Origin: Armatimonadota bacterium
Lineage (GTDB): Bacteria; Armatimonadota; UBA5829; DTLH01
Direction: 5' to 3'
NCBI GenBank assembly: GCA_029551395.1
Contig: JAKPFN010000066.1
Location: 1-64,000, forward strand
Length of the DNA: 64,000 nucleotides
The position numbers and the translations under genes are program-made. Below the pieces are notes generated by a model. It worked only from the letters and a program-made list of their open reading frames with translations. It made no database searches and was not told the DNA's origin. Below are positions 1-64,000 of this stretch, in pieces. The first letter of the stretch is position 1; every line of letters starts with the position of its first letter.

Positions 1-1628
1 AACTGATAAGGCCCATAAATGCAGCTCATCCTGAAGACAACAGTTTGTAATCCGAAAACTCTGGCATAGTCGAGTACATATTGGTCAGCAGCACCTTTAG
101 AGCATCCGTAAGGGCTGTGGAAGTCCAAATGCTGTTCTTCACATATTCCCGAGGAACTCAGAATTCTGTCTTCAGGCGTATAACGAGTGCCATCTAACGT
201 CAAAGGGATGTTTTCCAATGTGCCATAGACTTTATTAGTTGATGTGAATACCAAAGGAGGTGGAGATTTGAGTGAACGCAGCGCTTCCAGGATATTTAGT
301 GTGCCTCGGATGTTGACCTCAAAGTCATGAATCGGCCCTGAAAGACTGGTTGTTACTGCAACCTGTGCTGCGAAATGAAAGACTTGCGAAGCACCTTCCA
401 CAGCACGCATTACGGCAAATGGGTCCCTTACATCAGCGACCTCTATTTGCACTCGTTCTCCATGAATTTCACGCAGCCACTGGATATTTCTTTCAACTCC
501 AGGTCTCCAAAGGTTATCGAGTAGCAGCACAGAATGTCCTGATTCTAAAAGCCGATGAGCAAGGTTTGTTCCTATAAAACCTGCCCCTCCGGTGATTAGT
601 ACAGGTTGTTCTTCAATGCCTGAGAACCTTGGAGATCTGCCTAACCAGGCAGTATCCTGTACAGCTTCTATACCTCCGCCTGCCCATAGACGGAACAATA
701 GTTTAGGAGACCCATCGGCTCGTTTGAGGCCAAAGTGGTAATCTCGCTCATCTAGATGGAATCCGTCCACAGTTGGAAGTTTGGGATCAAGGTCGTACGC
801 GGAATACCAGTAGACTCTATCCACCTGAGCTTCGATTGCCTTTACAAATTCCTGCAGTTGTCTGCGTTGGTCATGCTGCCATGTCGAAAATCCAACCTCA
901 GAAATCCATAAGCCAGGTTTATAATCCTGTTGATCCAAAAGCTCCCTTATCTTGGCAACGTTTAGCTCCCAGCCATCCCAAGTGTAGTCATAAGTATTGG
1001 GGAACCCGTGAAGACCTACAGCATCGATGTAGGCCATTACTCCGCGTTCAAACATCAACCTGAGCCAGTTAGGGTCTATTGGGCTGAGACCGCCTAGAAC
1101 CGTCTTTTTTCCTCTATGCTTTGCCCAATAAGCTGCTCCACCGACCATCTCACTGAAGATATTCCAGTCCGGGTCGAGAGTCATATCCCATTCACGCAGG
1201 TTGTTTGGCTCATTCCAAAGCTCCATCCACTCAAAGCAGTCACCGAATCTAGTGATTATTACATCCAGAAAATCAGCGTACGCTTTAGGATTACGAGGTG
1301 GTGATGATGTTTTAGGCGCAATACCAAGGGAAGGAGGTGTATAGACAAAACACGGGAGCAGTTCAACATTTCTGGCAAGTCTGGGCAGCAGCCAGGAATA
1401 CCATTCTTCTCCTCCCGGAGCAAGCCAGTCAGCCCATGAGACCTGAGTCCGCAAGTGCTTTATCCCAAGTGTTTGAAGGTCAGCAAGCACTCGCTCGACT
1501 TGTTCATACTCACCTGGCCTGAACCATTCCAATATTCCAATAGTTGGTATAGATTTGTGGTTTCTGATGCGTCTTGTGGAACTTCCTGGCGTGTAAATGC
1601 TATCTGACCCTGATTCATTAGACGTCAT
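1..1628 (-). CDS. Fusion of a clan-A glycoside-hydrolase-like domain and an NAD-dependent epimerase (partial, 3' end off window)
   Basis: Translating the minus strand from the ATG at 1628 gives an uninterrupted frame to the window edge (about 542 codons), so the C-terminus is missing. Residues about 25-335 resemble a TIM-barrel glycoside hydrolase of the beta-xylosidase/GH39 kind: a WNEPN acid/base motif near residue 137 and an ISEVG nucleophile-type motif near 243. From about residue 342 a second domain starts with the Rossmann motif ITGGAGFIGTNLA. It continues as an extended SDR with STNKVYG, then YGCSKGAADQY (YxxxK-like) and RMSCIYGPYQ, as in CDP-paratose/tyvelose-type 2-epimerases. The ATG overlaps the upstream gene's TGA (ATGA), so translation is probably coupled. 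Activity of the hydrolase half is unknown; it may act as a sugar-recognition or processing domain for glycan assembly. Confidence 0.8.
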   Translation of the reverse strand, partial: MTSNESGSDSIYTPGSSTRRIRNHKSIPTIGILEWFRPGEYEQVERVLADLQTLGIKHLRTQVSWADWLAPGGEEWYSWLLPRLARNVELLPCFVYTPPSLGIAPKTSSPPRNPKAYADFLDVIITRFGDCFEWMELWNEPNNLREWDMTLDPDWNIFSEMVGGAAYWAKHRGKKTVLGGLSPIDPNWLRLMFERGVMAYIDAVGLHGFPNTYDYTWDGWELNVAKIRELLDQQDYKPGLWISEVGFSTWQHDQRRQLQEFVKAIEAQVDRVYWYSAYDLDPKLPTVDGFHLDERDYHFGLKRADGSPKLLFRLWAGGGIEAVQDTAWLGRSPRFSGIEEQPVLITGGAGFIGTNLAHRLLESGHSVLLLDNLWRPGVERNIQWLREIHGERVQIEVADVRDPFAVMRAVEGASQVFHFAAQVAVTTSLSGPIHDFEVNIRGTLNILEALRSLKSPPPLVFTSTNKVYGTLENIPLTLDGTRYTPEDRILSSSGICEEQHLDFHSPYGCSKGAADQYVLDYARVFGLQTVVFRMSCIYGPYQ

Positions 1629-2749
1629 ACTACTAAACCTCGTAATGCCATTTCATCTCGCGCGATGTTTACCTTATCGACAGCCTCCTGTTCCTGGAGC
1701 CAGCCAGCCAACTCTGTTATACCTGTCTCCAAAGTCACGGAAGGTTCATAATGGAGTACATTTCTGGCAAGTGTGATGTCTGCAAAGCAATGTCTGATGT
1801 CGCCTACTCGATATTTACCTGCAATTTCCGGCACCAGCGTTGTTTTTCCCAATGCTGTAGCCATTCGTTCCGCTACTTCCCGGATGGTATAGTGATTTCC
1901 ACTGCCGATATTGATTACATGTCCTGGGGCATCGGGAGATTCGATTGCCAATCTGCATGCCCGTGCAATATCCAAGACGCTGACAAAATCCCGCCGCTGA
2001 AGGCCGTCTTCGAAAATCAGCGGCGGATGGTTGTTCAACAGACGTGATGCGAATATTGCCAGGACTCCCGTATAAGGGTTAGAAAGCGCCTGTCTTGTTC
2101 CGAACACATTAAAGAACCGAAGGGCAACGGTCGGGATACCGTAGGCACGGCCTATCATCAGGCACATCTGCTCCTGGTCGTATTTAGAGAGCGCATAGAC
2201 GGACTCAATACAAGGTGTTTTGGTCTCAGGTGTTGGAACAGGCACAAGAACTTCTCCCTGGGCATTGTATACTTCCCATTTTTCTGCTTTTAGCTGTTCC
2301 AGTCTTCTAGTTACTCCCGAACATATACTGCCGTCCGGCGCTAAATACAAACCTTCACCATAAAGACTCATGCTGGATGCAACAACCAGCCGTTCTACAG
2401 GATGTTCGGTCAGGGCTTCGAGTAAAACGGCAGTGCCCAGGTTGTTTACATCGGTATAGCGGGCAATATCGTACATGCTTTGCCCGACACCTACCACAGC
2501 AGCAAAGTGATAAACAGCATCTATACCATCAAGGGCTTTACGGACTGCCTCTGGGTTCCTGACATCTCCGATTATCAGCTCGACATCAGGATTCAGGTAA
2601 TCCGGCCTTTTGGCATCTGGACCATGGACTTGAGGCGACAGATTATCAAGTGCTCGGACGCTGTAGCCATGGGCAAGAAGATGATCTGCCAAGTGTGAAC
2701 CAATGAAACCAGCTCCGCCAGTGATTAGAATATGCTTTTTGACTCCCAT
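1625..2749 (-). CDS. NAD-dependent sugar-nucleotide epimerase, dTDP-L-rhamnose 4-epimerase-like
   Basis: A complete 374-residue extended SDR. It starts with the NAD-binding GGAGFIGSHLADHLL motif, has the catalytic Ser in VVASSMSLYGEG and the catalytic YALSK, then RFFNVFGTRQALSNPYTG and the RRDFVSV segment. Relative to plain GalE it carries an insert of about 50 residues between the Ser and Tyr motifs, ending in a VPTPETK-like run. That insert is typical of the dTDP-L-rhamnose 4-epimerase branch, but its usual cysteine pair is not clearly kept, so the exact substrate is uncertain. It precedes and overlaps the GH-epimerase fusion gene by 4 nt. Together they look like a nucleotide-sugar module for surface glycan synthesis. 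Confidence 0.85.
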   Translation of the reverse strand: MGVKKHILITGGAGFIGSHLADHLLAHGYSVRALDNLSPQVHGPDAKRPDYLNPDVELIIGDVRNPEAVRKALDGIDAVYHFAAVVGVGQSMYDIARYTDVNNLGTAVLLEALTEHPVERLVVASSMSLYGEGLYLAPDGSICSGVTRRLEQLKAEKWEVYNAQGEVLVPVPTPETKTPCIESVYALSKYDQEQMCLMIGRAYGIPTVALRFFNVFGTRQALSNPYTGVLAIFASRLLNNHPPLIFEDGLQRRDFVSVLDIARACRLAIESPDAPGHVINIGSGNHYTIREVAERMATALGKTTLVPEIAGKYRVGDIRHCFADITLARNVLHYEPSVTLETGITELAGWLQEQEAVDKVNIARDEMALRGLVV

Positions 2750-3096
2750 GATTTTGTTCCCTTTGTATATTTACTGGTGAAATGTTACGTGTCGCTGGCT
2801 GCAAATGCGGTTCTGAGGCAAGTTATGTAAGAGGCCCTGGCTGCAGCCCTCGCATTTATAGTCTGTTTATCCTGATGATAATAACCTTAGCTACTTAGTT
2901 TTAAACATCAAGACCAATTTGATAATGTTGAGGATGATTTGGTGGAAAATGCTCAGGAGGTGGTTCATCTGGCTTTATCGAACATAATTGCGACAACTTG
3001 GCCCTGGGTTTGGGATGTATTTATTCCCGCACCCCAGGCTGTTGTTCTTGATGCAGCAGTGAAAGTGTTTGTTTTTTCAGCCTATGTAGTCTATCC
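2750..3096. other. Intergenic region, no gene recognised
   Basis: This 347-base gap separates two minus-strand genes (wrbA and the epimerase). A short plus-strand frame running into the 3' end of wrbA has no ribosome-binding site and no recognisable motifs. I saw no strong hairpin with a T-tract. The minus-strand promoter of the epimerase pair presumably lies here, but no clear -35/-10 pair stands out. Confidence 0.4.
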
Positions 3097-3774
3097 TTAC
3101 ATAGGTCCGTATTCTTCTTCTTTGGGTACATGATGCTCTTCTATGTGCTGCATACCTTTTAGCACAGTAGCAACTCTGGCAACGCGGCTGCCAAGATTTC
3201 GAGCTGTAGTAAGTTCAGGTTCGGATGGTTGTCTCGTTCCATCAGGCCCTGCAAGCGTGGCAGGTCCGTATGGAGAGCCGCCAATTCCGTCGGTAACTAG
3301 AATTTGAGGATTTTGTCCATAAGGAGTGCCAACCAGGATCATCCCAAGATGCAGAAGAGGGATCATTGCGGTGATAATAGTCGTCTCTTGACCTCCATGT
3401 ATGGTTGCAGTCGATGTAAACACACCTGCAGCCTTGTCTTCCAGCTCTCCAGCATTCCAGAGAGGGCCAGTAGTATCAATAAACTGTTTCATTTGGGAAG
3501 TAACGTTTCCATATCGAGTCGGAGAGCCCCAACAGATGCCATCAGCCCATCGGAGGTCATCTAAAGTGGCTTCAGGTACATCTTTCTGAGCTTCTTGTGC
3601 TTCAATATATGCTGGCTGAGAACTCATTGCCTGCTGTGCAGCCGGTATTTCCGGCACTTTACGGATTCTTACATCAATGTCTGCTACACTCTTTGCTCCT
3701 TCTGCAACAGCTTGAGCCATCTTATATGTATGTCCGTAGGCAGAGTAGTATACTACGAGTACATTTGTCGGCAT
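3097..3774 (-). CDS. wrbA: WrbA-type NAD(P)H:quinone oxidoreductase (flavodoxin-like)
   Basis: About 225 residues, matching the WrbA family, which reduces quinones by two electrons with FMN and NAD(P)H. The N-terminal phosphate-binding loop is VVYYSAYGHTYKMAQAVAEG; later come WGSPTRYGNVTSQMKQFID, the AGVFTSTATIHGGQET flavin loop and GGSPYGPATLAG, all WrbA hallmarks. The longest frame begins at 3783, but that ATG sits one base after AGGAG. The ATG at 3774 (MPTNVLVVYYSAYG) has the same AGGAG at 9 nt and matches the family start, so it is preferred. The gene lies alone, upstream of the epimerase pair. A role in redox-stress tolerance is inferred from the family. Confidence 0.93.
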   Translation of the reverse strand: MPTNVLVVYYSAYGHTYKMAQAVAEGAKSVADIDVRIRKVPEIPAAQQAMSSQPAYIEAQEAQKDVPEATLDDLRWADGICWGSPTRYGNVTSQMKQFIDTTGPLWNAGELEDKAAGVFTSTATIHGGQETTIITAMIPLLHLGMILVGTPYGQNPQILVTDGIGGSPYGPATLAGPDGTRQPSEPELTTARNLGSRVARVATVLKGMQHIEEHHVPKEEEYGPM

Positions 3775-3910
3775 AACAATCATCTCCTGATTTACCTGTG
3801 TTAGTACTGCAAAAGCTTACCCTGGTAGCTTTAGTGGCAAACAGAAAGGTTTTAAGGTAAAGGTGTGGTACATTTAAAAGGGTCCGCCGATGAACCGACG
3901 AACCCTAATC

Positions 3911-3986
3911 TGGTGGAGCCAAGGGGATTCGAACCCCTGACCTATTGGCTGCCAGCCAACCGCTCTCCCAGCTGAGCTATGGCCCC
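3911..3986 (-). tRNA. tRNA-Ala (anticodon GGC)
   Basis: Folding the minus strand gives a complete 76-nt cloverleaf: acceptor GGGGCCA/TGGCTCC, D-stem GCTC/GAGC, an anticodon arm with loop CTGGCAG (anticodon GGC), T-arm AGGGG-TTCGAAT-CCCCT and an encoded CCA. The acceptor contains the G3:U70 wobble pair, the identity element read by alanyl-tRNA synthetase, so the assignment does not rest on the anticodon alone. Confidence 0.97.
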
Positions 3987-4092
3987 AAATGCCTAATTAA
4001 TATACCATTTACTTGGAATTGCGTCAAGAGGAGATTTGCTTGTTTGCTTGTTTGAACTACGGCTGCTAGTAGGATAACTCAAGTAAAGGACA

Positions 4093-5103
4093 CTAATCAG
4101 TAAGTATGCTGCCCAGATTACCTTTTAACTGCTTAAACCGCATTGCAACGACATATTGGTCATCGTCCGTGTTGGATTCTTTGGCACGCAGGACTTCGCC
4201 TACTGCAGTAAACGGGCCGACTGAACCGCATCGGTCAGTCTCCAGGTAAACAAGCTCGCCTGGCTCAAGGAAATCAGGAATCAGCACTTTAATCCCACTG
4301 GAGCTTATGTCATAGGATTTCCCTGTTGCAAAGCCGGTTGGTATTGCGTCTTCTGCAGAGATACGTCCGTATCTTATATCCGTTTCTATCTTGTATCGAG
4401 GAGATTGCCTGCGTTGAGTCCGGTAAATAACCCCTGGTTTATCCAGGACCACGACAGGGTCATCGAGAGCATCTTTTAAAGCTAAAACGTAGCTATTGAA
4501 GCTGTAGAATGCATCGTTTGCTGCAAGCCCAACTCGAACGGGAGTGCGAGGAGAGATATCGACCAGAGAACCATCACGAACAGGCGCCAGAAGTGAGATG
4601 GTGCGGTCATCTCTGCTTTCTATCCGGGTTGGATAGAAGCCTCCAATCCTGCCATTTAATACCTCAAGGACAACTGGCTGGAATTTTGCGAAAAGAGTTG
4701 TATCGTCAGGGATGCTTTTTCCATGAAGTCTAGTTGAGTTGACTGAAGTCTGCTGAACCAGTTCGACCAGGTTATCCAGGTCGAAAGGTTTATTAATGTA
4801 AGCACAAACGCCGTGATTTTTGGCTGTTTCCAGTGCTTCTGAGCTTTCACAGGCAGTCATTACGATCACGGGGATGTTGTTGTTGAGGTTACGGATCTCA
4901 GCAAGTGCCGAGAGACCGTCTAATTTTGGCAATATAAGGTCAAGAAGAACAACGTCAAAGTCAGCTTCTCTTATTTTGTCTATGGCCTGTTGACCGTCGT
5001 GAACAGCCGCGACACTAAAGCCGCTTCTTGCCAACTTCGCCCCAAGAATTCGACAGAGATTAACCTCGTCGTCTACAACTAGAACACTGCCCTTACTAAG
5101 CAT
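4093..5103 (-). CDS. Response regulator with receiver and PilZ (c-di-GMP-binding) domains
   Basis: A 336-residue protein in three parts. Residues 5-125 are a CheY-type receiver with the acidic pair D11/D12, phospho-acceptor D55 in VVLLDLILPKLDG, the conserved Thr in IVMTA and Lys in INKPFD. Residues about 135-230 resemble the YcgR-type PilZN beta-barrel. Residues about 230-330 are a PilZ domain with the c-di-GMP signature RRQSPRYKI (RxxxR) and DISSSGIKV ([D/N]xSxxG). It probably couples phosphorelay and c-di-GMP signals to an output such as motility, adhesion or polysaccharide secretion. No histidine kinase or diguanylate cyclase is adjacent. The start follows ACTAAGC and lacks a strong Shine-Dalgarno. 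Confidence 0.92.
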   Translation of the reverse strand: MLSKGSVLVVDDEVNLCRILGAKLARSGFSVAAVHDGQQAIDKIREADFDVVLLDLILPKLDGLSALAEIRNLNNNIPVIVMTACESSEALETAKNHGVCAYINKPFDLDNLVELVQQTSVNSTRLHGKSIPDDTTLFAKFQPVVLEVLNGRIGGFYPTRIESRDDRTISLLAPVRDGSLVDISPRTPVRVGLAANDAFYSFNSYVLALKDALDDPVVVLDKPGVIYRTQRRQSPRYKIETDIRYGRISAEDAIPTGFATGKSYDISSSGIKVLIPDFLEPGELVYLETDRCGSVGPFTAVGEVLRAKESNTDDDQYVVAMRFKQLKGNLGSILTD

Positions 5104-5413
5104 TAGGCAGGAGCCTCCACCCTCAATAAAACTACAATTGCTTTAGTAATGGTAAGCACACCTGCCGAATCCGTGGCATTAGGTGCAGCTTGTGGATATC
5201 CATTACTAAACAAGCTCCTATAACAGCCAACCTTCTATCTAACTTACATATTGCAAGAAATATGCCATTCAAAGTCTAATGTCAGACTTGCCCTGGGAAA
5301 ATTACCTGTTTTCGCGTGTGGCGGCTCTTAATGGGAACACTTGGTAAATTGGATTCGCCTAATAATAGGTAGGCTCACCGAAGGATGGGTTCTCTAGTTA
5401 ATAAGAACTGTGA

Positions 5414-5442
5414 TTGACAATCCGTAGTGCGTGGGCTAAGAT
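5414..5442 (+). promoter_or_regulatory. Sigma70-type promoter for the FG-GAP protein
   Basis: TTGACA (5414-5419), a 17-bp spacer, then TAAGAT (5437-5442). The -35 is a consensus hexamer and the -10 matches 5 of 6. The predicted start near 5449 would give a leader of about 300 nt before the secreted FG-GAP gene. Found by eye, not scored. Confidence 0.6.
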
Positions 5443-5480
5443 GCACATGACAGTCCGACGGCTATAATGAGTTTGTTATA

Positions 5481-5558
5481 GAGTCTTGCCAATTGATGTT
5501 TGTAAATGTACAGAAGTTTTTATAGTGCGTTTATGCACTACTTTTGTTGGCAAAACTC
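5481..5558 (+). ncRNA. Structured leader element (nested hairpins)
   Basis: Within the 642-base gap between the PilZ regulator and the FG-GAP gene, an outer 12-bp stem pairs GAGTCTTGCCAA (5481-5492) with TTGGCAAAACTC (5547-5558), with one mismatch. It encloses a perfect inner hairpin TAGTGC/GCACTA (5523-5528/5535-5540). It lies about 30 nt downstream of the predicted transcription start. It is not followed by a T-run and matches no riboswitch consensus I recognise. It could be a regulatory leader, a protein-binding site or a DNA-level inverted repeat. I see nothing else identifiable in the rest of the gap (5104-5413 and 5559-5730). Confidence 0.35.
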
Positions 5559-5745
5559 TTCCAGGAGAGTCTAGGGTACAAATCAATCTCTGAAACTCAG
5601 TAGTGTAGTTACTATAAGGAATTGCCGTTCACTGGTCAAAATAAAGACTGATGATCCCATCTTCCAAACAAGCATGAAGCTGGATATTGTTGGTACAAAG
5701 ATGTAACCGAAGAGGGACAAGCAGCGGGTGAGAGAGGAGATCCCA

Positions 5746-8700
5746 GTGTGGACTCGTGCGCCTGTGGTTGTGTTGGTGCTAATAGCAATCCTAGCAGTCC
5801 CAGCCATCTCGAAAAAACCCACAGGACCAGAGAGTTTTAGTAAGGCCGGAAGCGGGGCCGGCGAAATTAAGTCTGCAGATACATCGGGGCAGTCTAAGCC
5901 CTCGTCTACGCCTCAGTTTACGCTGCCAATGACTGGTATGCCAACTGGCATCGGCGCGATAAAATCCCTTCCTGATGGTTCCCCAGTGTGCGTCAGCCAG
6001 AAAATCGCGACGCTTGTCTTAAGTACATACTTTTATGTTCAAGAAGCAGATAGATCAGCCGGTATTCGAGTTGTATGCGGCTATTTCTACCCTTTTTTTG
6101 GTGATAACTGCATTGTCACAATATACGGAATTCTGGAAACTGTCGGTGGAGAGCGGCAGATACGTCTAACAGAACCTATCCAGCTAGATTTGGAAAATAT
6201 TCCACCCGTTGCTCCTATATGTATGAAACAGGAAGCTCTATGTGGAAAGCCGTTTAATATATATACCCCTGGATTCGCTGATTCGATATACCTGCATAAC
6301 GTCGGGTTAAGAGTCCGTACGTATGGAAAAGTAACCGCCACGGATCAATTCGATGGTATGTATAGTTATTTTTATCTGGATGATGGTTCATGGATACATG
6401 ATGGATCGTTTAATTACTTTAACCCGGAAATCACTTATAAAGGTATTCGTATATATTCTTTTACAATGCCCCCATTAAACTCGTACCGGCTGGTAGAAGG
6501 CATAGTCTCTATGCCGATGTTTGATCCTACTCCAGATATTGTGACCAATCAGGATGAATTTCCAATACGTGCAGTTTTAGCCTTTAGCCCGGGAAATGTC
6601 ATGGAAATTGGACAGCCTGAGGTCCAAGTAGAAAAAGGAGTAGTCAGCGGACGAGTGCGTTTGGCTTCTACTCCTGACCGGCCAGTCAATGTGCGAGTTT
6701 ATAGCACATACGATGATACGGTCATTACTGAAGTTACTGACCAATTCAAGTCGTTTATGCTTGATCGAATTCCTGTGACAGGCACTGTAGTCACCGCATC
6801 TGCACCTGGATATTTCTCTCAATCAAAAGTGTTAACAGGTGGTGAGAGCGTTGATTTTGAGCTTCAACCATCTTCAACACACTTGGGAATACTTGCTGAT
6901 AAAACACATATCAAAGCTTGCAGTTCGGAGACGTTAACATTATCTCTTATATGCAGGGATATTGAAGGAAAACGGCTTCCTGGCCGCACACTGCGTGCAA
7001 CTACTACACGTGGAAGCTTTGTTGAATCCGGCAGTGACAATATAGAGGTAACAACAAATGAATCCGGATTAGCAACCGTCACATTCACTGCTTCACCAGA
7101 TGGGCCTGGGGTTGCTGGTATACAAGTAGTTGATGTTGATCATCAATCCGCTGGTGCTGAGATGTCACTGGAAATAATTGGCCCTAAAGTAGAGGTAACT
7201 GCGTCACCTGGTCTTTTATCAAGTGCGGGCACATCTATAATTAATGTCAAAATCACAGATGCAGAACAGCCACTTTCAAATGCTCTATTATTTATGTCTA
7301 CAGATTGTGGGGTATTCGAAGAGACAGCTTCTCAAGTGTGTCCATTGATAACGGATACTGAAGGTACTGCCACAGCAACATTGATGTTAGATCAACCTGG
7401 TACAGCACAGGTGGTGGTTCGATACGCTGATGCCTGTGGAAATGAGACAAGCGGATGGGTTCTGGTGAGTTATGGGGCGGCACCATGGATTGCAGAAGGC
7501 AGCAGGCACTCATCTGTGCTGGTTGCGGATTTAGATAATTCGTGCGATGGTCAGAAAGAAGTAGCACTGGTAACGAATAGCGGGACACTCAATGTTTGGA
7601 GAAATGACGGAACTTTATTGTGGTCTCAGAATGGATATGTTACGAACGATACAGGCAATACGCTTGCTTGTGGAAACTTAGACCACGATCCAGCCGGGTC
7701 ATTGGAAGTTGTACTGCCATCGACAGGGGAGCAGCGGGTACGTGCTTATGATGGGGCAACTGGAAAACCTATGGCTGGCTGGCCTACTTACACAGATTTC
7801 GAGTTTATTAATGTTTCTGCAGCTATTGCTGATGTGAACAGTGATGGGGCAAATGAGGTCATTGCTGGTGACCACAGTTGCTTTGTATTTTCGTGGAATG
7901 CTACCGGTAACTGGGAGAAGGTCACTCAGACAAACCGCTCCTGCCTTTGGAGGAATTTGACAGGCAGCAGCGGAACCGCAATAAACGGATCATCCGTAGC
8001 AATTGGCGATATAAACGGAGACCCTGATGGTATTCCAGAGGTGCTGGTAGGCAGCAATGACAGCATCGAAGTTTTCTCATTCCCAGGAGATGCCTGGGGT
8101 GATCATGTCAATCCGCCGCTATATACTCCCGGATGGCCTAAAGACACAGGCTTGAGGACTTTTTCGTCTCCAGCTATAGGTGACATTGATGGTGATGGCC
8201 GCAATGATGTAGCGATTGGCTCTGATGACGGTAAAATGTATGTTTACTACGGAGGAACTGGAGAGTGGGTTGGGTATTCGGTAGACAGTCCTATAAGGTC
8301 ATCACCTGCACTGGCCGACCTGGATGATGATGGTAAATTAGACATTATCTTCGGGGCAGATAACGCCAGGGTGTATGCATTCAAAGCCGGAGGTGTACCG
8401 GTAGCTGGATGGGAGACTGGCATAAAACTTGGTATTACTGATGATTGCAAAGTGCAAGGTGGCCCGGTGGTTGGTGATGTTACAGGCGACGGTAAAGCCG
8501 AGGTTCTTGTTGCTACAACTACGGGATTCCTGTTTTGCATATATCGAGATGGAAATGCTCATATAGCAAATGATGGACATTATTATGGGCCTATTGCATG
8601 GGCTTATCAGTGTGCTCCTGCTGGGGCCAGTTCGATCATAGCGTCAAGTCCTACTATCGATGACATCGATGGTGATGGTAAGGTAGATGTGATAATTGCA

Positions 8701-9135
8701 AGCTCAGCCGGGGTATATCGGCTTGAGTTTGATGCTGCCTACATAAATACTCCTCAGGCTCAACCTTGGCCTACTTTCCATGCAAATCCGAGCAGGACAG
8801 GATGCGTGTCCACACCTGCACCGCCTGTGTATGCATCTATTATTGGGAAAGTAACCAGAAACGGTATACCTGTGGAAAGTGCCACAATCTACATAAAGAA
8901 ATCGGATGGTTCTCCTGTTTATGTTCCATGGTCTTCACCGCCAGTTGAAAGGCCGCCTGTAAATACAGTAGGCACGGCATATATACCGGAACATAATGAT
9001 GGTGGATACTGCATCAATCAGCTTGAGCCTAATACATCTTATGAGCTTAGAGTTGTGGTAACTGGAATGCCCGAAAAGATTGTGCCGGATATTCAGGTAA
9101 CTACGGGCGTTGTGCGTGTAGATATTGAGATGTAG
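5746..9135 (+). CDS. Large secreted protein with Ig-like and FG-GAP/VCBS calcium-binding repeats
   Basis: About 1129 residues. The frame can begin at GTG 5728, but GTG 5746 has GAGAGGAG six bases upstream and leads straight into a signal peptide (hydrophobic VVVLVLIAILAVPA), so it is preferred. An OB-like segment lies near residues 90-160. Residues about 380-580 resemble Ig-like Big_1/invasin modules. From about 600 to 1050 there are FG-GAP repeats with calcium loops such as DIDGDGRND, DLDDDGKLD, DVTGDGKAE and DIDGDGKVD. The C-terminus (about 1060-1135) is a carboxypeptidase-regulatory-like beta domain. It is likely an exported adhesin or binding protein folding as an integrin-like propeller; no catalytic motif is visible. 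The DUF72 gene starts 9 bases after its stop. Confidence 0.85.
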   Translation: MWTRAPVVVLVLIAILAVPAISKKPTGPESFSKAGSGAGEIKSADTSGQSKPSSTPQFTLPMTGMPTGIGAIKSLPDGSPVCVSQKIATLVLSTYFYVQEADRSAGIRVVCGYFYPFFGDNCIVTIYGILETVGGERQIRLTEPIQLDLENIPPVAPICMKQEALCGKPFNIYTPGFADSIYLHNVGLRVRTYGKVTATDQFDGMYSYFYLDDGSWIHDGSFNYFNPEITYKGIRIYSFTMPPLNSYRLVEGIVSMPMFDPTPDIVTNQDEFPIRAVLAFSPGNVMEIGQPEVQVEKGVVSGRVRLASTPDRPVNVRVYSTYDDTVITEVTDQFKSFMLDRIPVTGTVVTASAPGYFSQSKVLTGGESVDFELQPSSTHLGILADKTHIKACSSETLTLSLICRDIEGKRLPGRTLRATTTRGSFVESGSDNIEVTTNESGLATVTFTASPDGPGVAGIQVVDVDHQSAGAEMSLEIIGPKVEVTASPGLLSSAGTSIINVKITDAEQPLSNALLFMSTDCGVFEETASQVCPLITDTEGTATATLMLDQPGTAQVVVRYADACGNETSGWVLVSYGAAPWIAEGSRHSSVLVADLDNSCDGQKEVALVTNSGTLNVWRNDGTLLWSQNGYVTNDTGNTLACGNLDHDPAGSLEVVLPSTGEQRVRAYDGATGKPMAGWPTYTDFEFINVSAAIADVNSDGANEVIAGDHSCFVFSWNATGNWEKVTQTNRSCLWRNLTGSSGTAINGSSVAIGDINGDPDGIPEVLVGSNDSIEVFSFPGDAWGDHVNPPLYTPGWPKDTGLRTFSSPAIGDIDGDGRNDVAIGSDDGKMYVYYGGTGEWVGYSVDSPIRSSPALADLDDDGKLDIIFGADNARVYAFKAGGVPVAGWETGIKLGITDDCKVQGGPVVGDVTGDGKAEVLVATTTGFLFCIYRDGNAHIANDGHYYGPIAWAYQCAPAGASSIIASSPTIDDIDGDGKVDVIIASSAGVYRLEFDAAYINTPQAQPWPTFHANPSRTGCVSTPAPPVYASIIGKVTRNGIPVESATIYIKKSDGSPVYVPWSSPPVERPPVNTVGTAYIPEHNDGGYCINQLEPNTSYELRVVVTGMPEKIVPDIQVTTGVVRVDIEM

Positions 9136-9144
9136 TATTAGCAG

Positions 9145-9957
9145 ATGATCTTTATAGGCACATCCGGGTTTAGTTACGAAGACTGGAAGGGACATTTTTA
9201 TCCTGCTGACATAAGTAAGCGAGACATGTTGTCCTATTATGCTGAACATTTTCCTGCGGTAGAGATAAATTCCACTTACTATACTGTCCCTGGAGCGGCA
9301 GCGTTTCGTTCTATGGTGCAAAGGACTCCGTCAGACTTTAAATTCGCCATAAAACTACACAAGGACATTACCCATAATGAGACTCCTGACCCAGATACCT
9401 GTCAGTATTTCATTCAAGCTATAGATTCAGTTGTCAGCGCTGGTAAATTAGCGTGTGTTCTTGCTCAATTTCCGTGGAAGTTCAAGCCATCATCTGAGAC
9501 AATAAGCAGGTTATACTTACTGCGGGAATGGCTTCGAGATATTCCTGTAGTAGTTGAGTTCAGAAATTCTGCATGGGTAAGCATAGAAACTTTTAGACTA
9601 TTGAGAGAGTTTGACTTCGGGTATTGTTCAGTAGATGAGCCTGAACTGCGTGATTTGATGCCGCGAGATGCAATTTCTACATCAAAAACAGGCTATGTTC
9701 GATTTCATGGGCGTAACAGCCATGAATGGTGGAAACATGAGCACGCATGGCAGCGTTACAACTATCTTTACAACGAAGATGAGCTTCAGGAATGGGTTCC
9801 CAAAGTAGAGGGATTAGCATCATCTACGGAAGTTACTTATTTGTTCTTCAACAACCACTACCAGGGAAAGGCGGCAAAGAATGCCAGTATGCTTGCCAGT
9901 ATGTTATCACTTTCATTTGGCAAGAACATTAACAAGCAGCAGTCGCTTTTCGAATAA
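9145..9957 (+). CDS. DUF72 (YecE-like) family protein
   Basis: A 270-residue protein with the DUF72 signature: start IFIGTSGFSYEDWKGHFYP, then AEHFPAVEINSTYY, FKFAIKLHKDITH, a VVVEFRNSAW segment and the C-terminal VTYLFFNNHYQGKAAKNA. The family folds as a TIM barrel; its reaction is unknown, although nucleic-acid metabolism has been suggested. It starts nine bases after the FG-GAP gene with only a weak ribosome-binding site, so it may be translated by re-initiation from the upstream gene. Confidence 0.92.
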   Translation: MIFIGTSGFSYEDWKGHFYPADISKRDMLSYYAEHFPAVEINSTYYTVPGAAAFRSMVQRTPSDFKFAIKLHKDITHNETPDPDTCQYFIQAIDSVVSAGKLACVLAQFPWKFKPSSETISRLYLLREWLRDIPVVVEFRNSAWVSIETFRLLREFDFGYCSVDEPELRDLMPRDAISTSKTGYVRFHGRNSHEWWKHEHAWQRYNYLYNEDELQEWVPKVEGLASSTEVTYLFFNNHYQGKAAKNASMLASMLSLSFGKNINKQQSLFE

Positions 9958-10071
9958 GCGGAGTAATTGTGCCACCAGCGGTTTCATCTTGACCTGCTAG
10001 TGGTCTACGTTTAAAGCTCTGCCGAATGGGTATAGTTGTTCAGGTAGATATATCACCAGGAGGCCGAAACC

Positions 10072-10608
10072 ATGCAAAATATTCCCAATGATCCTCAGGC
10101 AATCATGGAAGCTGCTATAGCAAATGAGATCGAAGGCCATAAGATTCTTCAAAGAGGTAAAAAAACTGTAGACAGTCCTCTAGCCAGAGCTACTTTCGAG
10201 TTTTTAGCTAATGAGGAACTAAAGCACATAGAGCTGATCAAAGATTTCTCGCAAGTAATTGCCGGAATCAAGAAATGGGATCCTGAAAGTCTTCAGGAAA
10301 CGACGCTTTCTGATGCCGGAAATGGAATTCGCGGTATTTTTGAGCAGTTTGCACATCAGTATGAAGAAGTCAGTATTGCTGACGATGAACGGTTGCAGAT
10401 TTATCAGGTGGCAATGGATATGGAGCGTCGAGGTTACGATTTCTATACCAAAGCTGCAGACAAGGTTCAAGATGAAAGAGCAAAAAAACTGCTGCAGTTT
10501 CTGGCAAGTGAGGAAATCAGGCATTTTCAGATCATACAGGATACCCATAGTTTCCTGCAGCAGCCGGACGCAATCCTGGCTATGGAAGAACGGTGGATGC
10601 AGACATAG
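10072..10608 (+). CDS. Ferritin-like / rubrerythrin-family diiron protein
   Basis: A 178-residue protein with two helical halves carrying the diiron ligands. The first half has IANEIEGHKILQRG and ANEELKHIELIKDF; the second has AMDMERRGYDFYTKAA and ASEEIRHFQIIQDT. This is the COG1633 rubrerythrin-like pattern. No rubredoxin CxxC tail is present, so electrons would come from another protein. The start has CAGGAGG nine bases upstream. A terminator follows, so it is probably monocistronic. A role in peroxide detoxification or iron handling is inferred from the family. Confidence 0.88.
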   Translation: MQNIPNDPQAIMEAAIANEIEGHKILQRGKKTVDSPLARATFEFLANEELKHIELIKDFSQVIAGIKKWDPESLQETTLSDAGNGIRGIFEQFAHQYEEVSIADDERLQIYQVAMDMERRGYDFYTKAADKVQDERAKKLLQFLASEEIRHFQIIQDTHSFLQQPDAILAMEERWMQT

Positions 10609-10642
10609 CTGTATAAAGAAGTCTATTAGCCGTTGGTATTAG

Positions 10643-10673
10643 AGGCCCAAGGTCTACTGCTTTGGGCCTTTTT
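10643..10673 (+). terminator. Intrinsic terminator after the ferritin-like gene
   Basis: Perfect 8-bp stem AGGCCCAA (10643-10650)/TTGGGCCT (10662-10669) followed by a run of T to 10673, 35 bases after the stop codon. Confidence 0.88.
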
Positions 10674-10770
10674 GCATATTACAGTCTAGTATTGCAGTTA
10701 ATAGGCATTATGTTGCTGGAATTACTATAAAAATTAGACTTCTAAAATAGAATCCGATGGCAACAAGCTG

Positions 10771-10779
10771 TGGTATAAT
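10771..10779 (+). promoter_or_regulatory. Extended -10 element before the UroD-like gene
   Basis: TGGTATAAT: a perfect TATAAT (10774-10779) preceded by TGG, the extended -10 form. No good -35 hexamer is seen 17 bases upstream. It lies about 30 bases before the start codon, giving a short leader. Confidence 0.45.
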
Positions 10780-10809
10780 CCTCGTAATAACAAACCGCAG
10801 GAGAGTACG

Positions 10810-11748
10810 TTGACACCCAAAGAACGGGCCATCGCGGCCTTCAAGCTTCAAGAACCTGATGATATTGTCCCTACTTTCGAGTTGCAATTTCAGCTCAGCG
10901 AGGAACTGCTTGGCAGAAAGCATTTGACTCAGCAGGAATTGGATCAGGCTAGTCCAACTGAACGTGACCGTCTTCTACATGAGAACGCTGAGCTTTATGT
11001 CGCGGAAGCTGAACGGCTGGATTATTCGATAGTATCTGTCACTTATGGACCATCGAAACCAGAAGACCTGGCGAAAACAGTCAGTTTAGTCAAGCAAATG
11101 GTGGGTAACGACCGGCTGGTTGCAGTTGGTTCGGATGGCACTTTGGCGATACCCTCCGGTCAGACAATGATGGATCTTGTTGGGCAAATTATGGATTCTC
11201 CCGACGAATTTAGAAAGAGACTGGACAGAGGGGTTGATGCGTCGCTTAACTATATTAGGCCGCTCAGAGACGCGGGTGCTGAAGTGGTGCTGATGTGGTC
11301 AGATTACTGCTTCAACACTGGGCCATTTCTGTCACCTGAGATGTTCTCGCAGTTTGTTACACCGTATCTTGCCAGACAGACCGAAGGTTTTCATGAGATG
11401 GGAATGTATGCTATCAAACATACTGATGGCAATATAATGCCGGTGCTGGACCAGATCATATCCACAAAGCCGGATGCGCTGCATTCTATTGACCCTCAGG
11501 GAGGCATGGATCTTGGTGAAGTCAAGCGGCTGATAGGCGATAAGGTAGCGCTCTGTGGAAATGTGCACTGTGGGATGCTCCATAGTGGAACAGTTGAAGA
11601 GGTCATCGAGGACTCGAAGAGGGCTTTGGCTCAAGGTAAGCCCGGAGGCGGATTTTTCTTTACCACCAGCAACACACCATTTATCGGGATGCCTCTTCAA
11701 AACTACCTGGCAATGCTGGATGTCAGGATGAAATACGGTAAATATTAA
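10810..11748 (+). CDS. Uroporphyrinogen decarboxylase (UroD) family protein
   Basis: A 312-residue TIM-barrel protein of the UroD/MtaA family (COG0407). The start MTPKERAIAAFKLQEPDDIVPTFE resembles the N-terminus of UroD-like methyltransferases, with later IKHTDGNIMPVLDQII, SIDPQGGMDLGEVKRLIGDKVALCGNV and the C-terminal GGGFFFTTSNTPFIGMPLQN. True HemE proteins have an N-terminal RQAGR motif that is absent here. A corrinoid- or other one-carbon-related methyltransferase or decarboxylase is therefore more likely than heme synthesis. The start is TTG with CAGGAGAG upstream. No corrinoid protein lies nearby. Confidence 0.82.
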   Translation: MTPKERAIAAFKLQEPDDIVPTFELQFQLSEELLGRKHLTQQELDQASPTERDRLLHENAELYVAEAERLDYSIVSVTYGPSKPEDLAKTVSLVKQMVGNDRLVAVGSDGTLAIPSGQTMMDLVGQIMDSPDEFRKRLDRGVDASLNYIRPLRDAGAEVVLMWSDYCFNTGPFLSPEMFSQFVTPYLARQTEGFHEMGMYAIKHTDGNIMPVLDQIISTKPDALHSIDPQGGMDLGEVKRLIGDKVALCGNVHCGMLHSGTVEEVIEDSKRALAQGKPGGGFFFTTSNTPFIGMPLQNYLAMLDVRMKYGKY

Positions 11749-11797
11749 GCTAAGCCGCTTCCTGGGTAAGAATGAAGTGTTACAGGAGGTAGATGTT

Positions 11798-12238
11798 ATG
11801 CTTAGAAATCAGTCTGATCATCTAAAGCCAGCCGCTATTTGGGCTCCATTGATAATCAGAGTAGTGCTTGGGATCATATTTATGGCTCACGGTGCACAGA
11901 AATTATTCGGTGCATTCGATGGAGGCGGGATTAGCGGTACTGCAGGTTTTCTTGGTGACCTTGGCTTGCAGCCAGCTTCGTTCTGGGCATGGGTAGTTGC
12001 TCTTGTCGAGTTCTTTGGCGGGCTGGCAGTTTTCATAGGTCTGTTGACAGGCGTTGCTGCTTTATTATTAGTAGCAAATATGATAGTTGCAATGGCGGCA
12101 GTGCATTGGTCACAAGGTTTTTTTGCTGCACAAGGTGGTTTTGAGTTCCCTCTGGCCCTTGCAGCAATGGCACTGTCGTTGGTTTTCTCCGGACCAGGAG
12201 TGCTTTCTGTAGATAGATACATACGCTGGCGGTTCTGA
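11798..12238 (+). CDS. DoxX family membrane protein
   Basis: 146 residues from ATG 11798, which has AGGAGGT seven bases upstream (an in-frame upstream start at 11777 would place this Shine-Dalgarno inside the gene). DoxX features are visible: PLIIRVVLGIIFMAHGAQKLFG in the first membrane helix, then GFLGDLGLQPASFWAWVVALVEFFGGLAVFIGL and two further hydrophobic spans ending GPGVLSVDRYI. DoxX proteins are four-helix inner-membrane proteins, some linked to thiosulfate:quinone oxidation or redox defence. The specific role here is unknown. Confidence 0.88.
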   Translation: MLRNQSDHLKPAAIWAPLIIRVVLGIIFMAHGAQKLFGAFDGGGISGTAGFLGDLGLQPASFWAWVVALVEFFGGLAVFIGLLTGVAALLLVANMIVAMAAVHWSQGFFAAQGGFEFPLALAAMALSLVFSGPGVLSVDRYIRWRF

Positions 12239-12272
12239 CCAGTGAACTGTCAGTTTAGTTAGGAGCTTGGTG

Positions 12273-13535
12273 TTGGAAACTGGAACTGGTACCTCTCCCC
12301 AATGGCCTAAGCTGACTTTTGGAGCTGCGGCTGGAGCAGTAGCGGCTGTCATACTGGGATATGCTTTGAGCGCAGCATTGTCGATGCTCGGGTTAGCATT
12401 TATTGGAACTACCGAGGAAGTGCGTGAAACTTCAGCTCAGGCTTTTATCCGGTGGGGACTGAACTACTACGCAATCCATCATATTCAGATAGTAGGCAAA
12501 GGTGTGTCTGAAGCAATGGGCAACACACAGGTGAGTGTTTTCTGGCCTGTTACTATCTGGGCAGCCGTACCTGCAGTAACGGCTATTCTGGGAGGGCTGA
12601 TTAGCAGCAAGTTGTCCAGGTCTGAAGGAACCAGCCGGTTTGCTGTATCTGCATTGTTTGCAATAATCTATGCTGCGATACTGGTTACTGTCAGAATGTT
12701 GATTTCGGTCCCAAGTGCCAACATCGGTTTTCCTCAATTTGAGATAGAGGGATGGTCGCCTACTCTGGGAGCACTTCCCACTAAACTCGTTCCAGATTTT
12801 GCAAGCACACTGCTGCATGGCTTGATGTTCGGGTTGATTTTTGGTGGAATAGGTGCGTTTGGAGGGCCTGTCAGAGCATGGCATGGGATGTTCAGAAGAG
12901 ATTCGTTTTGGCCAGCGTGGATGCGTGGAGCATTGTTCTCTTTGATCATCAGTTACGTAGTATTTTTGCTGATTTTAGCTGCTTTTGCAGGAATCAGCCT
13001 GGGGCGAGGTTCCGGAGAAGATGAAGGTTCAGAGCAGATTACAGCAAGTACTGCTGCAACACTACTGCCAACGGCTGCCGGGCTTGTCCACTACTTTTCC
13101 CACGGTGTTACACTTAATGGTGAGGCTGGAACAACTCCGGCGATAGATGATGGGTTCAGATTTCGATCTGGTCTGCTGTCTGGTCGAGTTGAGGACGATA
13201 AACGTAGTCCAGTGCCAGGCTGGGCATATATTCTGCTTCTAATTCCTGCGGCTGCAATGGTAGCTGGCGGATATGTTACTGCCAAAACGGTCAAAGGCCC
13301 ATTAAACAGGCTTGCACTTGCTGCTGGTTTTGCAGGAACCTATGCGTTGATGTTTACAGCCCTGACTCCATTCTTCACGTTGGTTCAGGCATCCAAAGTG
13401 ACCGTAGGTGACATAACTACTCAATCATCAGTGCTGATTGGGCCGTCGGCAGCACAGGCGTTTCCCATCAGCCTGGTGCTGGCATTTGTTTTTGGGATTA
13501 TCGGAATCAGCATTTATCGCCCTCATGTACGTTGA
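12273..13535 (+). CDS. Polytopic membrane protein of unknown function
   Basis: About 420 residues with about eight hydrophobic spans: roughly residues 15-45, 90-112, 125-147, 180-205, 215-245, 320-342, 350-378 and 395-415. A soluble loop of about 70 residues with acidic runs (GRGSGEDEGSEQ) lies between the fifth and sixth. I recognise no family. Three in-frame starts crowd the site (TTG 12267, GTG 12270, TTG 12273) behind AGGAG at 12261-12265; 12273 has the best spacing. It follows DoxX closely, and its last 11 bases overlap the small metalloprotease-like gene, suggesting one transcript. Confidence 0.7.
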   Translation: METGTGTSPQWPKLTFGAAAGAVAAVILGYALSAALSMLGLAFIGTTEEVRETSAQAFIRWGLNYYAIHHIQIVGKGVSEAMGNTQVSVFWPVTIWAAVPAVTAILGGLISSKLSRSEGTSRFAVSALFAIIYAAILVTVRMLISVPSANIGFPQFEIEGWSPTLGALPTKLVPDFASTLLHGLMFGLIFGGIGAFGGPVRAWHGMFRRDSFWPAWMRGALFSLIISYVVFLLILAAFAGISLGRGSGEDEGSEQITASTAATLLPTAAGLVHYFSHGVTLNGEAGTTPAIDDGFRFRSGLLSGRVEDDKRSPVPGWAYILLLIPAAAMVAGGYVTAKTVKGPLNRLALAAGFAGTYALMFTALTPFFTLVQASKVTVGDITTQSSVLIGPSAAQAFPISLVLAFVFGIIGISIYRPHVR

Positions 13536-13980
13536 TAACAAGACAGTTTACGATGTAAAAGCTCTGCTCGAGCAAGCTGTAGATAATTACAATCACAGTG
13601 AACTGGTAGTGGAAATCAAATATTGTCCTGCAGGCTCGAAGCGTGCGATATCAGGCACGTATTACCGGCGGTGTCCAAAAGCGCCAAATGGCGGGCTGAT
13701 CAGGCTTCGCATCAATAGAACGAATAAATATCCTGTTTCAGTGCCTTTTAAGACCTCAGAGTATTTCAAAAAGCTGGACTCGAAGGGCAGGGAAGTAGTG
13801 TATCAGCGCTTGCGTGTGGAGAAATTTACCTGTCCTGAGCATCTGCTTGTTGCAATTTTCCTCCATGAATTTTCTCATTACCTCGATCACATTGAAGGCA
13901 GAAATGGCCGCTATAAACAGACCAAGGCAGACCGTTTTGCCGTTGAAGTGCTTACCAAACTGAACATAGTCTCCCAATAA
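13525..13980 (+). CDS. Small HEXXH putative metallopeptidase, ImmA/IrrE-like
   Basis: 151 residues from ATG 13525. The frame is open upstream to 13438, but that lies deep inside the membrane-protein gene. The zinc-binding motif is in LLVAIFLHEFSHYLDHIEG, followed 12-20 residues later by QTKADRFAVEVLTK. This spacing and the AxxFAxxxL run recall ImmA/IrrE minigluzincins, whose third ligand Glu sits in ExxAxxFA. Here that position appears to be Gln, so metal binding or activity may be altered. ImmA/IrrE proteases usually cleave a helix-turn-helix repressor; none is adjacent. Confidence 0.6.
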   Translation: MYVDNKTVYDVKALLEQAVDNYNHSELVVEIKYCPAGSKRAISGTYYRRCPKAPNGGLIRLRINRTNKYPVSVPFKTSEYFKKLDSKGREVVYQRLRVEKFTCPEHLLVAIFLHEFSHYLDHIEGRNGRYKQTKADRFAVEVLTKLNIVSQ

Positions 13981-14112
13981 TTACTGGAAATTTATGTGCA
14001 AATGTGCTTTAAATCGCGGTGTTATTGACATACTCGTTTGTTGGTTTCGATGGTTGGGTACATAAATCGTGTAAGTAGCGCCTCAAAAGGAAATAAAGGA
14101 GGGCAAGCGTTG

Positions 14113-14799
14113 ATGAAAGTAGTTTTGACCGCGTTAGTTGCGGGTGTATTAGCACTCTCGGTGGTTGTGCCAGTCACTGCAGCACCGAACATTTTTGGTA
14201 CTAGTGGATTGATAGAGGTTCCGGATGACAGGGTGCTTCCTACAGGCACGATTGCTCCGGCATTTCACACAATAGTTGATGTGGACATTCTTGGTACCGA
14301 TACTGACTTCAACTTCTTTACGGTAGGGATTGGAATAACAGAGAATCTCGAAGTAAGTGGTGGCGTTGTAGACAACGACGATTCTGAGGTTATTCTTAAT
14401 GCCAAGTATCGGCTGTCGCCAAGAGTAGGCAACCGTCCATCGATTACTATTGGTGTGGTTGATGTAACATCAGACATAGATGACGATCCCAGCTTTTATA
14501 TCCTCTTTGCAAGAGGGTTGACTGGAGTAGCCGAAGATATTACAGATGATGAATCAGTACCTTTGCGCGGCTATCTTGGCTTTGGCTCAGGTCTGTATGA
14601 AGGAGTGTTTGTAGGACTGGAGTGGATGCTTTCACCCAGATTTGTTGGGATGGTTGAATATGTGGATGAAGGTATAACCGGTTCCGACTTTAACGCAGGT
14701 ATTCGTTATGCATTGACAAATCAGCTCAGAATCGATGCAGGTCTTGTAGACCTCGATAGTTTCACAGTCGGTATAAGTTACACTGGTTTTGCCTTCTAA
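14113..14799 (+). CDS. YjbH-like outer-membrane beta-barrel protein (copy 1)
   Basis: 228 residues from ATG 14113, with AGGAGGG nine bases upstream; the frame is open to 14038, but only the inner start gives a signal peptide (MKVVLTALVAGVLALSVVVPVTAA, cleavage after TAA). The mature protein begins APNIFGTSGLIEVPDD, the GLI-x-PD motif of YjbH/PTAR-type barrels. It then alternates strands rich in Gly and aromatics (FFTVGIGITENLEVSGGVV, YLGFGSGLYEGVFVGLEW) and ends in a Phe-terminal strand, SYTGFAF, suitable for Bam-dependent insertion. YjbH proteins are linked to exopolysaccharide export; this copy is much shorter than full YjbH. A close homologue lies immediately downstream. Confidence 0.72.
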   Translation: MKVVLTALVAGVLALSVVVPVTAAPNIFGTSGLIEVPDDRVLPTGTIAPAFHTIVDVDILGTDTDFNFFTVGIGITENLEVSGGVVDNDDSEVILNAKYRLSPRVGNRPSITIGVVDVTSDIDDDPSFYILFARGLTGVAEDITDDESVPLRGYLGFGSGLYEGVFVGLEWMLSPRFVGMVEYVDEGITGSDFNAGIRYALTNQLRIDAGLVDLDSFTVGISYTGFAF

Positions 14800-14810
14800 T
14801 TTAGTGCTAG

Positions 14811-14854
14811 ACAAGCCGGGGCATCCCCTCGAATAAGGAGATACCTCGGCTTGT
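14811..14854 (+). terminator. Hairpin terminator after YjbH-like copy 1
   Basis: ACAAGCCG (14811-14818) pairs perfectly with CGGCTTGT (14847-14854), followed by TTATG. The T-tract is short, so termination may be partial. Confidence 0.5.
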
Positions 14855-15100
14855 TTATGTACTGTGTATAACCTCTAATAAACCTCGAAAACTGCCAATA
14901 GACCGCTTGTATATTACGAAATATCATTGTAGATGACGCAACCTCGGCAATATAGCGCTATCTATTACGTCTGCTTGCTTCAGGAAGTCTTCAAAGTAAG
15001 CGAGGCAATCAGAGGATTTACCAGCAGTGCGAGGAAACATGGATACTCGTGCAGCGAAAGATCATCTGAGACTCGCAGAGGACAAAAAGGAGGTTTAGCT

Positions 15101-15781
15101 TTGAAGAGACTCTTTTTTGCTGCTCTCGTAGCAGTCGCGGTTCTGTCGGTGATCGTTCCGGCTGCCGCAGCACCTAACATTTATGGCACCAGTGGACTGA
15201 TCGAGGTGCCGGATGATCTGATTTTCCCGGTGGGCGCATGGGTTCCGGCGTTCCATACTATCCAGGGCGACGGTGACAGCGATACAAACTTCTTCACCAT
15301 CGGTACGGGCATCCTTCCCAATCTGTCTATAAGCGGCGGTATTGTGGACAACGACGATTCTGAGGTTTTTATCAACGCCAAGTATCGGGTTTCTCCCGAG
15401 ACGGCTGATCGGCCTTCAATTACCATCGGTGTAGTTGATGCAACCAGCGAGTTTGATGATGACCCCGGTCTGTACATCCTGTTTGCAAAGAATCTGACTG
15501 CTGCCGCTGAGGAGATTGCTGGCGGTGAGTCCAAGCCTCTGCGCGGTTATCTTGGCTTTGGCAGCGGCTTCTTCGATGGCGTATTTGTCGGTCTGGAGTG
15601 GGTCCTTACTCCCAAGCTGACAGGTATGGTCGAATATCTCAGCGCTCCGTATGGAGATGACGATTCGCATTTCAACGGCGGAATTCGCTATGCTCTGACC
15701 AATGAGCTGCGTCTCGATGCTGCATTGATCGATTTCGATGATCTGATGCTGGGAATAAGTTATAACGTCGTCAGATTCTAA
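15101..15781 (+). CDS. YjbH-like outer-membrane beta-barrel protein (copy 2)
   Basis: 226 residues from TTG 15101, with AAGGAGG eight bases upstream; longer in-frame starts lack a signal peptide and a ribosome-binding site. The signal peptide is KRLFFAALVAVAVLSVIVPAAAA, followed by APNIYGTSGLIEVPDD, nearly identical to copy 1. The two proteins align along their length (VDNDDSEV, RPSITIGVVD and LRGYLGFGSG are shared) and both end in a Phe-terminal strand. Copy 2 uses visibly more C- and G-ending codons than copy 1, which may mean higher expression or a different age of the duplicates. Function is inferred as for copy 1: outer-membrane, perhaps polysaccharide-related. Confidence 0.72.
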   Translation: MKRLFFAALVAVAVLSVIVPAAAAPNIYGTSGLIEVPDDLIFPVGAWVPAFHTIQGDGDSDTNFFTIGTGILPNLSISGGIVDNDDSEVFINAKYRVSPETADRPSITIGVVDATSEFDDDPGLYILFAKNLTAAAEEIAGGESKPLRGYLGFGSGFFDGVFVGLEWVLTPKLTGMVEYLSAPYGDDDSHFNGGIRYALTNELRLDAALIDFDDLMLGISYNVVRF

Positions 15782-15827
15782 TTTTCAAGCCGAAGAATAC
15801 AATCATTCTTTCGGAAAACAATAATGT

Positions 15828-15859
15828 AAGCGGTGGCCTGCTTTTCTGGGCCGCCGCTT
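15828..15859 (+). terminator. Hairpin after YjbH-like copy 2
   Basis: AAGCGGTGGCC (15828-15838) pairs with GGCCGCCGCTT (15849-15859) with one G:U pair. It is a strong stem but has only CCTCATTT after it rather than a T-run. A weaker hairpin (CCGAAGAAT/ATTCTTTCGG) sits just upstream. Confidence 0.5.
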
Positions 15860-16052
15860 CCTCATTTATGACCTCAATAACCCTGATACACTTTCTTTTC
15901 AGTGATTGCCAGTTGGAAACACTACTGCATCGGGTATCATCATATTATTGACACAGGTCTAACAAACTGCTTACCTGCTTCAGCTCGGGAACGTTAAGAA
16001 TAAGGTCGAGCAGTGCGGCCAAGTACGATATTCGGAGGCTCACATAGTAATA

Positions 16053-17939
16053 ATGGGTATTAGAGCGCGTATTGCCGTTCTAACCGCACTGGGGCTTCTT
16101 GTTGCTGTTGGGCTGACATCCATACTCATGCTTAATGGGTTGCGCTCATCCCAGACCAATATGGTACGAGAGCGCATTATAATCGATGCAGAACAGACTG
16201 CGAGAATTGCTGAACCGCATTTGCTGGATATGGACCAGCGTGAGCTGGATGAATTAGTTGAGATGACATCAGGAGGCGGAGTCATCTCAGTACATATAAT
16301 CAATGCAGAGGGACGAATTGTTGCAAGTTCTGAAGAGGATGCCCATGCTGCTGTTACACCCATTGCTTCAATGGTACTGAGAACCGGGCGGCCTGTTATA
16401 GGTCCTGTTAGGAATACAACCTGGGGTGCGGTGCCTATCATTGGGCCTGACAACCGGACTATAGGGGTAGTTGTCGAGGAGATTGACACTTCTGATACGA
16501 TACGCAACTACAGAGCAGCAGAAGATATGGGGATAGCATCTGTAGCGATTGCTGCCATTGCTGGTCTGGGGCTGGCCTATATTCTCGCTTCATTCATAAC
16601 AATGCCGTTGTATTCGCTGCTAAAAGCTATACGGAGTATGGCTGCCGGACAGTATGATGTGCGTGCGCCGATGACTTCTACTCCAGAATTGCGAGAGATT
16701 GCCCAGGCTTTCAACAGTATGGCAATCGCGGTTACAAGGCGGATAAATAATCTCGAAATACTCAACCGCATGGCAGCGGATATCTCTCTGGCTGGAAGTC
16801 CGGCTCATGTTGCAGAGGCTGTCTATTCAACATGTGCTGTTGTATTGGGAGGCGAAGCGAGACTATGGATTTATGAATCTCTTGGCCAGGTCTTGCAGAG
16901 TGTTCCTGTGCCAGGAGGTCCTGGACGGATACAAGCAAATGCTGAAAGCCTTGTAAGCCAGTCAGCACGGGAAGGCAGGATAATAGTAATTGGTAAGGAT
17001 GGGAACCTGCCTCCAGGCACAGCAATAGCTCAGGGTTTGCCTCAAGCAGATACTGCCATTATTATCCCATTGGAAACTCCTACAGGTGTTGTTGGAGTTA
17101 TGTCAGTGAGTTTTGATAAATATCAAGCTTTACAACTGGATCAGGAACAGGCTAACTTTGCAGTTGTAGTTGCCAGTATTGCAGGTCCTGCTGTGGCATC
17201 GATACAACGTGCTGAAGCCCAAGCCAGGTCAGCACGGATGCTGCAACGTATTCTTGTTCCACGTCCGCCTGTGCAAGTGCCAGGAATCAGCGTGGATGCC
17301 AGATATGAACCTGCAGAAGAAATAGGACGGCTTGGCGGTGACTATTACGATTTTATCAGGATATCTGAAGACAGATGGTGTTTCGTGGTAGGAGATGTTG
17401 GAGGCAAAGGACTTCCTGCCGCTCAATTTGCAGCAATGGCTAAGTTTGTTGTGAGGTCGTTTGTGCTTGAGTATGGTTCTCCAGGAGAAGCTCTGTCTCA
17501 TACTAACTCATCTCTTGTTACTCAAATGCCAGGGGAGAGATTCATAACCTTGTTCTGCGGCATATACGATGCACGGACACATATACTACTGGCAGCACGC
17601 GCAGGCCATCCACCGCCAATTGTTTATCACAGTAGAATGGGTACAGTACATGAGCTACGATCATCAGGGCCTGTAGCAGGAGTTTTCCCTGATGCCGAAT
17701 TTCAGGAATTGGAAGAGTTTCTGGAATCTGATGATGTTGTTGTAATCTTTACTGATGGTGTGACGGAAGCCCGTGGTAAGGATGGGCTTTATGGAGAAAA
17801 ACGATTGATAAAGATTCTAATCGAACATGCGGCGTTATCAGCGGAAGAAATTGCAGATGCAATAATGAATGACATCAGAGATTTCTCAGGAGGCAAGCTT
17901 ACGGACGATACTGCATTGGTTGTTATCAAATTGATTTGA
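16053..17939 (+). CDS. Membrane HAMP-GAF-SpoIIE/RsbU-type PP2C serine phosphatase
   Basis: 628 residues. A first membrane helix (about 7-29) and a second (about 160-185) flank an extracytoplasmic sensor region. A HAMP domain (about 185-235: MPLYSLLKAIRSMAAGQYDVRAP), a GAF domain (about 240-385) and a C-terminal SpoIIE-type PP2C domain follow. The PP2C metal motifs are intact: GGDYYDF, GDVGGKGLPAAQFAA, ARAGHPPP, IFTDGVTEARG and TDDTALVV. Such enzymes dephosphorylate STAS anti-anti-sigma factors in partner-switching cascades or set other outputs. No STAS gene is adjacent; the nearest is at 39.6 kb. A GGAGG lies 14 bases before the ATG, an unusually long spacing. Confidence 0.93.
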   Translation: MGIRARIAVLTALGLLVAVGLTSILMLNGLRSSQTNMVRERIIIDAEQTARIAEPHLLDMDQRELDELVEMTSGGGVISVHIINAEGRIVASSEEDAHAAVTPIASMVLRTGRPVIGPVRNTTWGAVPIIGPDNRTIGVVVEEIDTSDTIRNYRAAEDMGIASVAIAAIAGLGLAYILASFITMPLYSLLKAIRSMAAGQYDVRAPMTSTPELREIAQAFNSMAIAVTRRINNLEILNRMAADISLAGSPAHVAEAVYSTCAVVLGGEARLWIYESLGQVLQSVPVPGGPGRIQANAESLVSQSAREGRIIVIGKDGNLPPGTAIAQGLPQADTAIIIPLETPTGVVGVMSVSFDKYQALQLDQEQANFAVVVASIAGPAVASIQRAEAQARSARMLQRILVPRPPVQVPGISVDARYEPAEEIGRLGGDYYDFIRISEDRWCFVVGDVGGKGLPAAQFAAMAKFVVRSFVLEYGSPGEALSHTNSSLVTQMPGERFITLFCGIYDARTHILLAARAGHPPPIVYHSRMGTVHELRSSGPVAGVFPDAEFQELEEFLESDDVVVIFTDGVTEARGKDGLYGEKRLIKILIEHAALSAEEIADAIMNDIRDFSGGKLTDDTALVVIKLI

Positions 17940-18105
17940 GTGTAATGTCAGCTTCAGGTGATTTAGCAAGGTTTTTCCTTCAGGCTGTAATCAGAGATGT
18001 TCTGTTAACCAGTTCAAATTGGGAACGAAATTTTCATGATGCCAGTCATGTGAAGTAAGGGGAGAACAGCAGCATTAGAACCTTTACACGGAATCAGCTC
18101 AGCCG

Positions 18106-18135
18106 TTGACCGGCTCTTTGATCGCATGCTATAAT
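18106..18135 (+). promoter_or_regulatory. Strong sigma70-type promoter upstream of structured RNA and histidine kinase
   Basis: TTGACC (18106-18111), an 18-bp spacer and a perfect TATAAT (18130-18135). Predicted transcription start near 18142. The 166 bases between the phosphatase stop and this promoter (17940-18105) show nothing else recognisable. Confidence 0.7.
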
Positions 18136-18141
18136 TCATTT

Positions 18142-18312
18142 GTTGAGATAGTTCCTCCGTACGAACCGGGCAGGGGATTCTGCTGAAGCTGGTCTAAACG
18201 GTTCGATGCTCAGCGCGGTAATTTCCCCCAAGCAGCCGCGCATCCGGTGGGTTCCTCAGCCCGCCTGCGCGTCTGCCAACGTTGTGCTGAGTAAGAGGTT
18301 CAGCTGGCTGAA
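18142..18312 (+). ncRNA. Unidentified structured RNA or leader with possible pseudoknot
   Basis: GC-rich 170-nt segment between a strong promoter and the kinase start codon. P1 pairs CGAACCG (18162-18168) with CGGTTCG (18199-18205) and encloses GCAG/CTGC (18170-18173/18180-18183). P2 pairs CTCAGC (18209-18214) with GCTGAG (18286-18291) and encloses P3: GCAG/CTGC, GCGC/GCGC and GGTGGG/CCCGCC between 18232 and 18276. GGGGA (18173-18177) can pair with TCCCC (18224-18228), a five-pair pseudoknot. No T-run follows and the kinase lacks a well-placed Shine-Dalgarno. A cis-acting leader is plausible; a free-standing RNA cannot be excluded. It does not match the riboswitch, SRP, tmRNA or RNase P consensus motifs I know. 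Confidence 0.45.
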
Positions 18313-20118
18313 ATGAGTGAGGTAGAGGTCTTGGACAATCAGGAATTACAGTCCCTAAAAGCGCGCATCGAGGCTCTTGAGAGAGAACTCGATGAGAAAA
18401 GGGTAGCTATTAGTGCTCTTGAACGGGCAAACAAGCAGCTTGAGGACAAGGTTCGCGCTTCCGAAGTCACGGAGGGACCTGCATCCCTCACGGAACTTGA
18501 AGAGACACTGAAGAGACTGGTCTTCAGAGTTGCTATGATACTGCAGGCTGAAAAATGCGTTTTCATGCTCTTTGATAAAGACAATGGAGAGCTTGTTGCA
18601 TCTAAACCTGCGTTTGGACTGACAGATGAAGAAGTCAAAAAGTTCCGCGTAAGGGCTACTCAGGGAATATCCGGAGAAGTATATCGAGATCAGAGGCCTG
18701 TCATTCTCTATGATGCGGTCAATGATCCAAGAACAGTTAAAGAGAATGTAGGACTGCTCAATATCCATAACGGCGTATGTGTGCCGCTGGTCATCGAAAA
18801 ACGCGACGAGGACACCAACAAGGTTATAGAAACAAAACCTATTGGTGTCTTACATGTTTTTAACAAGCGAGATGGCAATGTGTTTATACAGGAGGACGTA
18901 AACCTCCTGACCAGACTTTCGAAGAATGCTGCTTCGGTCATTGCAAGCGCTGCGATGTATCGAGAAGTTCTGGAAGAAAAAGAAGAACTCGAAAGCATCA
19001 TCGAGAGCGTCTACGCCGGACTCCTTATGGTCAACAAATCCGGAAGAATCATGCAGATGAACGCTTCTGCGCGAACAATGCTTGGTATTCAAAATGGTGA
19101 TGTGACCAGCAGGCTTTATGAGGATGTTATCCTGCAGGATAGAGTCAAGGAGATACTTCGTTCGTCTCTTGAAGAGTCTTCGGAGGTCGCCGAAGAAGTC
19201 TCTGTCCGGCTTCCGGAAGATGAAGACGATGAGAAGATCTATCAGGTGCAGAGTGCTCTTGTTCGAGGAGACGATCAGCAGGTAATCGGCGTCGTTGCTA
19301 TCTTCAATGATATTACCGAGATCAGAAGTATCGAGCGGATGAAGACTGCATTCGTTTCTACCGTGTCTCACGAACTTAGGACACCACTGACCTCCATCAA
19401 GGGCTTTATTTCCACACTTCTACAGGATGAGGACGGATCAGCCTTTGACCATGAGACAGTGCGTGAGTTCTACACGATTATCGATACCGAATGCGACCGA
19501 CTGACAAGGCTTATCAGCGACCTGCTCAATGTATCCAGAATCGAAGCCGGACGCGCACTTGATCTGAACCCGAAACCTGTAACATTAGAGCCGTTGATCG
19601 AGAAAGTCGTAAGCGTTCAGCGCAGTTACACGAACAAGCATGAGCTGGTAACGGATATTCTGGATAAGCTACCGGTCATAGTAGCTGACGAAGACAAGGT
19701 GGATCAGATATTGACGAACCTCACTAACAACGCGATCAAATACTCGCCTAAAGGTGGGGAAGTCCGTATCCGCGCAGAGCTTGATGGTGATCTGGTAAGG
19801 ATTTCGGTCTCAGACCAGGGTATGGGAATCCCCAAAGAACACCTTGCCAAGGTATTTGATCGCTTCCACAGGATCGATAACCGCGATACCAGAGAGGTAG
19901 GCGGAACTGGAATTGGGTTGTATCTCGTAAAACACCTTGTAGAAGCCCATGGCGGTAAGATTTGGGTAGAAAGCGAAGTCGGCAAGGGATCCAGCTTCAT
20001 ATTCGAGCTGCCGAAGTGTCCGCCGCAGTTTGCGGAGGAGCATGAGCAGTTAATTGCCGGCAGTGCTGGTCAGGGAGGTTCAATGCAGCCCGGTATGCCT
20101 CCTGCTGCTATGAACTAA
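18313..20118 (+). CDS. Cytoplasmic sensor histidine kinase (coiled coil-GAF-PAS-HisKA-HATPase)
   Basis: 601 residues without membrane segments. An N-terminal coiled coil (about 8-55) is followed by a GAF domain (about 60-220) and a PAS domain (about 230-345). HisKA carries the phospho-acceptor near H353 in STVSHELRTPLTSIKGF. HATPase_c has the N-box LTNLTNNAIKYSPKGG, G1 SDQGMGIP, F-box VFDRFHRID and G2 GGTGIGLYLVKHL. The short C-terminal tail is Gly/Pro/Met-rich. The signal is cytoplasmic, possibly a small ligand bound by GAF. No response regulator is adjacent, so it is an orphan kinase; the receiver-PilZ protein at 4-5 kb is the only receiver in the window. The start has no well-spaced Shine-Dalgarno and follows a structured leader. 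Confidence 0.95.
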   Translation: MSEVEVLDNQELQSLKARIEALERELDEKRVAISALERANKQLEDKVRASEVTEGPASLTELEETLKRLVFRVAMILQAEKCVFMLFDKDNGELVASKPAFGLTDEEVKKFRVRATQGISGEVYRDQRPVILYDAVNDPRTVKENVGLLNIHNGVCVPLVIEKRDEDTNKVIETKPIGVLHVFNKRDGNVFIQEDVNLLTRLSKNAASVIASAAMYREVLEEKEELESIIESVYAGLLMVNKSGRIMQMNASARTMLGIQNGDVTSRLYEDVILQDRVKEILRSSLEESSEVAEEVSVRLPEDEDDEKIYQVQSALVRGDDQQVIGVVAIFNDITEIRSIERMKTAFVSTVSHELRTPLTSIKGFISTLLQDEDGSAFDHETVREFYTIIDTECDRLTRLISDLLNVSRIEAGRALDLNPKPVTLEPLIEKVVSVQRSYTNKHELVTDILDKLPVIVADEDKVDQILTNLTNNAIKYSPKGGEVRIRAELDGDLVRISVSDQGMGIPKEHLAKVFDRFHRIDNRDTREVGGTGIGLYLVKHLVEAHGGKIWVESEVGKGSSFIFELPKCPPQFAEEHEQLIAGSAGQGGSMQPGMPPAAMN

Positions 20119-20198
20119 GTAATTTCTGGCTTTATGTGGCTTGAAAATTACTGAATTTAATCAGATTAGAGTGGTAGGGAAGCAATAAAATAGTATAG

Positions 20199-20233
20199 AA
20201 TGGAGCCGATAAACAAACTTATCGGCTCCATTT
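20199..20233 (+). terminator. Terminator hairpin after the histidine kinase
   Basis: Perfect 14-bp stem AATGGAGCCGATAA (20199-20212)/TTATCGGCTCCATT (20219-20232) with a 6-nt loop and a short T-run. Confidence 0.75.
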
Positions 20234-20296
20234 GAGGTTTATAGGCAAATGCATCACGGACACCTGTGATGTAATACAGTATACCTGAGGTGATAA

Positions 20297-21532
20297 ATGG
20301 CAAAAAGTAACCTCATTCAGTATCTTTCGTCAGATCTCGAAAACGCATTTCGCAGAAATATGGCCCCTGGTGAGCAGATTATTGTATCCATACCTGGTGC
20401 AATAGGAGAGGCATTGATAGCTTCGGAACGTCGGGTTGCTGTAGTTAGAGAAGTAGACCCAACGCAGGGTGTGGCAGTATACTCTTATCTCTTCACAGAT
20501 ATCAGTGACGTTTCTGTTGAGCCAACTCCTACTGGAGGAATGTTTGTAATCGGCACACCAGAACCGGGTGAAGAAGATAAGCACACGGTATACTTCGCTT
20601 CGTATTGGAAGCCTCAATTTGAGGAGGCAGCGGCTGAGATTAAAAAGTTGTTAGCAGCCGCACGGCAAGCAGATGAAGATGATCAAATAGAACAACAACC
20701 CAGAGGAACTCAGATGTCATCATCAAAGGTAGATAATAACGAATACAAATGCTCTGCGTGCGGGGCAGGGATTACAGCTGATTATACATTTTGTCCGGCC
20801 TGCGGTGCGCAGATACAGGATGTGTGTTCGGTATGTTCCGGGATGTTGCCAAAGGGCGCATCATATTGCCCGCACTGTGGATCCGAGACGAAACCAGCAA
20901 CTACTGAATGCAGTATGTGTGGTGCAAGAGCCAATTCGTCGGTGATGTCGTATTGCCCGCAATGTGGGACATCACTTACGTCTAAATGCGCATCATGCGG
21001 TGGAGCAATAGTTGCAGGATGGCCAAGATGCCGTTACTGTGGTCGAGAAATCGGCGCTGAGGGAATGATTGGCAGAAACCTGCGTATGCAAAGACAGTGG
21101 GATGCGGAAGAACGGACAAGCACAGGTGGTTATGCGCGTCAGTCGTCAGATTTTGAGGAGGAAGTCGAGAGTCCAGCGGCGGAACACAATCGTAAAGGAA
21201 GCGAGTTGTTTGATGAAGAAAAGTTTGATGAGGCAGTAGAAGAGTTTCGCCGCGCGGTGGCTCTTGATCCAACAAATTCGTCTTATCACTGTAATCTTGC
21301 TATTGCTTATGAGGAGCTTAACCAGCCTGAAGAGGCTCGCAGGGAGTATGAACGCACACTGGAGTTAGACCCTAACGATACCACAGCGCTGCTTTATTTG
21401 GGATATCTGCTGAACGAGAGTCAAGACCCTGAGCGTGCTGCTGAACTTTGGCGGCGATTGACAGAAGTAGCTCCCGGCAGTCCGGAAGCAGAAGAAGCAG
21501 AGCAGAATTTAAGAGCACAGAATAATCTGTAG
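20297..21532 (+). CDS. PH-like domain, four zinc ribbons and TPR repeats
   Basis: 411 residues. Residues 1-120 resemble a bacterial PH-like beta domain (GEQIIVSIPGAIGEALIASERRVAVV). Residues about 148-255 hold four consecutive zinc ribbons of the double-zinc-ribbon type, each a CxxC pair separated by 10-12 residues (CSACG/CPACG, CSVCS/CPHCG, CSMCG/CPQCG, CASCG/CRYCG). Residues about 300-405 form about three TPRs (NRKGSELFDEEKFDEAVEEF onward). No enzyme motif is seen; the architecture suggests a scaffold bringing partners together. It lies 16 bases upstream of dut, in one apparent operon with a second zinc-ribbon/TPR gene. Confidence 0.85.
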   Translation: MAKSNLIQYLSSDLENAFRRNMAPGEQIIVSIPGAIGEALIASERRVAVVREVDPTQGVAVYSYLFTDISDVSVEPTPTGGMFVIGTPEPGEEDKHTVYFASYWKPQFEEAAAEIKKLLAAARQADEDDQIEQQPRGTQMSSSKVDNNEYKCSACGAGITADYTFCPACGAQIQDVCSVCSGMLPKGASYCPHCGSETKPATTECSMCGARANSSVMSYCPQCGTSLTSKCASCGGAIVAGWPRCRYCGREIGAEGMIGRNLRMQRQWDAEERTSTGGYARQSSDFEEEVESPAAEHNRKGSELFDEEKFDEAVEEFRRAVALDPTNSSYHCNLAIAYEELNQPEEARREYERTLELDPNDTTALLYLGYLLNESQDPERAAELWRRLTEVAPGSPEAEEAEQNLRAQNNL

Positions 21533-21547
21533 GAAGTTTGGCAGGAT

Positions 21548-22009
21548 ATGTATCCAATGCATGATGCAGTAGAGGTTCTTATAGAACAGCTTCCTGATGC
21601 GCAAGACCTGCCGCTGCCAGCTTACGCAACTGCAGGGTCGGCAGGGATGGACTTGATGGCTGCTGTGCCGCAGGATTTTACTCTTATGCCCGGTGAGCGC
21701 GCCTTAATCCCGACCGGAATACGAATTGCTGTGCCTGAGGGTTATGAAGCGCAGATAAGGCCCAGGAGTGGATTAGCTCTGAGATATGGACTTGCGCTTG
21801 TTAATTCACCTGGAACAATAGATTCGGACTATCGCGGACCAGTTCAAGTGGTTATAATCAATCTAGGAGACGAAGCTGTTGTCATCCAAAGAGGTGACCG
21901 TATTGCGCAAATGGTGGTCTGTCCGGTGGCCAGAGCGAAATTGGTTGAAACCGATTCTCTACCCCAGACCAAAAGAGGTGACGGCGGTTTTGGACACACT
22001 GGCGTATGA
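21548..22009 (+). CDS. dut: Deoxyuridine 5'-triphosphate nucleotidohydrolase
   Basis: 153 residues, the usual size for a trimeric dUTPase, which hydrolyses dUTP to dUMP and pyrophosphate. All five motifs are visible: AGMDLMA (motif 1), [11 protein letters not shown] (2), [19 protein letters not shown] (3), [10 protein letters not shown] (4) and the C-terminal Gly-rich arm [10 protein letters not shown] (5). Starts at 21548 or 21557 are both possible behind AGGAAG/AGGA. The stop overlaps the next gene's ATG by four bases. Confidence 0.97.
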
Positions 22010-23073
22010 AAGCTTGCGATAACTGTAAGGTAATCATAGATGATGGTGCTGCGTTTTGTCCAAGGTGTGGGCGTCCGATTGCGTCAGGAGTTTCCCCTTC
22101 TGTTCAAGCGCGTGTAGACAAGCTGTTGTCCGAGGCGAACCTTCATCGTGTCAGGTCGGAATTTGATGCAGCAATCGATAAATGCACGGAAGCACTGGCA
22201 CTATACCCGTCGGATGCGAAGATTCATTCTGTATTGGGTGATATTTATGAGAGCGCGGGTAATCTGGATGAAGCGATTAAGTGGTACACAATGGCTGTGG
22301 AACTACAACCTGGCAATACTCTTGACTCGGCAAAACTACAGCGTCTGCAACTTCGATTAAGTAAACTCCGGCGCGAGTCTCCAGACGTTACTACCGGAAC
22401 CTGGACTCAAGCATTTTTAGGTCGTGGAACACATGATACCAACATCCACAAGATTGTAGTGTTTTTATCTATTGCTGTGCTGGCACTTGTTGGTTTTGGT
22501 GTGTTGGGTTGGGTGCTCCGAGGAAATCATCCCGCATCTCAGCAGAAGTCCAAACAGAATATTACTCCAGAAGTAATCTCTGTAAGCCAGGACCCAACGC
22601 AAGATCCGACCAAAGATAAAATACCTAGTCCATTGGATCAAAAAGTCAGCCCGGAAGTAATACCTTTAGGCACAGTTGCCGAAAGACACCTGTTAACAAG
22701 ACTGGCAACTTATTCCACTGTAGTTGAGCGTCGATTGGTAATCGAGGACGTGCAGTTAGACCCAAGGTCTTGCGCATTGACAATCACTTTTGCGCTGCCA
22801 GAGCCAGCTGTGCCGGTATCGAGGGCTGAGGTGATGAAACACTGCGCTGCTGTAGCCTCTGCAGCTTTTGCAGTAAGTGCAAAAACGACAGAAGTCACTA
22901 TCAGGGCTTTTGCCAGCTATCAGGTAGGTAACGGACATCCTCCTGAACCACGACTTGTTTTGATTAGTGAGGTTGCAAGACAAATAAACACTATAAATAT
23001 TGCCACAGCAACTGAAGAGAGCCTGCAGCCATATTTTATAAATACAATGTGGGGTTCGGAACTGCCGGAATAG
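22006..23073 (+). CDS. Zinc-ribbon, TPR and transmembrane protein of unknown function
   Basis: 355 residues translated from the ATGA overlap with dut. Residues 3-24 form a zinc ribbon ([19 protein letters not shown]). Residues about 40-120 carry two or three TPRs. A membrane helix follows at about 148-170 ([21 protein letters not shown]). After a Pro/Lys-rich linker, the extracytoplasmic C-terminal domain (about 215-355) has no similarity I recognise. The cytoplasmic part resembles the protein encoded on the other side of dut, so the two probably work in the same, unknown, process. Confidence 0.8.
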
Positions 23074-23094
23074 AGGATTTTGCTGATAATTACT

Positions 23095-23136
23095 GAACAG
23101 GGCGGATAAGCTTTCCATCCGCCCTGTTCTGCTTTT
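23095..23136 (+). terminator. Terminator of the dut operon
   Basis: Perfect 13-bp stem GAACAGGGCGGAT (23095-23107)/ATCCGCCCTGTTC (23117-23129), followed by TGCTTTTT. It lies between convergent genes. Confidence 0.88.
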
Positions 23137-23188
23137 TGGTCCTTATGTAAGATTTCTATATTCGTCTGCTTAAAGCAGTCTTGATGTG

Positions 23189-26100
23189 CTATTCTCGTGT
23201 TTCAGATGCTTCACTAATCCCCAATGTGGTTTTTAGCCGTTTTACTGCATCTTGTGCAAGACCGTTATTAGGACTTATCTTTATAACGTGCTCGTATTCA
23301 ACCAGTGCTTCGTTGTTACGGCCCATTTTTTCCAGAAGCATAGCGAGTTTTATCCGCTGGTCAGGGCTGTCCAACTGTGCAAGGTATTTCCGATACTCCT
23401 GGACTGCTTCTTCATCCTTGCCCATTTTTTCATAAAGACCTGCAAGTGAAAGGTAGACGCTAGTATTTCGCCGCTCATCAGGATTCAGCATTTTTTTGTA
23501 TAACTCGACAGCTTTCTCGAAATTATCTGCTTCTGCCATTGCCTGAGCAAGTGTTTCAACAACCCTTCTATCATCCGGGCGTTCATCGATCAGAGTCTCC
23601 AGAAAGGTCATACCTTCCTCAAATTTACCGGCAGCTTTATACTCGGTCAGGAAATACTTATACGGTTGAAGATGCTTGGATTCCTTGATATGCTGCTTCA
23701 GGAACTCCAGCCATTCATTTCCCTTATTCTGCTGCCTGTAAGTTTTGCTCATGATATCCAGTGCAGCGTTGTTAGACGGTTGTTCCGCGAGTACTTGTTT
23801 ACAATGATCCATAGCCATCTCAAAGTTGCCTTGTTTAAGGTATACATCGGCTTTTCTGGCCATGACATCCGTCTTGAACCGTCCGTCTTTGGCCAGTTCA
23901 TCGTATTCTGCAATGGCTTCATCGTATCTGCCATTTTCAGCAAGCATTGCGGCAAGGTCGAACCTGACAGTGAGAGAAGACTCTTTATTCTTGTCTATGT
24001 AGTCCCGATATTCAGCTACTGCTTCATCAATCCGGCCTGCTTTTGCCAAGAGCTGTGCTACTGCAAATGGGTTATCAGCATCAGGGCTTATCTCCAGTAT
24101 CTTGCTCTGGTGCTGAATAGCCATTTCATAGTTGCCTTTGCGCTTGTAAAGCTCTACTAGACTCCTACGAGCACCAATGTTGCGCTCATCGATTCTAACA
24201 ATCTTCTCGTAGGTTTCTATTGCTTCATCTACCTGAAGGTTGTAGTCGTAGAACTCAGCTAACATCTTGTAAGCCTGAGTGTTTTGTGGATCGATTTTGC
24301 AGGCCAGTTCAAGCTCCAACTGAGCCTCACGTTTCCTTCCCATTGCAATAAGGTGATCTGAAACGGTTTTGCGATAATATATGTTCTTTACATCCGACTT
24401 AGCGGCTTCGCGGTATTTCTCCAAAGCCCCTTCATTGTCGCCGCCTTCTTTCAGGCTGTCGCCCCATTTTTTGTAGCAATCGGCCATTCTTCGGGGCAGG
24501 TCAGTTTCATTTGGAAATGACTGTCGGGCAATCCTCCACCGTTCGACTGCCTGTTCGTAATTTTTCTGCTTTTCGTATGCAAGGGCCATGCCGAGGTAAG
24601 GGCGAAGAGCTTTCGGATTCTGCTGGATCATTTTTTGGTATCCAGCAACTGCTTCGTCGTACCTTTCAGCTTCTACGAGTATGTTTAATATCCGCTCCTC
24701 ATAGCTGGCCGGAGCATACCGCTCAGGAACATCAGCAGGCGCTTCAGGCAGTGGGACTATCTTTGCCATGTGCTTGAGTTGTTCAATAGCTTTGTCAAAT
24801 TCTTTCTGCTCACGGTAGATTTTCAAAATCCCTTCATGTGAGTCTTTGTCAGCAGGATCTACTTTAAGAGCAGCGTTATATTCGGCCAGAGCTTTCTCAT
24901 ATTTGTTCTCCTGGTCTGGTGATTGGGGAGAAAGGTAAATAGCAGCAATGCTGTGATAAGGATCCAGGCTCTTAGGCTCAACTTTCTGGATCATTCTCCA
25001 CATATTGATAGCTTCCTGGTAATTACCCTGGCGCTGGTAGACATGAGCCTGTCCTTCGTAGCCTCTTCTGCTCTTTGGATTTTTGTCAATGATCTTCTGG
25101 TATAATTCCAGGGCTTTGTCAAATTTCATCTGTTCCACATACAGCCCGGCTAACTGGTCGGTAAGCGACATACCGAACTTAACTGGTGCAGATGTATCCT
25201 CAGGAGATGCTGCCAGTACTTCTTCGAGCAGCGCTGCTGCTGCATCCAGCTTCTGCTGAATGCGGAAAAGCTGAATAACAGATTGCAGAGCCTGCTGGTC
25301 TTTCGGATTCTTTTTCAAGATAGCCCGGTATTCATTCTCAGCAGCAGCATAGTTCTTCTGCGAATAATAAATATTGGCTATCTTATGGTTGATGTCCACA
25401 ATATCTGGATTCTGCGCGGCCAACTGCTTTAGATATTTTAATGCGTCATCCAGCTTGTTCTGTTGTTGGTAGACTAAGGCGATTCCTTCTAATGCAGCAT
25501 TATTCTTAGAGTCGATATTCAGTGCCGATAAATAATGCTTTTCTGCATCTTCCAGTTGACCCAACTGGACCTCAGAGAGAGCCAGATTGCATTTGGCATT
25601 TGCATTCTGAGGATCCGCCGCACAAGCATTGTAGAAATGTTGTTTTGCAGATTTGAAATCTCCAGCCAGGTAAGCCAATCGGCCAAGGTTGAACAGTGCT
25701 GTGAAGTTCTTTTTGTCCAAAGTCAGGACTTTTTCAAGAACAGCTTTGGCATCGGCAGGTCGCTGCTTGAGATCGTAAGCCTCTGCCAGAGAGATAAGCA
25801 TCGGCACATTGTCTGGATCGGATTTGCGTATGATTTCCAGGTGCTTTATTACCGAGTCCGGCTTTCGTGCCATAATTGCTGCATTTCCCGCAGCATTGCG
25901 GAACTCCCGGTTATTTGGAGATGCCTGCAGAAGCTTTTCATACTGCTCTAATGCTTTATCATACTTTTTAGTCTGCATATAGCAGTAGGCAAGATTCTGG
26001 CGGGATGCAGTATCTTTAGGATTAAGCTCTAACGATTTTACAAAGTGAGCCGCTGCATCTGCGAAATTTTCCTTCTTTATGGCCACAATACCGAGCGTAA

Positions 26101-26515
26101 AATGCGGTTCGTAGTCCTTTGGATTCAGCTTAATGGCTTTTTGTGCATACTCGACTGCTTTGTCTATTTGGCCCTTCGTCAGATAAATACGGGCAATCTC
26201 GGATGGAGCCTGGGAATTCTTAGGGTCGAGTTCTGTGACTTTGATTAGCAGTGGGAGCGCTGCATCTATGTCATTTTTCTTGAGATAGATTGCTGCAAGG
26301 TTTACATGAGCCGGAACCAGCTTTGGATCAGCCTTTATTGCGGCCTGGTATTCGGTTATTGCAGCATTGGTGTTACCTTTATTATGTAGTTGCACTCCCT
26401 TGTTGAAATGCTCAATAGCTTTATCTTTCTGCTGAACAGTTGCAGCGCCTGCAAAAGATAACATGCAGGCAATGAGCACAATTATGGATGTAGAGAGAAT
26501 GCCACGTTTGATCAC
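23189..26515 (-). CDS. Very large exported TPR-repeat protein
   Basis: 1108 residues. It starts at GTG 26515 with AAGGAGG and a 7-base spacer. A signal peptide (KRGILSTSIIVLIACMLSFAGAA) precedes an almost uninterrupted array of about 30 tetratricopeptide repeats of 34 residues, with the usual pattern of Ala/Gly/Tyr at positions 8, 20 and 27 and Pro at 32 (for example AYxKxGxxxxAIxxYxxAIxxDP). No other domain is evident. It is probably a periplasmic solenoid for assembling an envelope or secretion complex, or for exopolysaccharide export as in other TPR-rich systems; the partner is unknown. It is transcribed alone, divergently from nfeD. Confidence 0.92.
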   Translation of the reverse strand: MIKRGILSTSIIVLIACMLSFAGAATVQQKDKAIEHFNKGVQLHNKGNTNAAITEYQAAIKADPKLVPAHVNLAAIYLKKNDIDAALPLLIKVTELDPKNSQAPSEIARIYLTKGQIDKAVEYAQKAIKLNPKDYEPHFTLGIVAIKKENFADAAAHFVKSLELNPKDTASRQNLAYCYMQTKKYDKALEQYEKLLQASPNNREFRNAAGNAAIMARKPDSVIKHLEIIRKSDPDNVPMLISLAEAYDLKQRPADAKAVLEKVLTLDKKNFTALFNLGRLAYLAGDFKSAKQHFYNACAADPQNANAKCNLALSEVQLGQLEDAEKHYLSALNIDSKNNAALEGIALVYQQQNKLDDALKYLKQLAAQNPDIVDINHKIANIYYSQKNYAAAENEYRAILKKNPKDQQALQSVIQLFRIQQKLDAAAALLEEVLAASPEDTSAPVKFGMSLTDQLAGLYVEQMKFDKALELYQKIIDKNPKSRRGYEGQAHVYQRQGNYQEAINMWRMIQKVEPKSLDPYHSIAAIYLSPQSPDQENKYEKALAEYNAALKVDPADKDSHEGILKIYREQKEFDKAIEQLKHMAKIVPLPEAPADVPERYAPASYEERILNILVEAERYDEAVAGYQKMIQQNPKALRPYLGMALAYEKQKNYEQAVERWRIARQSFPNETDLPRRMADCYKKWGDSLKEGGDNEGALEKYREAAKSDVKNIYYRKTVSDHLIAMGRKREAQLELELACKIDPQNTQAYKMLAEFYDYNLQVDEAIETYEKIVRIDERNIGARRSLVELYKRKGNYEMAIQHQSKILEISPDADNPFAVAQLLAKAGRIDEAVAEYRDYIDKNKESSLTVRFDLAAMLAENGRYDEAIAEYDELAKDGRFKTDVMARKADVYLKQGNFEMAMDHCKQVLAEQPSNNAALDIMSKTYRQQNKGNEWLEFLKQHIKESKHLQPYKYFLTEYKAAGKFEEGMTFLETLIDERPDDRRVVETLAQAMAEADNFEKAVELYKKMLNPDERRNTSVYLSLAGLYEKMGKDEEAVQEYRKYLAQLDSPDQRIKLAMLLEKMGRNNEALVEYEHVIKISPNNGLAQDAVKRLKTTLGISEASETRE

Positions 26516-26673
26516 TTTGGATCCTCCTTAAGTGGGGATTATCTGAAGAAATTCTAAGCCCTGCAATATGAAAAGTCAACTAGACAAAATCTTGAAGGAA
26601 AATGGCCATAACATGTGTAATTAATGCTTAGAACTCCTTAACACACTAACTCGTAATAGTATCGGGTGATATT

Positions 26674-27996
26674 ATGCAAATCAAGATACTTGCTGTAGTG
26701 TTTCTTGCCATTTGGCTAATAAATTCCGCCATATCTGCCGCTCCCCAGCCTGCGACCGTACATGTATTGACCATTGACGGCACTATAGAGCCAACAGTAG
26801 CGCAATATGTACAGCTCGGGATTCAACGGGCAGAGAAGGAGAATGCCTCTGCCGTGCTGATTGAGCTGAGAACACCGGGAGGGCTGGTTGATTCGACAAG
26901 AGACATAGTGACAGAAATGTTGAATACCAATGTTCCGGTCATTGTATATGTAAGTCCAAACGGAGCAAGGGCTGGTTCTGCAGGTGTTTTTATCACTATG
27001 GCCGGACATGTGGCAGCAATGGCTCCGGTTTCGAACATAGGCTCCGCACATCCTGTTTTGTTTGGTACTGGAGGATCATCTCCCAGTGATTCAAACAATC
27101 AAAACGACGTTATGATGGAAAAAGTGACCAACGATGCTGCTAAATACATCGTGGCAATAGCAGAGAAACGTGGACGAAATAAGGAGTGGGCAGAAAAGGC
27201 TGTTAGAGAGTCCGCAAATATTACTGCATCTGAAGCTGTTAAGCTCAATGTAGTTGATTTTATTGCGGAAAATGAACGGGAAGTATTGCGAAAAGCCGAT
27301 GGCATGAAGGTAGAGATACCAGGCGGCGAAGTAACCCTGGCAATAAAAGATGCACGACTCAAACGCTATCCCATGCCCTGGTATAAGCTTCTCTTGCATT
27401 ATCTGGCTGATCCTGAAGTTGCATTCATACTGATGCTGATTGCGATTTATGGCATCATCTTCGAGATAAACACGCCTGGAGTTACTTTGCCTGGTATAGT
27501 AGGCGGAGTGGCATTCATCCTGTTTCTGTATTCGCTCAGTGTACTGCCGGTCAATTATGCTGGTCTAATACTGATTCTGGCAGGAATTGGGATGATGATT
27601 GCTGATATTAAAGTTGCAAGTCACGGGGTGCTTTCCGTTGGCGGTGCGATTTCGTTCTTCTTCGGAGCGTTTATGCTATTTGGCACAAATTCACCTTATT
27701 TACGGACTTCAATTACAGTACTTGTTGTTGGGACTGTTGCAACTGCTGCTTTCTTCATTTTCCTGGTTGGTATGGGTGCAAAAGCATTGAGGCGGCCAGT
27801 AGTGACAGGTCAAGAGAACATAATAGGAAGGATTGTAACGGCGAAAACAGATATAGCACCAACAGGAAAGATTTTTCTGGAGGGAAGTTGGTGGACAGCA
27901 CAGACAGAGGACCAACCGATAAACAAAGGTGAACTGGTAAGGGTTGTCGGGCTTGACGGACTGACAGTCAAGGTTGTTAAAGAGGACGAAGCATAG
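26674..27996 (+). CDS. NfeD-family membrane serine protease (long form)
   Basis: 440 residues. After a signal/membrane segment (ILAVVFLAIWLINSAISA), a ClpP-like serine protease domain (about 30-215) has the GGLVDSTRDIV helix and the nucleophile Ser in GARAGSAGVFI. Four or five membrane helices (about 245-375) are followed by the C-terminal NfeD OB-fold (about 385-440: GRIVTAKTDIAPTGKIFLEGSWW). The long NfeD1b form degrades membrane proteins and stomatin-like partners. It is directly followed by a slipin gene (10-base gap), the classic NfeD-SPFH operon for membrane-quality control. Confidence 0.95.
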   Translation: MQIKILAVVFLAIWLINSAISAAPQPATVHVLTIDGTIEPTVAQYVQLGIQRAEKENASAVLIELRTPGGLVDSTRDIVTEMLNTNVPVIVYVSPNGARAGSAGVFITMAGHVAAMAPVSNIGSAHPVLFGTGGSSPSDSNNQNDVMMEKVTNDAAKYIVAIAEKRGRNKEWAEKAVRESANITASEAVKLNVVDFIAENEREVLRKADGMKVEIPGGEVTLAIKDARLKRYPMPWYKLLLHYLADPEVAFILMLIAIYGIIFEINTPGVTLPGIVGGVAFILFLYSLSVLPVNYAGLILILAGIGMMIADIKVASHGVLSVGGAISFFFGAFMLFGTNSPYLRTSITVLVVGTVATAAFFIFLVGMGAKALRRPVVTGQENIIGRIVTAKTDIAPTGKIFLEGSWWTAQTEDQPINKGELVRVVGLDGLTVKVVKEDEA

Positions 27997-28006
27997 GAGG
28001 AATAAA

Positions 28007-28777
28007 ATGCCGGTTTCTGTGGTTACAGTAGGAGTATTGGCGATTATAGTGATATTTGTCGCTATAAACTCAGTGAGAATCGTCAAAGAATGGGAGAGAG
28101 GCGTGCTGTTGAGGCTGGGACGATTCCATTCAGTTAAAGGGCCTGGAGTCAGAATTGTCTGGCCTATAATCGACACACTGTATATAAGAGATCTGCGAAT
28201 CGTGACTATGGATGTGCCGAAACAGGAGATGATGACAACTGATAACGTTCCAGTCACTGTTGATGCTGTGGTCTACTTCCAGGTAGTGAATGCGGAATAC
28301 TCGCAGATAAAGGTGGAGAACCATGTTCGGGCTACATCGTTGATTGCTCAAACGACTTTGAGGAGTGTTATAGGCCAGTCTGAGTTGGATGATCTTCTTG
28401 CAGAGCGTGATAAGATAAACCAGCAGTTGCAGACTATCATAGACGAACAAACCGAGCCATGGGGTGTTAAGGTAACAGCAGTAGAGGTTCGAGATGTGGT
28501 TCTACCTGAAGGCATGAAACGTGCAATGGCTCGACAAGCAGAGGTTGAACGAGAACGCCGCGCGAAGATTATCAATGCTGAAGGTGAGTTTCAAGCGGCT
28601 CAGAAACTTTCTGACGCGGCAAATATCATCAGTCAGCATCCTGAAGCGCTGCAGCTTAGATATCTGCAGACACTTACGGAAGTTGCAGCAGAGCATAATT
28701 CAACAACTCTGTTCCCGATTCCCATTGATTTGGTTACTCCATTTATTAAGAAGTTTACCGAAGAGCAGCAGAAGTAA
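28007..28777 (+). CDS. Slipin / stomatin-like SPFH membrane protein
   Basis: 256 residues from ATG 28007, with AGGAGG just upstream; the longer frame from 27974 would overlap nfeD without a ribosome-binding site. It has an N-terminal membrane helix (VVTVGVLAIIVIFVAI) and then the SPFH/Band-7 domain: EWERGVLLRLGRFHSVKGPGV, VPKQEMMTTDNVPVTVDAVVYF and TLRSVIGQSELDDLLAERD. A coiled-coil helix follows (RQAEVERERRAKIINAEGE), then a C-terminal FPIPIDLV segment. It forms ring-like membrane microdomain scaffolds with NfeD. Confidence 0.96.
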   Translation: MPVSVVTVGVLAIIVIFVAINSVRIVKEWERGVLLRLGRFHSVKGPGVRIVWPIIDTLYIRDLRIVTMDVPKQEMMTTDNVPVTVDAVVYFQVVNAEYSQIKVENHVRATSLIAQTTLRSVIGQSELDDLLAERDKINQQLQTIIDEQTEPWGVKVTAVEVRDVVLPEGMKRAMARQAEVERERRAKIINAEGEFQAAQKLSDAANIISQHPEALQLRYLQTLTEVAAEHNSTTLFPIPIDLVTPFIKKFTEEQQK

Positions 28778-28787
28778 GAAAATATTT

Positions 28788-28833
28788 CCCCCGCATTTGT
28801 ACGAGTTTTTGCAGCAGGACTATAGTGCGGGGG
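28788..28833 (+). terminator. Hairpin after the nfeD-slipin operon
   Basis: CCCCCGCA (28788-28795) pairs with TGCGGGGG (28826-28833), 11 bases after the slipin stop; followed by CTTTGC, so a weak T-tract. Confidence 0.55.
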
Positions 28834-28860
28834 CTTTGCAGGCAATAATTACATTAGCAC

Positions 28861-28921
28861 GAGGCCCGGACGGTATGGCAGATTGCTGAGACGGTCGCTA
28901 CCAGGCCTGGGCCTCTTTTTT
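28861..28921 (+). terminator. Second terminator downstream of slipin
   Basis: GAGGCCC (28861-28867) pairs with GGGCCTC (28909-28915), followed by six Ts (28916-28921). The long interior (about 40 nt) could fold further. Confidence 0.65.
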
Positions 28922-29050
28922 GCACACGGAACGTCGCTGTTGATTCAACCAGCTCGCCCAGAAGCGGCGTTCCGTTTCATTTTGTACAAACTTACTCACA
29001 TGCTTTGGCACGCTTTTTGCACATTTCTTAATTAGAAACGCAACAAGCAT
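28898..29050 (-). CDS. Possible small basic protein (50 residues)
   Basis: An ATG at 29050 has GGAGGAG seven bases upstream and opens a 50-codon frame, MLVAFLIKKCAKSVPKHVSK onward, ending KKEAQAW. The product would be basic (about 13 Lys/Arg) with two cysteines, and unlike anything I recognise. Against it, the frame runs through the terminator-like hairpins of the opposite strand, which constrain the sequence for another reason. It lies just downstream of the aldolase gene on the same strand. The strong ribosome-binding site is the main argument for it. Confidence 0.3.
   Translation of the reverse strand: MLVAFLIKKCAKSVPKHVSKFVQNETERRFWASWLNQQRRSVCKKEAQAW
28926..28975. repeat. 13-bp inverted repeat in the 28.8-29.1 kb hairpin cluster
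   Basis: ACGGAACGTCGCT (28926-28938) pairs with AGCGGCGTTCCGT (28963-28975), one wobble pair on the plus strand. It is followed by TTTCATTTT on the plus strand and could be a third terminator in series, or part of a small RNA. Confidence 0.5.
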
Positions 29051-29060
29051 CCTTTTCTCC

Positions 29061-29120
29061 TCCAAAACATGTGAGATCAGTTTTGGAACCCGCCCGCCAA
29101 GGATAGGCGGGCTTTTTTTT
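29061..29120 (+). terminator. Tandem hairpins ending in T8, facing the aldolase gene
   Basis: TCCAAAAC/GTTTTGGA (29061-29068/29080-29087) is followed at once by GCCCGCC/GGCGGGC (29092-29098/29106-29112) and eight Ts (29113-29120). The T-run is on the plus strand, so this terminates rightward transcription. It would stop read-through from the slipin side, or end a small RNA starting within 28.92-29.06 kb. Confidence 0.7.
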
Positions 29121-29125
29121 ATCAA

Positions 29126-30037
29126 CTACGCTTTTCCTGAACTACCGAACACTCTGATTCTTTCTCTGACTGTGTCTCGAACAGCCTGACGTGCTGGAGC
29201 CAGCAATTTACGGATGTCGTATTTACGCACCTGTCCAAGTTCATCCAGACTGGCAAATTCCTTCTCTGTTTCCTCTATGACTTTTCTGGTAGCATCGTAC
29301 CAAGCCACGCGCATCTGCGTATCTATATTGATTTTTCGTATGCCAAGCTGCACAGCCTTAACTACTGCATCATCCGGCACGCCTGTGCCTCCGTGCATTA
29401 CAAGAGGAACATCGACTGTCTTATTTATGGCTTCCAGCCTGTCATGAACAATGGTCGGAGTGCCTCTGTACAGGCCGTGAGTAGTACCTATTGCAACAGC
29501 AAGTAAGTCAACACCTGTTATATCTACGAACTCTTTTGCCTGCTCAGGGTCTGTAAGAGCTTTTCCCGGATCACCTGTTTCAATCTCTGCGCCTATCTGT
29601 CCTAATCGTCCGAGTTCTGCCTCTACAGATACACCAAGTGCGTGGGCTGCGTCAACAACCTTTTTTGTTATCTCGATGTTTTCTTCATAACTCCTTGGAG
29701 TCTTACCATCTTCATGTAGTGAGCCGTCGATCATTACTGATGTAAATCCGAACCGTAGAAATCTCATGCAGATTTCAAAAGACCGGCCATGATCCAAATG
29801 TACGGCAATGGGTACTTTGGACTTCTCTACAAGAGCAAATACGAGAGCCACCAATTCTTCCGGCTCCGTATAGTTCATAGTTGTCTGCGTGATTTGCATT
29901 ATAAGAGGGCTTTTTTCGTCTTCAGCAGCCCCGATAATTGCCTGTGCGGTCTCCATATTTATTGCATTGAACGCTCCGACCGCGTATCCGCCTCTTTCTG
30001 CATTTTGCATAAGCTCCTTACTTGTTACAAGGGGCAT
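29126..30037 (-). CDS. fba: Class II fructose-bisphosphate aldolase
   Basis: 303 residues from the ATG at 30037, with GGAGG seven bases upstream; the frame extends to 30064, but MPLVTSKELM is the normal family start. Class II signatures are present: zinc ligands in VAVHLDHGRSFE and IGTTHGLYRGTP, the EAELGRLGQIGAE segment, and the phosphate-binding VMHGGTGVPDD and IRKINIDTQMR. It splits fructose-1,6-bisphosphate (or a related ketose bisphosphate) into triose phosphates in glycolysis and gluconeogenesis. Length and motifs fit the shorter Class IIB group, so tagatose-bisphosphate aldolase is an alternative. Confidence 0.94.
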   Translation of the reverse strand: MPLVTSKELMQNAERGGYAVGAFNAINMETAQAIIGAAEDEKSPLIMQITQTTMNYTEPEELVALVFALVEKSKVPIAVHLDHGRSFEICMRFLRFGFTSVMIDGSLHEDGKTPRSYEENIEITKKVVDAAHALGVSVEAELGRLGQIGAEIETGDPGKALTDPEQAKEFVDITGVDLLAVAIGTTHGLYRGTPTIVHDRLEAINKTVDVPLVMHGGTGVPDDAVVKAVQLGIRKINIDTQMRVAWYDATRKVIEETEKEFASLDELGQVRKYDIRKLLAPARQAVRDTVRERIRVFGSSGKA

Positions 30038-30222
30038 AATAGTTCCTCCACCTCTCCGGCTCAATGCAATCGATTTACATTCCGGAGTTGTTCCTGATTC
30101 TTTCTATTTTTACCTTATGAAAGCTTTTCTGAACCATGCGGGCTATAAACAATGGATTTAGACGATTAGACTACAATCAGGGAAAACAAGGGATGAATAT
30201 TCATGAGCTTGTACAAAGCAAA

Positions 30223-30248
30223 GACCCTCCCGCTGGCACGAGAGGGTC
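30223..30248 (-). terminator. Terminator of the small zinc-ribbon gene
   Basis: GACCCTC (30223-30229) and GAGGGTC (30242-30248) form a 7-bp stem; on the minus strand the 3' side reads TTTGCTTTG. It sits 25 bases past the stop codon of the gene at 30274-30450. Confidence 0.55.
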
Positions 30249-30273
30249 CGATTTCATCGCTAACGATCAGCAG

Positions 30274-30450
30274 CTAGGCAGCTTTGCTAGACCGCCTTGC
30301 AGCTATACGCTTGCGTAATGGCTCGTCTTCCTGCTCAATCACTGGTGCAGGTTTCGGAGCAGTATTTGTGCATTTTTGGCATACCCACGTAGCCAGATCA
30401 ACAAGGTGCTCTGGTACGTTATCGATTTGATTACCGCATTTGCAACGCAT
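30274..30450 (-). CDS. Small zinc-ribbon protein (58 residues)
   Basis: From ATG 30450, preceded by AAGGTGAAGG, it encodes MRCKCGNQIDNVPEHLV, then ATWVCQKCTN, then a Pro/Glu-rich stretch and a basic tail (RKRIAARRSSKAA). The CxC...CxxC arrangement should bind one zinc. The open frame extends upstream to 30540, but that part has no ribosome-binding site. No named family is recognised; such stand-alone ribbons often bind nucleic acid or protein. It has its own terminator. The 151 bases between it and gpsA show nothing notable. Confidence 0.7.
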   Translation of the reverse strand: MRCKCGNQIDNVPEHLVDLATWVCQKCTNTAPKPAPVIEQEDEPLRKRIAARRSSKAA

Positions 30451-30691
30451 CGCCTTCACCTTTCTAGTCCCGTCCAGCCTCCACCCTGGCCTTGTAGCCT
30501 GGCAAAAACGGAACAGCTCCAAGTTAGCAAGCGTGCCCATAGGATTATGCCCTATTAGGGGCTTGTATTTAATATACGCCTGATGTGGAACGTTTGTTCC
30601 GAGACGAAAAATAGAATAAGTGAGGCAAAATAGTCTCGATACATCGATGTGATGTTTTGATATGCCTGGTTATGGTTGTGTGGATGTAAGA

Positions 30692-31684
30692 TTATTCCGG
30701 TTTTGGCTCACGGAGCATCAAATCTTTTACAGCTTCCATGGGAGATTTACCATTGAACAGGATTTCATATAGCTGTTCGGTTATGGGGGCATAAATCCCG
30801 AGAGAAGTAGCCAATGCATAAGCAGCTTTGCAGGTATGAACACCTTCAGCAGTCTGTTTGACATCTGCAACAGCCTGTTCTGTCGTCATACCGCTTCCTA
30901 TAGCCACGCCAACCCGTAAATTACGGCTGAGTCGGCTGGAACAGGTAAGCATAATATCGCCGATTCCGGCTAGTCCCATAAAAGTCTTCGGTTGAGCGCC
31001 CAGGGCTTCTCCCAGACGCATAATTTCGGCAATTCCACGGGTTACAAAAGCTGCCTTGGTGTTATCGCCAAACCCCAAACCGTCGCATATACCAGCACCT
31101 ATAGCCAGGACATTTTTTAAGGCTCCGCAAAGCTCGACTCCTGCAACATCCAGGCTGCGGTAGACTCTCAGATAATGGCAAGCCAGCATATCCTGTGCTT
31201 GTATTGCCCGTTCTTCGTCAAGAGATGCCACAACTGTTGCTGTTGGGACCTGACGCGCAACTTCGACAGCGAAATTCGGGCCAGACAAGGTAACGCACTG
31301 TCTTGCTATATTCGGCAGCGTCTCTGACAGGACTTGCGACATCCTAAGCCCTGTGTTGCTTTCGAGTCCTTTGGCTGCGCTTACGAAAAGCTGGGTTTCG
31401 TTGATAATATCTGCCAGTGCAGCAGAGACTTCTCTTACACCACCGGAAGGTACAGCCATTACAATAGCCTCTGCCCCGATTACTGCCTCGGCGATTGTAT
31501 CTACGACAGTTGCCGCGTCAGAAAATCGATGTCCCGGCAGATATTTCGAATTTTGCCTGTTGGCCTGAATGTCTTCGATTACACACGGCTCATTCGACCA
31601 AAGCCGGACGTTGTTTCCTTTATTATCAAGAAGAAGAGCAAGGGCAGTTCCCCAGCTTCCTGCACCTAACACAGCAACCTGCAT
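30692..31684 (-). CDS. gpsA: NAD(P)-dependent glycerol-3-phosphate dehydrogenase
   Basis: 330 residues, standard for GpsA, which reduces dihydroxyacetone phosphate to sn-glycerol-3-phosphate for phospholipid synthesis. The N-terminal GAGSWGTALALLL nucleotide-binding loop, AVPSGGVREV, SGPNFAVEVA, the catalytic Lys in CGALKNVLAIGAGICDGLGFGDN and MGLAGIGDIMLTCSS are all intact. It is 39 bases downstream of a membrane-protein gene and probably co-transcribed with it and the GalT-like gene. Confidence 0.97.
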   Translation of the reverse strand: MQVAVLGAGSWGTALALLLDNKGNNVRLWSNEPCVIEDIQANRQNSKYLPGHRFSDAATVVDTIAEAVIGAEAIVMAVPSGGVREVSAALADIINETQLFVSAAKGLESNTGLRMSQVLSETLPNIARQCVTLSGPNFAVEVARQVPTATVVASLDEERAIQAQDMLACHYLRVYRSLDVAGVELCGALKNVLAIGAGICDGLGFGDNTKAAFVTRGIAEIMRLGEALGAQPKTFMGLAGIGDIMLTCSSRLSRNLRVGVAIGSGMTTEQAVADVKQTAEGVHTCKAAYALATSLGIYAPITEQLYEILFNGKSPMEAVKDLMLREPKPE

Positions 31685-31723
31685 TGTTTGACTACTTTCT
31701 ATAGAACTCGGAATGTTGATGAC

Positions 31724-32311
31724 CTAAGCATTACCGCCTGGCCGTCTCAGATTATCATAAAATGCGTTTTTTGTCTGGTCTTTAAAGCCTCCAGCATCGA
31801 AAGCGCGGTAACTACGGCGCAGGACAAGCCAGAATATAATCCAGGCAACTGGAATCGATAGCAACCAGTATGGCCTGCTGCCAAAGACTGGTATTGTAAA
31901 TGGAAGGAGTCCTGCTATAAGTGCGCAAAGCAGCCCTATCCAAAGGAGCGACAGGATTGGCGTCATATAAGGCCGCAGCGGAACAAATACGTTGGCTCCT
32001 CTGATTCCTTCAAGCCTCGTTTCCCACAGTGCGAGCGTGTCATGTCCCTCATGAAAGACCTGGATGTATGCGGCTATCCTGAGTATGGATGTCAAATCGT
32101 GGATAATGCCGAACAGGCATCCTGCAATTACCGGGAGCGCGCTTGCCGCAACAACCCAACCTGAAGACAAAAGCGCCAGGGCTATTGCAATCCCGGCTGC
32201 AACAAACCCTGTTACATGCCAGCGTGAGATGCTTGCAGCAAGCTGCAGAAGCTCTCGCCTGAGTGATTTATATTCCTCAACCATCAATTCACCGGGATTC
32301 TTACTGGACAA
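31724..32311 (-). CDS. Small integral membrane protein of unknown function
   Basis: About 195 residues with four likely membrane helices (roughly 35-52, 56-75, 118-140 and 148-170), a cytoplasmic helix at the N-terminus (VEEYKSLRRELLQLAASISR) and a basic C-terminus. In-frame starts exist at GTG 32320, directly abutting GGGAGG, and TTG 32311, eight bases after it; the latter has normal spacing. I recognise no family. It sits between galT-like and gpsA with short gaps (about 38 and 39 bases), so it is likely part of the riboswitch-led operon. Confidence 0.7.
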   Translation of the reverse strand: MSSKNPGELMVEEYKSLRRELLQLAASISRWHVTGFVAAGIAIALALLSSGWVVAASALPVIAGCLFGIIHDLTSILRIAAYIQVFHEGHDTLALWETRLEGIRGANVFVPLRPYMTPILSLLWIGLLCALIAGLLPFTIPVFGSRPYWLLSIPVAWIIFWLVLRRSYRAFDAGGFKDQTKNAFYDNLRRPGGNA

Positions 32312-32349
32312 AGCGCACACCTCCCGCAGACATTATTCCCACGGATAAC

Positions 32350-33471
32350 TCAAACCTCTTTCCGGGCCAGCGAAGCAAACCTCTCCGGCAGTTCTGAGAG
32401 AGAGAATTCAAAGGCAGCATCCTCAAAACCTGCAGGGATGTTAGTGCGGGTCTTGGGGATGATTTCTGCATGAAGATGGCCTATTACATCTCCGGTCCTT
32501 ACAGCTATATTATACGCCGGAATTTCTCCAAATATCTGGCGATACATCTGAATTGCCGTTTTGAGGGCTTCTGCAAAGTCCTTTCGCACCTGGTCAGTCA
32601 AATCTGAGATTCTGGCCGGACAGGTTTCTTTTTCAGGTTGAACCGAAACCAGCAGGCTGTAGTTACGTGCAGGCGCTGGATATGCTCCAAGCCATACTTT
32701 CTGGCTGTTTCCAAGCTGTTTTATGGTGAAGTTTCCGTCTTTCAGCACTTCACAGACACCACAACCGTTGGCCTTGCGTCGGGATTGGATTGTCTCGTAC
32801 AGCTTTGGCGGTCGCATAACATAGATCTGGCTGTGGAAGCAGCTTACACTTTGTCCGGATTCAGGGCGACGTCCTCCGTTGATGAAAGGCACAGCGACAA
32901 GCCCGTTTTCTAAAGCCAGCCGCTCGAGCACCTGCCAGGATGCTATCACTGAATCAACTACTGTTGTTGGCATGTCTGCAAGGTCCCGGTAGTGGTAGTC
33001 TGGATGAACAGCCGTTACGTAGCAGTTGCCAGGTTCGTTGGCTCCAAGCGCCGGAGTAAGATTGTAGAAGGTTCTAGACCTCCATTCGGAAGGAAAAGTC
33101 GTGCCTCCAAGTGCGCCGACAAGCCCGTAATGGTCTCCCAGCTTTCCGGGGGTCTTTCCCGGTTGGCTCCAGTATTCCGCTGCTGCCTGCAGGGACTTAT
33201 CTTCGTCTTCTACTACCAACTGGCCTTCTTCATCGAAGTAGAAAAGGGTAGAAGGAGTCCGCCCTGTGCAGAAAAAGCAGTTATCTCTTGGAGTAACCTT
33301 TGGTGGAGCTTCACCTGATACTTCAAAATGCCGTGCAGCTCTGAGCGGATTGATAATTACCTGCCTGCCGGTGATAGGGTCTTCCCTTCTGATGCTCTGA
33401 TTGCCTCTGCACTGCTGGTCTGCTGTTGACTCTATTCTTTGCTCGAGCTTTTCTAACTGCTGCTTGTTCAA
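32350..33471 (-). CDS. Galactose-1-phosphate uridylyltransferase-like (HIT superfamily) protein
   Basis: 373 residues from TTG 33471 with GGAGG five bases upstream. GalT-type features: a zinc CxxC in NCFFCTGRTPS, the active-site region SVSCFHSQIYVM and the second HIT-like GHLHAEIIPKTR. The usual HPHxQ is CFHSQ here: the nucleophile His and Gln are kept, while the first His, a zinc ligand in E. coli GalT, is replaced by Cys. A second pair, CGVC, lies near residue 250. It therefore probably transfers nucleotidyl groups between sugar phosphates, but the substrate is uncertain. It is the first gene after the c-di-AMP riboswitch. Confidence 0.75.
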   Translation of the reverse strand: MNKQQLEKLEQRIESTADQQCRGNQSIRREDPITGRQVIINPLRAARHFEVSGEAPPKVTPRDNCFFCTGRTPSTLFYFDEEGQLVVEDEDKSLQAAAEYWSQPGKTPGKLGDHYGLVGALGGTTFPSEWRSRTFYNLTPALGANEPGNCYVTAVHPDYHYRDLADMPTTVVDSVIASWQVLERLALENGLVAVPFINGGRRPESGQSVSCFHSQIYVMRPPKLYETIQSRRKANGCGVCEVLKDGNFTIKQLGNSQKVWLGAYPAPARNYSLLVSVQPEKETCPARISDLTDQVRKDFAEALKTAIQMYRQIFGEIPAYNIAVRTGDVIGHLHAEIIPKTRTNIPAGFEDAAFEFSLSELPERFASLARKEV

Positions 33472-33566
33472 GTCATCCTCCAGAATGAATGTACATTAAA
33501 CTACTACTACTTATAGAGCAGCAGTTCCTTCTGGAGATGGAAAGGAGAGGTGATAGATATGCCAAA

Positions 33567-33588
33567 GGCCGCAACTTGCGCTGCGGCC
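33567..33588 (-). terminator. Hairpin of the riboswitch expression platform
   Basis: On the minus strand GGCCGCA (33588-33582) pairs with TGCGGCC (33573-33567), followed by TTTGGC. It lies just downstream of the c-di-AMP aptamer and upstream of the GalT-like gene. It is therefore the likely conditional terminator, although the T-run is short. Confidence 0.5.
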
Positions 33589-33601
33589 TGTACATCAAAA
33601 A

Positions 33602-33735
33602 GGTGACTTCCACCGCGCCTACGAGGTTAGCTGTCGGGCTAGGACCGGAAGCTGCCCTTCCTTTAATACTACAAGGATTCGCCCCCAAATCTCGGGTTCC
33701 CCCGATCTCCAATATTCCGGAGACTCGGCGCTAGG
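33602..33735 (-). promoter_or_regulatory. c-di-AMP (ydaO/yuaA-type) riboswitch
   Basis: Read on the minus strand, the conserved blocks appear in order: GCGCCGAGTC, GGGGGAACC, TTGGGGGCGAATCC, AGGGCAGC, then CCCGACAGCTAACCTCGTAG and GCG. These match the ydaO/yuaA aptamer, which binds cyclic di-AMP and usually switches genes off. It lies in a leader starting near 33822 from a clear promoter, with a terminator-like hairpin between it and the GalT-like gene. Known targets are potassium transport and cell-wall genes, so control of a GalT-membrane protein-gpsA operon is unusual. The rest of the gap to 33984 holds only the promoter. Confidence 0.92.
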
Positions 33736-33829
33736 TTGTCTATTCAGTTGTCCGTTATTCAGTTGTAGCCGATATTAAGTTGTGGTCTATATGCTGTTAT
33801 CTGCAGGAAGCTTGCTCCCTACACTATAT

Positions 33830-33858
33830 ATTTAACAGATGCTCAGCCGTTATGTCAA
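33830..33858 (-). promoter_or_regulatory. Promoter of the riboswitch leader
   Basis: On the minus strand TTGACA (33858-33853), a 17-bp spacer and TTAAAT (33835-33830). A consensus -35 with a 4/6 -10, placed about 95 bases before the aptamer. Confidence 0.65.
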
Positions 33859-33984
33859 CCCCTTTTAGAAAATTTTTTTGTTTGCTTGCTATTAGAAAGC
33901 CAGGTAGTATAAGATTCATTGGCCCAAATGCCTGTTAGTAGGGTATACATAGACAGGTAGCAGACACTGTAGGAGGATTGTTCA

Positions 33985-35106
33985 GTGAATAATGCCAAGA
34001 TTGGAGTCGGAATAATTGGCCTGGGAGGTTTCGGCTACTTTCTGATGAGAGAGTGGTCTTCTTTAGAAGAAATTCAAATAGTAGCCGGGAGTGATCAAAA
34101 TCCCGCACGTGTTCCGGCATCAGCCGGGGAATTCAAGTTTTACCAAAACTACCAGGACCTGTTAGATAATCCTGATGTTCAGATAGTATCAATAGCTACA
34201 CCACCTGCAACACACGTCCCCATGGCCCTTGCAGCTATCGAGAAAAAAAAGCATGTAATAATCGAAAAACCGATAGCTACATCAGCAGCCGATGGTCGCA
34301 GGATAGCTGAGGCAGCAAAAAAGGCTGGTGTGGTTGCAACAGTCAACTTCATGCTCCGGTTCAACCCAATTGTTGAAGGAATGCGTAAGGTCATCCAAGC
34401 AGGAGTATTCGGCCGTCCGCGCCGTGTAGACCTTCGTAATTATGCGACACAGGAAACAGTGCCTCCTGGACACTGGTTCTGGGACCAGGAGCTTGCTGGA
34501 GGGATTCTCATAGAGCACGGCGTGCATTTCTTTGATATGTCCACATGGATGCTCGGGTCTAAGCCAGCTCAGGCAACAGGCTTATCAGTCTGGCGAAACA
34601 AAGAACAGGAAGACCGGATGTTTGCTGCAGTAAAGTTCGAAAACGATGTCATCGGCACTTACTGGCATTCATTCTCTCGTCCGCTGGTTCTGGAAACTAC
34701 AAGTTTTCACATGGCTTTTGACTTGGGTGAGGTTGAGATTTCGGGATGGATTCCGCTTTCAGCATCGTTCTTTGGATGGACTTCACAGGAAGGTGTGGCA
34801 ATCCTGAAAGAGAGTCTGCCGGGATTGGAGCTTTCTGTAGAAGAAATGTCTCCCCTTGCTGCTGAGTCATCAGACCAGGTATATGATGTATCAGCCAGTA
34901 TTAGAGGCACTGCGGAGATTACGAAGCCAAAAGTAGAAGTCTACGGGGACCTGGTGCGAGCGATGATGCTGGATGTCGTCGCTGCAGTCAATGATCCAAA
35001 ACATGAACTCCGCGTTAACCTGGAAGATGGCATTACAGCAGTGGCAGTTGCTGAACAGGCCACAAAGGCAGCACACAACAATCCTCTAAAGCAGATAAGT
35101 CAATAG
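33985..35106 (+). CDS. Gfo/Idh/MocA-family NAD(P)-dependent oxidoreductase
   Basis: 373 residues starting at GTG 33985, with AGGAGG eight bases upstream. The Rossmann motif GVGIIGLGGFGYF, the SIATPPATHVPMALAAIEKKKHVIIEKP segment containing the signature EKP, and GILIEHGVHFFDMSTWMLG in the substrate domain are typical. Such enzymes oxidise or reduce hydroxyl groups on sugars, inositols or their derivatives; the exact substrate cannot be read here. It precedes a membrane protein gene by about 100 bases. Confidence 0.92.
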   Translation: MNNAKIGVGIIGLGGFGYFLMREWSSLEEIQIVAGSDQNPARVPASAGEFKFYQNYQDLLDNPDVQIVSIATPPATHVPMALAAIEKKKHVIIEKPIATSAADGRRIAEAAKKAGVVATVNFMLRFNPIVEGMRKVIQAGVFGRPRRVDLRNYATQETVPPGHWFWDQELAGGILIEHGVHFFDMSTWMLGSKPAQATGLSVWRNKEQEDRMFAAVKFENDVIGTYWHSFSRPLVLETTSFHMAFDLGEVEISGWIPLSASFFGWTSQEGVAILKESLPGLELSVEEMSPLAAESSDQVYDVSASIRGTAEITKPKVEVYGDLVRAMMLDVVAAVNDPKHELRVNLEDGITAVAVAEQATKAAHNNPLKQISQ

Positions 35107-35209
35107 TTTTACAGATCAGGTGGATGAGATGTCGTCCACCTGAGTCGATTTTTGGTTAGATCAGGCTGCTTTTCGGGTACTCAGGAATATAATCTGGAGT
35201 AGATTTGGA

Positions 35210-36904
35210 GTGGCCTTAGTGAGACTGCGGATCTGGATTGCTGCAGCGGTGATATTTTGCGTGTTTGCCGCAATTTATCTCGCAACCCCCACCAGTAATT
35301 ATACATTTGATGCCGTAAATTATGCCCACATGATCCGTTTATCGGAAGAATCTGGCCCTGCTACATTGTTTCATCCTCATCATTTGGCATTCAATGGAGC
35401 AGGATTGGTCTCATTGCGAGCGCTAAGGCTGTTTATACCAGGAATCGACCCTCTGCATGCGCTTCAGGTGATGAATGCATTAGCAGGAGCATTGGGGCTG
35501 TCTGTTTTGTTCCTGGTTCTTCGAAGGATGTTACTCGATACCGCGCCGGAAGGCTCAAGAGGAAGATATTCAACGGCAATTGCAGCGGTATCTGCTGCAG
35601 TATTGGGTTTGACGTTTGGTTGGTGGATAGCCTCTACAGACGGCCGGCCATACATTCCTCCAATAACACCGCTCCTGGGTGCATTCTACTTTGCTTACAG
35701 AATGGCAAAAACAGGTTCTTCATGGTCGGCAGCAGGCTTTGGAGGGATGTTGGGCATTACTGTTCTACTGCATCAGAGTCACGGTCTATTCCTGATTGTC
35801 GGCATTGCGGCAGTAATGCTGGCTCCGACAAATCTAAAAGCCAGATTTCAGCTTGTTGGATTGGTGTTTTTGTCACTACTGCTTGTAGCTGGAATCCCAT
35901 ATTCTCTTGTGATAAGACTGCGTGATACTCAGACTGTTTCTGAGGCTGTAGCATGGGCGTTGACCTACGCAAAATTAGGGGTATGGTGGGATTTCGATAT
36001 AATTAGCAACTTGCCTAAGGACTATTATGCTCTAAGGCATGTATTTCTGGCAGAAGTGCCGGAAAATGTGGGGAAATTTTCTTTCATGCTCATTGCTGCG
36101 GCTGATGTGATTATGATTTTTTCTTTTCTATTCGTGCTACTGGGGCTGACAGACCGGATTCTGGGATATTGTCAGCGGCAGCGGCATCGTCGGGTTCATG
36201 AGAGGCTCTTAGGAGGTTATAAAGGAGGATCTGTTGGCGAACTAAAAGAGAGAACAGACCCAATGTTCATCTTCAACGTGCTTGCCGTAACGTGGATTAT
36301 CAGTTATGCTGCCTTCTTTACTGTTTGGACTCCTGGTTTCTTTCCGTTTTGGATTCCAGTTGCTGCAGCTCTGGTTATGCTGGTGGTAGTAAACAGCTCA
36401 TCGGGGTCAGCCAGGCGGCTCGTTCTTACAGTAACCATTATTGCTGCTGTCAGCCTTGGGATAATCAACCTGTGGTTCTACATACTTCCCAAAATACCTA
36501 AAGAGACCAATGCGTCGATTCTTATTGCAGAAAAGGTGAAGGCAAATACTCCTACGGACTCATTGGTGATAGTTACAGGAATGGGTTATATGCCTCAGAT
36601 GGAAGTGTACCTGCCCTATTTTGCAGAACGAGAGACGATTTCACTTCATCAGGTGATGATTCGGCATAAGAGCAAAGGAATAGACTGGTTAACACAACGG
36701 ATTGCCCAACACCTGTTGGAAGGTAAGAAAGTTTATGTTTTTGGTGAGGTATTCGACTCTCCGAGAGCTTGGAACGAGCTTGAAGCACGTTACGGTTTGA
36801 ATCGGGAGCATGTCAGGCAGGCCATCAGCCGTTTTAATCCAAAGAAGCGTTTCCGAGTTTCAGACCAACCGGTATACGAGCTTCGATATCCAGATGAAAA
36901 TTAG
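35210..36904 (+). CDS. Polytopic membrane protein, glycosyltransferase-39/PMT-like
   Basis: 564 residues with about ten membrane helices. The first is at about 5-23, followed by an extracytoplasmic loop with acidic/His residues (NYTFDAVNYAHMIRLSEES, then FHPHHLAF). In PMT/ArnT-type lipid-linked sugar transferases the first loop carries the catalytic acid and similar motifs. Further helices fill 80-430 and a soluble domain occupies about 445-564. The GT-C fold is suggested by layout, not by a decisive motif. Possible starts are GTG 35210 and GTG 35219. It ends at a bidirectional terminator shared with mnmG. Confidence 0.6.
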   Translation: MALVRLRIWIAAAVIFCVFAAIYLATPTSNYTFDAVNYAHMIRLSEESGPATLFHPHHLAFNGAGLVSLRALRLFIPGIDPLHALQVMNALAGALGLSVLFLVLRRMLLDTAPEGSRGRYSTAIAAVSAAVLGLTFGWWIASTDGRPYIPPITPLLGAFYFAYRMAKTGSSWSAAGFGGMLGITVLLHQSHGLFLIVGIAAVMLAPTNLKARFQLVGLVFLSLLLVAGIPYSLVIRLRDTQTVSEAVAWALTYAKLGVWWDFDIISNLPKDYYALRHVFLAEVPENVGKFSFMLIAAADVIMIFSFLFVLLGLTDRILGYCQRQRHRRVHERLLGGYKGGSVGELKERTDPMFIFNVLAVTWIISYAAFFTVWTPGFFPFWIPVAAALVMLVVVNSSSGSARRLVLTVTIIAAVSLGIINLWFYILPKIPKETNASILIAEKVKANTPTDSLVIVTGMGYMPQMEVYLPYFAERETISLHQVMIRHKSKGIDWLTQRIAQHLLEGKKVYVFGEVFDSPRAWNELEARYGLNREHVRQAISRFNPKKRFRVSDQPVYELRYPDEN

Positions 36905-36934
36905 AGCGCTTATCCGTCAGACACGATATAACAA

Positions 36935-36969
36935 ACAGAAGCGGCAGGTTGTTTGCCTGCCGCTTCTGT
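36935..36969. terminator. Terminator between convergent genes
   Basis: Perfect 14-bp stem ACAGAAGCGGCAGG (36935-36948)/CCTGCCGCTTCTGT (36956-36969) between the convergent membrane-protein and mnmG genes. No long T-run on either side. Confidence 0.7.
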
Positions 36970-37047
36970 GAATCAGTATTAAGTTGTTCTGTCGAGCAGT
37001 TAATCTGCTTCTTCCACAATATTCAGTTTTTCTAATATAAAGACTGC

Positions 37048-38940
37048 TTAGTTGTCAGCAGGGTTCCTTGTTTCTCTACTTTTTTGTTCCAAATATACAG
37101 CCAGAACGGCTATATCTGCCGGAGTAACGCCGGGAATACGAGAAGCCTGCCCGAGAGTGACAGGTTTAATCTTTGTAAGCTTATCCTGAGCCTCTCTTGA
37201 AAGCGCCCTGATTGCTGCAAAATCAGTCTCTTCAGGCAGTTTTTTGGATTCTATCCGTTGGCGCCGTTCTACTTGCTGAAGCTCTCGCTCGATGTAGCCA
37301 TGATACTTGACCATCAATTCTACTTGTTGTGAGGCATCCGGTTTCAACCTGCCGTTGCGGGATACTCTGGTTATGTCAGAATAGCGGATTTCTGGCCTGC
37401 GAAGGATTTCTTCAAGACTTGTCGGTCTTCCAAGCGATTCTATCCGAAGCTCGTCCAGCTTTTCGCGGTCACTAGGTCTGATGAACGTAGTCCGCAGCCG
37501 GTCAAGCTCCCGGTTGATAGAATCCCTCTTGTGCAGAAAATCGTTCCAATGGTCATCATCCACAAGACCTATCTCTCTGCCTGTAGGTGTCAGCCTTAGG
37601 TCTGCGTTGTCCTGTCTTAGAAGCAGCCGATATTCGGCGCGAGATGTAAGCAACCGGTATGGGTCTATTACACCTTTCGTTACCAAGTCGTCTATCATAA
37701 CGCCGATGTAGCCGGAGCTTCTTGGGATAATCACCGGTTCCCGCCCTTGGAGCTTCATAGCAGCATTGATTCCGGCCATAAGTCCCTGGGCTGCTGCTTC
37801 TTCGTAACCGGAAGTCCCGTTGATCTGTCCGGCAAAGAACAAGCCTTCCACAAGCTTTGTTTCAAGCGTAGGCTTGATTTGGGTCGGCGGAGCGAAATCG
37901 TACTCAATGGCATATCCCGGCCGGAGCATTTCTGCATGTTCCAATCCAGGGATAGTTGCCAGAAACTCCCGCTGCACGTCTTCTGGCAGTGAGGTAGACA
38001 TTCCCTGAACATAGATTTCGTCAGTATCCCAACCTTCCTGCTCAAGGAAAACCTGATGCCGTTCCCTGTCTGGGAACCTTACCAGTTTATCTTCGATAGA
38101 CGGGCAGTAACGCGGCCCTATGCCTTCGATCCTGCCGCTATACATCGCGGATTTATGCAGATTTGCAAGGATTACCTGATGAGTCCGCTCATTGGTGTAT
38201 GTCAGCCAGCATGGCAGGAGTCCCTCCCGAGGCACAAGCGGAGTCTTGAACGAGAACGCAAGCGGCTCTGGGTCTGACGGCTGCAGTTCCACGCGGGAAA
38301 AATCGATAGTCTTCTTGTCAATACGCGCTGTCGTGCCGGTTTTCAGCCTGCCGAGTTCAAATCCTGCTGCTCTGAGGCTGTCTGAGAGTTTGTTTGCAGG
38401 CGGTTCGTCAGCTCTTCCGGCTGGAAAACTCGTCTGGCCGATATGAATCAGACCATTCAAGAACGTGCCGGTGGTTATGATGACTGTCTGTGCAGAAAAC
38501 TCTTCGCCTTCGGCTGTTCTGACACCTGCAACACGAGATTTGCCGGATAGAGTCCGTTCGATAAGCAGTTCTTCGGCCATACCGCGCTTGAGCTCGAGGT
38601 TCGGTTGATCCTTGAGCCTGTTCTGCATCTCAGCTCTATACAGTTTCTTATCAGCCTGTGCCCGGATTGCCCTTACTGCTGGGCCTTTGCCCGTATTCAG
38701 CATCCTGATGTGTGTGTATGTTGCGTCGGTGTTAAGAGCCATCTGCCCGCCCAGAGCGTCTATTTCACGCACAAGATGTCCCTTTGCAGGTCCGCCGATG
38801 GAGCAGTTACAGGGCATCAGTGCAGACTTGTCCGGGTCGATGGTGAGCACAAGCGTACGGCAGCCCAATTTTGCTGCCGCAATCGCCGCTTCACATCCAG
38901 CGTGCCCTGCACCGACTACAATCACATCATACTTTGTCAT
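37048..38940 (-). CDS. mnmG: tRNA uridine-5-carboxymethylaminomethyl(34) synthesis enzyme MnmG
   Basis: 630 residues, full length for MnmG/GidA. FAD-binding [19 protein letters not shown], the [22 protein letters not shown] block, [29 protein letters not shown] and [18 protein letters not shown] are all conserved, with the helical C-terminal domain ([22 protein letters not shown]). With MnmE it modifies U34 of certain tRNAs using FAD, methylene-THF and glycine or ammonium. mnmE is not in the window. Confidence 0.98.
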
Positions 38941-39333
38941 AACATACTATTATATCACGCCGAGTGGATTCTCCGTTTATGTTAAGCAAATTATTTTTAG
39001 GTAAGGCTAAAATTACGTTTGAATGCCTGCCTGCCGGGTATAAATATCTCGGCAGTAAACAGAAGGCTACAAGCCTGATTGAGGTTTTGAGTTGTCCAGT
39101 GGTTGAGGCATTCAAAGCTTACCGCTGCGCTGTAGAGTCAGTTCAAGTCTTGGCCAAAGAGCCAGGATAGGGAGGGGATAATCTTCGGTCCTGAACCGAG
39201 CGTTATGTTCGGTGATAATTCCAGTCTGTATATTACGGTTCTATCTGGTGTTCCCGTCTATGTTCCTCCTCCAAGAGCAGAGCCAGGATATATCGGGCTG
39301 GAGTTTGGATCGGGGATAGGGAGGTGAGAAGCA
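38941..39333. other. Intergenic region with a doubtful small open frame
   Basis: Part of a 640-base gap between mnmG and the STAS gene. GGAGGGG (39171-39177) precedes a short frame (39181-39327) encoding IFGPEPSVMFGDNSSLYITV onward, ending GLEFGSGIGR. It has no normally placed start codon: ATA/ATC abut the Shine-Dalgarno, and the first ATG is 27 bases away at 39205. A 68-codon frame at 38964-39170 has no ribosome-binding site. Neither is called as a gene. Confidence 0.3.
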
Positions 39334-39367
39334 GGGCGGCAGGACTATCGGGGTGGTCCTGCCGCCC
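39334..39367. repeat. Perfect 12-bp inverted repeat
   Basis: GGGCGGCAGGAC (39334-39345) and GTCCTGCCGCCC (39356-39367) with a 10-base loop. No T-run follows on either strand. It sits directly after the stop of the doubtful short frame and a GGAGGTGA sequence. Confidence 0.6.
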
Positions 39368-39432
39368 GTAGACCTCCAACTCCATCATACTTCACGATGT
39401 TAAACAGGTGCATTTCTCAGAGGTTAATACAC

Positions 39433-39494
39433 TGCCCGACAAAGCCCGACAGCCGCTGATTCCTCCCCGTAGAAGGCTCTGTCGGGCATTTTTT
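39433..39494 (+). terminator. Terminator with a duplicated left arm
   Basis: The left arm occurs twice: TGCCCGACA (39433-39441) and GCCCGACAG (39444-39452). Either can pair with TGTCGGGCA or CTGTCGGGC at 39479-39488, followed by six Ts (39489-39494). The two mutually exclusive pairings both give terminators. It ends about 90 bases before the STAS gene. Confidence 0.75.
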
Positions 39495-39581
39495 ATCTTG
39501 ACCGGCAGCTTCATAATGAGATATATTGGCGTTTGGCAAGTATTGCATCGGAGAAGATAGAAGCACAGGAAGGCAGTCAGA

Positions 39582-39923
39582 TTGTTCGGTTCAGACGACA
39601 TCAAGCCCTTTTTTAGTTGTGTAGCAGAAGGTAATCTGCTTAGTGTCAGTGGTGAAGTTGATCTCAATACCGCACAGACGCTTCATAAGGCACTGGTTGA
39701 ATCCGCTCGTCAGCTTGGTAAACTTCCCATTCTCGATTTCAACGGAGTAAGCTACTTCGATTCATCAGGAGTCAAGGTTCTGGTGGAGGTACATTCTGCG
39801 TTTTCGCCTCATACGGAACAACCACGGATTATCGGAGTGCAGCCGAATGTGCTCCGGGTTATGACGATTGTAGGTCTGAGAGAGTTATACAAAATCGAGT
39901 CTGGCAATTCGCACGAGAAATAG
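39582..39923 (+). CDS. STAS-domain anti-anti-sigma factor-like protein
   Basis: 113 residues. It begins at TTG 39582, with AGGAAGG eight bases before. The fold pattern SVSGEVDLNTAQTLHKAL, ILDFNGVSYFDSSGVKVLVEVH and PNVLRVMTIVGL is that of SpoIIAA/RsbV-type STAS proteins. The Ser pair in DSSG is the site phosphorylated by anti-sigma kinases. It could be the substrate of the SpoIIE-type phosphatase at 16-18 kb. No anti-sigma kinase is adjacent; a GNAT gene follows. Confidence 0.9.
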   Translation: MFGSDDIKPFFSCVAEGNLLSVSGEVDLNTAQTLHKALVESARQLGKLPILDFNGVSYFDSSGVKVLVEVHSAFSPHTEQPRIIGVQPNVLRVMTIVGLRELYKIESGNSHEK

Positions 39924-39940
39924 TTTTAGGCGCTGTGATA

Positions 39941-40450
39941 ATGAACAAGATAATCATCAGGCCAGCTACTAGTGAGGATGTTCCTGCCATTACCGAAATC
40001 TACAACTGCGCGATAAGAACCTCGACAGCCACCTTCGATATGGTAGAAAAGACGATTGAAGACAGGCACAGGTGGCTTTCTGAGCATGGAGACAGGTATC
40101 CGGTAGTTGTAACAGAAGTGGATGGGCAGGTAGCCGGATGGGGTTCTCTTTCCCGCTATGGCGAGCGCCCTGGATGGCGGTTTACCGTGGAGGATTCCAT
40201 CTATATCGATGAGAAATTCCGGGGCATGGGCATAGGTAAGGCGATTCTGAACTATCTCTTAAGTGAAGCTGAGCGGTTGGGATATAGAGCAGTGATAGCG
40301 CAGGTCATAAGCGGCAATGAAGCCAGCATCAGGCTGCATGAAAAGTGCGGATTTGAAATGGTTGGAGTGCTCAAAGAAGCTGGCAACAAGTTCGACCAAT
40401 GGCTGGATGTCATTTTGATGGAAAAACTGCTTCCTGGGCCGCGAGATTGA
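39941..40450 (+). CDS. GNAT-family N-acetyltransferase, phosphinothricin acetyltransferase-like
   Basis: 169 residues from ATG 39941 (GTG 39935 also possible). It has IIIRPATSEDVPAITEIYNCAI, then TVEDSIYIDEKFRGMGIGKAIL, the acetyl-CoA pyrophosphate loop, and GNEASIRLHEKCGFEMVGVLKEAGNKFDQWLDVILM. The last block and the length match the Pat/MnaT group that acetylates phosphinothricin, methionine sulfoximine or related amino acids. The natural substrate is unknown. It follows the STAS gene by 17 bases. Confidence 0.9.
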   Translation: MNKIIIRPATSEDVPAITEIYNCAIRTSTATFDMVEKTIEDRHRWLSEHGDRYPVVVTEVDGQVAGWGSLSRYGERPGWRFTVEDSIYIDEKFRGMGIGKAILNYLLSEAERLGYRAVIAQVISGNEASIRLHEKCGFEMVGVLKEAGNKFDQWLDVILMEKLLPGPRD

Positions 40451-40462
40451 GATTATTACTGG

Positions 40463-42487
40463 TCACATCTTCAGCCTGCGCAAGAATTGAGAGTTTACAG
40501 CCACAATAACAGTGCTGAGCGACATAAGAATCGCTCCAACAGCAGGCGGAAGTATAATCCCATAACCAGCCAGCACCCCAGCAGCCAGAGGTATTGCAAT
40601 TACGTTGTAACCAGTGGCCCAGGCAAGGTTTTGGACCATTTTCGAGTAGCTGGATTTACTCAATCGGATGATTTTAACAATATCTCTCGGGTCGTTACGC
40701 ACAAGCACAATACTGCCTGCTTCGACTGCTACATCCGTTCCAGCGCCTATTGCTATCCCGATATCGGCAGTAAGGAGCGCAGGAGCATCATTTACGCCGT
40801 CTCCGACCATTGCCACCCGCATACCGCGGTTCTTTAAATTTTGAATCATCTTCGCCTTGTCTTCCGGCAGGACTTCGGCGTAGTATTCGTCGATACCAAG
40901 CTCACTGGCGACAGCACTGGCTACTTCCTCACTGTCTCCAGTCAGCATTGCAACCTTCATGCCTTCCTGCTTAAGCTCTCGGACTGCTTCATAGGATTCA
41001 GGCCGGATTACATCAGCCAGAGAGATAGCCGCAATCGCATTGCCATCTGCAACCAGATAGACTACAGTTCGGCCAGCCTGCCTATCAGGTTCTACCTTGC
41101 GTTCAAGGGCATCTGGCACTGTTATATCTTGAGACTCTACCAGCTTGGGTCCTCCTACACTCAGCTTATGGCCTTCTATCTCTGCCTCCACACCTTGTCC
41201 GGGAAGCGCTCTAAACTCGCTGGCTTCAGGTATTTGGAGCCCTCTTTCCTGTGCAGAAAGGACTATTGCACGGGCGATTACGTGCTCTGAGTTTGCTTCC
41301 ACAACCGCCGCAAATTGAAGTGCACTGGTCTCATCCACTTCTTCGACAGCATGGACTGCCACTACGCCATGTTCGCCTTTGGTCAGGGTGCCTGTCTTAT
41401 CGAAGACTATCATGTTTAGGTCTTTTGCTCGTTCCAAAGCTGTTCTTTCTCTAACCAAAAGCCCGTTTCTGGCTGCAAGCGTGGTAGATATTGCGATAAC
41501 CAGCGGGATTGCAAGCCCCAGCGCGTGCGGACATGCGATAACCAGCACTGTGACAGTTCGTTCCAGAGCAAAGCCTACTGTTGGGGCAAGAAGTGTCCAT
41601 ACTACGAATGTAATGACTCCCGCACCTATTGCAATGAGAGTGAGAAAGTAAGCTGCTCTGTCAGCCAGGTTTTGTGCTAATGAACGAGAGCTTTGAGCAG
41701 ATTCGACAAGCTGCATGATTCTGGCTAAGGCGGTATCACTGCCTGTTCTTGTAACTCTGACTCTGATAGCTCCTTCTTCGTTGACAGTGCCTGCAATGAC
41801 TTCATCTCCTGGCTGTTTGGATACCGGGCGGGATTCTCCGGTAATCATTGCTTCATTAACGTGCGTGCTGCCTGCTATCACTTCCCCATCTGCAGGAATC
41901 TTGCCGCCGGGACGTATCAACACTACATCATCTTGCTTAAGGGCGCTCACAGGGACTACTTCTACTGTAGAGTCAGTGATTCGTTCAGCATCATCGGGCA
42001 TCAATTTGATCAATTCTGCCAAAGCTCCGCGTGCCTTGCCGACTGCCCTCATCTCTATCCAGTGACCGAGCAGCATTACTGCTACAAGCGTGGATAGCTC
42101 CCAGTACAACGCCATTCCCGGCAGGCCAAGCGTTACTGTAAAGCTGTAAACGAACGCGACAGTGATTGCAATCGAGATGAGTGTCATCATGCCCGGCTGT
42201 CTGGCACGTAGTTCATCGACTGCACCAGCCAGAAAAACAGAACCGCCGTACAGGTAGATAATCGAACCGAGGATGAACGGGATGTAATCTGAGCCTGGAA
42301 AATCTGGCGGAGTGAAGCCTAACCATTGTTGTATCTCATGGGTATAGACAAGGACTGGAACCGTTAATGCAAGAACGATCCAGAACCTGGTCCTGAAAAT
42401 ATCGGCACTGTGTTCTTCATGGTTTGCTCCAACAGCCGGAGCGTGTTCAATTCTTTCTTCGTGTCTGTGATGTCCGATGTGTTCCAT
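40463..42487 (-). CDS. copB: Heavy-metal P1B-type ATPase, CopB-like
   Basis: 674 residues. The N-terminus is His-rich (HIGHHRHEERIEHAPAVGANHEEH) instead of carrying CxxC metal domains. Membrane helices are followed by the actuator TGES, then a CPH motif (VIACPHALGLAIPLV), DKTGTLTKGEH with the phosphorylated Asp, and MVGDGVNDAPALLTADIGIAIG. A CPH motif plus a His-rich tail is characteristic of CopB (P1B-3) pumps exporting Cu2+/Cu+ or Ag+. Start has GGAG six bases upstream. A 13-bp palindrome 25 bases before the start suggests metal-responsive control. Confidence 0.94.
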   Translation of the reverse strand: MEHIGHHRHEERIEHAPAVGANHEEHSADIFRTRFWIVLALTVPVLVYTHEIQQWLGFTPPDFPGSDYIPFILGSIIYLYGGSVFLAGAVDELRARQPGMMTLISIAITVAFVYSFTVTLGLPGMALYWELSTLVAVMLLGHWIEMRAVGKARGALAELIKLMPDDAERITDSTVEVVPVSALKQDDVVLIRPGGKIPADGEVIAGSTHVNEAMITGESRPVSKQPGDEVIAGTVNEEGAIRVRVTRTGSDTALARIMQLVESAQSSRSLAQNLADRAAYFLTLIAIGAGVITFVVWTLLAPTVGFALERTVTVLVIACPHALGLAIPLVIAISTTLAARNGLLVRERTALERAKDLNMIVFDKTGTLTKGEHGVVAVHAVEEVDETSALQFAAVVEANSEHVIARAIVLSAQERGLQIPEASEFRALPGQGVEAEIEGHKLSVGGPKLVESQDITVPDALERKVEPDRQAGRTVVYLVADGNAIAAISLADVIRPESYEAVRELKQEGMKVAMLTGDSEEVASAVASELGIDEYYAEVLPEDKAKMIQNLKNRGMRVAMVGDGVNDAPALLTADIGIAIGAGTDVAVEAGSIVLVRNDPRDIVKIIRLSKSSYSKMVQNLAWATGYNVIAIPLAAGVLAGYGIILPPAVGAILMSLSTVIVAVNSQFLRRLKM

Positions 42488-42511
42488 TTTATGCTCCAGT
42501 TATCCGTCTAT

Positions 42512-42543
42512 GTAGCATACCCATAAATAGATGGGTATGCTAC
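42512..42543. promoter_or_regulatory. Palindromic operator between copB and the phosphorylase gene
   Basis: GTAGCATACCCAT (42512-42524), six bases, ATGGGTATGCTAC (42531-42543): a perfect 13-bp inverted repeat in the 84-base divergent intergenic region. The core ATACCC...GGGTAT is like CsoR-family operators, which control copper exporters. No regulator gene is nearby. Confidence 0.55.
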
Positions 42544-42571
42544 AGTTGGTAAACCAGGGGAGCATGAGTAA

Positions 42572-45001
42572 ATGAAATATGGTCATTTCAGCGATGATAG
42601 TAGAGAGTTCATCATTACCAGGCCGGATACACCACGGCCCTGGATCAACTATCTGACAAACGGGGCTTACAGCGCTTTGGTCTCGCAGACCGGAGGAGGG
42701 TATTCCTTTGTCGGCGGTCCTGCGTATGACAGGATTACCAGAGCAGACCCGGATATTGCTGTCTCAGACCGTCCTGGGCGATATATTTACGTAAGAGACG
42801 ATCAGACGGGAGAGTATTTCAGCCTTGGTTGGCAACCTGTGAAGCGAACACCTGAGTATTATGAATGCAGACACTCTCCTGGGCTGACTACCATTATTTC
42901 CAAAAATATGGGGATTATCGGTAAGATTGCATACTTCGTTCCGCTTGATGATAACCTGGAAATCTGGCATGTTACACTAGAAAATACTCGAAGTACGCAG
43001 GCAGAGATTTCTATCTTTACTTACGTGGAATGGGTTGCTGGCAATTACACTGATGACCTCGAAGAACGGCAGTTATGGAACCTGTTCAACGAATCGACCT
43101 TTCAGGATAACTATATAGTTGCTACCAAGCGGGCTTGGCGTCGGCCTGACCCTGCCAGTGTGGTCATACAGGAGATGAGACCTGCAGGAGGAGCGAAGTT
43201 CATTGCTGAGACCATGAATGCCAACCAAAGCTGGGGTAAGTATGCCTTTATTGCTCTTACAGTTCCAGTGGATGGATTTGACTGCAGCAGGCAAGCGTTT
43301 TTTGGGTATTCTGGTCAGATAAGTAATCCTGAAGTAGTCGAAAAAGGTACGTGTACCAACTCGGAGGCTATTGGAGAAGACGCAGTAGGTGTCCTGCAGG
43401 TGCGTTTTTCCATTCCTCCAGGGGAGAAAATATCTTTTGATGTGTTGGTTGGCGTTGCGCTGCATGAAGGCGACCCATCCGGTATAGCAGCTCGTTACGG
43501 AGAGCCTGGTGAAGTAGAGAGAAAACTGGCTGATGTTGTGCATTACTGGGATACATACCTGGCGAAGCTTACTGTAGATACTCCTGATCCAGATTTCAAC
43601 CGGGCAGTCAATATTTGGGATAATTATCAGAACTGGGTAGCGGCCCGTCTGCCTGTAATGCAGTCGCTTTACTGCGGTGGTTCATCAAAAATCGCTCTAA
43701 GGGATGCGTGTTTCGATCTGTTGGGAGCGCTTCCGATGGACTACGAATTCTCCAGAATCCGGCTTGGCAATATAATCAAGCACCAGTATAAAGATGGCAG
43801 CGTGCCCGACTATTGGGAACTGAGAAGTGATGTTGCAACCAGGACGGGGTATCTTGATGGCCCGTTGTGGCTCATATTTGCTCTTGATGCATATTTGCGA
43901 GAGACAGGAGATATGAGTTTTCTCGAAGAACGGATACCTTTTTATTACAGCAGACCTCCGGCCTCAGTATACGATCATCTGGTGCGAGCCGTAGAATATA
44001 TGTTGACTAAGTCAGGTCCAAGAGGTTTGGCGCTTTTAGGCCCTGGCGACTGGGATGAAGACCTGGATCAGGCAGGTCGAGAAGGTCAGGGAGAAAGCAT
44101 ATTGACCAGCCAGATGTTAGTGTTGGCGCTTCTGAATGCTGCTGAGATTGCAAAAAGAGTTGGAGACAAGACAAGATCAAGGTTATGGTCAAGCCGGGCC
44201 AGATCGATCAGAGGCAAGCTGAACCAGTTTGTCTGGAGTGGTGAATGGTATATGCGGGCAATAGATGACCGTGACTTGGGAATCGGCACAAAAACCGACA
44301 GCACCGGGCGTATTTATGTAGTTACACAGTCCTGGGCTGTGATCTCAGGTATTGCGCCACCTGATAGGGCTTTGTCAGCTATGGATGCTGTTGGAGCTAG
44401 ACTCGATACTCCTTTTGGACCTGCACTGCTTGCTCCTGCTTACAGCCGTCCTAAACCGCAGATAGGTACTATTACCAGATATCCTCCCGGAATCAGGAGC
44501 AACGGAGGCATTAACACCATAGCAGCCTGTTGGGCGATAATCGCAGAATGCAAACTTGGTAGAGGCACTCGTGCTTACGAAATCCTGCGGAAAACACTGT
44601 ACAGCCTTCGTGCAGTAGATCAGGATAGGTACAAAGCTGAACCTTACGTTCATGCAGAGTATGTGTTAGGGCCTGGTTCGCGAAATCCTGGTGAAGGTAT
44701 GTTTACCTGGACATCCGGTGTTGCAGCATGGGTATGGAGAACTTGCATTGACTGGATATGTGGGGTGCGTCCTGATTACAAGGGGCTTAGAATAGATCCT
44801 ACCATACCATCGAACTGGCCGGAATTTACCGTCATCAGGCCGTTTCGTGATGCTGTATACCGAATCTGGGTAAAGAACCCATACGGAGTAGAGAAAGGTG
44901 TCAGATCAATCACGGTAGATGGCAGGAAAAGCCATTCAAACAGCATTCTTCCTGATTTCAGCGATCAAAAACTGCATGAGGTAGAAGTTATTATGGGGTA
45001 G
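42572..45001 (+). CDS. GH94-like glycoside phosphorylase (cellobiose/chitobiose phosphorylase family)
   Basis: 809 residues, the size of GH94 enzymes, which cleave beta-glucosides with phosphate to give a sugar-1-phosphate. The N-terminal beta-sandwich starts YGHFSDDSREFIITRPDTPRP and has the GY.S...Y.R pattern. The (alpha/alpha)6 barrel contains LRDACFDLLGALPMDYEF, DGSVPDYWELRSDV, the catalytic-acid-type GPGDWDEDLDQAG, YKAEPYVHAEYVLGP and GEGMFTWTSGVAAWVWR. The C-terminal domain includes GLRIDPTIPSNWPEF. Acceptor specificity (glucose, GlcNAc, others) cannot be told. No signal peptide, so it acts on imported disaccharides. Confidence 0.93.
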   Translation: MKYGHFSDDSREFIITRPDTPRPWINYLTNGAYSALVSQTGGGYSFVGGPAYDRITRADPDIAVSDRPGRYIYVRDDQTGEYFSLGWQPVKRTPEYYECRHSPGLTTIISKNMGIIGKIAYFVPLDDNLEIWHVTLENTRSTQAEISIFTYVEWVAGNYTDDLEERQLWNLFNESTFQDNYIVATKRAWRRPDPASVVIQEMRPAGGAKFIAETMNANQSWGKYAFIALTVPVDGFDCSRQAFFGYSGQISNPEVVEKGTCTNSEAIGEDAVGVLQVRFSIPPGEKISFDVLVGVALHEGDPSGIAARYGEPGEVERKLADVVHYWDTYLAKLTVDTPDPDFNRAVNIWDNYQNWVAARLPVMQSLYCGGSSKIALRDACFDLLGALPMDYEFSRIRLGNIIKHQYKDGSVPDYWELRSDVATRTGYLDGPLWLIFALDAYLRETGDMSFLEERIPFYYSRPPASVYDHLVRAVEYMLTKSGPRGLALLGPGDWDEDLDQAGREGQGESILTSQMLVLALLNAAEIAKRVGDKTRSRLWSSRARSIRGKLNQFVWSGEWYMRAIDDRDLGIGTKTDSTGRIYVVTQSWAVISGIAPPDRALSAMDAVGARLDTPFGPALLAPAYSRPKPQIGTITRYPPGIRSNGGINTIAACWAIIAECKLGRGTRAYEILRKTLYSLRAVDQDRYKAEPYVHAEYVLGPGSRNPGEGMFTWTSGVAAWVWRTCIDWICGVRPDYKGLRIDPTIPSNWPEFTVIRPFRDAVYRIWVKNPYGVEKGVRSITVDGRKSHSNSILPDFSDQKLHEVEVIMG

Positions 45002-45198
45002 TCCAAAGGTAAAACACGGATACGTAATACTTTTGGATTATATAATAATAGTTCTTTATGCCGATTGATAATACGTGCAATTTGGGCTATAAATTCATGT
45101 AGAGCAGTCTGCATGGCTGTTATACAAACGCACAAGGTTATCGACTGACGAACTCGCGCTGGATTTCATAATAGTTGCGAGAGGAATAGGGGGTCAAG

Positions 45199-45984
45199 AT
45201 GAATCAGAGATTTTCTGTGAGTAGGAAGCGCTCAGATCAAGGCTTCACTCTTATTGAGTTGCTGGTGGTTATAGCCATCATAGCCATACTGGCAGCGATT
45301 CTGTTTCCAGTTTTTGCCAGTGCCAAGGCATCTGCAAAAAGAGCATCTTGTCAGAGCAATCTGAAGCAGATAACAGAGGCAGCCTTGCTGTATGCGGATG
45401 ATTGGTCTGGAGTAACACCACCTCCAATATACCTGGGTGTAGAGTGGGGTAAATCTTACGTTGTTAACACCAGTTCTGGGCCATGTGTGATAACTGGCTG
45501 GACAGAAAGAATAGCTCCTTATATGAAAGCTAAATATGGTAGTGCACCAAAAGCTGGTGATAGACGGGTATTTAGATGTCCTGAGCAGAAGAAACTCTAT
45601 AGTTATGGCATTGTTTGGTGGTTTACACCTCCTCATACCAATGAACGTTCTTATTATATGGGATTCAAACCTGCCAATGTAGCAAGTCCATCTAAGATGG
45701 TATTCTTCTATGAGCTGCGGAAGTCATACGTTGAAGATAATACGACTGTATATACTCACGATCAGGATTCAGGAATTTCCAATGACAATCAGCAAGATGA
45801 TCCTCCGCGCTATTATTATGGACAGGGAAATTCCAAAAACACTACCGCGAATAATGATTGTGGCCTTGTCTGGCCTGGACCGCATAATGATGGTCACAAT
45901 ATTGCCTTCGTAGATGGTCATGTCAAGTGGATTGGTAAATGGGATAGAAACAGTATGACGTTCCGTGGAGATAGACAACTCTAA
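45199..45984 (+). CDS. Type II pseudopilin-like protein (prepilin cleavage motif, H-X9-DG C-terminus)
   Basis: 261 residues. The N-terminus [25 protein letters not shown] is a prepilin peptidase site with Glu at +5 and the hydrophobic assembly helix. The conserved [21 protein letters not shown] follows and the C-terminal [20 protein letters not shown] carries the H-X9-DG motif. This family is abundant in Planctomycetes, Lentisphaerae and Armatimonadetes and is thought to form surface pseudopili; individual roles are unknown. The ribosome-binding site is GGGGG just before the ATG. It is flanked by a GH94 gene and a secreted hydrolase, and ends at a bidirectional terminator. Confidence 0.95.
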
Positions 45985-46007
45985 CGAGGTTTCATAGTAT
46001 TAGCAAT

Positions 46008-46045
46008 AAAAAGCCCGACATTCACTATTCGATGTCGGGCTTTTT
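46008..46045. terminator. Bidirectional terminator between pseudopilin and hydrolase genes
   Basis: AAAAAGCCCGACA (46008-46020) pairs with TGTCGGGCTTTTT (46033-46045): a 13-bp stem with an A-run on one side and a T-run on the other, so it serves both converging genes. Confidence 0.93.
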
Positions 46046-46066
46046 GTTATTTATATCTGCAATGAA

Positions 46067-48412
46067 CTATTCAGTAGTCTCCTCCGGCTCAGATACTATC
46101 ATCATCGGGCCGAGGTAGATTGTTCCTTTCGTTTCCTTACCGAGTGTATCGAGCAGGAATAGAGAGTCCCACTTCAGTGGGCCATGAATCTTGCCGTCTG
46201 CAGGACCTCCCCACCAACTGCAAGTAGTGCCATCGAGCGGCATAGTCCGATAACGCCACCCTTGCCATTCTATAGCAACTCCTTCTGGCTGGAAAACCTG
46301 TCCGTTGGAGTCTATAAACCTGCACCGTGCAATACTTCCGCTTCTGTCTCCGTAAAGCCAGAACCCAAGCTCCAGCGGTTTGGCAGGCAAAGGCAAATCC
46401 ACGGTTGGAGATAGTCTGAAGAACCGGGAGCCAGAGTCGATATCATACCAGAACTTGCAGGTATTGATTGGAGGAATAGCCGGATATGGCGTGTCACGTT
46501 TAGCACATTCGGCTGTGACTTTACAAGCGACGTTTTCATCACCGTCTACAACTACGCAATAATCAGGCGGCAATTCCCCTTCAGGAGCTACCGCAAAACC
46601 ATCGATAACTGTGTAGTTCAAGACGGGACTTTTAAAAATAACCTTGTTTGTGCCGTCAAGCAGTTCATAACCGAATGAGAACTCTTGTGGAGCAGGTTCA
46701 TTTAATGTCAAGCCAACTACTGACAGGCTTTCTACCTCAAAGTTTGTACGAAGGCTGGCAGGCTGCAGCCCTTTTACATCAAACAGCCTCAGTTTTCCTT
46801 TGACCCGGTACTTCATTGGGCTGTATATGCGGAATTCGAGAATTCTTCCCAATGGACATCCTGCTTTTGCATATATCCGATGAGATGTGCCAAGGTCTAT
46901 AATCCTGGGCTGCATCGGTTCCATGTCATCGTATGCAATTACTGCTTCTGCGGTGACAGCAGACCGGCCGTCCCAAAGTATATTTGGTTTGAATGTCAGC
47001 GTGTGGCTTTTGCCAGGGAACGCGCTGAACCGCTTTTTCTCAGGCTTCTGCCCAGGGATGGTGATGGTGATACTTCCCTTGACCTCAGCCTTGGACAGCG
47101 GATTGTTTATTGTTGCCGTTATAACATCCTGCAATCGCCACTTGTCATCTACAACCGTTTTGATGACGACTGCTTCTTCAAGAGCAAGCCTTTTAGAATT
47201 TCCAACCTCGACATAAACAGGTGATTGCGAGAGTTTCAGCTTTAATTTACCGTCAGGCAAGTCTGTTTGGGTCTTGGACCCGTTCATGGCAGCGACGATG
47301 ACCTTCGGTACGTCGAGAGGCAGCGTAATGTCATGTTCCTTTCCAGTGGTCCACGCAGCAATACGGTAACCTTCAGGGCCTTTGAAAAGCAGCAGGTAAT
47401 CATCAGGCTGACCGCCCATGCGGGTTACAAGCTTGCATCCGTTCAGCATATTCGAGAGCGTCTGGATGGCTGTGTAGCTTGGTTTAGGGTTAAAGTCTCG
47501 GTAGACCGTTCCGAAATGGTGTTCGCGCTCTTTGGGATCTGACCCATCATCCTGCCAATCGTACCAAATGGTGAGCCGGACGTCTGACATCAGGTTAACA
47601 AGCATCATGCGGGCAGCGTATTGCGCCTGGGTTTCCTCAGAATGCTCTGTGGTGCTGTAGCCCCATTCACCGCATATAACAGGAATCTCTTTACCTTCTG
47701 GTGCGTAGACCTTGATCAGTTCTTTAAGGCGCTGGTAGTCCGAAATAGCCGTTTCTGGATAGTTGTTGCGGTACGGGTGGACAGAAACAGCATCTATAGA
47801 CTGAAGAAGCCCAAATCTGAAGCACTTTTCGATAAAGCCCATGTCGAATCCGGCTGTTGCTGGACCAACGACCAGAGCCTCAGGGTCTGCTGTCTTGATG
47901 GCTTCTGAACTGGCTTTGGCAAGCGCGACATAATCTTCAGCGCTTGGTTTTGGCTTCCAGAAAGTGATGTTAGGCTCGTTCCAAATCTCCCAAATGACTC
48001 CACGACCTTTGAAATGAGCTGCTGCAGCGCCCGCGAAGTCAGCAAATGCTCGCCGGCCTTCTTTGGTGTAAGGCGCAACTCCATTGTCATAGAGCGGATT
48101 TCCGTAGTCCAGAATAAACAACGGGCGGATCCCTTTGGATTCCAGCGCTTCCATCAATCCGTCGTATGCGCTGAAGTCGTAACTGCCTTCAGATTTTTCA
48201 ACATCTGCCCAGGTGAAATCCATACGAACGAACTTCACTCCAGAATTGGCTATTTGCTCAATCTGGTTGTAGTCTGGACCCGTAAAATGAATATTAACGC
48301 CAAAAGGCTGAGGCACTGTCTGTTCAGGCAACCCTGTTGGTGCACCAAAAACTATGGTAGATAAGACAGTGAGACATACTCCAAACACAATCAATCTAAG
48401 TAATCCGGACAT
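46067..48412 (-). CDS. Secreted clan-A glycoside hydrolase (GH39/GH5-like) with C-terminal beta domains
   Basis: 781 residues from ATG 48412, chosen because AGGAGG lies seven bases upstream and a signal peptide follows (GLLRLIVFGVCLTVLSTIVFGAP). Residues about 30-350 form a TIM barrel with FVRMDFTWADVE, acid/base IWEIWNEPNITFW, DAVSVHPYRNN, nucleophile-type VICGEWGYSTTEHS and LTIWYDWQDDGSDP. The remaining 430 residues are beta-rich domains, possibly including carbohydrate-binding modules (GFWLYGDRSGSIARCRFID). It probably degrades plant or microbial polysaccharides outside the cytoplasm. The barrel resembles the hydrolase half of the fusion at the left edge. Confidence 0.9.
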   Translation of the reverse strand: MSGLLRLIVFGVCLTVLSTIVFGAPTGLPEQTVPQPFGVNIHFTGPDYNQIEQIANSGVKFVRMDFTWADVEKSEGSYDFSAYDGLMEALESKGIRPLFILDYGNPLYDNGVAPYTKEGRRAFADFAGAAAAHFKGRGVIWEIWNEPNITFWKPKPSAEDYVALAKASSEAIKTADPEALVVGPATAGFDMGFIEKCFRFGLLQSIDAVSVHPYRNNYPETAISDYQRLKELIKVYAPEGKEIPVICGEWGYSTTEHSEETQAQYAARMMLVNLMSDVRLTIWYDWQDDGSDPKEREHHFGTVYRDFNPKPSYTAIQTLSNMLNGCKLVTRMGGQPDDYLLLFKGPEGYRIAAWTTGKEHDITLPLDVPKVIVAAMNGSKTQTDLPDGKLKLKLSQSPVYVEVGNSKRLALEEAVVIKTVVDDKWRLQDVITATINNPLSKAEVKGSITITIPGQKPEKKRFSAFPGKSHTLTFKPNILWDGRSAVTAEAVIAYDDMEPMQPRIIDLGTSHRIYAKAGCPLGRILEFRIYSPMKYRVKGKLRLFDVKGLQPASLRTNFEVESLSVVGLTLNEPAPQEFSFGYELLDGTNKVIFKSPVLNYTVIDGFAVAPEGELPPDYCVVVDGDENVACKVTAECAKRDTPYPAIPPINTCKFWYDIDSGSRFFRLSPTVDLPLPAKPLELGFWLYGDRSGSIARCRFIDSNGQVFQPEGVAIEWQGWRYRTMPLDGTTCSWWGGPADGKIHGPLKWDSLFLLDTLGKETKGTIYLGPMMIVSEPEETTE

Positions 48413-48543
48413 GGCATAACCTCCTGCTTCCTTTGGCATATTACCATAACGGTAGAGTTTGTACCAAATAGATTACGCAGTTAAAGGTGCAGTCAGTTTG
48501 CTATAAACACAAAAATGGGTGATTTTTTCAATATGTAACCCGT

Positions 48544-49740
48544 CTAATGGTTCTTTTTTGGCATCAGAAACAGAAGAAGAACAGAGGCAAATAGAGCCAT
48601 TACCGCGCCGTAATAAAATGGGGCAGAAGGACTTATGTATGTCCATAACAACCCGGCGATAGTGCTCGCAGCCAGGAGAGATATCCCTTCGACCGTATAA
48701 TATGCGCCTATCGCAGTGCCGCGAAGTTCAGCAGGAGCTACATCCGCAGCATAAGCTCTCAAGACCCCTGCAGTCAGCCCTACGTAGAGTCCGTAGACTG
48801 AAAAAAGTATCCAGACTACAAGAGGAGTCGAAGCCATCGCAAAACCAAGATAAGTCGCAATAAACACAATGAATCCTGACAATAAAAGCGGCCCTCTGCC
48901 CACCTTATCTGAAGCAATACCAGCAGGCAGAGAGAATATAGCTGATACCAGATTGAACAAGGCATAGATCAGGAGAACATTCTCCACTTCGACGCCTACA
49001 TTAGTTGCACGGATTATCAGAAATGCGTCACTCGAGTTTCCTACAGAGAAGACGGCGACGATAAGCAGGAAATGTTTCAATTGCCTGCTAAACGTGCTCC
49101 ACTTAACTTTTGGAGGCTGCATGGGACGGGCTTCTTTAGGTTTCTCAGGGATAAAAATACCAAGAATGGCGACTGCAACCAGTGCCGGCACAGCGCCAAT
49201 CAGGAAAACTGTGCGGTAAGCGTTTCCATTGTCTCCCTGAAAAGCAAGCAGAATCGCGTATGCCACCAGCGGGCCAAGAACAGCACCTGTTGTGTCCATA
49301 GTCCGGTGGAATCCGAAAGCCCGGCCTCTTATCTCGGGGGCAGTTGTTTCGGTTATTATGACGTCTCTTGGGGCTGAGCGCACACCTTTACCGAACCGGT
49401 CAGCAACTCGGACTGCAAATACGTGGAACCAGTTTGTCGCGATTGCCAAAAACGGCTTGGCAAATGAAGATAATCCATAACCGGAAGTAGCAAGCAGCTT
49501 GGGCCGGCCAAATCTGTCAGAAAGCCACCCCGCATAGATTCTCAGAATACTTGCGATGCTTTCTGAAACGCCTTCAATCAGTCCTAAAGCCCATACAGGC
49601 GCTCCAATGGTGGTCGTAAGGAAGATTGGGATCAACGGTATCAGCATGTCAGAAGATAAATCCGTCAACAGGCTGACGAACCCCAGCAGGATCACCGTTC
49701 TAGACAAACCCAATACGCCTTTATTCAATATGACCTCCAT
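48544..49740 (-). CDS. Major facilitator superfamily transporter
   Basis: 398 residues with about twelve hydrophobic spans and the MFS inter-helix motif GWLSDRFGRPKLLATSG between helices 2 and 3, repeated more weakly in the second half (GIASDKVGRGPLLLSG). Other features are RFGKGVRSAPRDVIITETT and GRAFGFHRTMDTTGAVLGP. The latter resembles a group of uncharacterised MFS proteins. The substrate is not inferable; drug or metabolite efflux is possible. It is alone in its transcription unit. Confidence 0.92.
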   Translation of the reverse strand: MEVILNKGVLGLSRTVILLGFVSLLTDLSSDMLIPLIPIFLTTTIGAPVWALGLIEGVSESIASILRIYAGWLSDRFGRPKLLATSGYGLSSFAKPFLAIATNWFHVFAVRVADRFGKGVRSAPRDVIITETTAPEIRGRAFGFHRTMDTTGAVLGPLVAYAILLAFQGDNGNAYRTVFLIGAVPALVAVAILGIFIPEKPKEARPMQPPKVKWSTFSRQLKHFLLIVAVFSVGNSSDAFLIIRATNVGVEVENVLLIYALFNLVSAIFSLPAGIASDKVGRGPLLLSGFIVFIATYLGFAMASTPLVVWILFSVYGLYVGLTAGVLRAYAADVAPAELRGTAIGAYYTVEGISLLAASTIAGLLWTYISPSAPFYYGAVMALFASVLLLFLMPKKNH

Positions 49741-49954
49741 CTATTGAGCTTCAGAAACTCTGGATGCTTGCTAGCTTCAATTGGTAAAACTCAATAATCA
49801 GCAATGCTGTATTTATAGTTTACCAAAAAGGATTATCACTCAACCTGACGTAGAGTTTAGAATTTCGTTGAGTTCGGTTGATTGCTGCCTGATGTAATGG
49901 TTTATCGAAATCTCATATCCAATTTGTCTAGCCCTTCTAAAAATGACCGCTTTC

Positions 49955-49963
49955 TGATATAAT
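49955..49963 (+). promoter_or_regulatory. Extended -10 promoter element upstream of recR
   Basis: TGATATAAT (TATAAT at 49958-49963 with TG two bases before). No convincing -35. Transcripts would begin near 49970, giving a leader of about 160 nt before recR. Confidence 0.45.
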
Positions 49964-49987
49964 ATAGACGGTCGATATTGAAGGTTT

Positions 49988-50100
49988 GCCCCGGTCTATA
50001 TGTGAGTGGATGCGGGGCTGGTTTCGTGTCTGGTAATTGATTGCCAGATACCTGACTGACCTTTTAGAAAGCCGCTGTGCATCAGTTGCGCGCGGCCTTT
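49988..50100 (+). ncRNA. Three-hairpin leader upstream of recR
   Basis: Three hairpins in series: GCCCCG/CGGGGC (49988-49993/50013-50018), TCTGGTAA/TTGCCAGA with a TTGA loop (50029-50036/50041-50048), and GCCGC/GCGGC (50071-50075/50092-50096) followed by CTTT. The last may be a weak attenuator. No known RNA family is recognised. The rest of the 49741-50129 gap holds only the promoter element. Confidence 0.3.
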
Positions 50101-50129
50101 CGTCCTGTACAAGAGAGAAAGAAAAACGA

Positions 50130-50735
50130 ATGTATTACGCAAAACCACTCGCAAAGCTGGTGGGGGAACTAGAGAAGCTTCCCGGCATTGGCCCAAAGTC
50201 TGCGCAGAGGCTTGCGTTCCATATACTAAGGTCATCGGAAGAAGAAAGCCGACGGCTTGTTGATGCCATTGCAGATGTGAAGACGCACATCAAGATGTGT
50301 CCTGTGTGTTTTAACTTCACAGACAAAGATACGTGCGATATCTGCCGTGATCCTAAAAGAGACAGATCCATACTTTGCGTAGTTGCAGAGCCTCGGGATC
50401 TGGTGGCAATGGAAAAGACTAACGAATACAAAGGCCTTTACCATGTTCTGGGCGGGGTTATCTCGCCGATGGACGGTGTTGGCCCGGAGATGCTTAAGAT
50501 CCGTGAATTGCTGGCGCGGTTCAAGCAGGATGAGATAAAAGAGGTGATCATCGCAACTAACCCGACTATAGAGGGTGATGCAACAGCGATGTATCTTGCC
50601 GATCTGCTGAAGAAGACCTTTGGTACAGACATAAAGGTGTCGAGAATTGCCCACGGTATGCCTGTTGGAGGCGATCTTGACTATGCTGATCAGGCTACAC
50701 TCATCCAGGCGCTTGAGTGGCGTCGGGAAATGTAA
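50130..50735 (+). CDS. recR: Recombination protein RecR
   Basis: 201 residues from ATG 50130 ([20 protein letters not shown]); the frame extends to 50037 but the typical RecR start is here, with GAGAGAAAG upstream. Helix-hairpin-helix [17 protein letters not shown], a four-Cys zinc motif [16 protein letters not shown] and the Toprim domain ([20 protein letters not shown] to [16 protein letters not shown]) are intact. It loads RecA in the RecF pathway as a ring with RecO and RecF. The usual upstream neighbours dnaX and ybaB are absent here. Confidence 0.97.
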
Positions 50736-50747
50736 ATGCAGGTGTAG

Positions 50748-50807
50748 GGTGCTGGGTGTCAGGTGTTGGAACTTGCATCCATATACTAGCACCTGACACC
50801 CAATACC
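50748..50807. repeat. Imperfect inverted repeat between recR and the oxidoreductase gamma gene
   Basis: GGTGCTGGGTGTCAGGTGTT (50748-50767) matches the reverse complement of 50788-50807 at 17 of 20 positions. The GGGTGTCAGGTG text is of a low-complexity kind seen dispersed in many bacterial genomes. Confidence 0.6.
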
Positions 50808-50834
50808 TAAGGAGCTAAACAAGGAGCCAGGATA

Positions 50835-51416
50835 ATGGGAAAACTCACAGAAATCCGCTGGCACGGAAGAGGTGGACAAGGCGCGAAGACGGTAGCGCTG
50901 CTTCTGGGTGACGCAGCGCTCTCAGAGGGCAAGTACATACAGGCATTCCCTGAGTACGGCCCGGAGAGGACCGGCGCCCCGGTGCAGTCGTTCAACAGGA
51001 TTAGCGACGAGCCCATCACGCTTCACTGCCACGTAAAGAATCCGGACGTAGTTGTGGTCCTAGACCCGACATTGATCGGTCCCGTGGATATCACGGCAGG
51101 GCTTTCACCGGACGGAGTAGTTATCATCAACACCAATCAGCCGGCCTCGGAGCTGAAGAGTAAGCTCAACCTGAACGGCCGCAAGCTGTATACGCTTGAT
51201 GCATCAACCATCGCAGTTGAAACGATTGGGAGAAACATTCCAAATACCCCAATGCTCGGTGCATTGGCAAAGGTTACCGGAATCCTCTCTTATGAGACTC
51301 TGATGGAAGATACTAAGAAGAAGCTTGAGAAGAAATTCCGCAATAAGCCGGAAGTTATTGAGGGCAATCTTAAGGCCATCGAGCGAGCCTATAGCGAAGT
51401 GAAGGGTGACGAGTGA
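50835..51416 (+). CDS. porG: 2-oxoacid:ferredoxin oxidoreductase, gamma subunit
   Basis: 193 residues of the PorG/VorC type: LTEIRWHGRGGQGAKTVALLLGD, GKYIQAFPEYGPERTGAPVQ and DVVVVLDPTLIGPVDITAGL are the family's signature. It forms part of the complex oxidising pyruvate or another 2-oxoacid to acyl-CoA and CO2 with reduced ferredoxin, using the alpha and beta subunits encoded downstream. The start has AAGGAG upstream. The gene pool here prefers C/G-ending codons, suggesting high expression. The order gamma-alpha-beta lacks the usual ferredoxin-like delta subunit gene. Confidence 0.95.
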   Translation: MGKLTEIRWHGRGGQGAKTVALLLGDAALSEGKYIQAFPEYGPERTGAPVQSFNRISDEPITLHCHVKNPDVVVVLDPTLIGPVDITAGLSPDGVVIINTNQPASELKSKLNLNGRKLYTLDASTIAVETIGRNIPNTPMLGALAKVTGILSYETLMEDTKKKLEKKFRNKPEVIEGNLKAIERAYSEVKGDE

Positions 51417-51482
51417 AAAGTGATTAGTAATGTGCGAAGTTAGAATAGATTGACTTTGCGCTTTACACTTTCCACTCCTCAC
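51406..51482. repeat. Imperfect inverted repeat between gamma and alpha subunit genes
   Basis: GTGACGAGTGAAAAGTG (51406-51422) matches the reverse complement of 51466-51482 at 15 of 17 positions. The left arm overlaps the stop codon of the gamma gene. GAGTGAAAAGTG text of this kind is known as a dispersed repeat in other genomes. Confidence 0.6.
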
Positions 51483-51496
51483 AAGGAGGAATGACA

Positions 51497-52717
51497 TTGG
51501 CAAAAGTTTTGGATGATGCCGCGAAGGCGGCTCAGGGGAAGGCGACAAAGCGAGCACTTACGGGAAACGAAGCTGTTGCACTCGCAATGCGGCAGATAAA
51601 CCCGGATGTTGTTGCTGCGTATCCTATCACCCCTGCAACAGAAATAGTACAGATTTTCTCGACATACGTCGCTGATGGGCTGGTAAATACAGAGTTCGTG
51701 GCGGTCGAGAGCGAGCATTCGGCTATGAGTGCAACACTTGGTGCCTCTGCAGCCGGTGCAAGAGCAATGACAGGAACAAGCTCCCAAGGTCTGGCACTTA
51801 TGTGGGAGATGCTATATATTTGCGCCGGACTCAGACTGCCGGTAGTTATGCCGGTGGTTAACAGAGCTTTGTCTGCGCCGATCAACATCCACGGCGACCA
51901 TTCGGACACTATGGGTGCCCGTGACGCCGGATGGATTCAGATCTTCAGCGAGAACTCGCAGGAAGCTTACGATAACCTGATCCAGGCTATCAGAATCGCA
52001 GAGCATCCTGAGATTCTTCTCCCGACAATGGTGACGATGGATGGATTCATCATCAGCCATGCTATGGAAGTAGTCGAAATCCAGTCTGATGAGGATGTCC
52101 GCAAGTTCCTCGGTACCTATAAACCTGAGAGAACAGTGCTTGATATCGACAGACCGATTACGATGGGTGGACTTGACTTCACGGACTACTACTTCGAGCA
52201 CAGAAGAAGTATTGCTGAGCCGATGATCAACGCGAAGCAGTATATTCTCGAAGTTGCGGCTGAGTTTGAGCAAAAGTTTGGCCGAAAGTATGGTCTGTTT
52301 GAAGAGTACAAGATGGAAGATGCCGATTACGCTATTGTCGTACTCGGATCGACCGCTGGAACAGCAAAAATCGCTGTTGACGAGCTTAGAGCACAGGGTG
52401 TGAAAGCTGGTATGCTCAAGATCCGTGTCTTCAGACCGTTCCCGTATGAGGAGATTGCTGAAGCCATTGCCAAGTGCAAGGCTGTGGCGGTTATGGACAG
52501 GTCAGATGGACTTGCGGGACGTGGCGGCCCTGTCTTTGGCGAAGTCCGTAACGCGATATGTGATATGGAGAAGAAGCCGATCACCGTGGATTATGTCTAC
52601 GGGCTGGGAGGCCGCGACATCGACGTTGAAATGATCAAGAGCGTTTACTCGGACCTGCAGAGAATTGCAGCAACCGGAGATAAGGCGCTTGTGACGTACC
52701 TCGGAGTGAGGGACTAA
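51497..52717 (+). CDS. porA: 2-oxoacid:ferredoxin oxidoreductase, alpha subunit
   Basis: About 406 residues. AAGGAGG lies one base before ATG 51491 but seven before TTG 51497 (LAKVLDDAA), so the latter is the likelier start. ALTGNEAVALAMRQINPDVVAAYPITPATEI is the pyrimidine-binding N-terminal domain, followed by VAVESEHSAMSATLGASAAGARAMTGTSSQGLALM and the C-terminal GSTAGTAKIAVDELRAQGVKAGML domain II. It is the PorA component that with PorB binds thiamine diphosphate; the motifs fit pyruvate or a branched/aromatic 2-oxoacid. Confidence 0.95.
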   Translation: MAKVLDDAAKAAQGKATKRALTGNEAVALAMRQINPDVVAAYPITPATEIVQIFSTYVADGLVNTEFVAVESEHSAMSATLGASAAGARAMTGTSSQGLALMWEMLYICAGLRLPVVMPVVNRALSAPINIHGDHSDTMGARDAGWIQIFSENSQEAYDNLIQAIRIAEHPEILLPTMVTMDGFIISHAMEVVEIQSDEDVRKFLGTYKPERTVLDIDRPITMGGLDFTDYYFEHRRSIAEPMINAKQYILEVAAEFEQKFGRKYGLFEEYKMEDADYAIVVLGSTAGTAKIAVDELRAQGVKAGMLKIRVFRPFPYEEIAEAIAKCKAVAVMDRSDGLAGRGGPVFGEVRNAICDMEKKPITVDYVYGLGGRDIDVEMIKSVYSDLQRIAATGDKALVTYLGVRD

Positions 52718-52718
52718 A

Positions 52719-53648
52719 ATGGCGAATATAAAAGAACTATCGAAACTTGAAGAGAGATTCAGCTCCGGCCACAGGGCGTGCAGCGGTTGTACTGCTCCGC
52801 TCGTAGTCAGGATGCTTATGATGGCAGCAGGTGAGACACCGGTTGTTGTTGGAAGCGCTACGGGATGTCTTGAGGTTGTTACAACCATATTCCCGTATAC
52901 CGCGTGGAAGACTCCGTTCATTCACAGCGCGTTTGAGAACTCGGCTGCAACGGTCTCCGGTGTTGAGACGGCTTACCGGTCGCTCAAGAAGCAGGGCAAG
53001 TATGAAGACAAGGATGTACGGTTTGTAGCGTTGGGCGGCGATGGCGGAACCTATGATATCGGTTTCCAGTCGCTTTCTGGTGCTATGGAGCGCGGACACA
53101 ACATGGTCTATGTATGCTACAACAACGAGGCATATATGAACACCGGTATCCAGCGTTCGAGCGCTACACCGAAGTTTGGTGAAACTACGACAAGCCCTGT
53201 AGGCAGCGTAGAGCCTGGTAAGAAGCAGTTCCCGAAGAACCTTACCAAAATCATGGCAGCGCATGGCATTCCGTATGTAGCGCAAGGTATACCGAGTATG
53301 TGGAACGACCTTATTACCAAGTTCCAGAAGGCTCTGAACTGCGGCGGACCGGCGTTCGTCAATGTGCTTGCTCCGTGCAGACTGGGTTGGGCTTTCCCGA
53401 GTGAGAAAGCAATCCAGATTGGCCGCGATGCGGTTGATACCTGCGTATGGCCGCTCTACGAGGTTGTAAACGGCGAGTATAAGATTACCTACAAGCCGAA
53501 AGAGAAGAAGCCTGTAGAGCATTATCTCAAACAGCAGACCCGCTATCGCCACCTGTTTAAGCCAGGTGGAGAGAAGGCAATCGAGGAGATCCAGAAGTGG
53601 GTCGATTCTGAGTGGGAGAAGCTGAAGAGACTGGCTGGAGAAGAGTAA
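52719..53648 (+). CDS. porB: 2-oxoacid:ferredoxin oxidoreductase, beta subunit (TPP-binding)
   Basis: 309 residues, starting one base after the alpha gene. It contains the Fe-S cysteines of PorB (RACSGCTAPL, then ATGCLEVV, then APCRLGW), the thiamine-diphosphate motif GGDGGTYDIGFQSLSGAMERG with the downstream NNEAYMNTG, and the PFIHSAFENSAATVSGVE segment. It completes the gamma-alpha-beta operon, ending at a terminator at 53.7 kb. The four cysteines should bind the proximal 4Fe-4S cluster. Confidence 0.95.
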   Translation: MANIKELSKLEERFSSGHRACSGCTAPLVVRMLMMAAGETPVVVGSATGCLEVVTTIFPYTAWKTPFIHSAFENSAATVSGVETAYRSLKKQGKYEDKDVRFVALGGDGGTYDIGFQSLSGAMERGHNMVYVCYNNEAYMNTGIQRSSATPKFGETTTSPVGSVEPGKKQFPKNLTKIMAAHGIPYVAQGIPSMWNDLITKFQKALNCGGPAFVNVLAPCRLGWAFPSEKAIQIGRDAVDTCVWPLYEVVNGEYKITYKPKEKKPVEHYLKQQTRYRHLFKPGGEKAIEEIQKWVDSEWEKLKRLAGEE

Positions 53649-53653
53649 CAAAG

Positions 53654-53673
53654 ACTGACTGACGTCAGTCAGT
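53654..53673. repeat. Perfect 20-bp palindrome after porB
   Basis: ACTGACTGAC joined to GTCAGTCAGT without a spacer, followed by TTTT. It lies 6 bases past the porB stop codon. It could form a hairpin only with loop distortion, so a protein-binding palindrome is an alternative. Confidence 0.6.
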
Positions 53674-53693
53674 TTTCTATAGTAAACAATGAA

Positions 53694-53730
53694 AACAAGG
53701 CTGAGGAGTAATACCTCGGCCTTGTTTTTT
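53694..53730 (+). terminator. Terminator of the oxidoreductase operon
   Basis: AACAAGGCTGAGG (53694-53706) pairs with CCTCGGCCTTGTT (53714-53726), one wobble pair, with T-run to 53730. Confidence 0.9.
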
Positions 53731-53748
53731 ATGCTGCTACTCTGTAAG

Positions 53749-53894
53749 AGATACCGAAACAAGTTCGGCATAACGACTTTGACATGTTGAGTTCTGCATG
53801 ACGTGTCAGGTTCAGCATGAGGTGCGACGTCACCTTGAACTTGTTTCAGGGTCTCATGGCTGTTAGGAGATGTTGAATCAAGTTCAGCGTGGCG
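53749..53894. repeat. Cluster of degenerate dispersed palindromic repeats
   Basis: Related elements: ACCGAAACAAGTTCGGCATAAC (53753-53774), TTGAACTTGTTTCAGGGTCTCAT in the opposite orientation (53835-53857) and TGTTGAATCAAGTTCAGCGTGGCG (53871-53894), plus a weaker copy between them. They match the CTGAAACAAGTTCAG-type repeat widely scattered in bacterial genomes. No coding potential is evident here. The rest of the 53649-54008 gap is terminators. Confidence 0.6.
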
Positions 53895-53938
53895 GTATGG
53901 CTTAAAGCATGGCAAATGACCCAATAGAGACATAAAAA

Positions 53939-53960
53939 GGGCCGGAACACCTCCCGGCCC
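53939..53960 (-). terminator. Terminator of the pit-DUF47 operon
   Basis: On the minus strand GGGCCGG/CCGGCCC (53960-53954/53945-53939) is followed by TTTTTATG. It lies about 50 bases past the DUF47 stop. Confidence 0.88.
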
Positions 53961-54008
53961 TAAATATAAACTATCTTACTATTATATCAGTTGGCTAAGC
54001 AGCCAGAC

Positions 54009-54638
54009 CTAAGAGTTTTTAAGTACGATTTGCTCTAGGATTTTTGCTACATCCTCGCATTTATCTATTGCCGTTTCAACGTGTTCGTAGATTTCTTTCC
54101 ACTTGATTATCTCGATAGCGTCGGTCGCGTTTTCGAAAAGATGAGCGATGGCAGCGCGGCTGGCAGTATCACCTTCGTTTTCGATTCTGTGTATTTCTAT
54201 CCAACTCTGCTTTATGGCTCTAGGTTTCTTCTTGAATGTGGCCAATTGTGAGACTGCAATGCTTGTCTCTTTAGCTGCTCTAAGTAAGATTTCAGCAAGT
54301 TTTGCAATGTCATCGGTAGGCTGCTTGATTTTGTAAAGCACCATTCTCTCGACAGTGGCATCAATATAATCAACGATGTCATCAAGCGCTGTTGCCAGGT
54401 CATGAATATCTTCCTGATCTAGAGGAGTGATGAACGTCAGATTGAGTTTCTCAGCGATAGTATGAGCAGTTACATCAGCTTGATGCTCTATTTTATTGAC
54501 AGCAATCACCTTATTGTCGATGTCGGTGAAGTTGTTAGTAAGATCTACAAGAAGCTGAGCAGCTTCAATGGCAGCCTCAGCCTGTTCGCAGAACAGGTCG
54601 AAGAATTTCTCTTCTCTAGGTAATAGTCTAAGTCCCAT
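54009..54638 (-). CDS. DUF47 (PhoU-like) phosphate transport accessory protein
   Basis: 209 residues, mostly helical: LRLLPREEKFFDLFCEQAEAAIEAAQLLVD, KVIAVNKIEHQADVTAHTI with the PhoU-type ExxxD metal motif, TFITPLDQEDIHDLATALDDIVDYIDA with a second acidic motif, and a C-terminal EIYEHVETAIDKCEDVAKILEQI. DUF47 proteins bind metals and associate with Pit transporters. It lies 55 bases downstream of pit in the same direction. Confidence 0.94.
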   Translation of the reverse strand: MGLRLLPREEKFFDLFCEQAEAAIEAAQLLVDLTNNFTDIDNKVIAVNKIEHQADVTAHTIAEKLNLTFITPLDQEDIHDLATALDDIVDYIDATVERMVLYKIKQPTDDIAKLAEILLRAAKETSIAVSQLATFKKKPRAIKQSWIEIHRIENEGDTASRAAIAHLFENATDAIEIIKWKEIYEHVETAIDKCEDVAKILEQIVLKNS

Positions 54639-54693
54639 AATTCCATCAATTTCCTTAAATTAACTGCGCTATGCCCGGTTCGGTCTACAATTG

Positions 54694-55683
54694 CTAAATA
54701 AACAGTTTGACTGTCATGTAAGATAACCAGCCAATTATTGCTGATGCAGGTATAGTAAGCACCCATGCCCAGATTATACGGCCTGCAACGCCCCATCTGA
54801 CGGCTGACATACGCTTTGTAGCGCCTACGCCGACAATCGCTCCGGTAATGGTGTGGGTAGTGCTGACAGGAATGCCCAGATAAGATACTCCAATCAGCGT
54901 GATAGCGCCAGCAGTCTCAGCGCTGAATCCTCCAGGTGGTTTGAGCTTGGTGATCTTTGCTCCCATAGTCTTTACTATACGCCATCCTCCGGACATGGTT
55001 CCCAGTGCAATAGCAGCCCCGCAGAACAGGATTACCCAGTAAGGCAGGTGGTCTGTATATTTGGCTGGGTCTGCCACAATGAGAAGCATCCAAATAATGC
55101 CCATTGTTTTCTGAGCATCGTTCAATCCATGCCCAAGACTATATGCTCCTGCTGAAAAAAGCTGAAGGCTCCGGAACCATTTATCCACACGGCCTGGCGC
55201 TTTATTTCGGCATATCCAAGCTACGATAGTCATGATTATCAATCCGAGAACAAGCCCCAGCATTGGAGATACGAAGATAAAGACAACTGTCTTTGTGATA
55301 CCATGCCACTCCAGCACTTCGACGGATGGTATTTTTCCAAGAGCAGCTCCTACTAATCCGCCAATCAAAGCATGAGAAGAACTCGTAGGTAAACCAGCTA
55401 ACCAGGTGATTATATTCCAGGCTATTGCCCCGATTAACGCGCACATGACAACATATTCGTCCACAAGATTTAGGTCTACTACATTCTTGCCAACGGTTGC
55501 AGCAACATGATGTTCAAATAAAAATGCTGCGATAAAATTAAAAAAAGCTGCCCAACCGACAGCCCAGACTGGCTTCAATACTTTAGTTGCGACGACAGTC
55601 GCAATAGAGTTAGCGGCATCATGAAACCCATTTATAAAGTCAAATATGAGTGCCATGATGATAATGCTAATTATAAGAAGCAT
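54694..55683 (-). CDS. pit: Low-affinity inorganic phosphate transporter, Pit family
   Basis: About 329 residues from the ATG at 55683 (MLLIISI); the frame begins at 55728, but only the inner start has GGAAGG upstream, 13 bases away. Ten or so membrane spans with the two Pit signature repeats GFHDAANSIATVVATKVLKP and GHGLNDAQKTMGI, and SYLGIPVSTTHTITGAIVGVG. It takes up metal-phosphate complexes using the proton gradient. Pit precedes DUF47 here; the reverse order is common. Confidence 0.95.
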   Translation of the reverse strand: MLLIISIIIMALIFDFINGFHDAANSIATVVATKVLKPVWAVGWAAFFNFIAAFLFEHHVAATVGKNVVDLNLVDEYVVMCALIGAIAWNIITWLAGLPTSSSHALIGGLVGAALGKIPSVEVLEWHGITKTVVFIFVSPMLGLVLGLIIMTIVAWICRNKAPGRVDKWFRSLQLFSAGAYSLGHGLNDAQKTMGIIWMLLIVADPAKYTDHLPYWVILFCGAAIALGTMSGGWRIVKTMGAKITKLKPPGGFSAETAGAITLIGVSYLGIPVSTTHTITGAIVGVGATKRMSAVRWGVAGRIIWAWVLTIPASAIIGWLSYMTVKLFI

Positions 55684-55968
55684 ATAAATAATATTTCCTT
55701 CCGGTGCAACGCGCGTTTTCTGACCCATACTAATATAACAGAGGTTACTGCAACCTTACAAGCCAAAGAAGCATCAGAAACAGTCATAAACGTCAATTGG
55801 AATATTATTTAACTTATCTTTAATAGTAGAAATCTGAAGATCAACAACAAGTACGGGAATGTTTGCGCTTTAGCCTGCGTAATAGAATTAGCTGGATAAG
55901 CTAGTCTACTTGCTTATTTGGCTCAAGTGAAAGACAATGCTATACGCTTGTGTTACAGTTGTGCTGTG

Positions 55969-55997
55969 TTGACAATTGATCTTAGGTCGGCTAACAT
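55969..55997 (+). promoter_or_regulatory. Promoter upstream of the sigma factor gene
   Basis: TTGACA (55969-55974), 17-bp spacer, TAACAT (55992-55997). It lies 129 bases before the sigma factor ATG. The gap 55684-56125 otherwise holds nothing recognisable. Confidence 0.6.
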
Positions 55998-56125
55998 GAT
56001 GCTCGTGTTACTGTCCAGTTTGTATTCCAAGTAAAATTACTGGCATGAGCACAAAGGGATGTGGAACAATATATTAGTTGTGCATTTCATGCACAGATGC
56101 CACAACCGGTGGATGGAGAGATTGG

Positions 56126-56896
56126 ATGCAGTCTTCACAACTGGCTGAAGCATGGTCACGCTACAAGGTTTGGGGAGACCAGAAAGCAAGAGATGCGCTC
56201 ATCACACAATATGCTTACCTGGTGAAGATAACAGCGGGCAGAGTAGTAACAAGTTTACCTCCGAATGTTGACCGTGAAGATCTTATCAGCGCAGGTGTTA
56301 TTGGGCTTATCAAAGCTATTGATCAGTTCGATACCTCTCGGAATGTAAAATTCGAGACTTATGCAATCGCACTCATCAGAGGGGCGATTCTCGAGATGCT
56401 CCGAGAGGAAGACTGGGTGCCCAGATCAATACGTGAGCGTGTTAAGACGCTTGAGCGAACGTATCTGGAACTTGAAGGACGGTTAGGTAGGCCGGCTGCC
56501 GATGAAGAGGTGGCCGAAGCGCTCGGAATGGAAATTGATGATTTCCACTCCTTGCTTGCTGATACAGGCAGAGCTTCATTGCTCTCATTGGATGACATTG
56601 TTCTATCCAGCGAGGGAAATGAGAAGATACATCTGGCTGATGTTGTTCATGACGAGTCAAGTGATACTCTGGCGGAAGTCGAGATAATTGAAATGAAGCG
56701 GGTCCTTGGGACCGCTATCGATCGGCTGCCGCCCAGGGAGAATCTAGTCATTACGCTTTATTATTATGAAGGACTCACATTTAAGGAGATTGGTAAGATC
56801 CTTGAAGTCTCTGAGTCGAGAGTCTATCAATTACACACACAGGCAGTGTTGCGTCTGCGAGGCTATTTACAGCGAGATGTCGCGTTGTTTCGTTAA
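56126..56896 (+). CDS. RNA polymerase sigma factor, FliA/WhiG (sigma-28) type
   Basis: 256 residues from ATG 56126, with GGAG seven bases upstream; the frame is open to 56078 without support. Region 2 (LITQYAYLVKITAGRVVTSLP, then DREDLISAGVIGLIKAIDQFD and KFETYAIALIRGAILEMLREEDWVP) and the region-3 SIRERVKTLERTYLELEGRLGRPAADEEVAEALGM are typical of sigma-28 proteins. Region 4 is YYYEGLTFKEIGKILEVSESRVYQLHTQAVLRLR. No flagellar or anti-sigma FlgM gene is nearby. Targets might be motility, pilus or developmental genes. Confidence 0.95.
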   Translation: MQSSQLAEAWSRYKVWGDQKARDALITQYAYLVKITAGRVVTSLPPNVDREDLISAGVIGLIKAIDQFDTSRNVKFETYAIALIRGAILEMLREEDWVPRSIRERVKTLERTYLELEGRLGRPAADEEVAEALGMEIDDFHSLLADTGRASLLSLDDIVLSSEGNEKIHLADVVHDESSDTLAEVEIIEMKRVLGTAIDRLPPRENLVITLYYYEGLTFKEIGKILEVSESRVYQLHTQAVLRLRGYLQRDVALFR

Positions 56897-56943
56897 AAAT
56901 GTTTTACCCTCACATTATATGCCAGAGAGGAGCAGAAATACGT

Positions 56944-57906
56944 ATGCTTGGTAGAAGGCTGGCCTTAATTACAGCCGCTGGCCTCCTTGCCGCTCTTGTT
57001 TTATCGGGATGCGGCAGAGACGGAGGCACATTCGTCTCGATCAACGGCGAGAAAATATCTAAAGATGAGTTTTATAATAGGCTCGAAAAGACTCCCATTC
57101 CTGGGAGCAATGTTCCTATAGGACAATACGTTCTTGACCAGATGATCAACGAGAAATTGATTGTTCAGATGGCCAAAGAGAAGAAAGTAGAGCCTACAGA
57201 AGCCCAGATAAAACGGCAGTTAGACCTGATTAAGAAAGATGGCAACCTGTCCAAGTTACTTGACCAGCGCCAAATTACTCTTGAAGAGTATAAGAAAGAA
57301 CTGTATGTCCGGCAGGCACTGATTAACATCGTGTCCAAAGGTGTCAAAATCCCTGATAAAGATGTCAAGGCGTTCTACGACGAAAAGAAGAGTACCTTAT
57401 ACACGAAGCCTGAGACTGTTGAAATAGGCGCTGTAGTTTGCAAGACTGAAGAGAAGATCAAGAAGGCTGATCAGCAGATCAAAGGTGGAACCGAGTTCTC
57501 CACGGTTGCCATGAACCTCTCAGATGATGAAATCGCTAAGAGGAGCGGTGGTAAACTTGGTCCTGTCTGGCGCGGTCGGGCTGGCGTACCAGATATACTG
57601 GTCGATGCCGCATTCAAATTGAAGGTCGGACAGTGCAGTGAGCCTTTCAAGGTTACTACTCAGGATGGTCCAAGCTGGGTTATCGTGAAAGCTCTGGACA
57701 GAAAGAGTGAAGTAGTCCAGCCATATAATGAGGTCAAGGATTCAATCCATGAAATGCTGGCATTCAATGAAGGACAGAAGCGGACTGATGTAACGAACTT
57801 GATTGCCAAGAGGCGTGAAAGCGCAAAGATAGATATCAAGGATAAGAAATACAGTATTTTCAGCGAGAAAGACAAGGACAAGAAGTCCGGCGATAAGAAG
57901 AAGTAA
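56944..57906 (+). CDS. PrsA/SurA-type peptidyl-prolyl isomerase lipoprotein
   Basis: 320 residues from ATG 56944, with GAGGAG eleven bases upstream. Signal peptide LGRRLALITAAGLLAALVLSGC ends in the lipobox LSGC, so it is a lipoprotein. Residues about 30-170 form the SurA-N/PrsA helical chaperone domain; about 180-280 a parvulin PPIase domain (ETVEIGAVVCKTEEKIKKAD, GGTEFSTVAMNLSDD, GGKLGPVWRGRAGVPDILVDAAFKL). The C-terminal tail is Lys-rich. It should fold secreted or outer-membrane proteins. It follows the sigma factor gene by 47 bases. Confidence 0.93.
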   Translation: MLGRRLALITAAGLLAALVLSGCGRDGGTFVSINGEKISKDEFYNRLEKTPIPGSNVPIGQYVLDQMINEKLIVQMAKEKKVEPTEAQIKRQLDLIKKDGNLSKLLDQRQITLEEYKKELYVRQALINIVSKGVKIPDKDVKAFYDEKKSTLYTKPETVEIGAVVCKTEEKIKKADQQIKGGTEFSTVAMNLSDDEIAKRSGGKLGPVWRGRAGVPDILVDAAFKLKVGQCSEPFKVTTQDGPSWVIVKALDRKSEVVQPYNEVKDSIHEMLAFNEGQKRTDVTNLIAKRRESAKIDIKDKKYSIFSEKDKDKKSGDKKK

Positions 57907-57911
57907 GTCTG

Positions 57912-58574
57912 TTGATAACGATTGTTGGCCTGGGGCCGCTTGACCTGGAGGCGATGTCAGCCGCAGCATTCCAGGCGCTTGAGTCGGCCCAGAAGCTCTT
58001 TCTAAGAACGCGGCAGCATCCAGCGGCTTATCAGATAGCCGAACGTGGATTGCATTTCGAGACATTTGATAGTATTTACGAAGCAGCATCCAGCTTTGAT
58101 GAAGTCTACAGCGGGATTGCAAACCGTATACTTGAAGAAGCACGGCAGGGTGATGTCACCTATGCTGTTCCCGGCCATCCGCTTATAGCGGAGCGTTCGG
58201 TTGCTCTTATTACCACTCTGGCTGAGAGTGAGGGCATAACTGTCCGGGTAATTGGATCACAGAGCTTTATAGAGGCATGTTTAGAGGCCCTTATCCTACC
58301 TGTCGGTAAGGGCCTTAAGCTTATCGATGCTCTCGAGATAGATGATGTGCCGCCATCACCTGACTGTCCGAACCTGATCTACCAGGTATACGACCGCATA
58401 ATTGCTTCCTCCGTAAAACTTGCGCTGATGGAGGTTTATCCCGACGAATTTAAGGTGCATGTTATCTATAGCGGAGGCGGTCCTGGGGCAAAGGTAGAAA
58501 CAATTCCGCTTTTTGAGCTTGACCACAGGGAATTTGATTATCTGACGAGTGTTTTCGTGCCTGAGCTTCCGTAG
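57912..58574 (+). CDS. YabN N-terminal-type SAM-dependent methylase (tetrapyrrole methylase fold)
   Basis: 220 residues from TTG 57912. ITIVGLGPLDLEAMSAAAFQAL, then FLRTRQHPAAYQIAERGLHFETFDSIYEAASSFDEVYSGIA and DVTYAVPGHPLIAERSVALI match the N-terminal half of YabN/MazG fusion proteins, which has a SAM-binding tetrapyrrole-methylase fold of unknown substrate. The MazG half is encoded by the next gene, ten bases downstream. Thus what is one protein in Bacillus is split here. Start lacks a strong ribosome-binding site. Confidence 0.9.
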   Translation: MITIVGLGPLDLEAMSAAAFQALESAQKLFLRTRQHPAAYQIAERGLHFETFDSIYEAASSFDEVYSGIANRILEEARQGDVTYAVPGHPLIAERSVALITTLAESEGITVRVIGSQSFIEACLEALILPVGKGLKLIDALEIDDVPPSPDCPNLIYQVYDRIIASSVKLALMEVYPDEFKVHVIYSGGGPGAKVETIPLFELDHREFDYLTSVFVPELP

Positions 58575-58583
58575 GGTAACAGA

Positions 58584-59396
58584 TTGGGGGCTGAAGTGAC
58601 GTCTGAACGTATAAAAGATGAGTTTGGTGCTCTGGTTGAAGTGGTTGCAGCACTTAGAAGTCCGAATGGTTGCCCCTGGGATCGTGAGCAGGACCATAAA
58701 AGCCTTAGAAAGTACCTCATTGAAGAATCTTACGAAGTAATCGACGCGATTGACCACGGATCTCCAGCAAAAATCGAAGAAGAACTCGGAGATGTGCTCT
58801 TACAGGTACTCCTTCATGCTCAGATTGCGGCTGAGAATGGAGAATATGATATTGCCGACGTCTGCGAGCGTATCAGGAAGAAGTTAATCCGCCGACACCC
58901 TCATGTTTTTGGAGAAGTTGAAGTTTCAGGCGTCGACGATGTGCTTCATAACTGGGAAGAGATTAAATCCAGAGAACCCGGAAGAGAACAAATTACATCG
59001 GCTATTGGAGGCGTTCCTCAAAGCCTTCCTGCCCTTATGCGCGCGGCTGAGATCTCAAAACGTGCAGCACGAACAGGTTTCGAGTGGCCGAATATGGAGG
59101 GAGTTATCGATAAACTCCATGAAGAGACCGGCGAACTCGAGCAGGCTATTGAGTCCAGTGACCGCGAAAAGGTAAAGAGCGAGATAGGCGATCTGCTGTT
59201 TACCATTGTCAATATCTCACGATGGGCAAAAGTTGATCCCGAGGAAGCCCTGCGTGAGATGTTGGACCGCTTCCAGACCCGGTTTTCCGCAATCGAGGAG
59301 CATGCTCAGTCTACCGGTAAGTCCATCAGTGACCTCTCGATAGAAGAGATGGACGAAATCTGGGATCAGGCTAAAAAATCCGCTGCTGAATCCTGA
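58584..59396 (+). CDS. mazG: Nucleoside triphosphate pyrophosphohydrolase MazG
   Basis: 270 residues, starting at TTG 58584 or GTG 58596. Two MazG domains: the first with EFGALVEVVAALRSPNGCPWDREQDHKSLRKYLIEESYEVIDAI and the metal motif EELGDVLLQVLLHAQIA, the second with TGFEWPNMEGVIDKLHEETGELEQAI and EIGDLLFTIVNISRWA. It hydrolyses non-canonical NTPs to NMP and pyrophosphate; in some bacteria it lowers ppGpp. It follows the YabN-type methylase. Confidence 0.96.
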   Translation: MGAEVTSERIKDEFGALVEVVAALRSPNGCPWDREQDHKSLRKYLIEESYEVIDAIDHGSPAKIEEELGDVLLQVLLHAQIAAENGEYDIADVCERIRKKLIRRHPHVFGEVEVSGVDDVLHNWEEIKSREPGREQITSAIGGVPQSLPALMRAAEISKRAARTGFEWPNMEGVIDKLHEETGELEQAIESSDREKVKSEIGDLLFTIVNISRWAKVDPEEALREMLDRFQTRFSAIEEHAQSTGKSISDLSIEEMDEIWDQAKKSAAES

Positions 59397-59537
59397 AGAC
59401 AATCCCTCTTTCTCCTGTTTTCTCATATATAACGCTGTCGAATCTGCAGGCTGTTAATAATGAGCCACTTCATGCGTCTTTAATTCAGGGGAAACAGCAT
59501 GTCTCCCACCAAGTTCTGCAAGAAAGAGGGATCGATT

Positions 59538-60155
59538 ATGCGTAGAGTCGTAATAGCCATTGCAGTCTTAGTTCTTCTTATGGTTGGAGTAGCATTGTAT
59601 GGGCAGAAATGGGCTAGAAGATCGGACGGGTTGCAGATTCAACTGTCTACCAATCGAGAGCGGTATGAGCATGGGGAGCCAGTCGAAATAACATTCAAGT
59701 TGTATAATGACACAGACAAACGGCTGACCTACAAGTCTGCAACTGGTTCGCTTTACGATGTCTGGATCACTACTACCACCGGAAAGGAAGTGTGGCGCTA
59801 TACCAAGGCAAACCCATCCACAATAAGAAATCGGGAAATTAAGATAGACCCTGGTAAAACAGAGGTTATAAGAATAGTTTGGCCGCAGACGGATACAAAA
59901 GGGACGCGTCAATCTCCTGGATGGTACGTGGTCTATGCCCGATTCATGATGGATCATTCAGACAAAATACTGAATACGCGCATTCGCATCGAAGAAGAGC
60001 AGATTTCCAGGTCTTCTGTTATCTACGTTCCATATAAAGCCGGGCAGATCAATCCTAACTCGGATGTCGGAAAAGATATTACCATTGAAGGTACTTTATT
60101 CAAGGGGTCTCAGGGGCTATATGTTGATGTTAAGAGAATCAGGGTTAGCCGATAG
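59538..60155 (+). CDS. Exported BsuPI-domain protein (copy 1)
   Basis: 205 residues from ATG 59538 (GAGGG upstream; the frame extends to 59499 but without the signal). A membrane/signal helix (VVIAIAVLVLLMVGVALYG) is followed by LQIQLSTNRERYEHGEPVEITFKLYNDTDKRLTYKSATGSLYDVW. The sequence matches the BsuPI intracellular proteinase inhibitor-like beta fold. A second beta segment, GKDITIEGTLFKGSQGLYVDVKRIRV, resembles the OB-like tail of the next protein. The inhibitor function is only known for the Bacillus namesake; here the domain is likely exported and could bind envelope proteases. Confidence 0.75.
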   Translation: MRRVVIAIAVLVLLMVGVALYGQKWARRSDGLQIQLSTNRERYEHGEPVEITFKLYNDTDKRLTYKSATGSLYDVWITTTTGKEVWRYTKANPSTIRNREIKIDPGKTEVIRIVWPQTDTKGTRQSPGWYVVYARFMMDHSDKILNTRIRIEEEQISRSSVIYVPYKAGQINPNSDVGKDITIEGTLFKGSQGLYVDVKRIRVSR

Positions 60156-60267
60156 ATAAACTGTTTGGCAGCGGATGCTGCTCGGGAATGAAAATAAATG
60201 GATGCAAGGCATCATTTGCGCCTGTGCTTGTGGTAAGATTAGAGTGATCTCCTCGAAGGACTGGCTT

Positions 60268-61368
60268 ATGAAGACATTTGTGCTTGTTTTGTTGATGATT
60301 GGGGCAGCAGCCGGACTGATCTTACAGACATCTGCTGACAATCAAAGGACTGTTCCCTTTACTGCACAGATTGCAGGTGTGGACCGGGCTGGTTTTCCTT
60401 ATGTTCGGCTTCAGTTGGCCGGAATAACGCCAATTGCTGAAGGAAGGCTTCCTGTTGTATCAGAAACGCTTCGTGTAACACCTGTATACAGCCTTACCAG
60501 TCGTGGGACAGTGGATTTCAATGATCCTGCAACTGTCGATAATCTGGAAGCATACTATCTAAAGCCTGGAGATACTATTCAAGCAGTCCTGCTGATGGAT
60601 TCCAGAAAGGCCGATGGAACTTATTATATAACTCAGGTTGCCAGAATGAATGAAGATGGTGGACAAATAATATCTCAGCCTATTAGCGCCGTCCGTACGG
60701 ATAAAACCCGGTATGCGTTAGGTGAACCTGTAAGGATCAGCTTGATAGTAGAGAACCGGACTGGAGAGGCGCTGACTTTACAGTTTCCGACCGGTCAAAG
60801 GTATGATATATGGGCAGAGAGTACCGGGCGGGAGGTCTGGAGATGGTCCAGAGGCAAGGTCTTTACCCAGGCGTTTACTTCTCTGACACTGCAGCCTGGA
60901 GAGCGCAGGGTGTTCGAAGAAACCTGGTCTCAGGTCAACAATGATGGTAAACAGGTTCCTCCCGGTGCCTACAATATTTTCGCGCAATTAACGACTGTTC
61001 CACCTCGGCCAACTCCCGTCAGGACACAGTTGACCATAGGCAGTGGTGAACCGGTAGTAAAGCCAGCGACAATCGGAGGGATAATCGAGAACATCGATAC
61101 CTCAATTGGACAAGTGGTACAAATCAGTGGGACTTACCTTGGCTGGAGACCTGATCCAAATTATGAAACCTGCAGGCTAGGGCCGCCGGTAACAAGGTCA
61201 GATTGGGCTATAAAAGACGACACTGGCTGTATATATGTAACCGGAAGCAGCGGGCTTTCTCCAACAGATGACTATGGTAAAGAGATTACTTTGTCGGGCA
61301 TTGTTCGAAGGACCGCAGAAGGTCAGCCTTATATTGAAGTCCAGCGGGTTTTAACCAATAACCAATAA
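60268..61368 (+). CDS. Exported BsuPI-domain protein with OB-like C-terminus (copy 2)
   Basis: 366 residues from ATG 60268 (GAAGGA seven bases upstream; the longer frame has no support). Signal peptide KTFVLVLLMIGAAAGLIL. Residues about 35-150 are a beta-rich region of unknown type. Residues about 160-270 are a BsuPI domain (TRYALGEPVRISLIVENRTGEALTLQF). Residues about 285-366 form an OB-like domain (QVVQISGTYLGWRPD, DDTGCIYVTG, EITLSGIVRRTAEGQPYIEVQRV). The preceding gene repeats the BsuPI/OB plan in short form, so they look like relatives. Confidence 0.75.
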   Translation: MKTFVLVLLMIGAAAGLILQTSADNQRTVPFTAQIAGVDRAGFPYVRLQLAGITPIAEGRLPVVSETLRVTPVYSLTSRGTVDFNDPATVDNLEAYYLKPGDTIQAVLLMDSRKADGTYYITQVARMNEDGGQIISQPISAVRTDKTRYALGEPVRISLIVENRTGEALTLQFPTGQRYDIWAESTGREVWRWSRGKVFTQAFTSLTLQPGERRVFEETWSQVNNDGKQVPPGAYNIFAQLTTVPPRPTPVRTQLTIGSGEPVVKPATIGGIIENIDTSIGQVVQISGTYLGWRPDPNYETCRLGPPVTRSDWAIKDDTGCIYVTGSSGLSPTDDYGKEITLSGIVRRTAEGQPYIEVQRVLTNNQ

Positions 61369-61551
61369 AAAAACGCCCTACTCCTGCGCCTGGGTTTTAC
61401 TCCCATCTCTTGCGCCCGATGGCTTAACCATGGGCGCCGTTAGGGAGAACCATACGCAGAAGCAGGGCTTACTGGTACCTCTCAAAAATAATATTCCCGA
61501 GCTGGAGATAAGTTAAACCTCACAACTCGGGAATCTCTATGCATTACCAGT
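61367..61551 (-). terminator. Multi-hairpin terminator region downstream of the propeller gene
   Basis: On the minus strand a compact domain (ACTGGT/ACCAGT enclosing ATTCCCGAG/CTCGGGAAT; 61471-61476/61546-61551 and 61493-61501/61526-61534) is followed by a long nested hairpin, 61375-61468. Its stems in turn are GCCCT/AGGGC, CTGCG/CGCAG, CTCCC/GGGAG, GCGCCC/GGGCGC and ATGG/CCAT. It ends at seven Ts (61373-61367). The simple function is termination, but the ordered stems with internal loops are far more elaborate than needed; it may be a small RNA or 3' UTR element. The plus-strand gene also ends just here. Confidence 0.65.
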
Positions 61552-61565
61552 TATTGCTGAGATGG

Positions 61566-64000
61566 TTACTCAGCGTTCTGCTCCGGCTGTTCCTCCGGTT
61601 TTTGCTCTTTTATCTCAGCATCAACCTTGGCTTCAGCAGAATTGCCTGCCGCATCGATTGCCTTGACAGTAATCGTATGCTTACCAGCCGGAAGCACCGT
61701 TGTTGCCACTGTAAACGGTTCAGACAAAGAATCGAAAAGACCGTCAGCAGGTATGGCTGCCATCCACTCGCCGTCATCTACTTTATACTGGACCCCAATA
61801 ATGGGAACAGAGTTGTGATAAGCGTAGCCATTCACGCTTACAGTCTTGTCAGCATTGACTTTCAGCTCTCTTCTGAAAGCAGCTACTCTGGGCGGTGTGT
61901 TAGACACTATGATTGGGCCGATTATCTTCTCGTCTGTCAGGTATCCAACAGCATTGCTGACTCTGTCACTGGCCACAACCTTAATCATGTAGATACCGTC
62001 AGGAATCTTGGTTGTATCCCAGTTATATGTAGTCTGCTTTGTAGTATTTTTCTCGCCGTTGTCCTCTTGTGCAGGCTGAGGTTGCTGTTCCTGGTCAGGA
62101 GGCGGACCAGCCTGGGCCTGTGCTATAGCCTGGGCCAGCGCGGCAGGTGCCTCAGCAAGCATCTTGTCCTTGATTTCCTGAGGGATTTCAGGATGTCTGT
62201 CAAGTTCAGCTTTCAACTGAGCCAGAATCTCTTCAGGGTTAGGTGGACCATCACTTCTAATCTCGATGTTGAATCCACCTTCCGGCGGTGGGCCTTGCGG
62301 CGGCTCCTGCGGCTGCGGTGGTGCCTGTTCTTCTTCGTTCTTAGGCTGCTTCAATCCGCTGCCTAAAGCCTGCCAGTTCTTTCCCGAATCAGCAGAATAG
62401 TACAGGTCGTAGCTGAGGGCATCCTTATCCGGATCTGTTCCGTTCCACTTGACTTCATAATTCCTGGCGATGATTGTGCCAGGCTGAGGCTCGTTGATAG
62501 TAACTTTCGGTGCGCGGTTTTCTGTCAGATAAGCGACAGACACCTGCTTCAGAACAGGAGAAGCACCATTTGCACCGTTTAGAGTGCATTTATACTGAAT
62601 GTAACGGCCTGCTGGGCTTGCCACATTCTGCCCGGCAGAGGTGGAATACGAGTAAGACCACGGGCTCCAGGTTTCATCCGGCTCTGCCACATTTCCGGTC
62701 CTGGTCTGGAACGATATTGTGGAACCTTGCGGAACATCAGCTATCCAGTTGATTTTGCCCCATCTCGAAGGAACTCCCGCGTCGTGTATGGTAGACTCGA
62801 ATGTACCTTCAGTGACCGGAGGTGCAATAAACAAAGCGCCTCTGTTGGCGGCTCCTGCAAGTAAGGTGCCGTCCTGGCTGATAGCTATTGCAGTGAACTG
62901 AACAGCAGCACGGTCAGTATCGAGTACCATTGCGGTATCGTCAGGCAGGATTTTGAATATCTGCTCGTCGGACACTACGTAGACGTTGTTTTCACGGTCA
63001 ATGGCCATAGAAAGCGCCCTTGGAGCTCTGTCCAGAATCGGCTTCGGAACGCCGGATACCGGGATTTCATAGATATTCCCTTTACCGACTCCGGTTCCAG
63101 CGAACACGTTGCCATTCTTGTCTACTGCTACGCTGGTGATGGAATCTTCAGGCGCGTTGTAGAGTGGAGTAATGGCGCCAGCAGGCGATATCTTGAAGAT
63201 TACACCGCCTTTGCCGGTTCCTGCATAAACATTACCCGCGCCGTCAACCGTCAAAGCCATAACAGATGGGTTCGGCAGTTCAACAAAAGTGGTTGACTCG
63301 CCTGTGGAAGTGATTCTGTAAATCTTTCCGGCATCGCCAACACCGGCATAAACGTTGTCGCTGCTGTCTACAGTCAATGCTAGAACATACTTCTCAGGAG
63401 CATCGAACACAAGCTCTCCCTGACCATCAGGGCTGATTTTGTAGACTTTGCCGTTCGGTGATGTCCCAGCGTAGATGTTGCCCTTGGAGTCCTGAACAAG
63501 GCTGTGTACCTCAAGCTCACCAGTTGAGAAGAAAGAAGAACATGCGCCTTCTCTGGTGACGCGATACACGATACCGTTGTTGCCTGTTCCTACCAGTGCG
63601 TCACCTCCGCCAATTGGTAGAACTGTCCAGACTATCTCTTCAGGAACATCCGAAAGCTTGGTGAAAGCCGGAGCCAGCCTGACATCATCAGCATTGGTAG
63701 CGGCTGTGGAAGAGAAAGAGCCTGGACCAAAGTCCTGGAGACTTTTCTGTGTCCAGATATTGGGCTGTCTGATTACCGGCTTTTCAGCTTCCTTTTTCTC
63801 ATCAGCCTTCTTTTCTTCAGGTTTCTGTTCCTGTTTAGCCTGCTCTGCTGGTTTAGCTTCGGACGGGCCTGCACCTTCGGGCGCAGGAGTAGGAATCCTT
63901 GTCATCTGGACGAAAGAAGCATCATCAAAGAAACCAAATGGAACGGACGCAGCAATGTCGGCAGTGTCATCGACCAACAGAGCAGCTTCTGCTTCTACCA
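61566..64000 (-). CDS. Exported beta-propeller protein, truncated at the window edge
   Basis: Open to the window edge, so the N-terminus is missing; the visible part is at least 811 residues. After a Lys/Glu/Pro/Ala-rich linker, residues between about 120 and 400 show at least seven repeats of about 40 residues with DxxGNVYAGTG- or DSSDNVYAGVG-type motifs (YTGxDGxVYRI), a beta-propeller of the Kelch/WD40-like or two-component-propeller kind. Then come Ig-like/Fn3-like segments (KVTINEPQPGTIIARNYEVKWNGTDPDKD), a Gln/Pro-rich linker and a C-terminal Ig-like domain (GKHTITVKAIDAAGNSAEAKV). Likely a surface or extracellular binding protein. Confidence 0.85.
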   Translation of the reverse strand, partial: VEAEAALLVDDTADIAASVPFGFFDDASFVQMTRIPTPAPEGAGPSEAKPAEQAKQEQKPEEKKADEKKEAEKPVIRQPNIWTQKSLQDFGPGSFSSTAATNADDVRLAPAFTKLSDVPEEIVWTVLPIGGGDALVGTGNNGIVYRVTREGACSSFFSTGELEVHSLVQDSKGNIYAGTSPNGKVYKISPDGQGELVFDAPEKYVLALTVDSSDNVYAGVGDAGKIYRITSTGESTTFVELPNPSVMALTVDGAGNVYAGTGKGGVIFKISPAGAITPLYNAPEDSITSVAVDKNGNVFAGTGVGKGNIYEIPVSGVPKPILDRAPRALSMAIDRENNVYVVSDEQIFKILPDDTAMVLDTDRAAVQFTAIAISQDGTLLAGAANRGALFIAPPVTEGTFESTIHDAGVPSRWGKINWIADVPQGSTISFQTRTGNVAEPDETWSPWSYSYSTSAGQNVASPAGRYIQYKCTLNGANGASPVLKQVSVAYLTENRAPKVTINEPQPGTIIARNYEVKWNGTDPDKDALSYDLYYSADSGKNWQALGSGLKQPKNEEEQAPPQPQEPPQGPPPEGGFNIEIRSDGPPNPEEILAQLKAELDRHPEIPQEIKDKMLAEAPAALAQAIAQAQAGPPPDQEQQPQPAQEDNGEKNTTKQTTYNWDTTKIPDGIYMIKVVASDRVSNAVGYLTDEKIIGPIIVSNTPPRVAAFRRELKVNADKTVSVNGYAYHNSVPIIGVQYKVDDGEWMAAIPADGLFDSLSEPFTVATTVLPAGKHTITVKAIDAAGNSAEAKVDAEIKEQKPEEQPEQNAE

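Follow-up and report, generated by a model that had tools for sequence, protein, structure and literature searches.

A predicted lineage-specific structured 5′ leader upstream of a histidine kinase gene in an Armatimonadota bacterium

The kinase locus, its promoter and its translation start

The stretch of DNA analysed here—64,000 nucleotides, hereafter called the window—represents contig C32 of an Armatimonadota MAG assembly (3.58 Mb, 165 contigs). The feature under study lies between a HAMP-SpoIIE phosphatase gene, which ends at 17939, and a histidine kinase gene, the ORF of which was first called as 18313–20118. Pfam assigns the domain order GAF-PAS-HisKA-HATPase_c to the kinase, as well as the domains of the phosphatase and of the zinc-ribbon/TPR protein encoded downstream of the kinase. 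The kinase is matched in 56 of the 61 genomes of a phylum sample. The features of the locus are as follows.

18106–18135, + strand: predicted sigma-70-type promoter, TTGACC-18-TATAAT with an extended -10 (TG)
18142–18305, + strand: GC-rich structured 5′ leader, predicted to form a three-way junction closed by the P0 stem; only copy in 291 phylum genomes
18162–18205, + strand: predicted P1 stem with an inner hairpin (z of this part, only −1.56) and a possible pairing of its GGGGA with UCCCC downstream
18207–18293, + strand: predicted long P2/P3 arm, clearly non-random in stability (z = −5.44 and −5.76, and −4.85 in a scan of the window)
18319–18324, + strand: probable ribosome-binding site of the kinase, GAGGTA, 3′ of the fold and outside it
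18331–20118, + strand: gene of the GAF-PAS-HisKA-HATPase_c histidine kinase, with TTG 18331 as the probable start and ATG 18313 as the less probable one

The promoter consists of TTGACC at 18106, an 18-nt spacer and TATAAT at 18130–18135, with TG preceding the -10 box, and is the sole promoter-like match within 17900–18500. In 18 of the 20 class relatives (all but L085 and L093), the gene of this kinase is likewise preceded by an equivalent promoter, with 10 or 11 of the 12 consensus bases; for each of these sites, no more than 3 of 100 shuffles attained the same score level. Moreover, TTGACC-N17/18-TATAAT occurs 19 times in the genome, as compared to zero times for the reversed control. The initial annotation had described a near-consensus promoter at this place, and both the conservation and the genome-wide counts bear it out. 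As judged from this conservation with the kinase, the predicted promoter is real and belongs to the kinase gene, which answers the worry that the region might be transcribed only from the upstream phosphatase gene.

Where does the translation of the kinase begin? In 12 class relatives, the gene is preceded by GAGGTA, a short spacer and TTG, at the standard distance. The window sequence GAGGTAGAGGTCTTG contains GAGGTA at 18319–18324 and TTG at 18331, and the conserved arrangement in the relatives thus points to these as the ribosome-binding site and the start codon. The kinase therefore probably starts at TTG 18331 rather than at ATG 18313. Within the order, TTG seems to be the customary start codon of this gene. 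The window and the same-family genome G001 both have an ATG slightly further upstream, so an ATG start keeps some possibility. The earlier view that the kinase lacks a well-placed ribosome-binding site stems from a start-codon error, as GAGGTA probably serves TTG 18331.

An ORF of 36 amino acids (18206–18316) ends over the upstream ATG of the kinase and, as a leader peptide, would couple translation. It spans P2/P3 and stops just before the ribosome-binding site of the kinase. However, its ATG at 18206 is not preceded by an evident ribosome-binding site, the peptide has no homologue, and an ATG ORF of equal length arises in 16.8% of shuffles. We set this ORF aside because about 17% of the shuffles match its length, and consider a leader peptide extremely unlikely.

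Elsewhere in the window, a very strong hairpin on both strands (14785–14893) lies between two similar genes, of which the first ends at 14799 and the next, with a weak Pfam match to YjbH, starts at 14933; this hairpin is perhaps a bidirectional terminator. A c-di-AMP (ydaO/yuaA) riboswitch is found at 33602–33740 on the minus strand (83.9 bits), with the hairpin-like stretch AGGCCGCAGCGCAAGTTGCGGCCTTT on its 3′ side, and is followed by a 373-aa ORF (32350–33471, minus strand) with no Pfam match.

The predicted fold of the leader

In the predicted structure, P1 pairs 18162–18168 with 18199–18205 and encloses an inner hairpin, while P2 pairs 18207–18216 with 18284–18293 and carries a stacked arm of three stems. 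An outer stem, P0 (18142–18147 with 18299–18304, and 18154–18157 with 18295–18298), joins both domains as a three-way junction, the 5′ end of which coincides with the predicted transcription start (18142). The whole, 18142–18305, has a folding energy of −66.5 kcal/mol (z = −2.62, with 3 of 200 shuffles as stable), and the 171 nt as originally delimited have z = −1.67 (10 of 200 shuffles as stable). For the arm at 18207–18293, the energy is −44 kcal/mol and none of 200 shuffles is as stable, although the z-score of −5.44 is inflated, since this sub-region was picked after the fold was seen. A scan of the window in 87-nt stretches, 5814 in total over the two strands, gave the arm z = −4.85, a level that about 0.7% of the stretches reach. 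Of the stretches with z of about −5, those inspected are for the most part hairpins that resemble terminators and lie where genes end. The P2/P3 arm is real, yet, given this frequency, it is not unique within the window. Both domains of the fold first proposed—P1 with its inner hairpin and P2 with its three-stem arm—are thus recovered, with a significance that is strong for the arm and weaker for the whole.

The leader also stands out in composition, with a GC content of 0.59 versus 0.475 for the window, and only 0.18% of 171-nt segments are as GC-rich. Among the 18 TTGACC-N-TATAAT promoters with enough downstream sequence for comparison, the window leader has the highest GC content and the lowest energy. 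Three other stretches behind such promoters have z ≤ −4, stronger than that of the window leader, and structured stretches in this position are therefore not rare in the genome. L131 (G000:C130:3902–4830) and L130 (G000:C129:6300–7200) lie behind TTGACC-N-TATAAT promoters and have z-scores of −5.0 and −4.0, respectively; neither has an Rfam match.

A pseudoknot had been proposed between the P1 inner loop and a downstream segment, and the complementarity indeed exists, as GGGGA (18173–18177) and TCCCC (18224–18228) are both present. However, GGGGA is partly inside the inner stem of the MFE structure, and an equally good pairing of a loop with a single strand is found in 22 of 400 shuffled leaders (5.5%).

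The predicted pairing of the ribosome-binding site, 18319–18324, is weak, shifts with the length of the folded transcript and is average for shuffles: 68.5% of the shuffled leaders match or exceed the window leader in their pairing with the site. The suggestion that the RNA controls translation in place of a missing ribosome-binding site is not supported, as the site exists, is outside the fold and pairs no more than in shuffles. A thermometer would hold the site in a hairpin that melts with temperature; here, the site lies 3′ of the stable fold and its predicted pairing is weak.

Homologues, known RNA families and the leaders of relatives

Blastn against 60 relatives found no homologue of the leader, which is single copy in its own genome. 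A covariance model built from this one sequence (its underlying alignment being the same sequence twice), which is weak for distant homologues and from which divergent relatives may escape, found only the window copy when 290 other phylum genomes were searched, two marginal hits aside. Of these two hits among 291 genomes, one is in G213 (E = 0.05) and the other in G098 (E = 0.08). Both are taken as chance; by eye, the former appears to lie inside a coding region. In the kinase loci tried, the model had no match beyond the window leader. As neither method yielded a homologue, there are no sequences with which to count covariation.

The comparison with Rfam (4227 families), at both gathering and permissive thresholds, placed no family over the leader, in agreement with the initial statement that it matches no recognised RNA family. 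The only match over it is OxyS, at 13.8 bits (gathering threshold, 75) and E = 3.4, and the leaders of the relatives are likewise without an Rfam match. The leader resembles 6S RNA (RF00013) in its length, about 165–190 nt, and in its long imperfect hairpin arm, but the check for this family, which the initial annotation had called for, located the 6S gene of the genome on another contig (G000:C41:1898–2087, 74.4 bits) and none within 17900–18600 up to E = 10. The leader does not match tmRNA either, and a literature search found nothing relevant.

These comparisons bear on the reading of the feature as a free small RNA, which would have its own promoter and be freed by processing ahead of the kinase. 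The strong predicted promoter at 18106–18135 and the compact fold beginning at the predicted +1 fit such an RNA. However, no intrinsic terminator was found in the segment leading from the fold to the kinase gene, where a small RNA would have its 3′ end, and the leader, which is not conserved, belongs neither to 6S or tmRNA nor to any other Rfam family. A free small RNA, as suggested initially, is therefore unsupported and very unlikely.

What precedes the same kinase in the relatives? In the same-family genome G001, the kinase of which is 81% identical, the promoter is the same TTGACC-18-TATAAT and only about 30 nt separate the -10 box from the ribosome-binding site. The kinase leaders of the class are between about 30 and 190 nt long, and none has a fold in common with the window leader. 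By sequence comparison, a GC-rich segment of roughly 150 nt, predicted to fold strongly, is present in the window lineage and absent from the nearest sequenced relative; this could reflect loss there instead of gain here, one relative being a small sample.

This absence from G001 is also consistent with a neutral insertion or remnant that came to lie behind the -10 box and ahead of the ribosome-binding site, for example one left by a mobile or palindromic element that has since been lost. The GC content of 0.59 amid a neighbourhood of 0.42–0.48 and the arrangement of the leader, largely as one long imperfect inverted repeat, point the same way. Against such an origin, the leader is single copy, and its own genome, phages, plasmids and viral contigs contain only short chance matches: blastn against phages and plasmids returned short pieces of 88% identity (E = 0.04 to 0.5), and the viral contigs share no 20-mer with the leader. 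We regard an insertion as unlikely.

In six leaders of the sister family f2, a GC-rich hairpin lies between the promoter and the kinase, with AUUUUCUUU or a similar stretch directly behind it. Five belong to genus g3 (L114 in G002, L115 in G004, L076 in G014, L117 in G015 and L116 in G017) and one to genus g8 (L071 in G010). A hairpin with a U-tract is expected in 5–12% of shuffles for each leader. G002, G004 and G017 also have in common an outer helix, in which GGGCY pairs with GGCCC or AGCCC further downstream, three sequences being too few to claim covariation. From its sequence, this arrangement looks like premature termination control by an attenuator. The f2 leaders and the window leader have the same promoter, kinase, ribosome-binding site and TTG start, whereas the hairpin and U-tract are absent from the window leader. 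The model of the f2 leaders, R2, has no match in the window genome.

A passive leader or a regulatory RNA

The evidence points to a structured 5′ leader that is real, specific to its lineage and an orphan. The readings as a riboswitch, a thermometer or a small RNA are unsupported, though they keep some probability. With a probability of about 0.5, we propose that the feature is the untranslated 5′ leader (about 18142–18330) of the mRNA for a GAF-PAS histidine kinase that occurs throughout the phylum, with the kinase's own conserved promoter and a generic action. Transcription would start at about 18142, and the 5′ end of the RNA would fold into the P0/P1/P2 junction, which may slow 5′-dependent decay or mildly tune expression. 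Ribosomes would then initiate at GAGGTA...TTG, downstream of the fold, and the leader would sense neither ligand nor partner. Since the leader is without a terminator, it is unlikely to act as an attenuator through intrinsic termination.

On balance, such a passive leader, structured and lineage-specific in origin, is favoured, as the predicted promoter is conserved with the kinase although the leaders differ. Conversely, a P2/P3 arm of this predicted stability and a stem closing at the predicted +1 seem to exceed the needs of a neutral leader. Both recur in regulatory RNAs, and by this analogy they would count against a plain leader.

Could the leader instead be a lineage-specific cis-regulatory RNA, either a riboswitch or a protein-bound leader? 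In such an RNA, the P1 loop would dock into the P2 internal loop, and the P0 pairing 18154–18157/18295–18298 would compete with the pairing of the same CCUC (18154–18157) to the GAGG of the ribosome-binding site at 18319–18322. The arm (z = −5.4), the closed junction at the predicted +1 and the GGGGA/UCCCC complement are consistent with this reading, and the P0 and anti-ribosome-site states are within about 1 kcal/mol of each other in most of the contexts tried. In addition, the conserved terminators in other leaders of the kinase in the order make leader control plausible. Nevertheless, the 60 genomes searched by blastn and the 290 searched with the covariance model provided no homologue and hence no covariation, the pairing of the ribosome-binding site is at a level that most shuffles reach, the pseudoknot is at the 5.5% chance level, and the leader is missing from the nearest relative. 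Like the riboswitches and cis-regulatory leaders of Rfam, the window leader is promoter-proximal, junction-forming, GC-rich and 5′ of one gene, with a possible loop contact; unlike them, it is without an Rfam match, conservation, covariation or a terminator, and the ribosome-binding site is outside its fold. We consider cis-regulation a tentative and somewhat unlikely reading.

The switch involving the anti-ribosome-site pairing failed the shuffle control in spite of the near-equal energies. A translational switch is thus possible on paper and is not favoured by the data. A young riboswitch-like leader, in which the three-way junction and a pseudoknot of the P1 loop with the P2 internal loop would toggle CCUC between the decoy GAGG at 18295–18298 and the GAGG of the site at 18319–18322, is distinctly improbable.

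If the feature is the passive leader that we favour, it would matter little by itself: the leader of this kinase would turn over quickly, while the promoter and the ribosome-binding site stay. Should the fold control the kinase, it would represent a regulatory RNA seen in just one lineage. Moreover, the f2 leaders in sister genera, with their terminators, point to this kinase as a promising gene in which to seek premature termination control in Armatimonadota.
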